Shown piece by piece: positions 1 to 64,000 of a stretch of DNA of 64,000 bases. Origin of the DNA: Sphagnum magellanicum. Lineage: Eukaryota > Streptophyta > Sphagnopsida > Sphagnales > Sphagnaceae. The notes under the pieces were generated by a model. The model searched no databases. It was not told the DNA's origin and worked only from the letters and a program-made list of their open reading frames with translations. The stretch lies in assembly GCA_021904315.1 (NCBI GenBank), contig CM038915.1:5642001-5706000 (forward strand), in the 5' to 3' direction. Positions within the stretch are counted from its first letter, which is position 1, and the number at the start of each line of letters is the position of its first letter. A program made the translations under genes and the position numbers.

Positions 1-630
1 ATTCGACAAACCCAAAAAACTTTGCATCTAGTTCAACTTCAGAACATCTCCTAGACACTGCAATCAACAATACAACTTGGGCACCGGATCCCAAACTGCA
101 AGTAAGTCTGGTAACAAGAATAGGGCAACTCTAGCCACCAATGGACCACAAAAAACCAAAGTGCGAAGTGTAAAGTCCTCTAAATTCCTCAGATGATAAT
201 ATACATCTGACCAAAAACCCCATGAGTCCTGAAATCTGAAGCATTAAAAAAATTAACTTCGAGACCAGGCTGCTATGGAACCTATTGATGCTCCATGGGC
301 AAACTAGGCCAGCATTGAACCTATATTCATAATCTGCAGGAGTACTGTCCTACATTCCACCAAGCAGGAAGTTATCTCATCCCAATGGCACTGAATGGAA
401 TGCAAAAACTAGGCCAACATTGAACTGTTCATGATCCGCAGGAAAATTGTACTACATCTCCACCATGTCAAAAAGTTATCTAATTCAAAATGGCAGTGAA
501 AAAATCCGAGCCACATTTCAGCATAATGAGAATTGCTCCTTTTTTAATCAATGAGCTACGAGTTCGGGTCTTTTCTCTTATTTACAGAGAGAAAAGTAGA
601 CAAAAAAGAGAGAAATGGAAAGAAGGGCAA
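1..630. other. Downstream flank of the DUF632 gene
   Basis: No gene recognised. It lies 3' of the minus-strand gene that stops at 631, so its right part is probably that gene's 3' UTR. A partial direct repeat is visible: the phrase around an aaactaggcca core followed by cattgaac occurs near 300 and again near 405, about 105 bases apart, each followed by 'gcaggaa' and 'aagttatct' phrases. Confidence 0.4.
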
Positions 631-3600
631 TCACTTGTCAGTGATTCCAGCAAGCTTGCTATTAGCTCGAAGCACATACAGCTTGTCATAGGTGTCAGCT
701 TGCACATTACTGAAGGTCACCAGGGCTTGAAACATATATGGAAGACCAGTTTGTAAGCTGTTGAGGGTGTAGGCCCGAGTGTCACTGTGTGCCTTCCTCT
801 CTGCTTCCTGCTCTTCTTCAAGTTTCCTTTTAGAAGCCTCCATGCGCAGTCTGCGCTCTAAAACATCCGGTCGCTCAGTTGCCCCCTCTCTGACAATCAT
901 GCTAAGATTGTTTTCATCACTTTCACTTGAGGAGGATGCAGGAGACCGAGGAGGGTGAGGGGGTAGAGGCAGAGAGGGTGGCTCTCTCATAGAGGCACTG
1001 AAAAGAGAGGTTTCTCGCTTTACCAGCTCCCTTGCAAAACTTTCAACCCGTTTCTTGATTTTGAGCTCCTCCCACTGAAGCCTCAACATTTCACGAACTA
1101 CTGCTGCAAATCCAGCTATTGCTTTCAAAACAACATGATCAGGTAACTGATCCATTGAAGCCTGCCATTGTTGGCACAGAGCATAGATTGGGCTAGCATT
1201 TAATGGGGAGGCACTGGAGTGGGATGGGGAGCATGATCCTGTTGTATCCATGTCCTCAGGAAACTGCAGGAGACTTATTCGCAACCATCCTGTCATATTC
1301 CTCATGTAGTCTCTCTGAGTGCTCACCACTTTCTGCAGCATCATAGACCACCTAGAAGACACCTGAAGATCAGTATATGCACATGCAAGCATGCCCTAAT
1401 AACTTTGTAACTTCAATGTTTGGGAACATTGAAGCCAATGGTAGAGGACAGAGAATTTGGGACCAAGTTAACAAAGAAAGTCAATCCCCTCCCATGGTCC
1501 AAACAAGATTAGGATGTTTATGCTATAAACACCTGAGGAACTGGGTAAAAAGAAAGACCGCACATACTTGTTCAGAGCAGCTTCTAATTGAACTGTAGAG
1601 TGCCGGTGAAAGGTTGTTGTTGGCTCAGAGGCAGCTGAGTTACCAAGCCTCTTAAGGGTTTCAACAGCTTTCATCTGGGCTTGGTGAGAAACAGACATAT
1701 CCTTCCACATAACCATCATTCTGTATAACCAAAACTCCACAATTTAGGTCACCAGTCAGAAAGCGAAATCCCATATTTATGAAATAGCATTTTTGAAAGT
1801 GAACAGGACAGGGAGGAGTTTCATTACCCTTCAAGCAAATCCAACAGCTGTGGATAGAGATCATCATCTCTCAATTTCTGAATTTCAATTGCAGCACCAT
1901 CTACAGCTTGGATAGAAACCAACATCTGTGTTTGTAGCATCTTAATGTTGGCCCGCATTTTGTCAATGACCACTTGATCTTCCCCATTAGTGTCCTGATT
2001 TCTGTACAGAGCATACTTTTTCTCCAGCTCTTTTCTTAGATCTTCTGCTCCCTGTTTCTCAAAATACCAAATTCAGAAAGCGCAAGAGTTAGGTCGAATC
2101 TCCAGCACTGATTCTGCTTTCAAAAGTCTGCACTTTCCTAATTCCAGGAAATGAATCCCTTTCACCACTGGCTTTTCATGCAGATACTTCATAAAATACA
2201 CAAGAAATATGGGAACAAAGGAAGAAACTATATTGGAGACAGATTCATTTCTTGATAGAAAATACCTGAACAAAAGAATAGAAATATCTGCAAGATAGAA
2301 AACAACATACGCCCCCAGAACAATGCAAGACGGTAGTCATCTGAGAACAAACCTTAACTTCCAGGTATAGCTTTTTCTCCCAAGCATACAGTCTGTCAAG
2401 AGTTGATGCATGACTGCCAGTCATGCCACACCCCTCCACCCAGGCAGTGCTGCGGAAACTACTGAGGCTTCGCATGCTACTGCCTATGCTAGCAGTCTCT
2501 TCACTCATAATGCTGGCATTGCTAGGAGCCCTGTGATGAACAGGAGATCCAGATTTTGTGGACAGCTTCCAGAATGAAATCCTTGCTGATTCTCCAACTT
2601 CTATTCATTCCAGCAGAAATTATGCATTATGACTTCAAAATCAAAGCTGATAGAAAACAACTAGGGGTAGATTAAAAAATTGTGAAAAGCTGAAGAGAAA
2701 TATAAGACTGAGAACAAGATAACTCGCAAAGAATTGCAAGCCAACACCACTACAGCTTCATGTCCATATTCTCACCTCTTAAGTTCTCTGAAAAGCTGGA
2801 GTGATAATGAACTTTCCTGGTCTCAAGTATGTTGGAAACTGTTTCAGCACTATCAGCAGCCTTCAAGAACAAGTCATCAACCTCCTTGATCACATCAAGC
2901 AGGTCTCGACCTCCCTGCTCTGGAATTATGATAGCCAGCTCCCTGTTCACTTTCACTGTACCTTTGAATAGATTCTTCTCAACTGTCTCCTTTGGTGACC
3001 TTGGGTCTGGCTCAACCTTTGTAATAGCTGTTGCATTTTCCTCTTTCTCATCATAATCAGAATCCTGGCACACCCAAGGCCCAGTCTACTTGGCTCCCAT
3101 CACAAAAGTTTTGCATGCCAAAAAGGGAACTCCAGCATGCTTTGGCAATTGGTACATCAGCAAAGATGGGACCGAACAAACTATGGTTCACAAATTCAAA
3201 CAAGAGAGACAATTCTGATGTCTCATGCTTGCAGGAAAAGTCTCCAAGAACTCACAACTGCATCACCAATAGCAAATGCCCAAGGAAAAAAAAATAGATG
3301 ACACCAGATACCAAAAACACAGAAGATAAACTACCTTTGAAGCAGGTCCATCAGTATCTACATCTTCAAGGTCTGGTATGTCATCCTCTTCTTCAACCTG
3401 AGGTAGCTTGTTGTCATAGGTCTCAGCAGGCTGAGAGTCCTCTGAGTTTTGGTTTGATAGCATATAGCCCTGATCAGAATGTGGGCCTGGGCGAAAAGGG
3501 TCCATAAATAGGTCATGCCAACTGCTGTAAGATATTGGTGGACGGGGCAGATACTGCCCTTGTCTTGATGGAGGAGCTTGAACTGAAGAATTCCACTCAT

Positions 3601-4078
3601 CATCATAACCAATTGGAGTGATGAGAGGTGGAGGAGGAGGGGATGAAGGCTCTTCATTGCCTGCTTCCCTGACCAATTCTGGAGATTTGAACAAAGTTGT
3701 GTTCCTAGGTCCATGGAGTTCAAGATGTGGAGGTGAAAGGGGAGGAGGAAGTGGTGGTGGTGAAGGAGGGAGGGAGGGAGAGAGAAGACTAGGAGACATA
3801 GGGGGAGGTGGTGGAGGCTCAGGAAGAGGAGATGGAGCAAGAGCAACAAGAGCAGTTGATGGACCATCTGAAGGTATCACTGCAGCTGCTGGATCCTTCA
3901 CCTCCCCCTCTGCAAATTGCCTAAGAGCAGAGCCCACACTTTTGAGAGCTATGACATAATGAGCATGTGAAGCAGCAAAAGCATGTCGAGAATCTACTGC
4001 CTGCCTCATGAAGCGCTTCCTTGCCTTGCATCTTGCCACTGCATCATCCCTGTCAATCTTGGAATTTGTGCACCCCAT
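631..4078 (-). CDS. DUF630/DUF632 domain protein (NRG2/APSR1/REL2-like), six exons, 789 aa
   Basis: Exons inferred from splice sites and phase: 4078-3335, 3064-2776, 2585-2353, 2057-1828, 1720-1568, 1351-631; together 2370 bases, an exact codon multiple. Residues 1-60 form DUF630, starting MGCTNSKIDRDDAVARCKAR. Gly2 and Cys3 are the usual N-myristoylation/palmitoylation site, so membrane anchoring is expected. Residues about 65-165 are Pro-rich, then an acidic stretch (EEEDDIPDLEDVDTDG). DUF632 runs over exons 2-6, with LDRLYAWEKKLYLEVK, LRDDDLYPQLLDLLEG, MMVMWKDMS and QRDYMRNMTGWL as landmarks, and ends in a charged coiled coil (RRLRMEASKRKLEEEQEAE). Relatives in Arabidopsis and rice act in nitrate signalling, phosphate response/root growth and leaf shape; which role applies here is unknown. 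The family is plant-specific and the length is typical. The exon 4 start (2057 or six bases inside) is the least certain junction. Confidence 0.94.
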
Positions 4079-5990
4079 GTTGTGAATCTAACATGGGAAG
4101 GCCAATCCTTGAAAATTGCCAGGAAAGGATTGGACCAATGTGAAAATGCAATATCTCTTCACTCTGCTTAAGCACGCTGTAGAAATGCAAAAATTCTTCA
4201 GCTACATCCTCAATGTCATGGTCTTGAGCATGTCAGAAACCGAGTTCTAGCTGTTTCTCAGCTCCCTTTGTTTTGGAACCTGAAATCTTGCATTGCAAAA
4301 ACCTCTGCACATACAACACTCACAAAGAAATGATGTTTGGTTCTTGCAGGGAGAAGGGCATTAACTCACAAACATAGTTCACAATGGTGCCTACAAGGCA
4401 TGTGAACACAATAAACAGCCAAATTTTGTGCTGGTTCAGATGGGGTTGCTGATATGCACCCAATCGCTTCAACTGTGACACCAGAGAGAAAGCAAACAAG
4501 GATCTCCACATGGAGGGTTGAACAAGTTCTGCTGGATTACCTTGCAGTAAAAGCCCTGTAAAATTAGGGTTTTGAGCCTTCATTCACATGTCTGAATAGG
4601 TATGTGTGCAAGCAATCACCATATCTCCTGTCTACCATTTTTTGTCAGGCACATGGACTTCCAGCTCAAGGCTTCATCTCCATGTGTAGCAAGCATCATA
4701 GTGTATACCCATATAAAATTCTCTTATTATAAGTAGAATTCAAACACTGATTTCCAGAAGCCAAAGAGGCACACCTTAAATTGTTTAGATCGGTATGTTC
4801 CTTGTCTCCACGTCGAAGTTGGCACTACCATTGAAGCTCAATCGCAGTCTGGACATACCTAAGAAATGCGATAGGTGCATGGAACTTTCTTAAGAAGCCT
4901 TCGTCACCAGGGTTTGAATGAACCGAAAAAAGCGTTAGAGAGCATGCACGTTGTGTTGGTCCCCGCAAAACAATCGAGCTTCCCACAACATACGCATACA
5001 TACATACATACATATAACATGCATGTATAGACGAAGTTTCGTCCACCCACCAAAACAGGCCCTTGAAATCATGGAACAAAGCCCCGCAAGTCTTTCAAAC
5101 CTGCTATAAAGAAGTGTGCTTTCAGCAGCACATTAGACCACAAAAAAGACTGCCGAAACTCCAAAGGCGACAAGGCAAAATGTAGCATATTCAACATACT
5201 AGTGTAATGAAAAGAGAATAATATAAAACACGTCAACAAACACGCAAAGTCCAGAACATGAGCGTGAAAAACCTCTGAACACTAGGTATCATCCTTCAAT
5301 AGACTATTGCAATTCAATCAGAACGAAACGCCAGCCAAGAAACGACCAAACAAGCGGGGCCGGAAGTGTCAGAATCCAAAACATGAAGAAAACGAGACAT
5401 TAGAACCTCCGACAGAGTAAAATAAAAATCTTCAAAACAGATATCAGTGAGTGAGCAACGTGATTTCAAACTCCCAAAAGAATGCACCGACTACCGAAAG
5501 AACATCCCCCCCCCCCCCCCCCCCCCCAAAATACAAACACTCAACTGGAACAACACATTTTAAGCAAGACGCTTACAAAAAGGGCTGAACCTGGCATAGA
5601 TAGTGCAGAGACAAACAGGAAGGTCACTGACAAGAAAGACTCTCTCACCTCACAAGGAGTTTCTCCCTCTGTGTGTGTGTGTGTGTGATCCCTGCAGTTC
5701 CTCTTGCATGAGTTTGTCAAACTTCTCCCTCGCTCGCTCCTCTGTTTTGCTTGTCGAAGGCCCGAACCCAGCGGCAGCTGCAGCACCGCGGCAAACACGG
5801 TGCCCTGCACTGCAGAAATTCGAAAAACGCGGCACAGAAGAGAAGCTGCTCGACTGTTCGTCGACTGTTCCGGGTATAACGATACCAAAGTATATAGACG
5901 GTGAAATCCGGGTATAATAATCCCCCACCCACCCCCCCCCATTCCTGTACGCTGGAAAGCAGGCCACTCTGCGGGTATGAAACGTTACCC
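4079..5990 (-). promoter_or_regulatory. Leader and promoter region of the DUF632 gene
   Basis: No coding gene is supported. Relative to the minus-strand gene this is upstream sequence. 5690-5870 is more GC-rich and CpG-containing than its surroundings and is a reasonable place for the transcription start, which would imply a long leader or a leader intron down to 4079. Simple repeats lie within it: a run of C at 5506-5527, a (GT)n tract near 5671-5688, a CATA tract near 4993-5013 and a C-rich stretch at 5923-5940. The phrase ccgggtataa occurs twice, near 5868 and 5908. The exact start site cannot be seen. Confidence 0.4.
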
Positions 5991-6289
5991 TGCACTTGTT
6001 TTTTGCCCTGTGTAATTTAGGACACTAGACTAGGCCTAGTTTGTGTATGAAATATAGTAATAGTACAGGCCCCAGGGCTTTCGAATTTTCTTTATTTTGT
6101 GAAAAATATGTTGAGAAAAACATTCTGTCAGAAATTCACTGTTTTTGCAAAAAAAATAAATTAAAATCCCCAAAAATCCCCACTATTGCCTACTATGTGA
6201 AAGGGTATTTAAGATTTTCTTCTTTCATACTTAGAGACTCTTGTTGAAATTCTGGAGTATTCAGATTGGGGCTGCCAGACCCCTTTTTC

Positions 6290-6500
6290 AAACAAGTAAT
6301 TATTTCAACAAAATGTGCCGAACATGAGTCATAGGAACAAGATTTTGGTTTTCATTGTGTAGCCAAAAATATAAATGGATTATTCAAGATTTGAATTTTG
6401 TTTCTGGTTTATTTCCACATTTGGCTAAATTATTCCGAGAGATGATCGTCACTTTGGCTTAAAAAAAAAACTCCAAATTATTATTTTTTCCTAGGGGCAG
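6290..6500 (+). repeat. Dispersed AT-rich repeat, copy 1 of 3 (diverged)
   Basis: Shares the ordered phrases 'tagccaa.aatata', 'ggatt', 'ttttct/tttctgg', 'atttggctaaat', 'gatgatcgtcactttggct' with copies near 46265-46560 and 63165-63440. This is the most diverged of the three. No terminal repeats or coding capacity seen; probably a non-autonomous element of unknown class. Confidence 0.45.
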
Positions 6501-7227
6501 CTTCAACACATGTCTCTATCCAAGAATTGATTGAGAAGATTTTATGTCATCCTGAATATTCTGAAAGATTCCTTATTTTCCTTCACAGAATTTTGTTCTT
6601 TGAAAAATAATGTTGTTTGAAAATATCAACATGTTTACAAATAATATAATTTGTATACAAATCTGACCAAACATTTGAGGAATGTGCCCCACCCATGGAC
6701 CTTAAACCACATGGTGAATGGTTATCAGAAAGAATAAAGAGGGGCACCTTACAAAGGGCCTCTTACTTTTACAAGTCCTTTTGCTGGCAACAAGTTTTGT
6801 CCTATCATGGAGGAGGCATTGTTGATGTGTATTTGGTGCTCTCAAGGAGCATAAAAACTTTCTCCAAGTGCCTTTCTTTACCTGTGATCTGGCCACTCGG
6901 TTTGGAAACTCATTTTGGGAACATCCCTTACCTGTGAGACTTACCTACTGTATGAGGCACAAAGTGAACCTTATCATAAACCTAAACATGCGCTACTTTT
7001 TATTGTAAATGGCAAGGCCACAATGTGACACTGCACACCCCTTGTTAAAATTGCATATGCGAATAGAAGGTTTAAAATCGTCTCCTTGCCACTAACTTGC
7101 CACCAAGATACCAGTAGAGGCCTAATTACCTTAACTTTTCAAAAAAAAATAAATGTAAGCATGTGCAATTCTAAAGATCTCTTTCCATTAGGTTGTTGTG
7201 ACCACATTTACACACAATATGATGTGA

Positions 7228-7349
7228 TCACAATAGCATAATGTGAAGCCATTATTCTATGGAGTGTGCTATGTCACAACAGCATAATGCGAAATCATTG
7301 TTATGAGGAGTGTGGTAGGATCATAGCAGCATAATGCAAAGACATTGTT
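7228..7349. repeat. Three-copy tandem repeat, about 46-47 bases per unit
   Basis: Units start at 7228, 7274 and 7321 with tcacaatagcataatg, tcacaacagcataatg and tcatagcagcataatg; the third unit is partial. Each is followed by a 'ga.atcattgtt'-like phrase and 'ggagtgtg'. Confidence 0.7.
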
Positions 7350-8879
7350 TAAAGTGCCTTGTTTTGTGTTGCACAAACAATAGCTTTCCATTGGAGAGTT
7401 GTAAGTGCATTGAAAATATGTAATTAATCATGTTAGGCACTCTGAGAACACATGTTTTCATTAAAAAAAGGATAAAAGTCATCATATGGTGACTCAAGAT
7501 TTGAGTCACAACTCCTGCAATTTGTCCATGCTTGATCGTAGCTAGTGGAAAAAACATAATGGAAAGTGATCATTGTAGCCTAATGAAAATACATGTCCTA
7601 AGTTGTGCGATAATAATGCAACAATGCAACGGGCTGTCATTCCACTTCCACTGCTTGAGGACCCCTCACCCATTGCCACCTCTATATATCCTATATATGT
7701 TACAAGTAGTTGAAGCTAATTTCTAGTTGGCCCAAGATGGTTGAGATTTTCAACTTAATAATATCCAATAAATTAACTTGGACCATTTCCTTCTTCCACA
7801 CCTTCATTTTTTTAGAAAACTACAATTTTTTTGGAATAAAGTCTTGCATGTTTCCAATTTACATCATCATTAAAAGATTCTCTTATGATTTGTAGATTGA
7901 ATGCTAAGATGGGGTGAGAGGCTACCTATTGAATAACATTTTTTGGTAAAAATTGATTCTTAAAATCCAAAAATGGTATTGGAGGATTCAATTTTTTTCC
8001 CCATTTGAACTTTTAGCCCAACTGGCATTTTGGGGTAGTTTACAAGGTGTGAGATTGGCCCAAGGCTATAAAAAAAAGGTATTTATAGCTATAGCCATGT
8101 GGTTAACTTTTTAAAAGTTTTATTGCTAGTTTTTTTAAAGGTAGTTTGTGAAGGTTATCAAAAGTTTTCTATTATGGAAAAATGAAGGTTATATGTTGAT
8201 TTTTAAAAATAGAATTCCAAAATTTTATGTGTAGAAAATGGAATAAAACCAACTAGATTTAGCAAGTTGATAATTGTAAAAAATGACTACAATTAAAAAA
8301 TTCCATTGTCTAGACTTCAAAATCCAATTTTAAAAATAAAAAAGTTGTAATTTTACAATTTCAATTTGCAAACTATGAACAATGCATTATATTAGTGTGA
8401 CTTATAGAGAAATTGAACTTCTAAATTGCTCATTATGACATAAGTGGCTTACAAAAATTAAACAAAACATTTAATCAACACGTGAGTTGAAACTTGGAAG
8501 TTCAAAAGTTAAAATATGCAAAAGATACAAACAATTTTAGAATCCAAATATATTATTGATTCATGAAGAAACAAGATGCAAAATTGAAAATGTAACCTAT
8601 AATCTATCACAATTTATATAATGCACATAAAAACCCCAAATGCAACAAAAAAATATCAAAAGAATATGGGAGTTTGGAGGCGATGTTGTTTAGGGCATCA
8701 AATATGAGATCATGGATGTCACCCTTCAAGTCTAAAGTTTTGAACATAGTAGCCAAAGTTTGGAGTTAAAGTTTCAAGTTTCCAACAACATGAACACTAA
8801 ACATGTTTACATCATGAAACTTAAAAGATCAATCAACAAAATGTGAAAATTTGAAAGGATACAATAATAAAACTAAGCA

Positions 8880-11210
8880 CCACCATAGTGTTTGCTTTCA
8901 TGCTTCGAAGACTCAATTACATCCTTGTGAGGGAAGTGAACTAATGTGAAAAATTGTTGCCAAAACATCCTCACAACCATGGGAAGTTCAAGACCCAACA
9001 TATTATGGAGGTTAAGTTTCTAGAATCAAACTTGAAAAACACCTCTCATCCTACACATTTTCAAGAACAAAAACACTTGTTATTTCAACAAGTTTAAAAT
9101 ATTCAAGTAGATTATGGCATAACATTCTAGAAGATGAAATGGTACACCACAACTAAATGACATGGTTGCCATGAAGGGGAAATCACATGACATTTGTTAC
9201 TTGACTTTTCATATTGATTTCAAAGAAGCCTTGTTACATGTCAAGTGTCAAACCAAAAAAGATCTCTAGTATTGAAATTGGCACAACATTTTCCTTTTTA
9301 GGAAAATACATTGGGTTTCGACAAATTGACATTCCAAAACATCAAAATGTTTCAAGGAATCTTTAGCAACCTATTAAAGCCAATATTAAGGGTACATGAT
9401 GCTAAATGCATCAAGTATCTCATGTGAAAGAAAACAATTGTGTAATTCTATTAAGAAGGATTTTGCATTTTTTTCCACAATAAAACTAGCCCAAGAAAAA
9501 CACTAGCAAGTTGCCAACAACCAAACATTCAACAAATAAACCAACCTAAAAAGCTTGGAAGAACAAATAACAAACATTATGCATTCAACACATGCATGTG
9601 AAGTGAACCAAAAAAAAAAAAGGGTTAATGAAGCACAAAATATACATCCTAAAAAAATGAAAAATCCAAATTGAGTTTATGGAAAATTTGTAATTGATGT
9701 TTCCATTCAATTCACTCACTAGTCTTAGACCTACCAGCTTGTGACATAAATCTTGGACCCCCTTTGTGACATAGACCTTGTCCCTCATCATTTAGTCATT
9801 GTAATGACAAAATATTTGAATAAATAAAATTGAGATGTTCAACAAAGGATTTAGAAAGTTAAATCCATAATAGAGCAATATATTCATGAACACATGCCAA
9901 CAATGAATGGTACACACAAAATGAATTTGGGCCAAATTTGGTGGCATGATCAAACACACAAAGAATACATCCCTATTTGACAAATATTGATTGCAATGAT
10001 GGATTTGCAAACAAAGATATTTTTTGCTTGTGAAAATTTGATTGAAAGCTATGCATTAATTCTAACATAAAGAAGATATAAAAAAGTGACAACAAAATGT
10101 CAAGATCAACTAAAATGTCAAAGTTGGTTACAACTTATGGGCATTTCCAAGCCCATGTTCACCAAAATAGTTTTGTATTTTACCATGACCCTTTAGACTA
10201 AATTGAACATCCAAATCCATCTTGTTTTATCATTTTTCAAGAGCTTTAGTTTCCATGATGTTAATCAATTTGGTGAGCTCCAAATGATTTTTTAGACTTT
10301 TCAAGAAGTATTGATAGAAAGCTTGAAATAGCCCTTTCAATTGATGCACCAAAGGAAAAATAGACAAGCTCTATATTTCAAAATTGGTGCAATGAGATAC
10401 ACAATGCATACCTAAACTAAAAAAAGCCCATGATTCACAAATTTGGATTGTCACACTAGATTTCAAACCTTGAAAAACATTCACGTCATCTACACCAAAA
10501 TTAATATTTATTGCTACAAAATTTAGATCCAAACCTCCTTCTCACAACAATGAATGCATTATGCACTTGGTCAAATTATCACCATTGGACCCATTGACCA
10601 CCTACACAAAAGATAGCAACAAGGGAATGCATCTACCACATAAATGTGGACATATAACCATTGTTGGTTATCAATTGAAGTCATTTCATCATAGGTGATT
10701 GAAAAATATTTTACTTTTGTCACTACTACTTTCAAGGCCTTCAAAACTTGTAGGTGAATGTGTTTACCAATTTCCCACCCATAAGCACCACTCCAATGCT
10801 TCTTGGGCATGTTTTTCACCTTCAAGTATTCATATAAAAGCTTCAAAGCTTCATATTCAACCATGCTTGCCTATTTTGCAAAATGTGGAAAAGTGTAGCA
10901 AATTGCACATTCTTGTGGCAATTTTCCACTGCCATATCATCACTCACATTGTAGAATAGAATGAGGTCGTCAAATAGCAAATAACACCAAGTTCCAACAA
11001 TGTTTGTTATTTTTCTCATAATAAATTTGATTAAACCTTTAATAGGGACATTGTGTTTTATTTGATGTTTTCCCATGTGCTTCTCCAAGTTGTCTTGATT
11101 GGGCAAAATGTGCTTGGCCACATTGGTGATGGTTTTTAAAACAACACATTTCACAAAAACCAGGACCCAATCAACCATTTCCAACTTTGCCCAACTAAAC
11201 TGAGGCACCC
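8880..11210 (-). mobile_element. Decayed hAT-superfamily transposase (ZNF862-like plant type)
   Basis: Read on the minus strand, fragments of one transposase follow each other from about 11210 down to 8900, in several frames and with many stops. In order: a BED/zinc-finger-like start (11208-10843, with 'DNLEKHMGKHQ'); the motif KYFSITYDEMTSIDNQQWLY near 10690, typical of the 'SlTcDEVTtvDnqsW' block of this hAT branch; a 'IPDAFSIMYP' block near 9400; and a C-terminal dimerisation block near 9130-9030 recalling 'FKLVEIA.V.VLG.VEDER.FS'. About ten or more breaks; not functional. No terminal repeats or 8-bp target duplication were found, so the true ends are open. The assignment rests on recognised family motifs. 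Confidence 0.72.
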
Positions 11211-12948
11211 AAAAATCCTACCATTTTTTATTTGCATCATAATTATTTTAAACTTTTTTTGATGGAAGCTCCACAGTAACAGAATCTATGATTCAAATGA
11301 AATAAAAAAACAAGGGGATGGTTTGTAGGGGTTCTCCAAGTCAATTGTAATTAAAATTATTTTGCCTTTAATTGAAAGATGAAATATTAGAACCTTCCCC
11401 AAATTCCACGGAACCATCATAATCTTATTGCAAAAAATAATGAAACTTGGATCAATGTGAATCTTGGCACTATTATGTGCATTGCAATTGGAAAATAATG
11501 TTTTTGCTTTAAAGTTCAAAAATAATTTCATATGCACCATTGTGATTTGAAACTTCAACCACTCAAAACACCTAAAACCCAAAAACCCTAACACCTTCTA
11601 AGTTCCAAGTTCCAAACACTCCTAACCTCCAACTTCTTGGATCCCAAGTTCCAAGCACTATGACCCAACATCAAAACATCCAAAACCCCAAAACTATCAA
11701 AACTCCCAAGAAATCTAACATCTTTTACATTCTAAACACCTATGACCCAACATCCAAACACTCAAAACATAACACCCCATGTCTTGAAATGAAAACTACA
11801 AATATGTAGAACCGTTGCAAAATGAAAACATCTAGAAATTTGAAATGTAACATTCCCATGTTACAAAATCACAAATGCAATACATTGTTTTGTAATAATG
11901 CATAGTTACTTGAAACAACATTCTTAATACATACTACCTACATTATCCAATTAGTTGTCATTAAAACTTATAGAATGTAGTTAAATGCAACAAAATCTAG
12001 AGTGAATTGCAAGTTCCTAACATCCAAATCTCAATTGAAGCTCCAACAACTTTGCATAAGTTGTAACTATGTGGCTACAAGCCACCGTCATGTTGAGATT
12101 ACATCATTGCATGCACCATTGCTAATAGCCAACAAATTTGGATTTTGGTTATTAGTATCCTAAGTTACATAATTGTCACAAGCAATGTATTGAGTTTACT
12201 AAGCGACTAATCAATGGGCAATAATAATAAGAGCATTTGAAGCTTCTAACTAATGCATTTACTAGTCAGTTGCTATGCTATCAGGGCAAATTGTATAGTG
12301 CACATTATACAATCTAGATTCTAGTGTCACTATATTTTGAGGATTTTTATCAAGGAAACACATGGCAACTTGCTAGTGGTTACAAGCCAAATTGTAAGGT
12401 AACAACTATAAGCTGCAATTTTAATTTACTATTGCCAATTAATGGCTAGCTCTTTGAGCAAAAGTATTTGCAACATGAAAGGCCAAGATGTAGCCAAATA
12501 CAAAAGTTGTCATTTTAAGGTCTAATCATGATTAAAGGAATGGCTAGAAATGAACAATCCCATCCCAATGACTATGTAGCCAATGTAGTGTTGTGATTCC
12601 TTATGGCCATGGATGTACACTTTCAGATTACACATCCTAAAAAAATTCCCTTTTTTCCTTTTGTACTTGGAGCACACCATTTTTTAATATAGAAACCTGA
12701 CAATATTCAGCCAGAAAAAAAAAGACTAAACTGGACTGAGACATGGAAGGCTATTAGGGGAAAATAACCTTATGATAGGAAATAAAATACTGATAATTAT
12801 TACTTGGCATTCTACCTTTTACATATTATAGTAACATTGACAACATTAGACAATATGAGCGTTGACAATTGATAGATCTACATAAGTGAAAATTTGCCAA
12901 CAGTTATATGATGGTACCAAATTGGAGCTCAAAATACAACAAAAAATA
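11211..12948. other. Gene-free AT-rich stretch
   Basis: No gene seen. 11570-11780 is rich in repeated short phrases of the type 'ccaaaacccc', 'ccaagttccaa' and 'catccaaacactc', a low-complexity C/A-rich tract. 11780-12948 shows nothing recognisable. Confidence 0.5.
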
Positions 12949-13155
12949 GCCAAGGTGAACCAACACCCACGTTGGTTCCTTTACCTTTTTGAGTGAGGCT
13001 TCTTAATGGCCATTTAAAACCCAAAAAATGTTAGATTTGAACTCAAAGACCCTGATTTAGTTGAAGCATGGGATCTTTGAAATATTTAGCAATTATTCAA
13101 ATGGATTTTGGAATTTTTACCATGGTACCAATGTGGATGCTGGTTCACCCAAGGC
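12949..13155. mobile_element. Small inverted-repeat element (MITE-like), 207 bp
   Basis: The left end reads gccaaggtgaaccaacaccc and the reverse complement of the right end reads gccttgggtgaaccagcatc; the match continues for about 31 bases. No coding capacity. No clear target duplication. A related terminal motif occurs in the inverted repeat at 20254-20907, so the two may be one family. Confidence 0.55.
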
Positions 13156-15879
13156 GTGAACAAACCCTTTGCCAAAAACAATACTACAACCCCTATATAG
13201 TCCAATCATAACCCAAGTGACATCACCTAAGTTACCACAACCACAATCCTCCAGAGATCCTAGGTCTTCAATTTGAAAACAATGATTAATCCTGACTAGT
13301 TTAGTGTAGTGTAAGGGTTTAGGTGAAAGCCCAAGGGGTCAAGGTTTGTAGGACTACCCAGGAGGGGGGCCTTTATTCCGATGCAGCCCACTCCCTTGGT
13401 TTTAAGTCTTAACACAACATAAAACTTGTTGCAGTTTTTTTCATGTGGTTCCTGGCAAGTATCATAGGAAAAAAATGAAAACCAGCTTTTGGAAATGTAA
13501 TGCCCAGGGATTAGTCTGGAAATGTGGATTTACACAATTAACATGTGGATTCTAAACAATGGTTAGGTCAGTTAGACCAAGAAGATTTGTCCATTGTGAC
13601 TTGTAAGACCAAGTCCACACACACCCCATATTTGGGCCTTCATACTTGTTTATCACATCCAACATAGGTGTGTTGATAAGGAACATAATGTTAAATAAGC
13701 AAAGGGTTCTTACACATGTTGATGCAACCCATTATAGACTTTGGGTCTTCTTTTGCACATTTTGTGCCTGCAATGTGTGTTTTCAGGTTGTAATAGAATC
13801 TATTATTGGCCCAAAGTGTGCATAATAGGACCCAAGTCTATTACAGGCCCAAAATGGGCATTACAGAACCCCAAGTCTATAATGGGGAGGACCAAAATGT
13901 CTTTGGACAGCTCCAGACATATCTTGAATGAGCAAATGGACATCTTGGAAAAAGGAGTAGGCATTAATAAAAACCCTTTGCTTAATTACTTGGTCTTCAA
14001 TGTTGATTGTTTTCCCTGGCCCCACTCATAAACATACAAAATTGGACAGTATAAAGTGAACAACAACCATTTAAATGTTATCACCTGGGGCAATCATTAT
14101 GACAACCTATTAAATTTGTTTGTTCTAAGCCTTTGTGAAGCCATTGTATCCTATTCCACATACAAGCCCAACGCTCATAGAACAATCAAATTTTAAAATT
14201 TGTGATAATAAATTTATTGTAAAATTTTCCTTTTCCCCACCTACATATTATTTGCAACTTGTGAACTGGGCCATTTCCTACATGTTCACACATGAATCAA
14301 CAATTTCGAATGTTTGTTACTACTTTATATTAATGGTTTTTTGTTAAATTTTAAAAAATAATATCAATATAATTGGATCTATGTATCAAAAAATTAACAC
14401 ATTGCAATCAATCCATTATATTGATGTGAAAAAGCTTCTTATGTTCAATTGTGTTGCATATATTTTGATTATTTCCATTGTGTGGACTTATTTTGAATCT
14501 CTTATCTTTTAAAACCTTGTGGTACACTTACAATGCTTATAGAATGTGTTTTCAACATTTCATTACATTGGATAAGAGTCTAATATATAGTTGTTTGTAC
14601 ATAATTTATTTAGTTTTAAAACTTTTGTATTCAATTTTAAATTTTAATAAATGATCCTTAGGAATGGTAAAGCTAATACTATAGTACAACGGCTAATTTG
14701 ACACTAAATTAAGTTTTTGAAAATTTTGAGAAATATTTCATAATTGTGTCAAAAGTTTTAGAAACCTTAATTGTCATTCATTGAATGTTTTCAAAACCAT
14801 GCCACCACTTGTCGAATGTTCACGAAGCCCTACTACATATGTTGAAGGTTCATCATGCACTATTTTTCTAGTATGCTCATAGTTTGCTTGTAGGGTTGCA
14901 ATGAATGTTTTAAAAGAGATGTACCACCATAGTGCTTCCTAATGTTGATGTTCCAAGATTCATACTACCTTTTCTTCTTTCAAATATTTGTAAAAATAGA
15001 TCTTTGTCGTGCATCATGCAAGTAAACAAGCAATCATTCCTTGCCTAATACAACTCTTTCATGACTTGAAAAAATAATCCTTGTTACAATAACTCCATCA
15101 TCATCATCATTGCAAAAACCATGATTTGTTGACATTTTGTGCATTTGTAAATGCAAATATCCCACTTGTATCTCCATCATGATCTTTTTTGAAATCCTTG
15201 GGTTCTTTGTGTTTTATTGTTTTTGTCACCATAACAAAGTCATGCCTTCTATTTCCCTTTCATATTTCACAACATTCAACTACTTTTAGTTCTTCTTATG
15301 TCACATCCCTTCCTATTAATGTTGCAACTTATCTTACATTTCCATCACGACTTGTGTTGACAAAACCCTTGAAGCTTCTTTTTTTGTTTCAAAATTGTAA
15401 ATGTTGTTGCAAGGTGAAAATATAATTAAGTGGATGATTTGGACTATCACAACCGTAATGTTTTATAGATTGTATATGAATTATTTAAATGTAAAGTCAT
15501 ATTGCACATTAACATTTTCAAATTTTTAGTTATCCATCTTGTAATAAATGTTTTTGGGAATCATATTAAAAATTATTAATGAATTTTAAGGAAAGGATGG
15601 ACTCATAGTGGACATTTGAACCAAACACATATTTTTTTTCACAAATATTCATATGTGAATTCAAAAGTATGCCATAGAAGGGACAAGTGTTTTTGAAAAA
15701 AAATAGGACAACATCAAATGAGATTTTTATGAATAAAATGCATTGAAACTTTCCTTATAGAAAAAAATTTAATATTATATTATCAAGTTTTACTAGTCTC
15801 CATTTTTCATTCAAAACTAATGTTTTTACATGGATTTTTACCAAACATATGTTTAGAAATCTACATACTTGGGGTTACC
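13156..15879. other. Gene-free AT-rich stretch
   Basis: No gene recognised. 13735-13885 repeats the phrase 'cccaagtctat.a.....cccaaa.tg.gcat.a', a small imperfect tandem. The rest has only short domain-free open frames. Confidence 0.5.
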
Positions 15880-16685
15880 TGACGCGCTCCTAAGCCCCTT
15901 GCTAGACCCACTTGAGGGTCCAAGTACGTTGAATTGCGGAAAGTTGAGACTTGAGGGCCACTCCTGATTTCCAGCACTAAAAGGGAGTAGAGGGGTGTGC
16001 TAGAAGTCCCGGATTAGATTAGGAAGAAGGACACGTATTATCTCACTCGAATCTGCATCCAAAACCAACCACAAGAGGGTTAGTTTACATTCGAAAACAC
16101 CCTTGGGTGTTGGGACAAGTCACGGGCACTTGGATTCGCTTGACTCACCACGGCCCGGACTCGGGGGAAGCCATGACCTTCCCCCATATAGTATTCTCTG
16201 CAGCTCTCCGCCAAGGCTACATCCGAATGGCACTTTTTCTGGGGACTCCCAAGGAGGAGTCCCAAAACTGTCCCGGGACTTTGGGAACTCATATTTCCCG
16301 GCTCCAACCTCCGATTGGAGTGAGGTCTGAACCAAAGTTGTAGCTCTTCTCGAGAGCTTTCCAACGCCATGTCGCATTCCTTCAGCCGACGTCAGGAAGA
16401 GGTCGATTCCCGACTTTTAGTGGTCGGGAGTCAAATTGTCAGTTTGACTCCCGGCCTTTCTTTTGCCCATAACTTGAGCTGCAGATGTCCAAATGGTACA
16501 TACGAGGCCATTTTGGGCATCTACACTTCAAGATCCTTCCATTGATATAAAAAACACATCAATGCGAGGTGTTTTGACCCTTGAACTCGAGCTTTAAGTT
16601 TTCGGGAGTCTCGGAGGACTCCAACTTCCCACTTTTGGGGGTGTGAGTTTCATCCTCACACTTATCCCAAAGTGGGGGTGCGACA
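15880..16685 (-). mobile_element. Solo LTR (Ty3-type by its termini), 806 bp, with TTACC target duplication
   Basis: On the minus strand the unit begins TGTCGCACCCCCACTTTGGG and ends GAGCGCGTCA, the TG...CA limits of an LTR. It is flanked on the plus strand by the identical 5-mers TTACC at 15875-15879 and 16686-16690. GC content is clearly above the surrounding DNA, and the sequence holds the phrase 'gttgtagctctt' plus 'gagctttccaacgcc' that is common in plant Ty3 LTRs. An 11-base inverted repeat (cgggagtcaaa / tttgactcccg) lies near 16424-16458. No internal region is present, so this is what remains after LTR-LTR recombination. The intact target duplication suggests moderate age. Open frames inside it are not genes. 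Confidence 0.85.
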
Positions 16686-16690
16686 TTACC

Positions 16691-17640
16691 CGTATTTTTC
16701 AATAAAAGCACAAGGAATTACATTGGATGCATAATTTATTAATTATCAAAATGCAAAATATTTAGCTCATGTTAAAAATGAACTCATCGAAGGCCAAAAA
16801 TGAGCCACCTCACCATGCTTCTACCTTACAACCTGGCTTATAACTCTTTTTCATGTTGTAAATTTTTTCATTTTTAAAAATGTTAACCAATTGTTACAAG
16901 ATTGTTAAATTTCAAATGTTCTCATTATTGAAGGTGGATTGAACATTGTCACAATAATAACAATGAAAAAGTCAAAATGGAGTTCAAGTTTTTTGCTACT
17001 TCTCCAAGCTTCCATTCTTTTATTGTTGCATGCACTCACTCCTACCATAGGTCTTCCATTTTCTATCACAACACACATCTTGGGTTTTGCGATTAAGCTT
17101 TGCAACTATGTTATAGTTAGAAAAGACATATGTAACTAATCATTCACAAGTTGCTAAACCCATGTCATTTCACCCATTTAATCACAAAGGACATTTAATT
17201 GCAAAACCTAATCATCTTATCGACTAGGGTTTTTTTTTTTTTTGGGCTTAATATTGAAATTCCATGTCATCAATGACCTTGGTATGATATGTAAAGTGCA
17301 TGCCATTTCAACTTATTCATTTTATTTGACTAAGTATTACAAAAGACACCTTAATGGATGGATGACATGTGTTAAAAATCTATAAACACATTATGAATTA
17401 TTACACATGACCAAAAGTCAATTTAGTTTACCCCATGTGGTTAATGTAACCAAAAGTCAACCTAGCTTAACCTAGCTTAGCTTGCCTAGCCAAAAGCCAA
17501 CTTATTTTAACTTAGTTAAGCTAGTTACCTATGTTAAACAACCTAGGCTACCTAATTTAAGTTAAGTGGCCTAAATTAAAAGCAAACATTAAACTCCTAG
17601 CCCAAGAAACCTAGACTAGATTACTTAACCTAAACCAAGT
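16691..17640. other. Gene-free stretch with CCTAG-rich DNA
   Basis: No gene seen. From about 17400 the sequence is dense in variants of 'aacctagcttaacctag', also found near 17810-17940 and 27150-27250, probably the body of a repeat family. Confidence 0.45.
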
Positions 17641-17644
17641 GGCC

Positions 17645-17720
17645 TAGGTATCATAGGTTGCAAGAGTGAGGATTTGAACCCTTCACCTTCACTTTGGGGT
17701 TCAAGTCCTCAACCATTGCA
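17645..17720 (-). repeat. tRNA-like head (possible SINE or tRNA fossil)
   Basis: On the minus strand a box-A-like phrase (TGGTTGTGCAATGGTTG) is followed about 40 bases later by gggttcaaatcct, a good match to a pol III B box. No full cloverleaf closes, so this is not called a tRNA gene. CCTAG-rich DNA follows it, as at 27035-27110, which would fit a tRNA-derived SINE family. Confidence 0.35.
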
Positions 17721-17969
17721 CAACCATAGTTTTTTATACCAATTATATTTAACACAAAGTTATAAAGCTCAAAATTTTTAACAATGAATTAACCTTGGCC
17801 ACCCTAGGTTGACCTAGATCAACCTATTTACTACCTACCAATTTAGCTTAGACCTAGACCTCCCTAGGTTGACTTAAGATGAATTAATTTGTCGACTTAT
17901 ACTATTTACTAACCTAGCCTAAGTTAACTTAAGCATTATTAGGTTTAGAAAAAAACCTAAGATAATTAT

Positions 17970-18080
17970 GTCGCATCTAGTTACATCATAGTCGTATTTA
18001 GTTGCATCATAGTCGGATTTAGTTGCATCATAGTCGGATTTAATTGAATTTAGTCACATTATAGTTGCATCTAGTTGCAC
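17970..18080. repeat. 21-bp tandem repeat
   Basis: Units at 17970, 17991 and 18012 are variants of gtcggatttagttgcatcat plus a. Further degenerate units ('gtcggatttaattgaattt', 'agttgcatctagttgca') continue to about 18080. Confidence 0.8.
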
Positions 18081-20250
18081 ATAAACTTGAGGTGGTTACA
18101 AACTTGATAAAATATTTTGTAATGAAGTTATCTAGGTTGATTTGACAAAACCCTAAAGATAGGAACTTAGGCAAGCCTACTTATGTTAATCTATTAATAA
18201 GGTAATCTATTTTAGGTATATTTAAACATATTAAATGTAATAAATTTATTATGTCTAGTTAAGTAACTTACAAAATAACCTATATTATGAAGTAGGTTTT
18301 TACTAGGTAGCCTACATACATAGGTTAATTTTATAAGTATGTTAACCTAAGTTAGTGTGTTAAATAGTCAAAAAGTCGAGGAATTATGTGTCACCTTTTT
18401 CAAAACGATTATTAATACTATACCCATATTACAATTAATAATAGATTGTTTAGTACACATACACATGCATGTGAATCCATGACTTCAAAAACCTCATGGC
18501 ACACAAAAAAAATGGCATGCATGACAAATATTGGTGCCATAAATTCAAAACACACAAAAACTTACGGTGTCACAAAAAATCATGAATTGCCATGAAAATT
18601 TGTGACACCTTGTTATCAAATGTCATGCCATGTCATCATCAAATGGAAGATCAAATCAATATTAATCGTAAAGGATAACAATATTTTCAATTAGGTAATA
18701 AATGAAATTAATTTATCAAATCAATGACATGAAAAATGATGTGAAGTTGGTGTCATAAATCATGGGGTGTTGCGATTACTAGCCAACCTTGTTGCCATGT
18801 GGCATGCCACATCAGCATCACATGACCATAAGTTGTTATTATTCACCAAAAGTTGCAAGAATGAATGGAATTTGGTTATTACCTAATTTTGGATTATTAA
18901 AAATACATTAAAATATATATTTTTAAATTTTAATATTTGTGTAAAAACCATCAAGTCATGATATAAATTATAATCACAAAATGATAATGCCATGTGGCAC
19001 CACAATGTCTTTTACAACTATGTACTCATTAACATGAACCTATAGTTATAATTGTAGTAAAAAAAAGACAATAGTCGTTATAGTCATAGGTTGAAAAACC
19101 CAAGACATGTTATTGTGTATCCTTTTCAATGTATTTTTTCTTTTTGCTTTTGAATATGTTAAGTTCATCCAAATTTTTTGACTTTCATGATCGACATGAT
19201 GATCTTTCATTTTTCATCCTTTTTTCAAAGATTTGTTGCTAGGTGACAATGTTCATTCTTTGCAATAGATCACAAGCCAAGTTTTTTCTTCCCTAATTGG
19301 TCCCTAGGTTTTTTGACCTATTCATCACTATTTGCAAACTCGCTCACCTAGTGATTTTTTACTTTAGGTTAAATTTAAGGTTTGTGGATGTCCAAGGTTG
19401 GGCTTTTTGCTTTTTAAAGCCAATGCACGTTTGGACATTCCAAATTTGTATTATAAGGAAGACATAGTGGGAGTGGAAAAAGTCTTGGATGCATCAATGT
19501 AGGTTCTTGAACATCTTCACAAAGTTAACAATTTTTACAAGTTTGTGCACATGTGATTTAGAGTGATTAGTATTTCTAACCCTAAAACCTTGCCTATTAT
19601 GTTAAATTCTGATATTTTTTTCTTTCTTTTTCCTATTGGATGATTTAGGAATTGCCAATATATGAATTATATACAAATTTGGTTCAGATATGTTGATCAT
19701 ATACAAATTTAAACCTATTATAAAAAAAAGGGAAAGGATTTTTTTTGGATGTTATTTGTAAATTTTTTTCATATGTTATGATAATTAAGCCTTGATTGGT
19801 GTTATGGTGGTGTTTGATGATGTATTAGGGTGTAAAAAGAGACAAAATAGACTTCATGGTCTTAAATAAAAGTTCATGTGGACATTTCTTCAAGGAATCA
19901 AACAACTATTACAATCTATGGTTTGGGATTCATAAACTCAAGGGCTAGTTGTGGTAATAATTATTGACATCATAAAAAAAAGTTCTAATGTCAACAAATT
20001 TATGGAATCATCTTGTGATTAATGGCCAAGTTTGTGTTGTTATTATCAAGCATTGTTCCAAAACCATTACATCCATCTAAGGTTTCATTTCCTTGTTTTG
20101 TTGTTGTTGTTGACCATAAAAATCAAATCAAATATGTTTTAAGGGAATGAAATCCCTAAAATTGGCATGTTAAATGAAAAGTCCAAATTTTTGAATTTGA
20201 AGTTTTTAGTTGTGTACCTTTGTTGAAGCTATTCATGACTTCAGCAAACA
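18081..20250. other. Gene-free AT-rich stretch
   Basis: No gene, RNA or complete element recognised. Long A/T runs and no domain-bearing open frames. Confidence 0.5.
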
Positions 20251-20253
20251 TGG

Positions 20254-20907
20254 TTTGGGGTGAACCCATCCTTGGGTGGTACCACTAGGAACCACCTCAA
20301 GGAATGGTTAAGGAACTAAAAACAACCAAATTGTTTTTTTTAGCCCTTTTTGTTAAATATTTTCACAATTATAAATTATTATTTTTTCATGTTTATCAAT
20401 TGCATGTTCTAATATATGGCTTGAAGTTTATTTGGGAATTTGAGAAACTGGAAATTTTTAAAATTTATATTCTTAATTAAAATGGCCCCTTAAAAAATCA
20501 ATGGCTTCAACTTTGGAAATTCATAACTAAATCCTATTTAACCAATTAATTTTCAAATAAGAATATAAAAATAAAATGAATTCCAAATTACCTTGGGAAA
20601 AAAAATCATAAAAAAATTTATAAATCATGTTCCAAATTTATGTTTCTGACCAAAAAAATTCAAGGAAAAAAAAAGTGTTACGTTCCTGAAACTTTTTTTA
20701 AATGCAATGATTAGGAACATCAAAATACATGATATTCTTGATATTATTGAGATTTCAAAATCTATGGAAATTGAGAAATTTATTTAATTTATTTTTTATG
20801 AAAATGTTCATTTAAATGTTTTCCTACGATTTTTCAAAGTTCGATGAGTCCAGGAAAATCAAGGTGTGACATTCCTAGTGGTATCACCCAAGGATAGGAT
20901 TGCCCTT
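20254..20907. mobile_element. Possible TIR element, about 650 bp, ends related to 12949-13155
   Basis: The left end (gggtgaacccatccttgggt, then ggtaccactaggaa) pairs with the reverse complement of the right end (gggcaatcctatccttgggt, then gataccactaggaa) at roughly 27 of 34 positions. The interior is AT-rich and non-coding. The plus-strand phrase ggtgtgaca just inside the right end also resembles an LTR terminus, so a nested LTR is possible. No reliable target duplication found. Confidence 0.4.
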
Positions 20908-23674
20908 TGGCATTTTTTTGTGGCCTTTTCATTGGTAAATTAGACTTTTACATGTGGTAATGTAATTTTATGTAAGTATTGTATATACAAAAATTGTGGG
21001 TTTTAGATTTCAAATAAGATTTTTGACAATTTTATCATGATGAATTTGAGCTCATGGAATTGGGGACATGACATTAAGTAAGAACATTTAATTATTTACC
21101 AATTTATATGTTTTGTCTTTATATAGTTTCCTTGCATTATAGAGGTGATTGGAACTTTTCCTCACATTTTTCAACCTTAAACCTTAAATCATGATTACCA
21201 CTTCGTGCATGGTAAGATTTGGATTTTATATGTGTAGTATCCACATGAAGCAAATTAGCTTAATCACAATTTTTTTTATTATGAAGCTTATTACATATAA
21301 ATAGAAGTTGAAAAATGTATGGAAGATGAAAATTTCACATAAACAATATAAGTTCATTATTGAATCACACAAATGTCTAGGAGTATCTTGTGCAATTGTT
21401 CCATAACACCATTTATAACAAGATGCATAGGTCCAAAAATAATTAGGTTTCCATTTCAAGTCTTGCATCATTTTTTTCACTTGCATGTTTTGTAAAAAAA
21501 CAAATTGATGTTTCCTATTGGTTCCCAAGTGCAAATTTAGTTATTTTAATATAGTTGAAGTCTTATCATCCATGTTGGATGAATGCCAATCCATGTAAGC
21601 ACCTTGATGGATGTAATCATTAACCTAGATGGTTGATTTTAAACAATTTGCACATAGTTGCATGTATTTCTTGATTATATATGTCCATGTAGATTTTCAT
21701 TTATGTTATGACATGTTTAGTGCAATTGATTTAATTCATATGATAATACTTATGGTGTAGGAATACTTAGACTTGCAAATGGTTGCTACAACAAAAAAAT
21801 CTAGTTACAAGGCAAGTTGGAAAATTCTTTCTTTTTTCATAGTTAAACCATAAGCTAAAAACCCATGTGAAAACTTGATTCACTAACAAGGTTACTTAGT
21901 TCTTCTAGAGAGCCTTTGAATACGTCAACACCAACAACATCTATTATTGCTAACAATATGCATTGCAAGGCCACCATTATGATTAATATTTAATTGCAAG
22001 ATGAATGTAATAATTGACCAACAATAGCCAAACCATTTATACAATGTGGGGATTTTTATTCATAGTTGGAAATTTCTACATTTACATGGTAGCAAAGGTT
22101 ATGAGTGTAGTACAATCTATTTTTTCATTTGATGTTGAACTTCAAATGGATATGATTCATAACATGTTCGTTCTAAAGCTCAACTTTCAATACAAGAATC
22201 TACAATGCATTAAGGATTTTGTGAGCAAGGAGGTAGCCAAGACTTGTCTTTAAGTATGATAAGAAGATCATGATCCCTTTGTTCATAAAGTTTAGTTGAT
22301 TCCAATTGGTTGCATATAGTTTCGATTGAGTTGTGGATATGATATTTCATTATAGACAGTTGTAGTAAACATAATTTTCCTTAAGATTTGGTTTAGCTTT
22401 TAAAATTGTGAGATTAACAAATTTTACTAGTTTTAAATTCATTTTTCTTTATTTATTTATATACTAGCTAAAGGTGGAAGTTCTGAAAATAGAAAAATAA
22501 TGTTTAACTTGATGCTTACCAAGTGATTCTAGTAATGTACAAAAAACATATTTGAAAGGTTAACAACAATATAACTTAATTTCCATCCAAATATTGCATG
22601 GAATGTTTATGCCCATTAATGCATCAACCACAAAAATTAAATCATATTTTGATTGATGGGAAGTGATCACCCAAACAATTAACACACCTTTTGTTTATTT
22701 ATTGAAAAAAATCAAAAATCAAAATGATGTTTCACACCATTGGTTTCAAATGCCACCTTTATTAATCGTTGTGCATTATGGCTTTATTTTATTATGCATT
22801 GCAATTGCCATGGAGTTTGAATTTCATATGTGAAAAATAAGTTGACATTTTCATCTCTATCTTGCCAAAATTTAGTACAAAATTTTCATTCTCCAAAGTT
22901 TACATTTTGAATGCACTAGTAGAAAATTTTGTCATTTACAACCAAAAAAACAATGATTAGCTGTCTTGAATGACTCTATCAATGACCACAGTTATATATT
23001 ACAACTTCATTATCCATGTGGAAATATGAATAATAGATTATTCATTTACATGATTGACGAATGAAAACTTACAAAATAAACATATTTCATCCATTTTCCA
23101 TCAACCATATTTCACCCATTATGGTTTTCAGGTGTGTGTTAGAGAATAAGACACTAGCGTGGATTATTTAACTATCATTTTTTCAAGTAATGAAATACAC
23201 AAATTTAGTTTATGACTGAATTTTGATTATTTCAAATGATGTGGAAAATATTGTCATGATGTCATGGCATTTTTAATATTAAATTAATTAAATAATATTT
23301 TGCATCATTGGAAAATGGGTCCTATTGTATGTTCTAAACTTTGGAGACTTATAAAATGATTTACATATGATTAAGTAATTATTGCTACATGGACAACATG
23401 GCACCTTGTATAACTATAGAATCATTAACCTTAGATGATGTGATACCTTAAGTGGTTGTGAGCCATGGATTACAATACCACAAATTGTTAAGCTTTAGTT
23501 CCATAATTTTCCTTAGTATTAATGATTTGAATCTGATAAATCTCCAAGTAATAATTATTAAGAGTTGAATTAGCTTTTGGATAATTTAACATAGAAGACT
23601 CTTTTATTTAAATTGATGTAAGACTTAGTTAATTTTAGGACCTAGTAAACCTTTTAAGTGCATGATCCTTTTAT
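20908..23674. other. Gene-free AT-rich stretch
   Basis: Only short domain-free open frames (for example 21226-21534 minus and 22014-22253 plus). No repeats with recognisable ends. Confidence 0.5.
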
Positions 23675-24390
23675 GTTGTAGAGAAGGGAAAGGGGATGTA
23701 GAATTAGATTTGATTTATTGATATATTGGGAATACAAGCCCATAATTGGCAATAACATCTCGCCATGACAGTAATAGGTTAGTCTGTAAAATAATCTTCA
23801 GGCACGAATGATGTACTTGAAGGATTTCTGAGATGCAGTCCTAATACATCTTTATTTAGTTTTCGCTTTTATTAGACTCTAAAATAAAATCAAAATCAAA
23901 CTTAGGCATTAACATTTCCACCTGAGTGGCCTCAGGTGAATTACAACTTAGTAAATAACTTTAAGGGGATAGATCACAATTGCAAAAACTCCAGAATGCG
24001 ATGAATGGTGCGAGCTAGGTATTCGGCTCAATTTTCCATGGGAAGGGGATTGATTAGGCCTCGCAGCCAACGATAATGGCCATCATCAGGAACCCAAGTT
24101 TGACAATGAAGACAAACATCGTCGTCTTCACATTGACACTTTTCAAACCTTTTTGGTGCGGTTCCACAAGCAGGAACAAATTCTAAAAAGATTGCTAAAA
24201 CATGTGGGTTAAGAGATAACCGACGATCCCATGCCAAACGATCGACTCGAGTGTGCACCATTCTTCTGGACGGTTTTTATTCGTGTGACCGTTGAGAGTC
24301 CTTCACGTCAAGCGGTGCTCCTTCAAACTCTTCTTTTTCTACTAGTGAAACTGGAGGATTCGAGGGTGTAGTGACATCATCCGCCATGAC
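23675..24390 (-). mobile_element. LTR-retrotransposon fragment: 3' part and LTR (broken)
   Basis: Read on the minus strand, a purine-rich tract (CAGGTGGAAA) is followed at 23914 by TGTTAATGCC, the form expected of a polypurine tract joined to the start of a 3' LTR. The LTR-like unit runs about 240 bases to near 23675 and holds an AATAAA-type signal. Just upstream of it (24387-24028) lies less AT-rich DNA with short unrecognised reading frames, one with a C-x-C...C-x2-C cluster, which could belong to the element or be unrelated. No matching 5' LTR, gag or polymerase is visible. It is incomplete and looks old. Family not determined. Confidence 0.4.
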
Positions 24391-25264
24391 TAAATGCTCA
24401 CTTGCATCAACAAAAAACCAAGAGGGTAGCAGAGATAATGTGGTACTTGCATTTAGAAGGGGTCGAGGTTCTTTTATTTAACAAATTAGGGTAGGCATAA
24501 GGTGTGGGAGTGACGGTGGAACCTCATGGAAACTCGAACATCCTAGATTTAATGGAGTCATCTAACCTTAATTTTGACGGTGGATCTAGAAGTATGTGGG
24601 GGTTTTGGTGATGCAATTTTTAATTCCAAGGTACTATGTACTACATAGTTAATTAGTGCATGGAAGAAAAAATAGGTAGGGGATATCAAAAGAGTAAATG
24701 GTATGTGGAATTGTTATTTCAACCATTGAATTGATTTAGTCAAGTAAGGTCTCAAGGATGTTTACTTGTTACTACCGATAAATTGTCTTAGTAGTTAGTT
24801 ACTTGAAATAATTAGGATGAAGAAGTAGGATGTGAGGGTCAACGGATGTAAAGGATAAGGATCAAGCTCAAGAACCTCATCAAGATATCCAAGATAAGGG
24901 GAAGGATGAGTCCTCCAATCCCATTAATCATGAGGATTATCATCCTATTTGATTAGAGGATGAAATATTTTTTGTGTCTCATTGGGCCTAAGAATTCTCA
25001 TCCTAAAATCAATTGGAAGGCAAATCATTCTAAATTCTCATTGGCTCTTGAAGGATGAGGGGGCCATTGATTGGAAGGAAAGATTTTGAAATTTCCATTG
25101 GACAAATGAAACAAGTTCAAAGAAAGGTCATGGAGGCTTGCCAAAGGAGAGAGGAGTATTTTGTGTGGGAAGAAGAGGAAAGGAGGAGAATGAATGTGTG
25201 AGAAAAATATTAGTTCTTATGTGTGCAAGGGTTGTTCATGGAAAAGATGTGTGCAAGAAATAAG
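24391..25264. other. Gene-free stretch
   Basis: No gene recognised. On the minus strand gttaaataaaag near 24480 is a TATA-like site about 95 bases before the ATG of the short frame at 24387; whether it is used is unknown. Confidence 0.35.
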
Positions 25265-25654
25265 CATGGAAGGAATTCCATGACAAAGCTTCTAGAGTTT
25301 TATTTCAAATAGTTGTTTCTCCCAAATCCACCGTTGGATTTGTGTCAAACTTAAAACATTATTTGTGTAGGAGGTGTAAAAAGTTTTCTTTAATTTTCAG
25401 CATCATCGGGGTTGCTGTAAGGGAGCTACGCTTGCTGGAAGTAGAGGGTGTTTGTAGTGGAGCTCATGGAAGGATTTCCATGACAAAGGCTCTGGAGTTT
25501 ATTTTCAAATAATTTTTTCTCCCAAATCCGCCATTGGATTTGTGTCAAACTTAAAAAAATATTTTTGTAGGAGGTGTAGAAGGTTCTCTCCAATTTTCAG
25601 CATCATCGGAGTTTCTGTAAGGGTGCTACATTTGCCGAAAGTAGAGGGGGTTAA
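25265..25654. repeat. Two-copy tandem duplication, 200-base offset
   Basis: Both copies start with catggaagga (25265 and 25465), followed in each by 'ttccatgacaaag', 'tttctcccaaatcc', 'ttggatttgtgtcaaactta', 'gtaggaggtgta', 'attttcagcatcatcgg' and 'agtagaggg'. The two differ at perhaps one base in eight. Such doubled leaders occur beside LTR elements, but no element ends were found here. Confidence 0.8.
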
Positions 25655-27024
25655 AATTGTATGTTTTTTTTCCCTCAATCTAAGCAAAGTGATTTTTAGT
25701 CCTATGCTTAACTCTTGATCAAAAGAATAAAAACTTATAAGATTTTGTCCTATGGCTCTTTTTTAGATTAACTTTTCGAAAATCCAATGCATGTTAGATT
25801 AGGATGTTATGTGTAGATGTTGAACACAACGCATTAGATTTTTAGTGAATTTCATTGCATTACGTTGAACCACTGTACTTGTTAGATTACAACTACATAG
25901 TAATTCCACTTCCAAGCGGGTTTGTGAATGCATATCTTCATGTTAAAGGTGTGTAAGAATGCTTCACAATGGTCATACAATTATTTTACAATGATTCAAC
26001 AATGAATATTAATAATTTAATTTGAACACAAACATGTAAAACATGTAACTACAACATGTAAATAATTTCTTTTGATTAATATTGTACATATAGGTAATAT
26101 AAAAACCTTTAGTACATTTCTCTAAAATATACTTGATATAGAATCCATTTAAAAATTCAATGTCACTAAATTAAACATTATACAATGAAATAAATTTTAA
26201 TGGTAAAAGTATGATATATTATAAATAACTTTTTAAATTTCAATTTAAAAATAAATGGAAGTGTAAGATGTGGAAAATATATTAATTATTTGTACATTAA
26301 ACTTTTATCATAAATTTAAATGAACATTGATATAATATATGTATAAAAGTAAATAAATTTATTTTACATGTGTAAAAATAATAATAACCCAACTATATTA
26401 GATTATATGTGTAAAAATGAATAAAAATTATAATTTCATAACATTGGTTAATATTTTAATATTATTTAATATTATTAAAATTAAATTAAATTATTTATAT
26501 TGAATTATACCTCATATTTAATATGATTAATATAAAAAAATTCAATGTATATATAGATATAATTTATTTATGATCCATTTATAAATATTTTATGTGGATA
26601 AATTACATGGATTCATATGTGTAAATTAATAACTATAAGTAAAATTATGATATATTGAAGAAAAATTATAATATAAATTCCTAAACAAAATGAAAGTTTA
26701 AAATATCAAAGTTTTATTTTATTCATTCATTTGTTAGCCATAAAAGTTTTTTAATTTACAAATCATGTGTTTGTAATTAATTTTTCCAAAGTATGATTAT
26801 TGAAATGTTATTTAATAACAAAATTCAATTAATTTTCTTTTGAACTGAATTTACATTTAAAATAAATAAATAATATAATTGTGTACATTATTGAAGAAAA
26901 TTTATGAATAAGTTTTTAACTTTTCCATTTGGACAAATTATCAATAAGATACGATTTATTATATTTGAAGTTTTGTGTAATGTTTAAATGAAGTATGGTT
27001 TAAATAGAATAAAAATTAGATTAT
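25655..27024. other. Very AT-rich gene-free stretch
   Basis: 26000-27000 is extremely AT-rich with repeated short phrases of the type 'aattaaatta' and 'tatataatat'. Nothing else seen. Confidence 0.5.
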
Positions 27025-27260
27025 TTACACAACAAGTGGGTTAGTTTGGTGGTAAAGGAATTGAATTCCATCTTTGAGGTCCTAGGATGAAACTTCACAA
27101 ATGACATGCGGTTTGATCAAAATTGGAATATTGATTGAATATTTTATACCTACTTAGACTACCTAGGTTAGGTGGTTACTAAGGCAAGCTTAAGTAGGTA
27201 GATTATGTGGTTTACTTACCCATTTAAATTAGGTTTTCAATTTAGTTTAAGTGGTGACAC
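27025..27260 (+). repeat. tRNA-like head followed by CCTAGG-rich body (SINE-like)
   Basis: The phrase gtgggttagtttggtggtaa resembles a tRNA D-arm/box A. It is followed by an anticodon-arm-like 'ggaattgaattcc' and a weak box B (ggatgaaacttc) about 35 bases on. The next 150 bases hold 'acctacttagactacctaggttag', similar in style to the DNA beside the head at 17645-17720. Decayed; no poly-A tail or target duplication identified. Confidence 0.35.
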
Positions 27261-29396
27261 ATGTCAACAATTGATAGGATGAAAAAAAAATTGAAATAAA
27301 AATACATCTTATTATTTATATAATATAATAAATCTATAATAATAAACATTATAAATTTTAAAAAATATTTTCCAAGTTTTCAGGTTTAATTTGTAATAAT
27401 AACAACAAAAAAATTAAACAATGATTAAACTATCACTAATGCTTTCACATATGTCCTTTATGACTAATATTTGATAATATTTGCCACATCACTGACATTC
27501 CACATCATGTCTTAAATGATTATTGTCCTAACTGATTCGTTTGTAATGACTTTAGGGTTATTAATCATTTTTGTCCTTTATGATTGGAATACTAGTCATA
27601 AACTTAAATCATATATTTGAAGATTTCTACTAGTGATGTGAATGCATCATTTTGGGCATAATGCTCAACTCCCAATATCAAACAATAATTCATAATTCAA
27701 AGAAATCATTTTCACCATAAATTCACAATACTTCACTTGCTCCAACCAAACTTGCTTCTGTTTTTCATACATTTGTAGAAATGTTGTGCCCCATTTCTAA
27801 ATGCAAAACAACCCATGATTTTAATTAAAATTTATTATTTGAAAAACATAATGTGATTTTCATGAATTTGATTCCTAATTTGATGGTTTATGAATTGGAA
27901 TTTCTTCCTTTTTTGTGTGATCTATATGCTAATATGCAATTTGTAATGTATTTGATTGAAAATTGTACAAAGATCATGTTATACAAACTTTCTTTTTTGA
28001 TCATTTATGTGCTACATTAATCCTATATTCTTTTGTTCCATATGATGCATATTCATAATATGTGTCTATTGTCATGGAAGAATCCTTTTGTGATTTGTTT
28101 GATGACACTTTCACAAGTGAGTAATTAGAATATTCCATTACATCTCCCCTTTCCTTGAGCCCTTGCCCATCAATGAAATTTGACATTATTTTCTATTGCA
28201 TACACTTTCACAAATTTGGTTTCAAACTCCATTTTCACCATCATCTCCCATGTTAAGTTCATGTAAGCAATAGGTGAAATGATTGGGTTTCATATAAAAG
28301 CAAGTGTTTTCTTCCTAAGCATAGTAGTCTATTCATTGAAAACCCTAAACCCTTATGTATATCCTCAATTGTGTGTTATATATGTTGTGATACTTAATTA
28401 AGTATTGGGTGGACTTAAATTACAACTAATATGTCATGTTATATCTATTTAGATATTAAGTCAATCTTGGATTGCAATTAATATGGATACAAAACCTTGA
28501 CATACTATTGGCAACTTGTTACATTTGATTTAATATTTGACACAATTTCCTATTTTCTATATGCAAAACCCATACGCTTGAAATGAATATGGAAGTCATG
28601 CTAATAATTAAACTTTCAGCTTCCAATGATCACAAATTTTATTGAATAAAAAAATTGGAATAAAAAATATGTCTTTGACATGATCACACACCTCTTCCAA
28701 AAATTGTTTATAGTGCATCCTAAACGAATGACTGAAACTGAATGCTCTATATTCCAAACATTAAGCTTGGCAAATATTGTTAAAAATAAACCTTACCCTT
28801 AAACATATGTTTTTTCTAATTTTGTATTGGGAGGTTCACAAAACCTATGGCACAAATGATGTTCTCAATAATAAACTTTATATCTCAAACTTCATGCTTA
28901 ATCTAATTTGAAGTTATGTAACTCACAAGCCTTCAGTCACAAAATCTACCTTAAGAATGTCTCATTTGCAGTAATGATGGACACACCTTAACACTCCATC
29001 ACCCATCAAAATGTTTATGGGGATGAAATAATACTAACCAAATAACTTTGATTAGCCCCTACAATTAGAAAATAAAAGGCCACTCCACTATTTTGGTAAG
29101 CCAGTCAAAGCCTTATCGTCACTAATGGTACTAGTGTAAGCGCTTGTCCACATGTGGCCTGTTGACACAACTTACAACCATCAGCATTCTAAAGAGAAGG
29201 GCAAAGGAAAGTAATCTAGTATGGGAGATGCCAAATAACCCCCTAAAGAGTTTTAGGTGGAGGCTATTTATAGTTTGTCGCATGGTTTTATGCTTTGCAA
29301 AGTTCTTGTCCTTCATCATCAGTAGTTGTCTTGTTCACATTGAATATTCATTTCCCACTTGAATTTGAACTCACACTACCAAGAAAGCAAGAATTG
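27261..29396. other. Gene-free AT-rich stretch
   Basis: No gene or complete element recognised. 29090-29300 is a little less AT-rich but its frames show no known domain. Confidence 0.5.
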
Positions 29397-29612
29397 AGAT
29401 GCATTCACACTTGGTGTTATGGACTCTAAGGTTGAGTCCCTTAACACCATGCTACGAATTTAGTACTTAAACCTAGTTACCATGAAAATTTTATGTTAAG
29501 CTAACATTCACTTAACATTAAGCTATAGCCCATTTAAGACCATAGGGTGCCATCTAGGATGCCACCTAGATTCTCATTTAACACTGACTTAACATCCAGT
29601 GTGAATGCGCCA
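29397..29612 (-). mobile_element. Tourist-like MITE, family 'TGGTGCATTCACAC', copy 1 (216 bp)
   Basis: The ends read gatgcattcacacttggtg (left) and, reverse-complemented, tggcgcattcacactggatg (right). It aligns in inverted orientation with 62677-62889 through 'gttaagctaacattcacttaacatt', 'gggtgcca.ctaggatg' and 'ccacctaga'. A TTA flanks the right end; the left flank has changed. Its termini match those of the Harbinger element at 41846-44854, its probable source of transposase. Confidence 0.8.
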
Positions 29613-30719
29613 TTAGTACCTACCACCAACCAACTTCTTAGCGTCTACAACAACAATATCTTTTTATTATGTTTATTATATTTATTTTACAAAACATGAG
29701 TCAAACCCTGTGTAGAACCACGTAGGGGGCATGGCAAGGATGTCAAGGCAGAGCTCGTTGAGGGGGTATCTAACGTCTGCCATCCAGTATCCAATTCATA
29801 ATAAAATACACACACAAAACAAAAACAGGTTGTTCGTAAAAATTATGATGGAGTAACCTTAGTTAATTTGGGCCCCCGTAAATTGCAATTCCAAGATCAC
29901 TCCAATCTTTTTTTTGTTTTCCTGGGTGTGATATTAGGACAAGAGAACAACGACAAAAGGAGTAAATATTCCTCCAAGACAACCAGCACCCAAGCAGGGA
30001 TCAGCGGCATTAAAGACCATTTGTCAAAGTCTTTAACATTTCCCATGTGGCTCTCCGTCGTCCTCCTTTGCTGAAAACAAGTCATCATGTGAACTGCGTG
30101 TTTGTTCTGGGAATCCAAATGAGTTCGTCTGAGACAGGAAGGTTGCGTCAGATGCATTATTGGCACACACAAAAAACACCAGTTTTCCCAAAGTTCAAAT
30201 TTCCAATCTCTCTATGAAGAAAGGTCGTTTGCTTGTTTTGTTTGTGCCGTTGAGATCTGCCAAACCCTGACGTCTCTTGCCACGCTCTTCTTTACGATTG
30301 GAAATGCCTCATGAGTAGGGGTGCACTGAGTTGGTTTCATAATGTTTCCACCTACAGTGCAGTGGAGAAGTTATTGACTAATAGACAAAATTTTCACTGA
30401 AAATCTATTTAAATAAAAATAAATTATAAGAGAATTTCAGAGAGGTCCTGATATTCTTGGAAAGCCCTAAGGTGAGTGGTAGAGTGGAATTTAATAAAGG
30501 TAATTTGAAAATTTCTAGACCTAAGGTGCAAGAGATATTGAATTTTGAGTAGTTTTTGCCAGTGGAAATTCAATTAAATTGCAAAAAATGATTTTGGGAG
30601 GAAAAATTAGTTGGGTAACCAATTCACACTTGGGTCAAAGGCACAGGCTTCAATAGTTACTATGATTACAGCAAAACCAACAGCAGTTAGCTGAGCCTGT
30701 TGCAAAATTTAGAACGGCG
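29613..30719 (+). promoter_or_regulatory. Upstream region of the EamA transporter gene
   Basis: No coding gene. Less AT-rich than the DNA to its left from about 29700 onward, consistent with a gene island. It ends immediately at the ATG at 30720. A convincing TATA box cannot be singled out: an A/T-rich 'tttaaataaaaataaatta' lies near 30408, some 300 bases before the ATG. Confidence 0.35.
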
Positions 30720-33700
30720 ATGGCGGAGCTTAAGGTCGTACTGACGATGCCGCTGGTGCAGCTGCTGTACAGCGTCTATAACCTCTTGGTCCGGGCTTCT
30801 CTTGTCACTGGCATCAATCCCGTAGTGTTCGCAGTCTACCGAGACTTGCTCGCCTTGCTCATGCTTTGGCCCTTGGCCTTCTTCCTCGAAAGGTGGCTGC
30901 GCTCTTCCCCCTCCCACTCTTTTCTCATGCCCGAAGCTTGCTGGAATTTTGTAGAGGGTTGGTAGTTGGTACCCAATATTCGTGGTCCTTAAACTCAGCG
31001 AATATTTTGATATTTTGTACTCACTAAGAGCATCTCCACCAGCACTCAGAATGTGACCTTGCACTGGAAATCTTCGATGAGGTACAGCCCAGTGGAGTCA
31101 CTGGAAGACTGCTGTGACCCTGAAAAAATGCGCAGCTTTCAGAGCCCTGGAACAATTTAATAAACACAGTGAAATCGTATTTATTGACTACTCCCTGTTT
31201 CTGATTGGCTAGATAATTTGATTGGTCCAGGTGGGTTGCTATTAGTAGTCTGCCACCCATTTGCAGTCCCATTTTCAGGCTTATGGGTGGGGTTGGAAAA
31301 AGTGAGTAAGTAAAACTTGGATGTGAGAAATATTTTCTCATGGTCATATACTGAGCCCTGCTGGAGATGCTCTAAGCTGTGTTTGCAATATTTGATATTT
31401 TATTTCTGTGGTTCTGTCTGGTTGCTGTTTCCAATGGCTGAGATGGAGATTTTCATTCATTGAGTTTTGATTCCAATTCTATGTACAGGAGACTATGGAC
31501 TCGAATTTCTCCCACAGTACTCATCATGTTACTCTTCTCTGGGATTACTGGGTAAGATTAAGCCCCACTTCCATCTCCAGAAATTCAGTTTCAGACATTT
31601 GCTGGTGACCAGGAGTCACTCTCCCATGTGGTGAGGATCATGATATCATGCAGCTCTTTCTGGATCTTGAAAGCCAGCATTTGTAGGATTGAGTGACCCT
31701 TCATTGATGAAAAGATAGTAGTTTCCAGAGTTGTGTTGTAGCACAATGAGGGGATGGATACATGACAGTGCTAACATTATAGATTGTGTGTATCATCTTG
31801 AGAACTCTGTCTTGAGTGCATAACAGCAGCTCTACCCATACTTGCATTTGACCCTGCAACTGAATTTCTCACATTCAAGATTACTTATTCACTGCTTCCC
31901 AAGCCCCACCCATAACAAATGAAACTGGGACTGCAAAAGATCAGAACCTACTAATAGCAAACCACCTGGACCAATCAATAAAGCTGCCAAATCAAGAGCA
32001 GGTGTTAGACTGTGCAGTGGCTTTTGTGAGCCCCAGCATATTGAGCAAAAACGCTGAGCCAAAGCCATTTTACTAAGCATGTTGGGCAAGTTTTTACTGA
32101 TCTTCATCCAAAACATGTATGCTGGTGGTGATGCTCTAGCAAAGCTCACAAACACTGTGGTTTGTATTGTGCAGGGTTTATGCATTTCAGGTTCTCGCCC
32201 TGCTGGGGTTAGCTTACACATCTGCCCCCTTGATTGCAGGCATACAAAATATGACACCTGTATTCACTTTCATTATTGGGGTTGTGTTCAGGTACACTCA
32301 CTCCAACAGCTTGTCCTTCCTTAAACCTTCATGCTGTCCCAAAGAACTCAGAGCAGATTCAGATGTATTTGTGAGGAGTTTGGAATGTCTTGAACAGCCT
32401 TGCAGTGTAAGAACGTTGCTGAAGATAGCCTTCAAGGCCATCTGGCTAAGACACATTCTCGTCTGACAGATCTGCTTGACATGATGATATCAAGCTTGAA
32501 GAGAGCTACTTCAGGCACATTCGTGTCACAATCCTCCTTTTTTTGCAGATGACTAGAATTTTTTTCCAACATCCCCACTGATAGAGGACAGTTGTAGCAA
32601 AAATCTTTGTAGAAGAGATTGATGCATTTCTGAGTTACACTTTCAAGTTCTATGCATGGCAGACACCAGAGTTGAGGGTTGGTTTCTGCATGAGTAGTGA
32701 TGATCTGAAACTTAATGCCAGACAGAGTGAATTTGATGTTTTGCTGCTGTTGAAATGCATGTGCATGAAGCGCAATCTATCCCCTATCTCTGCACATATC
32801 TATTTGACATAGTATTGAATTGACTGTTTTATAGGATTGAAACTATCCGATATTCTCGACCTAGTGGACAGGCTCAGATTTTAGGGTTTCTGGCATGTGT
32901 TGGGGGAGCGGTAACCATGTCTCTTTATAAGGGGCCGGTTATTTTCCCCAACCTGCTAACCTCTACCAGGGCATCTGGAAGTACAAATTTCCAAGATCAA
33001 GGGCTCGATATAGTAATTTCTGAAGGGCTCAAGAAATTTATTGTGGAGTGGAAGATAGACTCTTGGAAGTTTGGGTCATTTTGTGGGATTGCATCTTCTT
33101 TTTTAATCAGCATATATATCAACTTACAGGTATGTGCCCTTGTCCTTGTTTGCTACCTAGGCACTGTTCAATGATGAGGGCCTGTTCACACATGCCTAAT
33201 GCACATGTTGAATGCATTTGGAACCTGACATGCACAGCAGTGTGCTCAGTACTGCTGGGTTTAGCAAATGTAATTTTGGGCACTTTAAAATGTCCATTGG
33301 CTCTCCCCAGAACAAAATAAGTTAATGTTTGCCTAATTTATTATTATTGTACTCCCAGGCCATTTTCTTTCTTGGAACTGTTGAATTCCAGCCATGTGTA
33401 AGATTGGAATCAAGAGCAATCCCCAGATTTAAAAAGAAGAGGATCAAGTGTTCTAATGCAAAAGGGCTGTGTGGACCACACTCTGGCAGAACTTAACTTT
33501 GCTGTTGCAGCAATTGTCAGTGTTCAAGGTCTTCTGCAAACCAGGCAGGAGCTCAATGATGTTCAATGAAACCCTGAGGGTTTAGGTCCTATCTATATCT
33601 CTAGTTATAGAAGACATGTTTCCCAATTTTGATTGTATAGTTGTTTCAAGAAAGAAGAGCCCAGGACATTGCAGATTATGCTACATGGTGTCACTTGAAG

Positions 33701-35133
33701 TGGTTCATGAAACCAACTGTAGCTTGGTCAGTTGGACAGTTCTAGATGCTAATAATCCAGGATTAAGTAGTCCCCTTTTTCTTGTGTTACAATATCAGAT
33801 AATTATATAGCAGGTTTTGAACCAGTAAGTTTGCACAATGTCCCCTTGTCTTCTATTCTAACAGAGTTTTTGTGAAGTTCGAATCAGAGACCGATCTTGG
33901 ATAGGTATCCTGCACCTGTATCAGTTACAGCACTTGCATATCTAGTTGGTGCCGTTCTTTTGGCTCTCACAAGCATAACTTGGGTGAAGAATCCTTCAAG
34001 TTGGGGTGTTAGCCAAAGGGCTAACCTGCTAGCCATTGCTTATGCGGTATGTGCTTCTCTTTCCTTCAAATCCTATTATTGTTTCTTTTTATTCCTGGAT
34101 TCATCACCTTTTCATGTCACCATTTATGTTCTGAAAGAGAAAGCACATCTGAAATGACATGGTCAATTGGTTTGATGAGCAGCTCCTGTCTTTTTCTCTT
34201 TCTTCTGGACTCTTATGAGCCCTTCTAGCCAGAGCAGGCACAGCCTACTTGTAAAGAGATAAGTAGACCCTGCATGTCTGAGGATCTAACTTTTCTTAAG
34301 GTCTGCATGTCTACACCAGGTGGCATGTATATGAAATTTGTGTAGACTGTTGCCATCAAGGTAATTAAGATGAAGGTAGTGACCACCATTCTGTTGTCTT
34401 TCCCTTACCTGCATTGCTCATCCTCAACCTGCTCTTGCTGCATTCATATTGGAGAGGTAGAGCAAGAACTATCTCATACAGTTTTATGATCACTTCAGGC
34501 TGTAAGTTGAACTTGCATGGAGAGCACTGTTTGCGTCAGGTTTGATCTGATTGGATTTGGTTGCTTGCAGGGGGTCATAAATTCAGCATTGAATTTCTCT
34601 CTACAGACATGGTGTCTGGGAAGAAGTGGACCGATTTTTGTGTCAATATTTGCACCTGTCCAGACCATATTAACCACAATTCTCTCTCTCATTTTTCTTG
34701 GAGATCCTTACCACTGGGGCAGGTAGGCTACAGGGGCCTTATTCCTTTAAGAAAGCCATGATTTTGTGAGGGGCTTGAATCGATTCCTTGACTCCACAAC
34801 TGAACATGCCTTCAGGTCTAAGATTGTGTGATGTCATAAATTTGGTTCCTGATAAGGGAAAGGGGGATTTTTGGGTGGCTCAGTTTGCTGGGAAGTATTT
34901 TAGTAGTTGCTGGATTATATCTTGTGATATGGGGACAGAATGAGGACTGCTGCTCTGTTTTGAGGTCCACAAAACTTCGGTTGGTTCCAGATGGCCAGCC
35001 TGGTGTGAACACACCTCCTTCACTTGAAGAGTCATTGTTACAGTATGTCTTTCCTTCTCTTTTTATTTTCCTCTATTCTCAGATTCTAGATTTGAATACT
35101 GTACCTGTAGAAGAACAATTTGCTCTGCTATAG
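30720..35133 (+). CDS. WAT1-related EamA-type transporter, seven exons, 402 aa
   Basis: Exons by GT-AG sites and phase: 30720-30892, 31489-31551, 32175-32291, 32835-33129, 33888-34046, 34571-34722, 34884-35133; 1209 bases. The protein opens MAELKVVLTMPLVQLLYSVY and has about ten hydrophobic segments in two EamA repeats. Family landmarks are VFAVYRDLLALLMLWPLAFF, YTSAPLIAGIQNMTPVFTFI, CVGGAVTMSLYKGP, RYPAPVSVTALAYLVGAVLL, GPIFVSIFAPVQTI and GSILVVAGLYLVIWGQ. Arabidopsis WAT1 exports auxin from the vacuole and UMAMIT relatives move amino acids; the substrate here cannot be told. Length and exon layout suit the family. The usual 'G' after AIAY is supplied across the exon 5/6 junction. A 46-base GT...AG segment near 35043-35088 could be an unusually small intron changing the tail, but I favour read-through. 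Tourist-like MITEs sit in introns 1 and 2. Confidence 0.93.
31028..31372 (-). mobile_element. Tourist-like MITE, family 'GAGCATCTCC', copy A, in transporter intron 1 (345 bp)
   Basis: The ends are gagcatctccaccagcactc and, reverse-complemented, gagcatctccagcagggctc, flanked on both sides by TAA (31025-31027 and 31373-31375), the target duplication of PIF/Harbinger elements. Non-coding. It aligns in opposite orientation to the copies at 31824-32136 and 39449-39808. Confidence 0.88.
31824..32136 (+). mobile_element. Tourist-like MITE, family 'GAGCATCTCC', copy B, in transporter intron 2 (313 bp)
   Basis: Matches copy A reversed through 'tttctcacattcaag.ttact.attcact', 'ccccacccataa', 'gggactgcaaa' and 'ctactaatagcaaaccacctggaccaatca'. 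The right end (reverse-complemented gagcatcaccaccagcatac) lies 38 bases before exon 3. TAA precedes the left end and TAG follows the right end. More diverged than copy A. Confidence 0.8.
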
Positions 35134-37427
35134 CTGGGCTGCTGAGTCGACCCTAATATATTACATTGTAATCACCTCACTATTACTGATCATCAACTCA
35201 CTAGATGCTATAAACCTAAAAGCAATTTAACAAGTGAATGACCATGCATGGCGCTTTCTGAGTGGTGTGGCTTGACCAATAGGGATCATGATTTTATTTT
35301 CATTTTTTTGCTGATTATGCAGATGATGAGAGCTCAATTTTACATGCTTTTCAAGCAATTCTCATGGTTTTCCTTTTTGCCTGTAAACCACTCAGGTTTA
35401 TCTCAGGCTTACCAGACAGAAGTTCTTTCAGTTATAGCCAACTAGTGTTGAGTACTGAGAACCAAAAACTGTTCTTTTCACATGGTGGAATGAAACCCAG
35501 TGTAATGTCATAGAGCAGATGAGCTCGGCATTGTGTTTGACTTTCGCAGTGTGTTAAGTAAAGGGCTTTGTGTTGTTCAACAATTCAGCTAGTTCATGAT
35601 CATCTTTGGAGAAGGGCTCAATACCAAATTTATGCCCTCATTGCCATGTTATGATCCAAAAAAATCAAAACATTCAGGCTTCTGGCAAATGCCTTACCTT
35701 AGGTGGCTTCATCTATCAATTGAACGTACCTGCTGCTGTGCAAGTCTCCGGTGGTGTTGCAATCCCACTAATACAAGCAGGAAAGTGTGATGATAAGCAA
35801 CACCTTGACAATGGATTGAGTTGAAAGGCCATCACATGGAGGACTGCATCAAACTCAAACCTTCTTGTTGGAAGTAGGTGGATGAAATCAGCAGAATTTC
35901 TGAAATGGCCTAGCTGCTTAGAGATAGCAAGAACACCCCTTTAACCATTTTGCAGGTCAAAGTAATATTTGTGAACAATTGCATCCCTTATGCTGGTTGG
36001 GATATATCCTGTATCTAACCACAGAATGGACTGTGTCATGAAAGCAGATGTTGTGAAATTGGCCTATTGACAAAGTGTTGAAAGAAATTGGAGAACTATG
36101 AAGAAGATTGCTTTTGCTGGCTTGTCTGTGGCCTTACATTGAAGGTAGATGAATTGTCTATTTCTCGTGTAGCTGAAAGTAATTCACAAAGCTGAATCTA
36201 GTCACTCAAACAAATGCCCAATGTGTCCAGCAGTGAGGAGTTTCGTAGTTTCTACAAGAAAAACATTCAGCTGCCTTTGATCCAGTGATGTCATACCAAA
36301 AGAAGCAATTGCATGATCAAAAGATTCTCTCAAATCTTTCTGCAAACTTGAAGCAAATTAGTCCACTCAGTTGAATAAAAAGAGTGGGAACTTGATATAA
36401 GTGGAATCTAAATTCAACAACTAAAAAAACCTAAGGAGATTGTATAGGTGGAATCTCAATTCAAGGACAAAAGAAAAAAAAGAATGAGATTGGACCTTTA
36501 GAGATTCAATCTTATCCACAACAATCTCTTTCCTTGCAAATTGCCAGTCACACAATCAGGGGAACAGCAATTGTGGCAAATAAAGCTCTTGGCCTTGTCA
36601 CTTGGGTCAGAAAGTGGTTGCAAAATGCACTCATACTCAGTAGTAGATTGAATCCAAAAGCTCACTATATTCTCCTTGCACAATGGAAAAAATGCCAATT
36701 TTGAGCACTGGATGCACAGTGTACCTCTTTCTTCCATCAGGAAAATCTAAATCCCCTCCAACTTTGACAAACAAGGAGTTCAAGCTTTTGGAGTGTGTCA
36801 ATTGTCATCAAGTCCTGCACAAATTTGCTTGCATAGCAGCACATGCTTTCACACATTGCTTGATCACAGCCCAATAACGATGTGGACTCCAAAAATGTGA
36901 TGAGTGCTCCAGTCCAGTCCAGTCCAGTCCAATCAACCATAGCCTGCCCTCAGGCATGGAACCCTGGCTTTAAACTTTCAACTAAGTGAGGCATGATCTG
37001 GCACAAATATATTGGACCCATCATCATGATGTACATGGTTATCAGCCCCTTATAGCAATTCTCTCTACAATAGTGCAGCTTCAAGTTGAAGCTGGGGCCA
37101 TGAAGAGGATGAATTCTAACAAAGTTGCGAAGAATTTTGAGCTAAAAAATTTGCTAGCTCAAAATTTCTATTCACAGAAAAGTCTTTGGAGATTTTGGAA
37201 TTTGCATGAAGTTCTGCACAGCTGTGGACTTTTGGATGCAGCTCTCGTTGGCTGGGTCATGTTTGCAGCCCCAGGCCAGGATATTCTCAAGGGATTCAAT
37301 CCTGTTGTGGTGCAGAAACATCACTCTGGCGGGCCAGCTTTGATCACCGTTGTCCGAAGATGAAAATGAGCTTGCCTTATGACCACTTCAACAGCCGGCA
37401 TCTAGACGTGATGCAAGAAAACGTCCA
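35134..37427. other. Region between the two convergent genes
   Basis: The first few hundred bases are probably transporter 3' UTR. Composition is gene-island-like, yet no protein domain is recognisable. The longest frame (36986-37363, plus, 125 aa) has no known motif and no splice context that helps. A (CCAGT)n microsatellite lies at about 36909-36929. It may hold a non-coding transcript or a worn element; nothing decides. Confidence 0.35.
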
Positions 37428-37685
37428 CCTGATTCTCTCGGCCTCATTCCTCTTGGGCATCCATGTCTGTCCTTGCTAGCCTGGTGTGGACTGGGCGGGC
37501 GCCTGATTCTATCTGCCTCCTCCTCCTGGGCATCCAGTTGGGCAATCCAGTGACAAGTGTGCACTGTGGATTAAGTGGCTGCCTGATTCTCTCCTCATCC
37601 TCCTAGGCATCCAGTGGTAGGTGTGGACCAAGTGACCGCCCGATTCTCTCCGCCTCATCCTCAGGGCATCCGGTGACAGCTGCTC
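37428..37685. repeat. Four-copy GC-rich tandem repeat downstream of the secreted-peptide gene
   Basis: Units carry gattctctc.gcctcatcct then 'gggcatccagtgacag' then 'gtgtggac...gtg.ccgcc'. The word gattct occurs at 37431, 37505, 37585 and 37642, spacing 74, 80 and 57 bases. The last unit ends about 60 bases past the minus-strand stop at 37746, so the array probably lies in or just beyond that gene's 3' UTR. GC content is far above the window average. Confidence 0.8.
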
Positions 37686-37745
37686 TGTAATCGAAAATTC
37701 GAGACTGGAATCTCGACGTTGAATCCTCTATGAAAGCGGTCGACG

Positions 37746-38540
37746 TTAATTTCCTTTGACGGTCACAGGCACGCTGTTGTGGCCCCTCGATGGGGTTCCG
37801 GACCCTGGAGCTGTCGTTCCTTTAGCAAGGATGTTGAAGGTGGTGGCGAAGTTTGAATTACCCGCAATTGAATTACTAGAAAACCTGGACTTATGCCTTG
37901 TGGAAGACTGTGATCCTGATCCCCCTGCAGAAGCGGATGATTGTCCACCACCCTTTGAAAGAGATTTGGATCCCACATGAGATGCAGCACCTTTCAAGAT
38001 TCCCCCCCCCGGGACAGTACTGATGTTTGTGGAAGCCGGTGCTGAATTCAGGTGGCCATTTGAAGAAGCAGGTGTTGTTCCTGACCCATGAACAGTGTGG
38101 ATTTTTTCTCCATTAAGCGAGCCCGTGCTTGAAGGAACGGAATTGTTCCCTTTCGCAGCAGCCCGGGTGCCCCGTAGGACTGATCCTAGAGGTGTGCCTG
38201 ACGACGTTGCCGTAAGACGTTCTGATTCTGAGATTGCCGGTGAGGCTAGACTGGCTGCAAGAACATTACTGCCAGCGTTGTTCCCGTGCTGTTCGACGAT
38301 GATCCTCGCGTCTTTGCCATGATCCTCGCCGGAGTTCGACCCTGCAGCGCCATGATCACGCGGGTCCAGCCCGAGAATGAAACGTTGCTGCTCTGTAATT
38401 ACTGCCGGCCACACACGTCCACAATCAACACTCAAAGGGCAGACTAGGATCATGAGGAGTAGATTCACTAACACGAACAACAACACTCTCCCGGGACTCA
38501 TCACACGGGCAGTATCCATACTCCCTCGCTCCGTCCCCAA
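37746..38540 (-). CDS. Secreted peptide precursor with C-terminal IDA-like motif, 264 aa
   Basis: One uninterrupted exon. Residues about 14-40 form a signal peptide: basic start, hydrophobic VLLFVLVNLLLMILVCPL, likely cleavage near Cys40. The body (60-230) is Ser/Gly/Asn-rich low complexity without cysteine pairs or domains, typical of a small-peptide precursor though longer than the usual 70-120 aa. The tail, residues 235-264, reads FNILAKG...PGSGTPSRGHNSVP and lines up with the extended IDA motif of Arabidopsis (F-G-Y-L-P-K-G-V-P-I-P-P-S-A-P-S-K-R-H-N-S) at F, L, KG, P, S, PS, HNS. IDA peptides bind HAESA-type receptor kinases and drive cell separation. A weaker second copy (GSGTTPASSNGHLNSAP, 152-168) and a fragment (KGNNSVP, 130-136) lie inside. 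The PIP family motif (SGPSxxGxGH) is the nearest alternative. The start at 38540 is the first ATG; a later Met (residue 8 or 14) would also keep the signal peptide. The ORF is firm, the hormone call is inference. Confidence 0.65.
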   Translation of the reverse strand: MGTERGSMDTARVMSPGRVLLFVLVNLLLMILVCPLSVDCGRVWPAVITEQQRFILGLDPRDHGAAGSNSGEDHGKDARIIVEQHGNNAGSNVLAASLASPAISESERLTATSSGTPLGSVLRGTRAAAKGNNSVPSSTGSLNGEKIHTVHGSGTTPASSNGHLNSAPASTNISTVPGGGILKGAASHVGSKSLSKGGGQSSASAGGSGSQSSTRHKSRFSSNSIAGNSNFATTFNILAKGTTAPGSGTPSRGHNSVPVTVKGN

Positions 38541-38575
38541 AATCTCGAGTCGCGCCTGCAGCTCTTAACTGCTGA

Positions 38576-38606
<31 letters not shown>

Positions 38607-38700
38607 TTGTTCCAACTCTAAGCACTAGGCTTCTCGCCTAATTCTGCTGCTGCTTTCTATAACATTAATATATGATTCCGTCTAAACTTTGCCTTCATAA
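38541..38700 (-). promoter_or_regulatory. 5' leader with (GA)n tract and TATA-like site of the peptide gene
   Basis: A CT run at 38576-38601 (GA on the coding strand) sits 36-61 bases before the ATG; GA tracts are common in plant leaders and core promoters. An A/T-rich 'atatattaat' at 38664-38673, about 125 bases before the ATG, is a plausible TATA box. Confidence 0.4.
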
Positions 38701-39448
38701 ACTCCTGGAAGATTAGAACCAATGATCTACTTGTAAGACTTCAAAATTGAACCCTCTTTATTGATCACCACCACTGTAATTGTCTCTATAAATTATTGAT
38801 CACTTGAGAAGATTTGTGAACACTGCATGATATCCTTGAAGATAAAATTCTCTACTATCATCATGATCTGGCCAGCGTCTCTGATCATGTACCACTGGAG
38901 ATATAAAATTGTGACAAAAACCAACATGATATGCAACAGTCTATTAGAATCTGTCTTGGAGTCCGCGAGGAGCTAGCAAACTGAATTTGGGATTCTGTTG
39001 AGAGCTATCTATCTCTGTGTGTGTGTGCAGGCAGGAGGGAAAAGTAAGAAGAAGCTGTGTTGGACGGACTCCGCTGTGTTGTGCAGCTTGTTAAGGAGCA
39101 ATGGCTTCTTCTTTAAAGGGCACAAAACAAAAACAAAAGGAAAGGAAAAGGGGTCGGACCGCCTATCGAGCAAGGGCGAGCGGGGGTGCCGTGGAAAGAC
39201 CACGGAAACCGCGGCTCCCACACCAACCGAGCTTGTGTGTCATCGCACACGAAAAAGACTTTCCTCCTTGAAAAAGGAAAAAGAAGACTTCGATGCGCGA
39301 GTGTAGTTCTTGTTGTTGACTGACGCGCGTAGTGCGCTCGCTAGGTATTCCGTTTGTTTGGACTTTGGACCGTCCCCCCCCCCCCCGGCTCCACCCCCAT
39401 GTCTTGAAGCGCTTTTCATTTTTCATACCCACTGTTGTTGTACCATAA
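38701..39448. other. CpG-containing upstream region, no supported gene
   Basis: 39050-39400 is GC- and CpG-rich relative to the window. A 102-aa plus-strand frame (38998-39306) is Lys/Arg-rich without a recognised domain and is more likely a by-product of base composition. It is probably regulatory DNA or the leader of an unseen divergent transcript. A C run lies at about 39375-39387. Confidence 0.35.
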
Positions 39449-39808
39449 TTGCATCCCATCGGTGCTCAGTATGTGACACTGCATAAATATTCATCACATC
39501 CGAGTTTAGTTATTTATTTCCAACTTAAGCCATAAAACTAAAACTCGCTCTGCAAATAGGTGCGAGACTACTCCTAGCAAACCACTTGGACCAATCATTA
39601 TGATTGGCCAATGAGAAACAGGGAGTAGCAGTCACATCATATCTACGACACTCGTTGCCAACAGTGTTAGGCTCTGCTGTGCGTTTTATCAGACTCGGCA
39701 AGCTTTGCGTAAATGCAGGGCCAAAACCATTTTGCTGAACCAAAGGGGCATTCTTTGACTTTTATTCATCTGTGCAAGGTCACTTACCGAGCACTGCTGG
39801 GAATGTTC
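39449..39808 (+). mobile_element. Tourist-like MITE, family 'GAGCATCTCC', copy C (360 bp)
   Basis: Flanked by TAA at 39446-39448 and 39809-39811. The termini are diverged (ttgcatcccatcggtgctca; reverse complement of right end gaacattcccagcagtgctc). The interior matches copies A and B through 'gcaaaccacttggaccaatca', 'caatgagaaacagggagta' and 'gccaaaaccattttgct'. Confidence 0.8.
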
Positions 39809-41842
39809 TAATAAGTTTCCCATCAAAACAAAAACTTGCAATCAGATTGCATTACAAGCTCCACTTGAAGGCACATTGATGTGACTCAACCCAGCCTTGT
39901 GTCGGGTGGTTATAATAAATGGAAACCTGATAACTAGAAGCTCTTAAAGATACAGAAGCACCGTTCACAAAAAGTCAAATAACTGGTTCTGATAATATGA
40001 CCATGGTTCGAAAACTGATGCTGATACCCAACCCTCAATTAACTACTCAGCTCACTATCCAAGCTCTACTTATAATGGACACATAAGATTTGATTGTATA
40101 AATAGGTAACATGAATAATTGTAATGTGTAAAATTCCCCTTTGCTAAAGGGAGCTCCTCATTTATTACTTGTTACATCAGGGAAGCTGAGCCTTGTTATC
40201 ATAAAATCTAAGAACCTGTAAAATAACCTTTCATAATCTGTCAGTTCTTTGTTGATTATTTCATGAAAACCATCTAACCCATCAAATAACCTCCTATGAA
40301 ACTGGTGGTTATTTCATGAAAGCCACCAGTTGTTTGAGGCTTTTTGAAAAGACTGAAATTGGAGGTTCTTCAATTCTGGAAATTTTCAAATGAACCAGAA
40401 CCACAGGAGCATTGTTGATGTCCAAAATTTTTTTGAAACCAGAACCCCAGGTTGTAAAAAAAATCCAGATAACCACCTCACTCTGGAATCAAAGGCCACC
40501 AAAATCATTCATCTTTTTCTTTGGTCACAATTTGCATAAAAGAACCAGGAAAGACCCGAATCATTTGGCCATCATTCAAAGTCTGTTGTTGCTTCTTCCT
40601 TTCGGCACATGCAAATCTTGAAATCTGTTGGACCCCAATGACGAATGTGTTGCGTCAGGGCGTTAAAATTGTGTGCAGGAAAGGCAAAAAACACATCCGT
40701 TACGTATCACACTGCTGCCCACTGACGCTTGACACCCAAAGCTTGGCATTTTCTCATGAGACATAAGTCAAATTAAAGCGTACCGTTTGTCGTCTCTAGT
40801 CCCTAGTTCCTACCCCAAGGGGCAGACTTTGCACCGGTGTGTGTGATTTTAATTTTTTGCCCTTGTGTTCCAATTTTGTGATGTAGCATAGCACGCCATC
40901 ATCAGGGTATTTATTCCAAATTTGTGGTGTAGCACCAGTTGTGTTCATCCATGTGATTTGGATGATTTGGACGTTGAGCATCAGTGGGTTTTTGTCGGGT
41001 TTCGTCATAGAGCGTCAGTGGGCCGTCATCCATGAGACGATTGTAACTGATTTTATAGCTAAAAAAAAAATATGAAAATAAAAATGTTCAATTATTCTTC
41101 CATATTGTTGGCTACCTATTGAAACATAAGGTAGCATCTCTCGATTTTGAACCCTAAACCTAAGGTAACATCCAGCCATTTTTTTGTGTGGGAAATTTAG
41201 CACACACTTGGTTTTGGGAGGATGGTCAAATTTTTTTAAAACTATTTTTTGGGGAAAATTCTCACCACATTTTTTTGTAACAGCTTTTAACATTTTTTGG
41301 ACAGGTTCTAGAAACTTGTCATCATTTAATGCTAAATCTCTCTTGGGATGCTCAAGACACTGGACTAGCATCCCTGAAATTTGGCCATCAGAGACCCAAA
41401 AAACACTTTTTCACAATTTTGAATAGAAAAACAAATCGGTTCAAAAAAACCCCTGGCTTGCACTTTGCTCTAGTAACATGATCCTTGCTAAGTGTTGTGG
41501 ATTAATCAAGATTTGCGGATTCTGTTGATATTTAACTTCAACTTCATAACAAATTTCGTCCATTTTGTTAGTTGATAACAGGCTTGTGATTTAGAAGATG
41601 CCTTGTGTGCCAGGAACTGATTGTTTCCAGTTTCTCACAATATTTTAGATACATGTACCCCTGGTTTGGACTTTGGAACATACCTACCCAACACTGGTCT
41701 TTAGCCTCTCCCCATGAAGAGAGGGGAAAGACTTCACTTCATTGACATGCTCCTTGTGGAAAGTTTTGACTATTTTGTTTGTTATCTCACCTCCAGTGTT
41801 CACTTCAGATTCATCCATTTTCACTAGTGGGCAATGATTTTC
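39809..41842. other. Gene-free stretch
   Basis: No gene or complete element recognised. 40230-40350 has the phrase 'ttatttcatgaaa.ccac' twice, about 60 bases apart. Confidence 0.45.
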
Positions 41843-41845
41843 TTA

Positions 41846-44800
41846 AGGTCCATTGACACCAACAGATAGCGATGTCAATTAATTGTCCATAACTTAACAA
41901 TGTTCACACATGTTTGTGTCCATCGATAGTTAGTTGATGTGTATCACTTACGTGACATATTAACAATGTGTTTATCAACTCTTGATAGTGCAATGTTAAG
42001 ACCTGTGTATGAATTTTAAAAATTCAAATTCTTAGATTCTTGTTTGTTCGTTGTCTAACAACATTGTTGAATTAACAAACTGAAATCAAATATGATAAAA
42101 TAACATTTCACCACCATCACTTTATTTCAAAGAACCATAAAAAAGTGCGAAGCACCATCACCATGTTGTGAAGACCTTGATGAAGTGTTTGGTTGAAGAA
42201 ATGATGGTGTTAATCTTTAGTGGCAATTGCATGCAAGCATTTAATCACAAGCAAAAACCCACTCACATACAACAAAATCATAGATTATGGCAACAAATCC
42301 ATAGATGTCAATAGTAAGTTTGCAAATTGAAGTGCAAATAAGAACACAATTGAATGCAAACAAATCAGGAAGTGGTCAATGTAGAAGTTGAGGTGGTGAC
42401 AAAATAGGTCATAATGGCAACAATAAAGAATTTAGAACTCCTCATCAAAGGTATGGAAATTGGTAGCATATAAAAATGTTATCATTCATTTCTTGCAAAT
42501 AAATAGAATACACATTTATGAAAGGGATCATGATTTTGATCCATCAATGCAATTGATTCCTTCAACATAACATTGGGACAAGATAGTTGAATAGTTGTAA
42601 CAAAAGATCAAAAGCAAATTTCCAAGGAACAAAACAATGTGCAAAAATAAAAGGAATTTTTAAATTTTGATGACAAAAAAATTATTAACTATCCCAAAGG
42701 AATCAAAAACCATACTTGTTTTTGGGATTTGTTGTTTGAAGAGAAAAAAAGGTATCATTTACCTTGTTAGTTCAACAAGGAGTTTTATGAGTCAATTGAA
42801 TTATTTCAAGGAAATAAGAGTGTCAATATTCCCTTACATACTAAGGACGTCAATGTTGAAGGTGATAGAATCCATGGACTAGCACTTGCAAAAGAAACAT
42901 AGAATGAGAATGATAAATTTCAATTGCAAGACAACATCAATGATTTTCAAGATTGAATTACAAGCATTCTTACTGTGTTAAGAGTTGTAGGTTTTGTGGA
43001 CATATTAAAATAAATAGAGTTTTGCAACATTTGTTGACCTCTTGTGATCAATTTTGCTAATTTTCCTACAACACTTGCACATGACATTACTGGAATCAAA
43101 TGAAAATGCAACAATCTTTTATTTCTTTTCATTAGATTTACAAACAAAAATAACAGATTTCTTATGGATGTAATGGAAAATATTAGTGCCATGCAACTTG
43201 ATACTCATGATCGCAACTTCAAGGAGCACATGCAATATCCCAAAACAAAGGATAAGAAAGTGCATTGAATGAATAAAAACCTTGTGACTATTTTTTCAAA
43301 CTTTAGCACAACTATGTGCCATGCATTCATCACAAATCAAGCTACACACATGCCTCCACCAATTACCATACTTGATTCTTCACATGAATAGAAGAGAATG
43401 TTGTAGAATGGGGACTTGTAATCACAAGAAGTAACAAAATATAGGAACTAGGATGTTGATAGAAGACATTACATTGTTTTCAACTCAATCATTTGATTTA
43501 TGTTTCAATTCAAAATCCTACATAAAATGTTCAAATCACATTACATTTTTGGTTTTGATGTTTTGATGTATTATGCACCATGTCAATTGTTCAAAAATCA
43601 ACAAAAATAAAAGTGTATGTATTTTTTCAACTTCGTTTATGAATTTGTGGTATGTGGTTCACCAAGTATTGTTTTAATAAAATTCTTTGGTTGATTTTTG
43701 AATTTTTGCCTTTGTAAGGAAGTTCATTTATCTAATCAATTAGATCATCAAATTGTCTCATGCCACCATGTCTAAATGCAACCACATTCTTTACCTCCAA
43801 TTGAACCAATAGCTCATTAATGTCTATAACCTTATGATTCTAGATCATATTGTGTATGTCAGATGGTTATGATTAGTTGTATAATTAATTTAAAACTAAT
43901 TATGCTTAATTAAGTTGATTTAGGTAGTGTGTAGTTTAGCTGTGAATCAATTTTAGTGTGAGATAGGTTCAAGCTAATTTATGGCTTGGGTATAAAACCC
44001 AAGTTCTTGTGATCTCAAATCCCCCTTTGGGAATGGTGTACCATTTAAGGTTTTATTTGTTATGTGTTGTATATGTGATAACAATAATAGTTATAGGCAT
44101 CAATGTGGTAGTGCATGACATGTAAAATGTAGTAGTAAACAATTACATTAAGCGAAAAAAACAAATTTAAGTTGGACTTTACCCTAAGCTCCCAAAAGAT
44201 TTTTTTCAAGATATCAAAAAAAAATTCAACCACAACTTTAACATAAGAAAGTTGCCTATTGTATAAAGCTTTTAAAACATAACATTTGGCGATTATTTGC
44301 TTATGTGGTACCATCAACCACAAAAACAACAGATAGCTTGTGTCCTTGATCATCACATATGGTTTGAAACCTTCATGTAAATTCTATTCATTGAACAAAT
44401 TTTTCCATGTAACCTTACAATAAATCGAAAACAAATGAAAAACTCTTACATCATTCATAAACTTTGGTATCCCCTCGAAAATGTCAATGAATTTTTTCCT
44501 GTGGTCAACAATGGCCTACAATTACATATTGTATTCCTTTGATTTGAAGGATTAATATCTCGTTGTAAGAACATGAGCTTTCGACTTTTGGATGTGGATT
44601 TGAGTTGCATCAATGATGCCTTGAATATTTGGCAAACTTGACAAGTTTTTGAATGCTTCCATTATCTATAACAAATTGTCACCTCAACCCACCAAACTTG
44701 ACTTGTGAATACTTTAATGATCACAAATATACTCTTACAATTTCCGATCATAGATTAAATAACTAGTTCACAATGTGAAAAAGTTCGAACAATGGTCTTT

Positions 44801-44854
44801 ATCTATAGTAAGGCCTATCACAAAGTTAACCCATCATTTGGTGTGAATAGACCA
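41846..44854 (-). mobile_element. PIF/Harbinger DNA transposon with both ends, decayed (3.0 kb)
   Basis: The left end reads aggtccattgacaccaacag; the reverse complement of the right end reads tggtctattcacaccaaatg; TTA flanks each side (41843-41845 and 44855-44857), the Harbinger target duplication. On the minus strand about 44660-44060 encodes a DDE transposase in pieces: SLPNIQGIIDATQIHIQKSK (first catalytic Asp in IIDAT), VDHRKKFIDIFEGIPKFMND (second Asp in MND), KPYVMIKDTSYLLFLWLMVP, and KVVVEFFFDILKKIF, which holds the position of the third acidic residue. On the plus strand about 42600-42900 a disrupted frame (NHTCFWDLLFEEKKRYHLP) suits the Myb/SANT-like partner protein. Several stops and frameshifts are present, so it is no longer autonomous. 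Confidence 0.82.
44060..44720 (-). pseudogene. Harbinger DDE transposase pseudogene
   Basis: Nuclease of the element above. Motif order and spacing match HARBI1-like proteins, but the reading frame is broken by several stops and shifts, for example after the VDHR block's upstream part and after LMVPHKQ. The final acidic residue block reads VVVEFFFDILKK where the family has VVEQAFGILK. Confidence 0.78.
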
Positions 44855-44857
44855 TTA

Positions 44858-46260
44858 GTCTTTACTCTTAATATCCATAGGTAAGGTTTTACATACCTAT
44901 CTTATTCATCACCTGATTATTAATGTTACCTTGAAATTCATTCATTCCTTCCTTCCATCCATCCAATTTGGCGTGTAGGCTTGGCTTCTGGTAGATGAGA
45001 ACATCATTGGCAATTAGTGTAGATAGTAAATACCTCTGTGTGTTAAGCTTCTCTTCTGGTGGCTGTTGTTATACTATGGGGAGAATTTGTATTCGAAGAA
45101 CAATTCAAAGGATATGTGGTTTGCTTCCTTTACAAGTACAGTTTCTTTTTTGGTTTCCAAGAAAAGGAAAATTGGGGGCTGGGAAGTCCAATCACCATGA
45201 GATTGGGGGGGGCGGGGGTGAGGTGGGCTGCTGGTGAAAGAAGTACTTACCCTTTATGAAAATCTTTTGCTCACATTTTTGGTTTTCCCCCACTCTCAAT
45301 AGAGTCTTGGTGGGATTCATTTTATTCAATCCAATTTTCAAGTTTTTCTTTTGTCTTGAGTATTGAGATCCTTTGTTGTGACGACGACTCTTGTTCCCAA
45401 GTGACCATCTATCATAAAGCTGTTTAGACATAGGTGGTTCAAATAAATGATGTTCACATTTTAAAGCTTCTTATCATCAAATAGCATCATGGACAAGTCC
45501 ACCACACGGTTCTTTTCCTAGTCCACGTTTAGACCCACGTGGCTCAAATGACATCACCAAAATATAGTAGACTTTCAGCCCATTAAAGAAATCCACTTCA
45601 GATTGTGAATTGGGTCATTGTTTTGCAAAGTGGATGGCTAAAGCTTTGCAAATTGCAATGTGATTCAAAGGGTTTGTGGTTTCCTAGGAAAGTAAAGGTC
45701 TTGTAATCCACTTTTGAGGACCTTCATCCAAATAGATTACATGTTAATTGACAGCAAAGGTTGACGAAGAAAAGTGTTGATTTTTTCCTTTCTAGGCTAA
45801 GGGGGTTGCACTTTGGGACACAAGTAAGGAAAGCATTTGGAGAACCATGCTCTAAATGGATCCAAAGAGCATTAAAGATCGAAGGCCTTTACCCTAAACA
45901 ACCTTTTTAGTCCCACTGTCAATGGGTCGTCAAACTGACCATGCATGTTGGGCAAGGGGCACATCTAAAAGTGCTTTTGGGCCTTGAGTTGTTGTCATTT
46001 TCCTTGGACTCCATGTATGTGTTCCATAGATTATCAGACTAAAAAAACTAGTATTCAAATAACAAGACAAAAAGTCTATTTTTCTTCTTCATTTTTAGCT
46101 ATTTTTCAATTATAAAGGGGTTGGATTGGTGGGTCCAAGGTTAGAGGTTAATTTATATGTAAATTCATGATTAAAAAAGATGTGGGCAAGATATATTTTT
46201 GTTTGATATGCATTTAACTTTTGAAAGGACAATAATGGTAAATATTTTTTGGTGATCTAA
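44858..46260. other. Gene-free stretch
   Basis: No gene recognised. A G-rich run lies at 45204-45230 (ggggggggcggggg). The 80-aa frame at 44995-45237 has no domain. Confidence 0.45.
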
Positions 46261-46261
46261 T

Positions 46262-46560
46262 TTGGTGTTTTTTTTTGGATGCAATATTTCGTCAAATTTT
46301 GACCTGAAAAATATGATTTCGACCTTTACAAAGAATTTTCCATGAAATAAATGGCCCAAATTTGCCAGATTTTGAATTTTTTTCCTGTATAGCCAGATTT
46401 TTGCAGTAAGTTTCAGTAGGTAGCTAAGAATATAAAAGGATTCTGTTTCTTTTCTATTTTTATATCGAGTCTGCAGCCAAATTTGGCTAAATCATCTTAT
46501 GGATGATCACCACTTCAGCTACATCACAAAATTGAAAAAAAATGCTGTCCCAATCCTCAA
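46262..46560 (+). repeat. Dispersed AT-rich repeat, copy 2 of 3
   Basis: Closely matches 63165-63440 through 'tttgacctgaaaaatatgatttcgacct', 'tttccatgaaa', 'tttgccagattttga', 'cagtaggtagc.aagaatat', 'aaggattctgttt' and 'ggctaaatcatcttatggatg'. Class unknown; no terminal repeats found. Confidence 0.75.
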
Positions 46561-49500
46561 CACAAGTACACCAACATTTAAATAAATAATTAACCAAAAT
46601 TGATTGGTTTATTATATCACATCACACATGTCAAACCAGGTTGACAGGACTACCGTTTGACTTTTACCTCTAATGGCCCAACCTCCCCATTCCCCAAGGT
46701 CCAAAAGCATGTTTAAACTGCAAAATTCAGTTTAAGCCTCAAAACTCCTCCTAACGCATCATTTTGAAAGAACCCAACTGTACGACCTTGTAGCAAACAA
46801 TGCAAACCTCCTCACACAAATATTGCAAGTAGAGCGTTCAAATTGTTACCATGAATACGTCCATCGTTGACTCACACAGACAGAGCTGAAAATACCAATT
46901 TTATCCAGATTTCCAAATGATATAATAGAGTTATTTGTAACGTAACCTTGTCTTCACCCTGTCTTTGGACCTCCTTTCACCCCCTATCCCCTCTTTCAGT
47001 GGTATCAGCAAAGTAAGGACATTTTATTAAATCTCAGTATGAAATGCTGCAACTCAGTAGGAAATGCTCGAAACCAGCATTTAATGCACAAGGTTGGAGA
47101 CTAATTATAGTAATTGTATAGGGAAGAGCAGAGAAAATGTATGTAGCAGCAGTGGAGGCGCTCAGGAAAAAGGAAAGACAGGATGAAACTCAGTTCACCA
47201 CCAAAATTGATGGTTTTCTGAATTTCACACCCCCAATGCTAATGTGCTTTTCTGCAGGTTTTAAAAAAATCTCACCCTGTGTATGACCAAACTCAGGGTT
47301 CTGGTGCTGTGTTTGTCTCACTTTATGGATAACTGTATTAACAAAGAATTATTTGAAAGATTGGAGCAAGAAGGGCCTCAAAGGTTGGGAGCCTGTCGTA
47401 TCTTATCCTTGCATTGTCAATTGGCCAGACATGAGCTAGAAATACAGAGTGTATAAAAAGGGTAAGAGAGCAAGTTTACATATACATGCGCTGTGTGGAC
47501 AGAAGGAATCTTGGCTTGTATCTTAAATATATTCTGGATCCCCTCCCAAATAGCTGCTCCTAGGCCTCTCACATACTTCGGCAACCCCTAAGGCTACAAT
47601 CTTCATATGCTGTCACATTTTATTTATATCGTAAGAAATTTTGAAACACCTCCAGCCTCTGCCCAGGTTGTCCCTTATGAACAGAACACCCGGGGAAAAC
47701 CTATCTAAGTTCCAGGATGAATGTGATTGGAGTCCTATCATATAGGGTCCATCATGTGAAGTCATCCATCAATGCAAATCGGGTTGGTTAAACCTTTTGG
47801 GGTTAATATTGTAAAAAAATTGTATGGGCCAAATAAATGTTGTAGATTGAAAATAAAAATGCAATCACTCCTATAAGTTGGATGTTGCTCTTGTCCGACA
47901 TGGTCGATGTCTATTGTATTGGAATGTTTGCCCAAAATCATTTCATGTATTTTTCATTCGCTTGTAAATACAAGGTTTGTATTTATAAGTCCTGAACAAT
48001 ATTTTTTTTCTCAATTTTTTGAAGTAGGAGTAGGTGACAAGCATCCCAAGGTAGATTTAACATTTATTGGCACTAAGTTTTAGAAAATTATTTTAAAGTT
48101 TTCTCCAAACAACGGCAAAGTTGAACAGTTTTCTCCTAATAGGCTAGATAACATACTTTTGGGAGCAATTGAAAAATGATTACACGTTTTCAAAAACAAA
48201 AAATTTCTCATTTTTTTGGGTGAATTTTAAGAAAAAAAAAAGCCAAGCATTTTTGTCAAAATATCCGCCCCCTCCCCCCCCTTTTTCCTTGGGTTGCGAA
48301 AATTTGTCACAAATAAAACACTAACTCCTTAGTTCTAAACCAATAGTGTAAATAATTGGCACATCAAGACATTATGGAAAAATGGACACTCATCCAATAT
48401 TCTGTAAGTCACCTTTCTAGATATGAGTTAAAAAAGAAATATCAAGTCAACATTTATAATTGTCATTGTTAAAAGCACAACTCATAAATGCAAAATTGCT
48501 TCATGTAGAAGTGAAAATCAGATAATGAAATCTTAACCTTTCTAAAAAGCAGGTATTACTTAAATGGAAGCTATATCCTAATGCAATTGATGAGTTTTCA
48601 TACCTTGACTGTCAGTTGTTAAGTGCTGCTATTGTTCCATAAACTCATTGGTTGATGCTTAGTGTGATACTTTGATTTTGAAGCATAATTCCACCTCACA
48701 ATCTAAACAATGCCCAACAACCATAAGTTGCCTTTATGTTCAGTGACCAGTGGTGAGTTTTGAAGTCTTGAATTGCCATCTTGATTCCCATTAGCTTGAT
48801 TATTGGCGAGACTGGCCGTCATGCATATGACTTGCACATTAGAAGTCTACCTTAGGTTGGATTTCTGATTTTGCAAAATCTTCCCCAAACATTAAAGACC
48901 TTTAGAGTCATCAAACAAACAACCCTACAAACCAACAATAAAAAGAGTTGGATAAAATAGATTGTTCCATTGACCGTTAGCCTACATAGTATTTTAATGT
49001 TTCAAGACTACAAATTCTTTATCGTGGTTACTGTAGTACCTATAGTACCTAGACTGGTTAAGCACTAATTAATTACTTCTTGGAATTGCAGAAAATTCTG
49101 AAATGTATTTACCTGCCATGCCAAAAACCTGAACGAAGCTCTCAAGTAAAATATCTTCATCTTTCAGCATATTGCCGAATTGTGAATTATTATTATTTTA
49201 CTGCCAAACAATACCTGACAAAATTAAGTAATTATTAGCCGAACCAGCCTAGGTACTACAGCATGTGGAATGATTACTGGATTAAAATAAGTAAGCACAG
49301 TAAGCACCAAGTGACGTGTTTGGTTTGCTTGTAAGAAAAAACATGAAAAATGGTCAAAGCCTTGATGATGACCCTTCATTTGTTTTGTCATCTCATTCCT
49401 TGTGCAAATCAAGTCACCAATCCGATGTGTGATATGGCTTGTTGACTCAGCTTCGTTGTGTGACCTAGAATTACCATGGCTACTACTGTGACGTCATTTG

Positions 49501-49770
49501 ATCTCAAATGTATCCAGACACAAATTCATCCAAACATTCATGTCTCTCTTTTTGTTTCTAGAAGACCTCATGGAGACAAGATTTTTCAAAATTAAGCTTT
49601 ATGATCAATTATTTGATAATATGAATGATGATGAATTTTAATCTATGCATCAAGGCACTTATAAATTTAAAAAATCTGTAGCTATTACTTTTTTCCAAAA
49701 ATTTCAACATTACAGAGAAGCACATTTATTTTCTTTGTTTGATGGAAAATTGTGTCAAATAAGGAATGTG
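46561..49770. other. Gene-free stretch, possible LTR-element scrap near 47 kb
   Basis: No gene supported. At 46997-47010 the plus strand reads 'ttcagtggtatcagc', which resembles an LTR end followed by an initiator-tRNA primer site, and tataaaaagggtaag near 47452 is TATA-like. No paired LTR or coding domain was found, so this stays a suggestion. A C run is at 48269-48281. The rest shows nothing. Confidence 0.3.
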
Positions 49771-51135
49771 GCATATTAGGGTAAACTGGCCCACCACCAA
49801 ACAGACACCAGTCACCGAACACCCATGTAATGCAACAACTAACCTATGTTAGAACAAAAAATTGTTTATGAGTCTTGTCTTTTTAGCCCATTATCAAACG
49901 CTTAGATGAGAAAAAATTGGTTCTAGGTTTTTCATATTGGTGACCAGGAATCAAATTTAAGTGTTTGGTATTAGGGGTTCAGGTGGGTACATTTGTAAAA
50001 AAATTGAATAATTTTATAAGGGACTAGTTTAATGATGGGCCATAAGTTGATTTTCCTTATGCGAAGGGGAACATGTGGGGTACTTTTAATGTTTGGTCAT
50101 GGGAAAAAAATGGTCCAATTTTACAGCAACCCCAAGTTTGGGGTGGGAATGAGTGTTTGGTCATAGGCAATAATCACACACTAAAATAAGCATCACCAAT
50201 TTGGTGATGGGTGCAAAGGTCATGTTAAATAGCACACAACTGACCATAAACAAGGATTAGGGTTTACAAGAATCTAATGCAAGAATAACATCTACACATT
50301 AATTTGGGAAGGATGTCCAATTTGCCCCCAAATTCAAGCACATCTCGTTCCCACCAAAATTAACTTGCCCAAATTCACAAGGTTATGGTGCAAGGTTTGG
50401 ATTCATAATCTATATTTTAAATTCATAAGCAAAACTCTTTCAGCATGTTAGAGCTTTCAAATTGTGAAAGGGATAGTTTAAAGTCTTTCATCAACATTTT
50501 GAAAGCATATGGGTTGGATTAGTAAAGAAAAAGTAACATAGGAATTGTAAAGAATTTTAGATCAAAAACAAAAGTCTTAACATATCAACTAGAGCAATGA
50601 GGGCATCTTAGAATAACCAAAGAAAAACTACAAAAGCTATAGGTAAATTTACAAAATCTAAATAGTAGATTAGCCAAAGAAAATTACAACAGTTTGAACA
50701 TCAAGGATCAGATTTTAGTGCTATAAAAAAAAAGATAAGAACTCAAGATTTAGGGGTGGATGTAGATGGACAACTAGGAAAGCTTACAATAGATCAATTT
50801 TACAACCAAAAGTTCAAGAAGTTTTTATATTACTATTGGGTGCAAAAATCTATAATTCATAAATATAATCTAGGTAGTCATAAGAGAGGTAAATTTTATC
50901 TAGCTTTAAGAAATTGCAATTTTTTGTACACACTTATTGCATGTACAAAAACAACATACCAAAATTTAGTTCGGGATGACTTTGAACAATTTTATGCATT
51001 GATAACTTCTTCCCAACAACTATAGATATATGCATTTTAGACATACCCTAATTTGTCATACTTCCTTGAGAGTTGGGCAAAATTTTAAAAATTCAAGTTT
51101 GTACCTCTTGTAAGGCCAAATAACACACCCCCAAT
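49771..51135. other. Upstream flank of the pogo-like element
   Basis: No recognised gene. An 89-aa plus-strand frame (50756-51025) has no known domain. 49780-50240 repeats 'gtttggt.at.gg' phrases. The left end of the neighbouring transposon should lie here or just before, but terminal repeats could not be matched. Confidence 0.4.
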
Positions 51136-51639
51136 GTGTTGGAGGTTGGGACCAAGGGAATTTACATCATGGTGATCAATGTACCTTGTAGGAGGCGAAG
51201 TGGATTGCAAGAGGAGACAAACCAAGCAAAGGACAATGTCCCATCATCTTTTGGACAAGAACCATCAAGAAAACAAAGAAGAGTTAATAGATGTAGTCCT
51301 CTAATCATTAAAGGCAAATGGATTAGTGAAGCATTAGAGGAGGCCATGGATGCAATTGAAAATGGGACAATTTCATTGAAGAAGGCAAATAGGCACTAAA
51401 ACATACCTCTTACCTCATTCTTTGATAATTTGTATGGGAAAACAAAATTTAAGAAACATGGACCAATAAGTGTGTTAACAATAGCAAAAAAATCAGGTTA
51501 TGGTTGCTTGGGTTTTGTCTTTACAGGAGTTGGGCTATTAATTAGCCCATAATAATTAAAAATGAAAGTGGCAAAACTAAATCAAACAAAGCCAACACCT
51601 TTTCGAGGAGGACTCTTGGTGGTATTAATTTAAGACACT

Positions 51640-53604
51640 GTGAAGAATCATGTCCATCAAAACCACATTACCCTATAATTAAAACTCAAAAAACAACTCA
51701 TATGGAACTATTTTGCAACTATTTCCTAAGTATTATAACTACTGTGCAACTATTGCCCTAAAAATATGGTGTATTAATAAAAAAATCACCACATCAAAAA
51801 ATTAGTTAATTGTATTATAATTGCAAGTGAGTTGAAAACGGGTCTTTTATATAGTAATTTATACACATCGTACATACATGTGTAATCAACCATGTTTAAC
51901 TTTTTTAAGAGTTGCATTGTAGTTACATGTGGCAACTACTTTAGAACTATTGTAAATGTGCCACTAAAACAAGAATTATGTTACAATTAGGTACAATGTA
52001 CATACATGTGATCATGTCACGTGTTCACATTTCCACCACCCATCATGGAATACATTTATAACTAGTTTTTTATTATAATTCCCATTGATACAATTAGTAT
52101 AGCCTCTAGTGTGCCATTACTAAAGTACTACTATTCAACTATGTTATAACTATAATACAACTACTTATAACTTAATAAATATACATATTCATCAATTATT
52201 TATATCTTCATCATATGTGTTTCAGTTTGAATGATTTAAAATGTTATGGGAATGCTACTTCAAGCTTTAGAATTCATCTTTGAAATGTAAAGGAAAAGGA
52301 ATAATGAAAAAACAACAAGAGAAATCAACTTTCCAACTTACAAAACACATTTTTTCATTTTTTTCTCTTTGGACCCCTCTTGCTTTCAAGCCTCATAACT
52401 TTCTTAATTCTTATTCATTTTAAACAATTTAAAATGTTATAGGAACACCACCTGAAGTTCTAAAATCATCTTTGAACTTTAATAACAATAGAACAACATA
52501 CAAGGATTCTCTTAGGTGTTCGGGAGTTGATTTTTGTAGCATTTGGTGGTTTGTTTTTTTGAATTTTTGACCCCTTCTACTTTGGGGGGCCATAACTTTC
52601 TCAACTTTTTTTTTTGGGGGGATAATTTTTAATGCCCCAAAGGCACTAATAGGAGGGGTTCAAGTTTTGTTTGGACACCAAAAACAATGGAGCCCTTCTC
52701 TTGGATTTAGTTTGCCTTGAACACTTAAATGTTATAGTTGCAATTCAATTACAACTTAATTTGCAACTAATGAGCAATGAAAAGTTTAACCCATATGTTT
52801 TGTCTTCGAATCCCATGTTACAAACTATAGAAACAAGGTTTATTATCCCATATTCTCACTTTAAAATACAAGTGTCATTTTAGGATGAAGTCAAAAAAAT
52901 TTAACTTAAAAGCAAAACATAAAATTAAAAAATAAAAATTCATGGTTATTCTTTCATTCACTTAATCTTGTGCTTTCCTACCTACTTACCTACCTATGTA
53001 AGTAAGTAGGACCTATTTTTCTACCTACATATGTAAGGAGCTAGGTCCTAGGTAAATACATAGGTTTGTAGGTTTAAAAACCTACCTACCTACCTACCTA
53101 CCTATGGTTATGTATGACCTACCTAGCTACTAAAATAGATATATTTATTTATTTATTTATTTATTCCAAAATATAATTCATATGCCATGTGGAAATTTTT
53201 TATTGTGCCACATGTTACAATTTTGGACCATCGTTAATAATCATAATGAACAATGGAAATCAATATTTCGAAAAGAAAATCATATTTATGTCCAAGAAAT
53301 CTCATAATGCCACATGTTAGATTTTAATAAATGGATGACAATCAACAATGTTAGTATGGCATCATGGGTGCAATTATAATGGAATTGCATAGTAGTTAAA
53401 AATGAGTTGTTTTGATTGAGTTACAATTGAATTGTAATGAATTGCATCGTATATACAATGAATTGCAATTCTACAACTCATGCAACTTGTTTGTTAGCAC
53501 TCACGACATATAAATATAATGAGTTGCAAGTGTCTTTTATAACTTAAAAATTGAGTTGCAAGGCCAGTTGTAAAACACCCTTTTTTATCATAAAGGAGAT
53601 ATCC
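51640..53604. mobile_element. Unidentified insertion inside the pogo-like transposon, about 1.95 kb
   Basis: This DNA separates two halves of one transposase whose protein sequence would otherwise continue almost without a gap, so it entered after the pogo element. It is AT-rich, non-coding, full of 'caactat'/'gttgca' phrases, and has a CCTA microsatellite (52978-53120) and (TTTA)n at 53145-53166. No reliable terminal repeats or target duplication could be matched, so its class is unknown. Boundaries are accurate to a few tens of bases. Confidence 0.6.
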
Positions 53605-53815
53605 TAAGCTTAACATTTGTCAAGCTAAGGGATTATATATTAATTGAGCACAAGGGCTGACAATTCAATCTTGCCAAAACTTCTATTAAAACTTATAGTC
53701 CCTTTACAACAAACACAACTATGCTACAAACCATATTTGGAATTCTAATGAAATAGGCATTCAAGTAGGAAAATAATCAAGAGCAAGGGTTCTTGTAAAA
53801 CAAGGTTCACACCAA

Positions 53816-54454
53816 GTGTACAATATTATCCCGAAATCCAGTGAGTGGTTGATTGTTAACTATGTGGTCAATGTAGTAGGAACAACACTACCAGGGTTCT
53901 ACATATTCAGAGGAGAAAGGATATGTGACAACTACATACAATTCTACAAACTAGGAACCTATATGGCTATGCAATCAAAGGCATGGATGACTACCTTCCT
54001 TTTCAAAGAGTTTCTATATTTTTTCAAAAGGTCTATATCAAGTGGAATATCCTTAACAAATAGGCATTTGCTCATTTTGGATGGGCATGGATCCCATGTC
54101 ACCCTTGAGACAATTAAACAAGATAAAAAATTTGGGTTGGATATGATTACTTTACCTTCACATACATCTCATGCATTTCAACCCATGGATGTGGCTTGCT
54201 TCAAGCCTTTCAAGAATGATTTCAGAAAGGAAACAGACGCAACAATGGTTAAGAGGAATTACACAAAACCAAATAAGATAACATTGACAGGGTGGGTGGA
54301 CAAAGCACTAGACCTAACACTTACAAGGAACAATATCATGTCAAGGTTCAAAAATACAAGAATTTGGCCACTTAACCCTAGAGCCATGGATTCAAAAACT
54401 TACCTTAGTACTTTGTACATATTGCAAGCTAGGGAAGAAGAAGAATCAAAATAA
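53816..54454 (+). pseudogene. DDE_1 nuclease domain of pogo-like transposase (212-aa open frame)
   Basis: The open frame carries LLILDGHGSHVTLE (second catalytic Asp) and LPSHTSHAFQPMDVACFKPF (third Asp), then TGWVDKALDLTLTRNNIMSR and RIWPLNPRAM, all in the order of plant pogo-type transposases. Homology extends upstream of the first Met: the block IWNSNEIGIQVGK at about 53726-53765 corresponds to the family's 'WNSDETG', with Asn in place of the first catalytic Asp, followed by a stop. The protein is therefore inactive on two counts. The remaining open length suggests modest age. Confidence 0.88.
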
Positions 54455-55030
54455 AAGGATAGTGACCAAAATTGGACAAAACATATAATTACAAAAGAGC
54501 TCATCAACATAGGCTTAACAACATAGGTTCCAATTGTTAGTCTATTTAAAAATCAACCTAGGTATTATGTGAACATGCTTAAAATTCGTATAGTCACTAA
54601 CCATGCATCTGTAATAAAATCAGGGAACATGGTTGAAAATTTGGTAAAACCTTCATGGATGAAATTTTAGAGTTCAGAAATGTTGAAAGTTCAACTCAAG
54701 TGGCATTGGCGCATGGGTGTCACGGTATGATGTCATTGTGACATCTACTTGCAAGAAGGACCAATGGAAAAGAACCATTAGTGGACTATTTTCAAAGCCA
54801 TGTTGTAACTTTAGAAAAATATTTTAGGATTATGTGACAAAAGGAAATGGAATATCGGGAGGTAATAAAGCAATTAAAAGAAAGTAGAAGGAAAGAAAGA
54901 TAAGAAAAACAAGTAAGGAAAACACTTACAATGTTGATTGCAGTTGAAAGATTGGCTAAAAGAGAACTTGTAAACAACAATGAACCAATTTCATTTTTTA
55001 GCTCAGTCACTTCAATAGTTTTTTTAAAAA

Positions 55031-55380
55031 AAGATAGATTTCCTCACAATTTCAAAGCAAGTATGCAAGTTGACCTTCTTGGATATAAGGGTATGAACCT
55101 TGGTTCAACAACATCCACATATAAATAAACCCAACAACAAGTCAAGGCTTGAATGCAACATCCTTCTAACAACTTTAAACACATAATTGTGATATAAACC
55201 ATCATCTATTTCAACTTTTCAAGGTGCATTCATAATGAAAGTTCCAAAAAGGAATATTTAACTTTTAAAGGATTTCGAAGTCCAACTTTGGATTTTTATT
55301 TTATTGGAAGTTAGAAGGGTGGGTGTGGGGGGTTTGATGCTCAATGAGATAAAATATGATCACAAAGACCAACGAGGTGT
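55031..55380. other. Right flank of the pogo-like element
   Basis: No gene seen. A G-rich run (55316-55333) may be near the element's right end, but no matching left terminus was found. Confidence 0.35.
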
Positions 55381-55384
55381 TAGA

Positions 55385-56160
55385 TTGAAGATGAACAAAT
55401 GTCAAGAGGAGTAACAACATTACTAAAGATGAATAAGGAGAAAACAACAACAATTGAAGTTGAATAAAAAGAAAGAGAAGGGGAGCAACAACTATTAATG
55501 ATTTTGACAAAATGAAAAACAAAAGGAGTGGCAACAGCTATTGGTGAAAATGAACAAAGGATAGAGGAGAGGAGTAACAACAATTGCAAATGAACAAAGG
55601 ATAGAGGAGAAGAATAGCAGCAATTACAAATGAACAAAGGATAAAAGAGAGGAACAACATCAACTATTGTTGAAAATGTACAAAGGACAAAAAAGAGGAA
55701 TAGTAGTAGTTGTTACAAATGAACAAATGATAAAGAAGATGAGCTTTTTATTTAGAAAAAAACAGCAGTGGCAATTATTACAAATGAACAAAGGATAAAA
55801 AAGAGGGGCTTTTTGTTTAGAAAAGAGGAACACTAACAACTAATGGTGAGAATAAATAAAAAACAGAGAAAAATAGCAATAGTAACTACTGTAAATGAAT
55901 AAAGGATAGAGAAAGGAACTTTTTGTTTAGAGAACAGGAGCACTAGGCTCTTGTAATTGCTGGTGATAATGAACAAATAAAATAAAATAAGAGCATTAGT
56001 AGTTGTTGTTGTTGCAGCAAATGAACAAAGGAAAGAAAAGAAGGCATTAACAATTGTTGCTATCAATGAATAAAAGAGAAAGACAAAAAACACTAGCAAT
56101 TATAACACCAGTAATTGCTCGTGAAAATGAACAAGGAAGACAAAAGGATAACAATTGTTG
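55385..56160. repeat. Degenerate tandem repeat family T1, period about 40-48
   Basis: More than ten units built on 'aatgaacaaaggatagaggag' followed by 'agtaacaacaattg'. Some units carry an extra 'ctttttgtttagaaaa' block (near 55745, 55808, 55918). All in one orientation. Confidence 0.75.
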
Positions 56161-56169
56161 AAGATGAAT

Positions 56170-56435
56170 TAAAGGGTAGTGCAAAAAGGTTAAAAACTAA
56201 AGAGTAATGTAAAAGGGTCAAGAGCTAAAAAACACTACAACAGCGTAAAAAGGTCAAAAATTGAGAAACAACATAACACAACATTGTAAGAAGGTCAAGA
56301 GCTAAGGAGTAACATAGCATAGCAATGCAAGAAGGTCATGAATCAACGAGTAGTGCATGGTAGCAACACAAAAGGATCAAAAGTTAAGGAATAGCTCAAT
56401 GTAGAAGTGTAAGAGGGTCAAGACTTGAAGAGCAA
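56170..56435. repeat. Degenerate tandem repeat family T2, period about 40-45
   Basis: Six or so units on 'aaggtcaagagctaaggagtaac' with the word ggtca near 56215, 56252, 56295, 56332 and 56416. It directly follows T1. Confidence 0.7.
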
Positions 56436-56439
56436 TGCA

Positions 56440-56700
56440 ACAAGAATAAGTGCACGTGCAATTGAGGTGTAACAAAAACAAGTTTGTAACAAAGGCACAA
56501 CAAAAACAAGTGCACAACATGAGCATAGCAAAAATAGGTGTGCGCGCAACAGAAGTGTAGTAAAAACAAGTGCACAACATAGGTGCAACAAGAACAAGTG
56601 CATGTGCAACAAAAGCGCAAAAAGAACAAGTGCGTGTGCAACAAAAGCATAAAAAGAACAAGTGCACACGCAATAGAAGAATACTAAGAACAAGGCACTT
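56440..56700. repeat. Degenerate tandem repeat family T3, period about 37
   Basis: Units on 'aacaagtgcacgtgcaacaa' then 'aagc.caaaa'; at least seven copies. Open frames on the minus strand here are Cys/Leu/Phe-rich products of the repeat, not a protein gene. Confidence 0.75.
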
Positions 56701-56744
56701 CAATGAGGGCCACCACCTACACACACAAAAAATTTATCATTAAG

Positions 56745-56850
56745 AGCTTCACGTAGAACCACAAACAATCAAGTAAAAAGTTCAAGTAGAACCACGAACA
56801 ATCAAGTAGGAACTTAAAATAGAACCATGAGCAATCGCCTTGAAAGCTCC
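56745..56850. repeat. Tandem repeat family T4, period about 34-35
   Basis: Three units on 'agttcaagtagaaccacgaa' then 'caatcaagta'. It closes the run of four adjacent repeat families. Confidence 0.65.
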
Positions 56851-58080
56851 ACAAAAGCAAGCCGCCATCACCTCCAAAGCTTCACAAAAACATGCATTCA
56901 AGCTTGCGAGTGAGAAATGAGGGAGAGAAAGTCAGAATCGAGCATGGGGAGAGGAGAGAGGAGAGGGAAGGGGGAAGGGGTAGTGGGTTTTGGAATGGCG
57001 CCACATGGGAGAACGACGGGTTAATGACGATTTAGCAAACCCTTAGGGTTTGATCACTAAACACATTTTTGCCCTATTTAGGGTTTTGATCTCGGTCCTT
57101 GAATACAAGTGCATGAAATTTTTAACATGTGTAATTGATTTGCTTGTGTTAATGTTTGGTGATAAGCAAGATTTGTGACAAGTGTTAGTGTTACAATGTT
57201 CATTGATAGGATATGCAATGTTTGATGACTCTTTTTTTTTCCAATGAGGCTGAGACCTTGTAGAGCCCATAACTTTTGGGTCTGAAGTCTAAATTGCACA
57301 ATCTAAAGCACATTAGGTGCACCCAGACCTCCTCTAAAATCCATCTTTGGACCTCGGAGGCAACCAAGGTTGCATGAGATCACCAAGTTCCTCTGTGTTT
57401 TTAAGTGTACTTTTGACCAGCCTCTACCTATAGATACTAGACAAGTATGCAATATATTTCTGGAAAACAGTTTCAATTTGAGTTGCAAGAGATGTTTATA
57501 ATTACATTCCCAATGATTTACTTAATTGGCCTTGTTTCGTACCTAGAGTTTCTTTTGGGGACATATGAGCATCTCAATATAGGTGGACGTGAGGATCCCA
57601 AATGAATTTCAACATTAACCAATCCATGCTGAAAAATAGGATTATAAAATTATCTTCCAACTTCCAAGATGATGTACGCTTAAAGACCACTTCGAAAAAG
57701 CAGGTTGTACCTATGTAGGAAGAAAAACAACCTTATTAAAGCATGTAGCATGAAAGTTTGTGTGTGTGCATTCATGTCTTATCTTATACAATTGTATTAT
57801 AGGTCTACAACCATGACACATAATAGTCAACAAATGCATATTTATTCATATATGCACATTAATGGGATGAAAAATCAAACATTTAGAATGAAAATATCAA
57901 TATCATTATCTTAATGCCCATCAATATGTCATCCAACAGTGAATCATATATAGCCATTAGGCACTTGTTGCTTCAAAATTATACCCAACATTATTGGAGA
58001 TGTAACAATGAGAGATTTTGAGTGAAGTTTCACCAAAATGGCAAAACATAGATGTACCAAAATTGTCCAAAGGAATAAAC
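56851..58080. other. Gene-free stretch with purine-rich tract
   Basis: 56925-56990 is a G/A tract (gagaggagagaggagagg and gaagggggaagggg). 57240-57500 has the look of a worn transposon but no class-defining feature. No gene seen. Confidence 0.4.
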
Positions 58081-58490
58081 CAGTGTTAGTGCAGTTCTTT
58101 ACTTTTATGAAGAACCTTTGGAACTGGCTCTCAAAAATAAATTAGAACTGTCTCAGTTCTGGTTCCAGTTCCACACATATATGGAATTGATAATTCAGTT
58201 GCAGGTTCAATGCTTCAAATAAATGAATTCCGATTCCAATTCTGGAAACCATGCCCTTTTCTTACTAACCCACATTGGGAACCAGCAGTTAATTGCCGGT
58301 TAACCTCGGTTCTAGCAATTCTTGTCAAAGACATGTATTTTGGTTCATGTTCTGCATTTTGGTTCATGAAACTGGTTCCAGGTCCGGTTCTTAAAAAATA
58401 AAAATCCAGTTTCAGTTTGGTTTTGAAAATCAGACTTACTTTTGATTTGAGACTCACTAATGGGAACTGATGGTTTTGACCACTGTTGTG
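58081..58490 (+). mobile_element. hAT-type MITE, family 'CAGTGTTG', copy 1, right end lost (410 bp)
   Basis: Starts CAGTGTTAGTGCAGTTCTTT and follows 60626-61069 through 'acttttatgaagaacct', 'aaataaattagaac', 'ttcaatgctt' and 'ttgatggttaat'-like phrases, rich in 'ggttccagttc'. The alignment stops about six bases short of the expected CAACACTG terminus, exactly where the next repeat unit begins, so the end was probably removed by that insertion or by deletion. Confidence 0.72.
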
Positions 58491-59040
58491 CATGTAAATG
58501 TTTTAGGATTTACACTTCTTGTAAGTGTAAATCTCATAATAAAATTTATTTACACTATGTGGAAGTGTAAAATTGTGTAAACTTATTTTGTGTTGTGTAA
58601 ATGTAAAAATAAATATATTTATATGATTTTTTGTGGCCATGTAAAATAGTGTAAGTGTAAAACAAATACACCTATATGATTTTGCATTACTATATAAAAC
58701 AATGTAAAAAATGTGATTTCTACTTGAGGAGGGATTTCATAATTTTTTTGGTGATACGTTAACCACCTGGCCCATTGCAATATATATATAAACATTTGTG
58801 CTTTGAGATGTATCACAACAAATTAGATTAATTAATATGAATCACAATAAGTACCTACATTCTTTTTAAAGCTACAATAAGTAGTACTTATAAAAGTAGA
58901 AGTATTAATATTATTCATAAAAGTTGAACTCAAACAATGAGGTGAAGCAAAATGTGCATTCAAGATATTTCTTGGAATAACACCACCATAATCCCACATT
59001 GGTAGAAAATGATAATGTTTGGGGAATATCAAAGTATCAT

Positions 59041-59175
59041 GATTTTTTGTGGAGGGCCAATCAAAATGGTCTGTTGTTAAAAAAAAAATTGAGCTTTGAG
59101 ATGCACTCACAACTAATTAATATGGATTTGCAAGAAGGTATGGTCATTAAAAGTATATGATATAAACATTTACAT
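59041..59175 (+). repeat. 135-bp direct repeat, left copy
   Basis: From gattttttgtggagggccaa to ataaacatttacat. Reads identical to 59520-59654 by eye at all 135 positions. The two copies exactly bound the nad7 insert. Confidence 0.95.
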
Positions 59176-59519
59176 GGCTCTGGGGATTGAAAACCTGAGG
59201 TAACTCAAGTTGGAGAGCCGTGTGATGGGTGACCATCTCGCACGGTTCGGAGAGCACTTTTGTATGTAATGTAAGTAAATGTGTACAGCATAGCTGGCAT
59301 TAATGAATTTTTGACTCTATTTATGTTTCTATGATGGCCCAAGAACATGCTTATTCTTTAGCTGTAGAGAGACTTTGTAATTGTGAAGTACCACTACGAG
59401 CTCAGTATATACGAGTGTTATTCTGTGAAATAACTCGAATTTTAAATCATTTACTTGCTTTAACTACTCATGCTATGGATGTAGGAGCATTAACTCCATT
59501 TTTGTGGGCTTTTGAAGAG
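59176..59519 (+). other. nad7: Nuclear insert of mitochondrial DNA (NUMT): 3' end of a group II intron plus nad7 exon
   Basis: 59176-59320 is the 3' end of a group II intron. The domain V hairpin (gagccgtgtgatg ... catctcgcacggttc) lies at 59215-59248, with its AGC triad intact, followed by a domain VI-like stretch ending in ctat. 59321-59519 is exon sequence, in frame without a stop, encoding [20 protein letters not shown], then [14 protein letters not shown], then [20 protein letters not shown], part of NADH dehydrogenase subunit 7 of complex I. The position before YVSMM corresponds to the intron site usually called nad7i209. The insert has no start, no C-terminus and no nuclear promoter, so it is a non-functional copy. 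An open frame and perfect flanking repeats indicate recent transfer. Unspliced intron sequence shows it came from genomic mitochondrial DNA or unspliced RNA, not mature mRNA. Confidence 0.95.
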
Positions 59520-59654
59520 GATTTTTTGTGGAGGGCCAATCAAAATGGTCTGTTGTTAAAAAAAAAATTGAGCTTTGAGATGCACTCACAACTAATTAAT
59601 ATGGATTTGCAAGAAGGTATGGTCATTAAAAGTATATGATATAAACATTTACAT
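59520..59654 (+). repeat. 135-bp direct repeat, right copy
   Basis: Identical to 59041-59175. The first base could belong to either the exon (gaagagg) or the repeat. Confidence 0.95.
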
Positions 59655-59742
59655 AGAGCCATGTAAATGTAAAAATATATATATACACAACAACAATATA
59701 AGTGTAAGTGTAAATGATTTACACTTACACGGGATTTACATG

Positions 59743-60617
59743 TTGTATATACAACTATTGACACAATTTGGTTTTGACCTGCCAAACACTAGAAAAACAC
59801 ATATGTTTCAGACAAATTTGTCATAATTGACCTACTTTCCCGTGGATGATCTAATATAATCAAAAGATTTAAATGAAAATCATGTTTTGGTTCCACTCAT
59901 CAAAGTCTTTTCAATAATACCAAGAACTTGCCTCAATTTCCTTTTAAAAATTTAGTTTTTATTTTTTGAATTTCCTTTGACAAAATTGTTCAATATTCAC
60001 TAACTCTTGCACTTTAGGTCTAAAAATCATGAAAGCTTCATGCAACCCTACTCTCAAAGGGCTTTTCAATGGTACCAAGAGAGCAGAGAAGGGTGCTGTG
60101 GTTTGAGAGATCTCAACATGATCAAACAAACAACCTTCCATAATTGATAGATGCCGGGGGCTTTCCCCAAAGATATTGATAAAGCTTTTGTCTAATAATA
60201 CAATTTTTGAGGATAATGTTGTCTTATCCTTCAATTCATGAAGGGAAAAAAAAGAGAAAAAGAGGAAGAAAAGTTCATAAGAATGATATTGCTGGTGGCT
60301 TGGTCAGAGTCTATGGTAGGCAGCTATGGTTGACATAAATAAAGGGGAGTGTGATCTTGTAGTGTGGATGTTGAAGCTGTTCATGGTTCTTTCAATGTGT
60401 TGACTTATCCAGCTGTTTATTTCTTGCTATGTCTTTTTTAACCCCTCTTCCATTTCCACGTTCTTTTGTAAATTCTCCCTAATTATTATTTCCTTTAATC
60501 TTTTGTGTACTCTTCTTCTATTATTCTGCTCTATTTCTTCGTCCTTTTTGTAAATTCCTTTCATTGTTTTACATCCTTTGGCTTTGACTCTTCTCTTGTC
60601 ATCACCATTTGTAAGGG
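59743..60617. other. Gene-free stretch
   Basis: A 91-aa minus-strand frame (59959-60234) has no recognised domain. Nothing else identified. Confidence 0.45.
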
Positions 60618-60625
60618 GTTTAGTC

Positions 60626-61069
60626 CAGTGTTGGCCAGTTCTTTACTTTTATGAAGAACCTCCCACTCCAGTTCTAACAAATAAATTAGAACAGATCTGG
60701 TTCCATACATAAGTGGAACTGAGAATCAGGTTCTAGGTTCAGTGCTTTTATTTTTAAATGATTCTGATTCTGGTTCCAGTTCTGAAATTCAGACATGATT
60801 TTGGTCCAGTTCCAAGTAACACGAACTGGAATTGATGGTTAATTGTCAGTTAATCTGCAGTTAGCCTTGAGTTTTAGCTTTTCTTTTTAAAAATTCAATA
60901 TTAGTTTCAATTTCACACATAAAAACAGAGAACTTGAGAACTCCGATTTTGGTCTGTTTTTTATAAGTATCCAGTCTCAGTTTTGGTTCCAAAAATCGAA
61001 CACAATTCCAATTCAGTTTTTACTATCTGGAACTGGAATCAATAGTTCTAACCTGTCTGTGCAACACTG
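60626..61069 (+). mobile_element. hAT-type MITE, family 'CAGTGTTG', copy 2, complete (444 bp)
   Basis: Begins CAGTGTTGGCCAGTTC and ends ...CTGTGCAACACTG, with inverted ends CAGTGTTG. It is flanked by an exact 8-base target duplication GTTTAGTC (60618-60625 and 61070-61077), diagnostic of hAT elements. Non-coding, rich in 'ctggttccagttct'. Confidence 0.92.
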
Positions 61070-61077
61070 GTTTAGTC

Positions 61078-62676
61078 TATTGCGGTTTTGCTTTGCTAGA
61101 CTGGTACTTTCGTTTGCCTCTTTTACTTTGTTACTTCAAGTGTGTTTATTCAAATAGGTCATTTATCTTCCAGACTGTGTTGCTCCTGGAGAAAATTGTT
61201 GATTTATGGGATGATGGGTTGGCTGCTGGACCAAATTCTTTTTTTGCAACAAGTTTTTACACTTCTCAAAGGTTTTCAAATTTCAGTGACAATGATTCAT
61301 TGAAATGGGCTTAGGTAGGATAAACTTTAGGTTTCATAAGTTATGCTTTGGACAATTTCAAACTAGAATCTATTTAGTCAATTTTCAAATAAAGAGGAAT
61401 GAAAAGATGTTTTTTCAAATAATAATAATAATAATATTCACAAATATTTTTTAAATATCTTTTACAACAAATTTTCATTTTGTTTTTCTTCAATTCAATT
61501 CAAGTTGCACGCAATGTCATTTAATATTTTCATTTGAATGGAACTTGATTTTCCCAAAATCAAATCATTTTTTTATCCATTGATTGTCTCTTGTAGTGTC
61601 TAGCAGAGCAGAGCCCAAGGGAATCATAATTGCTAGTTAGGCTTTCTTTTTTATGACTTTTGTCACAAGGTGCAAGCAACACACAACATTACCATCACTC
61701 CTACTTTCTATGTGAAATTTTCTTTTAGAACCACTTTGGAGAAAAAGTTATTGTCATCTTGCTATAGTGCCACCAAATAGTTTTTGAAAAAAATATCATT
61801 GGTATGTAAAAGCTCATATATTTGCAAAGTGAAGGGTGTGGAAAATTTCTATCCACACAATGTTAGATGACACCTATTGAAAATGTTTTGGATCTCGATT
61901 TTGTTTGGAGAAATACCTAAGTTGACAACATTCTTATTTAACAAATTAAAAAAATGTGATGTCAAATTGAAGGGCAAAATTACCATGGTGTTCATGGTGA
62001 CCAAGAATGTGAATTGGCACATTTGTAAAGTCTTTAGATTCATGAGTAGCTATCTGTATGAAATGTGTTCCAAAGCATCTATGCAAAAACCTCCTATGTT
62101 AAATTATAATCAAATATAACCATAGGTAAATTATAGTGTTGAATTCAAGGGCAAAAATTAACATGTACATTTGTCAGAAATGTGGATGTCAATTGGAAGA
62201 ACAATTACATCCCAAGTTTGAAGCATGATAGCTATATGTGCAATTTGCTCCAAAGCTTTCTATCCAAAAGCCCATCTAGCCACACACTGGGGTGGGGAGG
62301 ACCTATTATTATTGTTCTTGTGGACAAATGATTTGGAGTATTATGGCCAAAAAAAAAGGAAAACAAATCAGTTTTCTTTTTTATTACAATGCGGCCTTTT
62401 TCACACAATGTCAAGCTTTATTCCAAAGGTGTAAGAAGTGTACACGGTATCCCTAAAGAAATAAAAAGTGGCCTTTTAGCAACACCCTCCCCACATCCTC
62501 CACCCCACCCCTCCACCCTCACTGTCCCAATAGCAACTTTTTCAATATTGAAACTTGCCCCAAAAAAAACGCATGAATTATTGATCCAAGCCCTATGACT
62601 TCATGGTTGCAGGGAAAAAGCGCTTTTTCGAGTTATCTGAAAATTGGGCCCACATCTCAAAGCTAGTAAGAAATAA
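61078..62676. other. Gene-free stretch
   Basis: A 73-aa plus-strand frame (61093-61314) is not AT-typical and could be a stray exon, but no domain or convincing splice frame supports it. 61860-62290 contains the phrases 'aagggcaaaat.a.catg', 'gaatgtg...ttgg' and 'atgatagctat.tgt.' twice, about 170-190 bases apart, suggesting an old duplication. Confidence 0.4.
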
Positions 62677-62889
62677 TGGTGCATTCACACTTGATGTTAA
62701 GTGAGTCTTAAATGAAAATCTAGGTGACATCCTAGGTGGCACCCAATGTTAAATGGGCAATAGTTTAATGTTAAATGAATGTTAGCTTAACATAAAATGT
62801 TCATGATAAGTAGGTGTAACTCTAAAATTACCAGGTTGTTGTCAGGGGACTCAACACTAGAGTCCCTAACACCAAGTGTGAGTGCACCC
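62677..62889 (+). mobile_element. Tourist-like MITE, family 'TGGTGCATTCACAC', copy 2 (213 bp)
   Basis: The ends tggtgcattcacacttgatg and, reverse-complemented, gggtgcactcacacttggtg are flanked by TAA on both sides (62674-62676 and 62890-62892). Aligns to 29397-29612 in inverted orientation. Termini match those of the Harbinger element at 41846-44854. Confidence 0.88.
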
Positions 62890-63164
62890 TAAGACTTTGA
62901 AGGGCACTGCCAAATCCATTAAAGAATTTTGACAAGGAAAACATTGAGTCTGGAAGTGGAAAGTTTTTGCAAGTTTCTGGGCTTGGTTGTGATCAGCTCT
63001 CGAACAACCGACCAGGCTGGCCCTGAACTGCGTTGAAACTGGAATCACTGGCTAGATGATAACGACAAGTCAATTCGTGTAATGTGCCAAGTCAGATTTT
63101 TCAGAACAACCCTAAACATTTTATGTCTGCCACCTTATCAGGGTCTTTATCATCTTTCCAGTGT

Positions 63165-63440
63165 TTTTGTTTGGCGAAATTTCACCAAATTTGACTTGAA
63201 AAATATGATTTCGACCTATACGAAGGACTTTCCATGAAACTATTATTTGCCAGATTTTGAAGAAAAGAAGTTTTCACATTATCAGATTTTTATGATACAT
63301 TCCAGTAGGTAGCCAAGAATATAGAAGGATTCTGTTTTTTTTCTACTTTCATAGCCAAATCTGGCTAAATCATCTTATGGATGCTCGCCACTTCAGCTGC
63401 ATCACAAAATTGATAAAAATTATTATAAAAAAAACAACCC
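63165..63440 (+). repeat. Dispersed AT-rich repeat, copy 3 of 3
   Basis: Strong match to 46262-46560 in the same orientation (shared phrases listed there), including 'gctaaatcatcttatggatg' and 'cacttcagct.catcacaaaattga'. Confidence 0.75.
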
Positions 63441-64000
63441 TAAACCCCTGCATCTCTCCCTTGGCCTGGCCGCTTGGTCTCTGACTCTTGCTCAATGGTC
63501 AGTCTATAATTTGATTAAGTTGACAAGTTGACATTTCTCTTCAGTACATTGATGACACAACAAACCCTCTGATCAGCATGACTTGTGTGCAGGTATGCTG
63601 ACCCCTTACTACCTAACTTGATGGCTTGGCGAAGATGTGAACTTGAGGAGATCAATGGTCTTTCAAGGTAAAATGCCAATCCACAACGAAATAACAGAGG
63701 TTGAAGTATACTTCCCAGATTTGCCATGAAGCTAGATTATTCTTGAGCAATCCATCGCCAGTTTCAGAGTCGGTGATCTTCCAGGTATTCACCTTAAGAT
63801 ACAACCCATACTTCAGACAGTTTCCAACTATGCCAAGATCAGAAACCCAAATCTCACCGGGAACTGATTGGGCACAGAAGTATGCTGTGAAGCTGCTGCA
63901 CACAGCAGCTTTGCTCATGGCCACCCCAAATTGAAGTGCTAGCTAGATTTTGTGAAAATAAAGTCCACTACTCTTGGACAATTAGGATGCAGTCAAGCAA
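63441..64000. other. Window end; possible exon of an unidentified gene on the minus strand
   Basis: Less AT-rich than its left flank. A minus-strand frame from 63924 (90 aa, with GEIWVSDLGIVGNCLKYGLY, then LKVNTWKITDSETGDG) has protein-like composition and is followed by a possible donor (gggaa/gtatac, near 63714). I do not recognise the protein, and neighbouring exons cannot be placed before the window ends. It may equally be chance. Confidence 0.25.

Follow-up and report, generated by a model that had tools for sequence, protein, structure and literature searches.

The genome of a peat moss contains a gene that appears to encode a secreted precursor releasing a peptide of the IDA type, in a divergent bryophyte variant; we give this reading a probability of roughly 0.7. 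The gene lies on the minus strand of a 64,000-nucleotide stretch of DNA (the window, C9:5642001-5706000), and the genome searched comprises 438,994,042 bases in 31 contigs. The gene has an open frame and a duplicate on contig C7, its conservation is focused on the signal and the tail of the protein, and the tail fits the IDA motif.

Organization of the gene

An earlier note on this DNA had proposed a precursor at 37746-38540, with a secretion signal and an IDA-like C-terminus, and translation bears out both the frame, which is open on the minus strand, and its end. The coordinates and the long precursor hold for the two copies (257 aa in C9 and 236 aa in C7, each counted from ATG). The proposed length of 264 aa does not, since it had been counted from a TTG; the first ATG of the frame, at 38519, gives the 257 aa. 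The gene is laid out as follows.

37746-38519, minus strand: IDA-like precursor, one uninterrupted coding frame from ATG to stop, 257 aa
38421-38519, minus strand: putative signal peptide, residues 1-33 (cut site guessed), followed by GRVWP with its Arg; from hydropathy and the DNA match to C7
37839-38405, minus strand: variable Ser/Gly/Ala-rich linker, residues 39-227, with no recognisable conservation between C9 and C7 in a shuffle test
37749-37838, minus strand: conserved C-terminal block FNILAKGTTAPGSGTPSRGHNSVPVTVKGN, from the C9-C7 comparison and the IDA alignment
37776-37820, minus strand: proposed mature peptide GTTAPGSGTPSRGHN, 15 aa, predicted from IDA processing, with K-G and H-N kept in C7

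The limits of the proposed peptide assume that the precursor is cut after LAK, by comparison with LPK/G in IDA, and that Asn is the last residue.

The secretion signal takes the form of a hydrophobic N-terminal segment, whose best 15-residue Kyte-Doolittle mean in C9 is 3.27, against at most 1.16 past residue 45; the signal-peptide call is one of hydropathy, not of SignalP. Both copies have this hydrophobic N-terminus, which is also conserved at the DNA level, and in both it is followed by an Arg (CGRVWP in C9, CGRVIWP in C7). Past residue 36, the C9 protein has neither Cys nor Tyr, and its linker contains 39 S, 33 G, 24 A and 18 T. As read in genomic DNA, which leaves room for a 5' UTR intron, a single open frame runs from signal to tail in both copies. 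Pfam assigned the C9 protein to no family even at E 10, and gave the C7 protein one weak match (E 0.76) under the cut-off of the family. We do not claim an internal repeat of the motif, because shuffles reach the score of the best self-alignment in both copies (83/5000 for C9 and 842/5000 for C7).

A duplicated partner on C7

The other gene of the pair, at C7 18055776-18056450, was the sole further gene in the whole-genome search, and the two proteins are 37% identical. Genome searches for more copies based on the tail returned the same two places only. The fourth match of the whole-genome search (C2, E 0.22) is part of a seemingly unrelated frame of 683 aa and was rejected.

The C7 gene is probably the whole-genome-duplication partner of the C9 gene, because a neighbouring DUF630 frame (Pfam; window 3263-4087) also has a copy on C7, in the same order and orientation as on C9. 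The distance between the gene and this neighbour is about 34 kb on C9 and about 340 kb on C7. The DUF630 neighbour has 10 matches in the genome, the closest on C12 (75%) and the next on C7 (68%). At window 631-4087, on the minus strand, DUF632 and DUF630 frames probably form one gene, which served as the synteny anchor.

Between C9 and C7, dS is 0.50 in the tail and 0.69 in the N-terminus (Nei-Gojobori style, from few sites). For Sphagnum divinum, PMC9946827 describes two rounds of genome duplication, with Ks peaks at 0.406 and 0.643, and places chromosomes 6, 7, 9 and 12 in one ancestral group, to which C7 and C9 belong on the presumption that contig numbers equal chromosome numbers. Set beside these peaks, our dS values indicate that the pair most likely arose by an ancient duplication, and a dS near 0.5 makes a recent duplicate unlikely.

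On C12, the 100 kb around the DUF630 relative contained no tail (best tail match of 7 residues, E 4.8), and the whole-genome search at E 10 found no copy on that contig. The best full-length match there (39% over 46 aa, E 0.046), a weak one in the N-terminal part of the protein, is at most a decayed remnant, because it lies on the opposite strand and is broken by three stops.

Conservation between the two copies

When the window was compared by blastn (threshold E 1e-5) with the 78 kb round the C7 gene, a stretch with a 2-kb gap inside it, the only matches within the gene were 38404-38479, in the signal peptide, and 37763-37865, in the tail; further matches were found elsewhere in the window, some of them in dispersed repeats. 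The tails align with a score of 111, which none of 20,000 shuffles reached, and the middle parts (residues 43-220) with a score of 56, matched by 458 of 2000. Synonymous changes are close to saturation in the linker. In the tail dN is lower than dS, with a dN of 0.19 from LAKG onward, and the residues common to both copies are LAKGT..PGSGTPS.GHNS.PV..KG. The earlier note had asked about the tail as a conserved block, and the DNA and shuffle tests make it the main one besides the N-terminus, as seen against the one available relative, the C7 copy.

Conservation extends to two non-coding blocks upstream, collinear in both copies and about 0.65-0.8 kb before either ATG.

39313-39330, minus strand: upstream non-coding block, 18/18 identical to C7, about 811 bp before the ATG (787 bp in C7)
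39211-39230, minus strand: second collinear upstream block, 20/21 identical to C7

The best score of the upstream comparison was 50, whereas 60 shuffles reached 31 at most. The 18-base block carries TTGACT on the plus strand, which we take to be a possible W-box. A downstream match between C9 and C7 (score 33, against 29 in shuffles) was too weak to claim, a long gapped upstream alignment without a control was set aside, and a bacterial promoter scan was discarded as not meaningful for plant DNA.

Similarity of the tail to IDA

The C9 tail, F-N-I-L-A-K-G...P-G-S-G-T-P-S-R-G-H-N, aligns with soybean IDA1a (FNFLPKGVPIPPSGPSKRHN; as given in Table 1 of PMC5972575) with one gap, in agreement with the IDA-like motif that the earlier note had read there. 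Its score is the highest among 10,598 frames from the window and 18 loci; 7 frames score at least as high as the C7 tail. The following lines give, for each reference, the fraction of shuffles reaching the score of either tail.

Soybean IDA1a: C9 score 55, 0/20,000; C7 score 35, 264/20,000
Arabidopsis IDA: C9 score 42, 2/20,000; C7 1102/20,000
IDA core, 12 residues without the L.KG entry: C9 171/10,000; C7 1517/10,000
IDL1 core: C9 62/10,000; C7 318/10,000
MiIDL1: C9 score 38, 63/20,000; C7 2258/20,000
PEP1: C9 211/20,000; C7 9044/20,000
CEP: C9 1878/20,000; C7 3448/20,000
CLV3: C9 2545/20,000; C7 4931/20,000
CLE: C9 9828/20,000; C7 797/20,000
PIP1 (provisional reference sequence): C9 1144/10,000; C7 2256/10,000
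RGF1 (provisional reference sequence): C9 2432/10,000; C7 874/10,000
TDIF: C9 8960/10,000; C7 6675/10,000

Judged by these alignments, IDA is the best-fitting family for the C9 tail among those compared. The C7 tail by itself looks weakly IDA-like and would not convince alone. The fit of the core is much weaker when taken by itself, and the L.KG entry therefore supplies much of the signal. When the whole genome was searched with the Arabidopsis IDA tail, there were no matches and even the C9/C7 pair was missed, so that this empty answer carries no weight.

C9 has the entry FNILAKG with its K/G site, and C7 has L.KG alone, with the F absent there. Both copies keep the K/G bond and the counterparts of IDA Hyp64, Ser65, His68 and Asn69. 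Gly replaces Arg67 in both, Pro takes the place of Lys66 in C7, and the core is one residue longer. After GHN, 9 residues follow in C9 and 11 in C7.

According to a 2015 survey (PMC4526919), IDL proteins are defined by a signal peptide, an Arg after it, an intronless gene, a length below 110 aa, and the elements S(G,A,V)PS and (R/K)(R/K)HN. The moss proteins have an N-terminal signal peptide by hydropathy, the following Arg and an extended entry that contains K/G. Their lengths of 257 and 236 aa exceed the limit, the core reads SGTPS in both copies, with one residue too many, and the end reads RGHN in C9 and PGHN in C7. Because length, S(G,A,V)PS and (R/K)(R/K)HN depart from the definition, we do not file the pair as a canonical member, although as far as its sequence tells it would work like IDL.

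The moss proteins resemble IDA/IDL (Arabidopsis IDA, soybean IDA1a) in their hydrophobic N-terminus with an Arg just after it, single frame and variable linker, and in a C-terminal F..L.KG...P.SG.PS..HN with a brief extension after it that opens with Ser. They differ in the residue inserted into the core (SGTPS), in R/P-G-H-N for (R/K)(R/K)HN, in a block-initial F found in C9 only, and in length, 236-257 aa compared with the 77-103 aa that the 2015 survey gives for Arabidopsis IDA/IDL (PMC4526919). MiIDL1, from a root-knot nematode, also departs from RHN (SGPSRRGN) and is nevertheless reported to act as an IDA mimic; it is unlike the moss proteins in being short and of animal origin, and the C7 tail is not significant against it.

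Comparison with other peptide families

The drift toward the PIP motif suggested by the earlier note did not survive comparison. The moss tails share SG and PS elements and a GH near the end with PIP/PIPL, whereas the match to PIP1, in its provisional reference sequence, is not significant in either copy. PIPs have SGPS and a terminal GxGH with no extension after the core (the latter from PMC4526919); the moss tails read SGTPS and GHN, and continue for the 9 or 11 residues already noted. With CEP they share a PG....GH skeleton, and differ in lacking F-R-P-T and SPG(I/V)GH: C9 reads TPSRGHN and C7 TPSPGHN, with Asn after GH. The CLE dodecapeptide is R-x-V-P-S/T-G-P-x-P-x-H-H/N. Its SG-P...HN skeleton is present in the moss tails and clearer in C7; the R-x-V-P start is absent, and C9 has just SG.P...HN of the motif, which is not significant.

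Codon patterns were also run over the whole genome; they cover the codon sets as written, and cores split by introns would escape them. A narrow pattern for the canonical IDL core with Lys/Arg, whose codon set excludes Val from the core and CGN from the first of the Lys/Arg positions, matched 0 places. A wider one matched 14 places, against 3 for its control; S(G/A)PS-x-RHN occurs at none of the 14, and the nearest readings are SGPSFSHN, SGPTYRHN and CGPSCRHN. SAPSGSHN on C1, the one of the 14 whose surroundings were read, sits in a 46-aa frame and was dropped. The CEP core pattern PGxSPGxGH matched 0 places. G-T-P-S-x-G-H-N matched 3 places and its control pattern 2; of the 3, two are the C9/C7 pair and the third reads GTPCEGHN. 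Near-identical matches that read CGPS(C/Y)RHN occur at C3:18161937, C4:12254061, C5:22017491, C5:22295591 and C19:15710622; these five places may belong to a dispersed repeat with a chance IDA-like word.

Candidate receptors

HAESA-like ectodomain frames, which the earlier note had proposed to look for, are present in the genome. The search with the HAESA ectodomain gave at least 41 matches at E 1e-30, with 73 of the 1240 candidates scored. According to PMC4848090, Arabidopsis HAESA buries Hyp64 of IDA against Glu266, and Arg407 and Arg409 contact the carboxyl group of Asn69. Of the best four of the at least 41 matches, three retain the residues corresponding to Glu266, Arg407 and Arg409. The fourth, on C16, has Asp at the place of Glu266 and lacks both Arg. 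Candidate ectodomains lie at C7:2004938, C3:23347987 and C13:3996712. The best candidate, on C7, matches HAESA collinearly; in a search of the PDB, GSO1, FLS2 and one MIK2 chain outrank HAESA for this candidate by whole-sequence score.

The same paper reports that HAESA does not bind an IDA peptide extended past Asn, that Lys66 and Arg67 contribute to binding, and that changing both to Ala lowers it about tenfold (PMC4848090). The extra residue in the moss core would make the peptide bulge within the groove, unless the receptor differs in shape.

Proposed mode of action

We propose that the precursor would be secreted by means of its N-terminal segment, and that a subtilase would then cut behind LAK, as behind LPK in IDA, for which cleavage between the Lys and the Gly of LPKG has been proposed (PMC5972575). 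Once trimmed to the Asn of GHN, the product would be a peptide some 15 residues long, GTTAPGSGTPSRGHN from C9 and GTIGPGSGTPSPGHN from C7, whose central Pro is probably hydroxylated. Its receptor may be an LRR receptor kinase of the HAESA type, assisted by a SERK co-receptor, and the signal would pass locally between cells, possibly in cell separation or wall remodelling, where the process is a guess.

Alternative explanations

A peptide hormone of a separate moss lineage (CLE-, CEP-, PIP- or PEP-like, or a family of its own) could have converged on an IDA-like tail; the product would still be a secreted ligand, but not a descendant of IDA. The departure from the strict IDL core agrees with this, as do the GH in both cores, shared with CEP and PIP, the alignment of the C7 core SGTPSPGHN with CLE SGPNPLHN (score 26, reached by 434/10,000 shuffles and, as listed above, 797/20,000) and the PEP1 value for C9. 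We nevertheless consider it unlikely: C9 is not significant against CLE, CEP, CLV3 or the provisional PIP1, PEP1 loses its match in C7, and an L-x-K-G before the core is absent from the other motifs compared (MiIDL1, which we counted as IDA-like, has I-K-G). PROPEPs are not known to carry a signal peptide, which counts against a PEP-like identity. RGF, PSY and CIF require a sulphated Tyr, and the lack of Tyr past residue 36 of the C9 protein argues against that type.

The abundance of S, G, A and T in the linker and the empty Pfam result would also suit a secreted wall protein of the arabinogalactan- or hydroxyproline-rich kind, with a C-terminus that serves anchoring or assembly instead of signalling. 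This is very improbable, given that conservation is recognisable in the short hydrophilic tail and not in the linker, that hydropathy reveals no GPI-type hydrophobic segment at the C-terminus, and that the tail bears an ordered, hormone-like motif. That the frame is open by chance is scarcely credible: its sequence is of low complexity and it was picked out of a 64-kb window, but it has a copy on C7 with a tail similarity that no shuffle reached, dN below dS in the tail, and conserved blocks upstream.

Significance for the history of IDA-type signalling

Our preferred reading, a divergent bryophyte precursor of an IDA-type peptide, bears on a question of distribution. In what is very probably a non-seed plant, the pair may be an early or intermediate member of the IDA/PIP group, as the earlier note suggested, or a side branch particular to mosses. 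The 2015 survey reports IDA/IDL and PIP genes as absent from Physcomitrella and Selaginella (PMC4526919); a 2026 survey assigns IDA/IDL to three broad lineages and places PIP in none of the non-vascular ones (PMC13091385). A 2023 paper on Marchantia counts IDA, in a passing remark that refers to work from 2015-2018, among the peptide families conserved in embryophytes, and for the families it refers to Furumizu et al. 2021 (PMC9901580). A text search of the literature, with most subscription papers outside its scope, found no description of the Sphagnum C9/C7 pair, and we do not claim priority for it.

IDA controls organ shedding in seed plants, and the host moss sheds no flowers. With a duplicated pair, a defined peptide and candidate receptors in one genome, it becomes possible to test how old IDA-type signalling is and what role it first had, and the pair illustrates how far the core may drift, from RHN to GHN, with the tail still conserved. 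A more far-reaching proposal, which we hold only tentatively, is that the pair represents a bryophyte branch of the IDA/PIP/CEP group of ligands, with long precursors, undivided receptors of the HAESA clade, and an ancestral mixture of an IDA-type L.KG entry, an IDA/CLE ...HN end and the GH of CEP/PIP. Since such a branch would exist in a plant without abscission of floral organs, IDA-type signalling would then predate both seed plants and organ shedding.

Other elements in the window

Related elements in inverted orientation lie at window 31188-31376 and 39451-39770, the latter upstream of the gene, with arms 77% complementary over 112 nt; they belong to a dispersed repeat, several relatives of which occur in the stretches compared on C12 and C7. 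Just 3' of the gene, at 37483-37662, there are three diverged direct repeats of 43 nt. At 53777-54454, on the plus strand, an open frame of 225 aa resembles a DDE_1 transposase.
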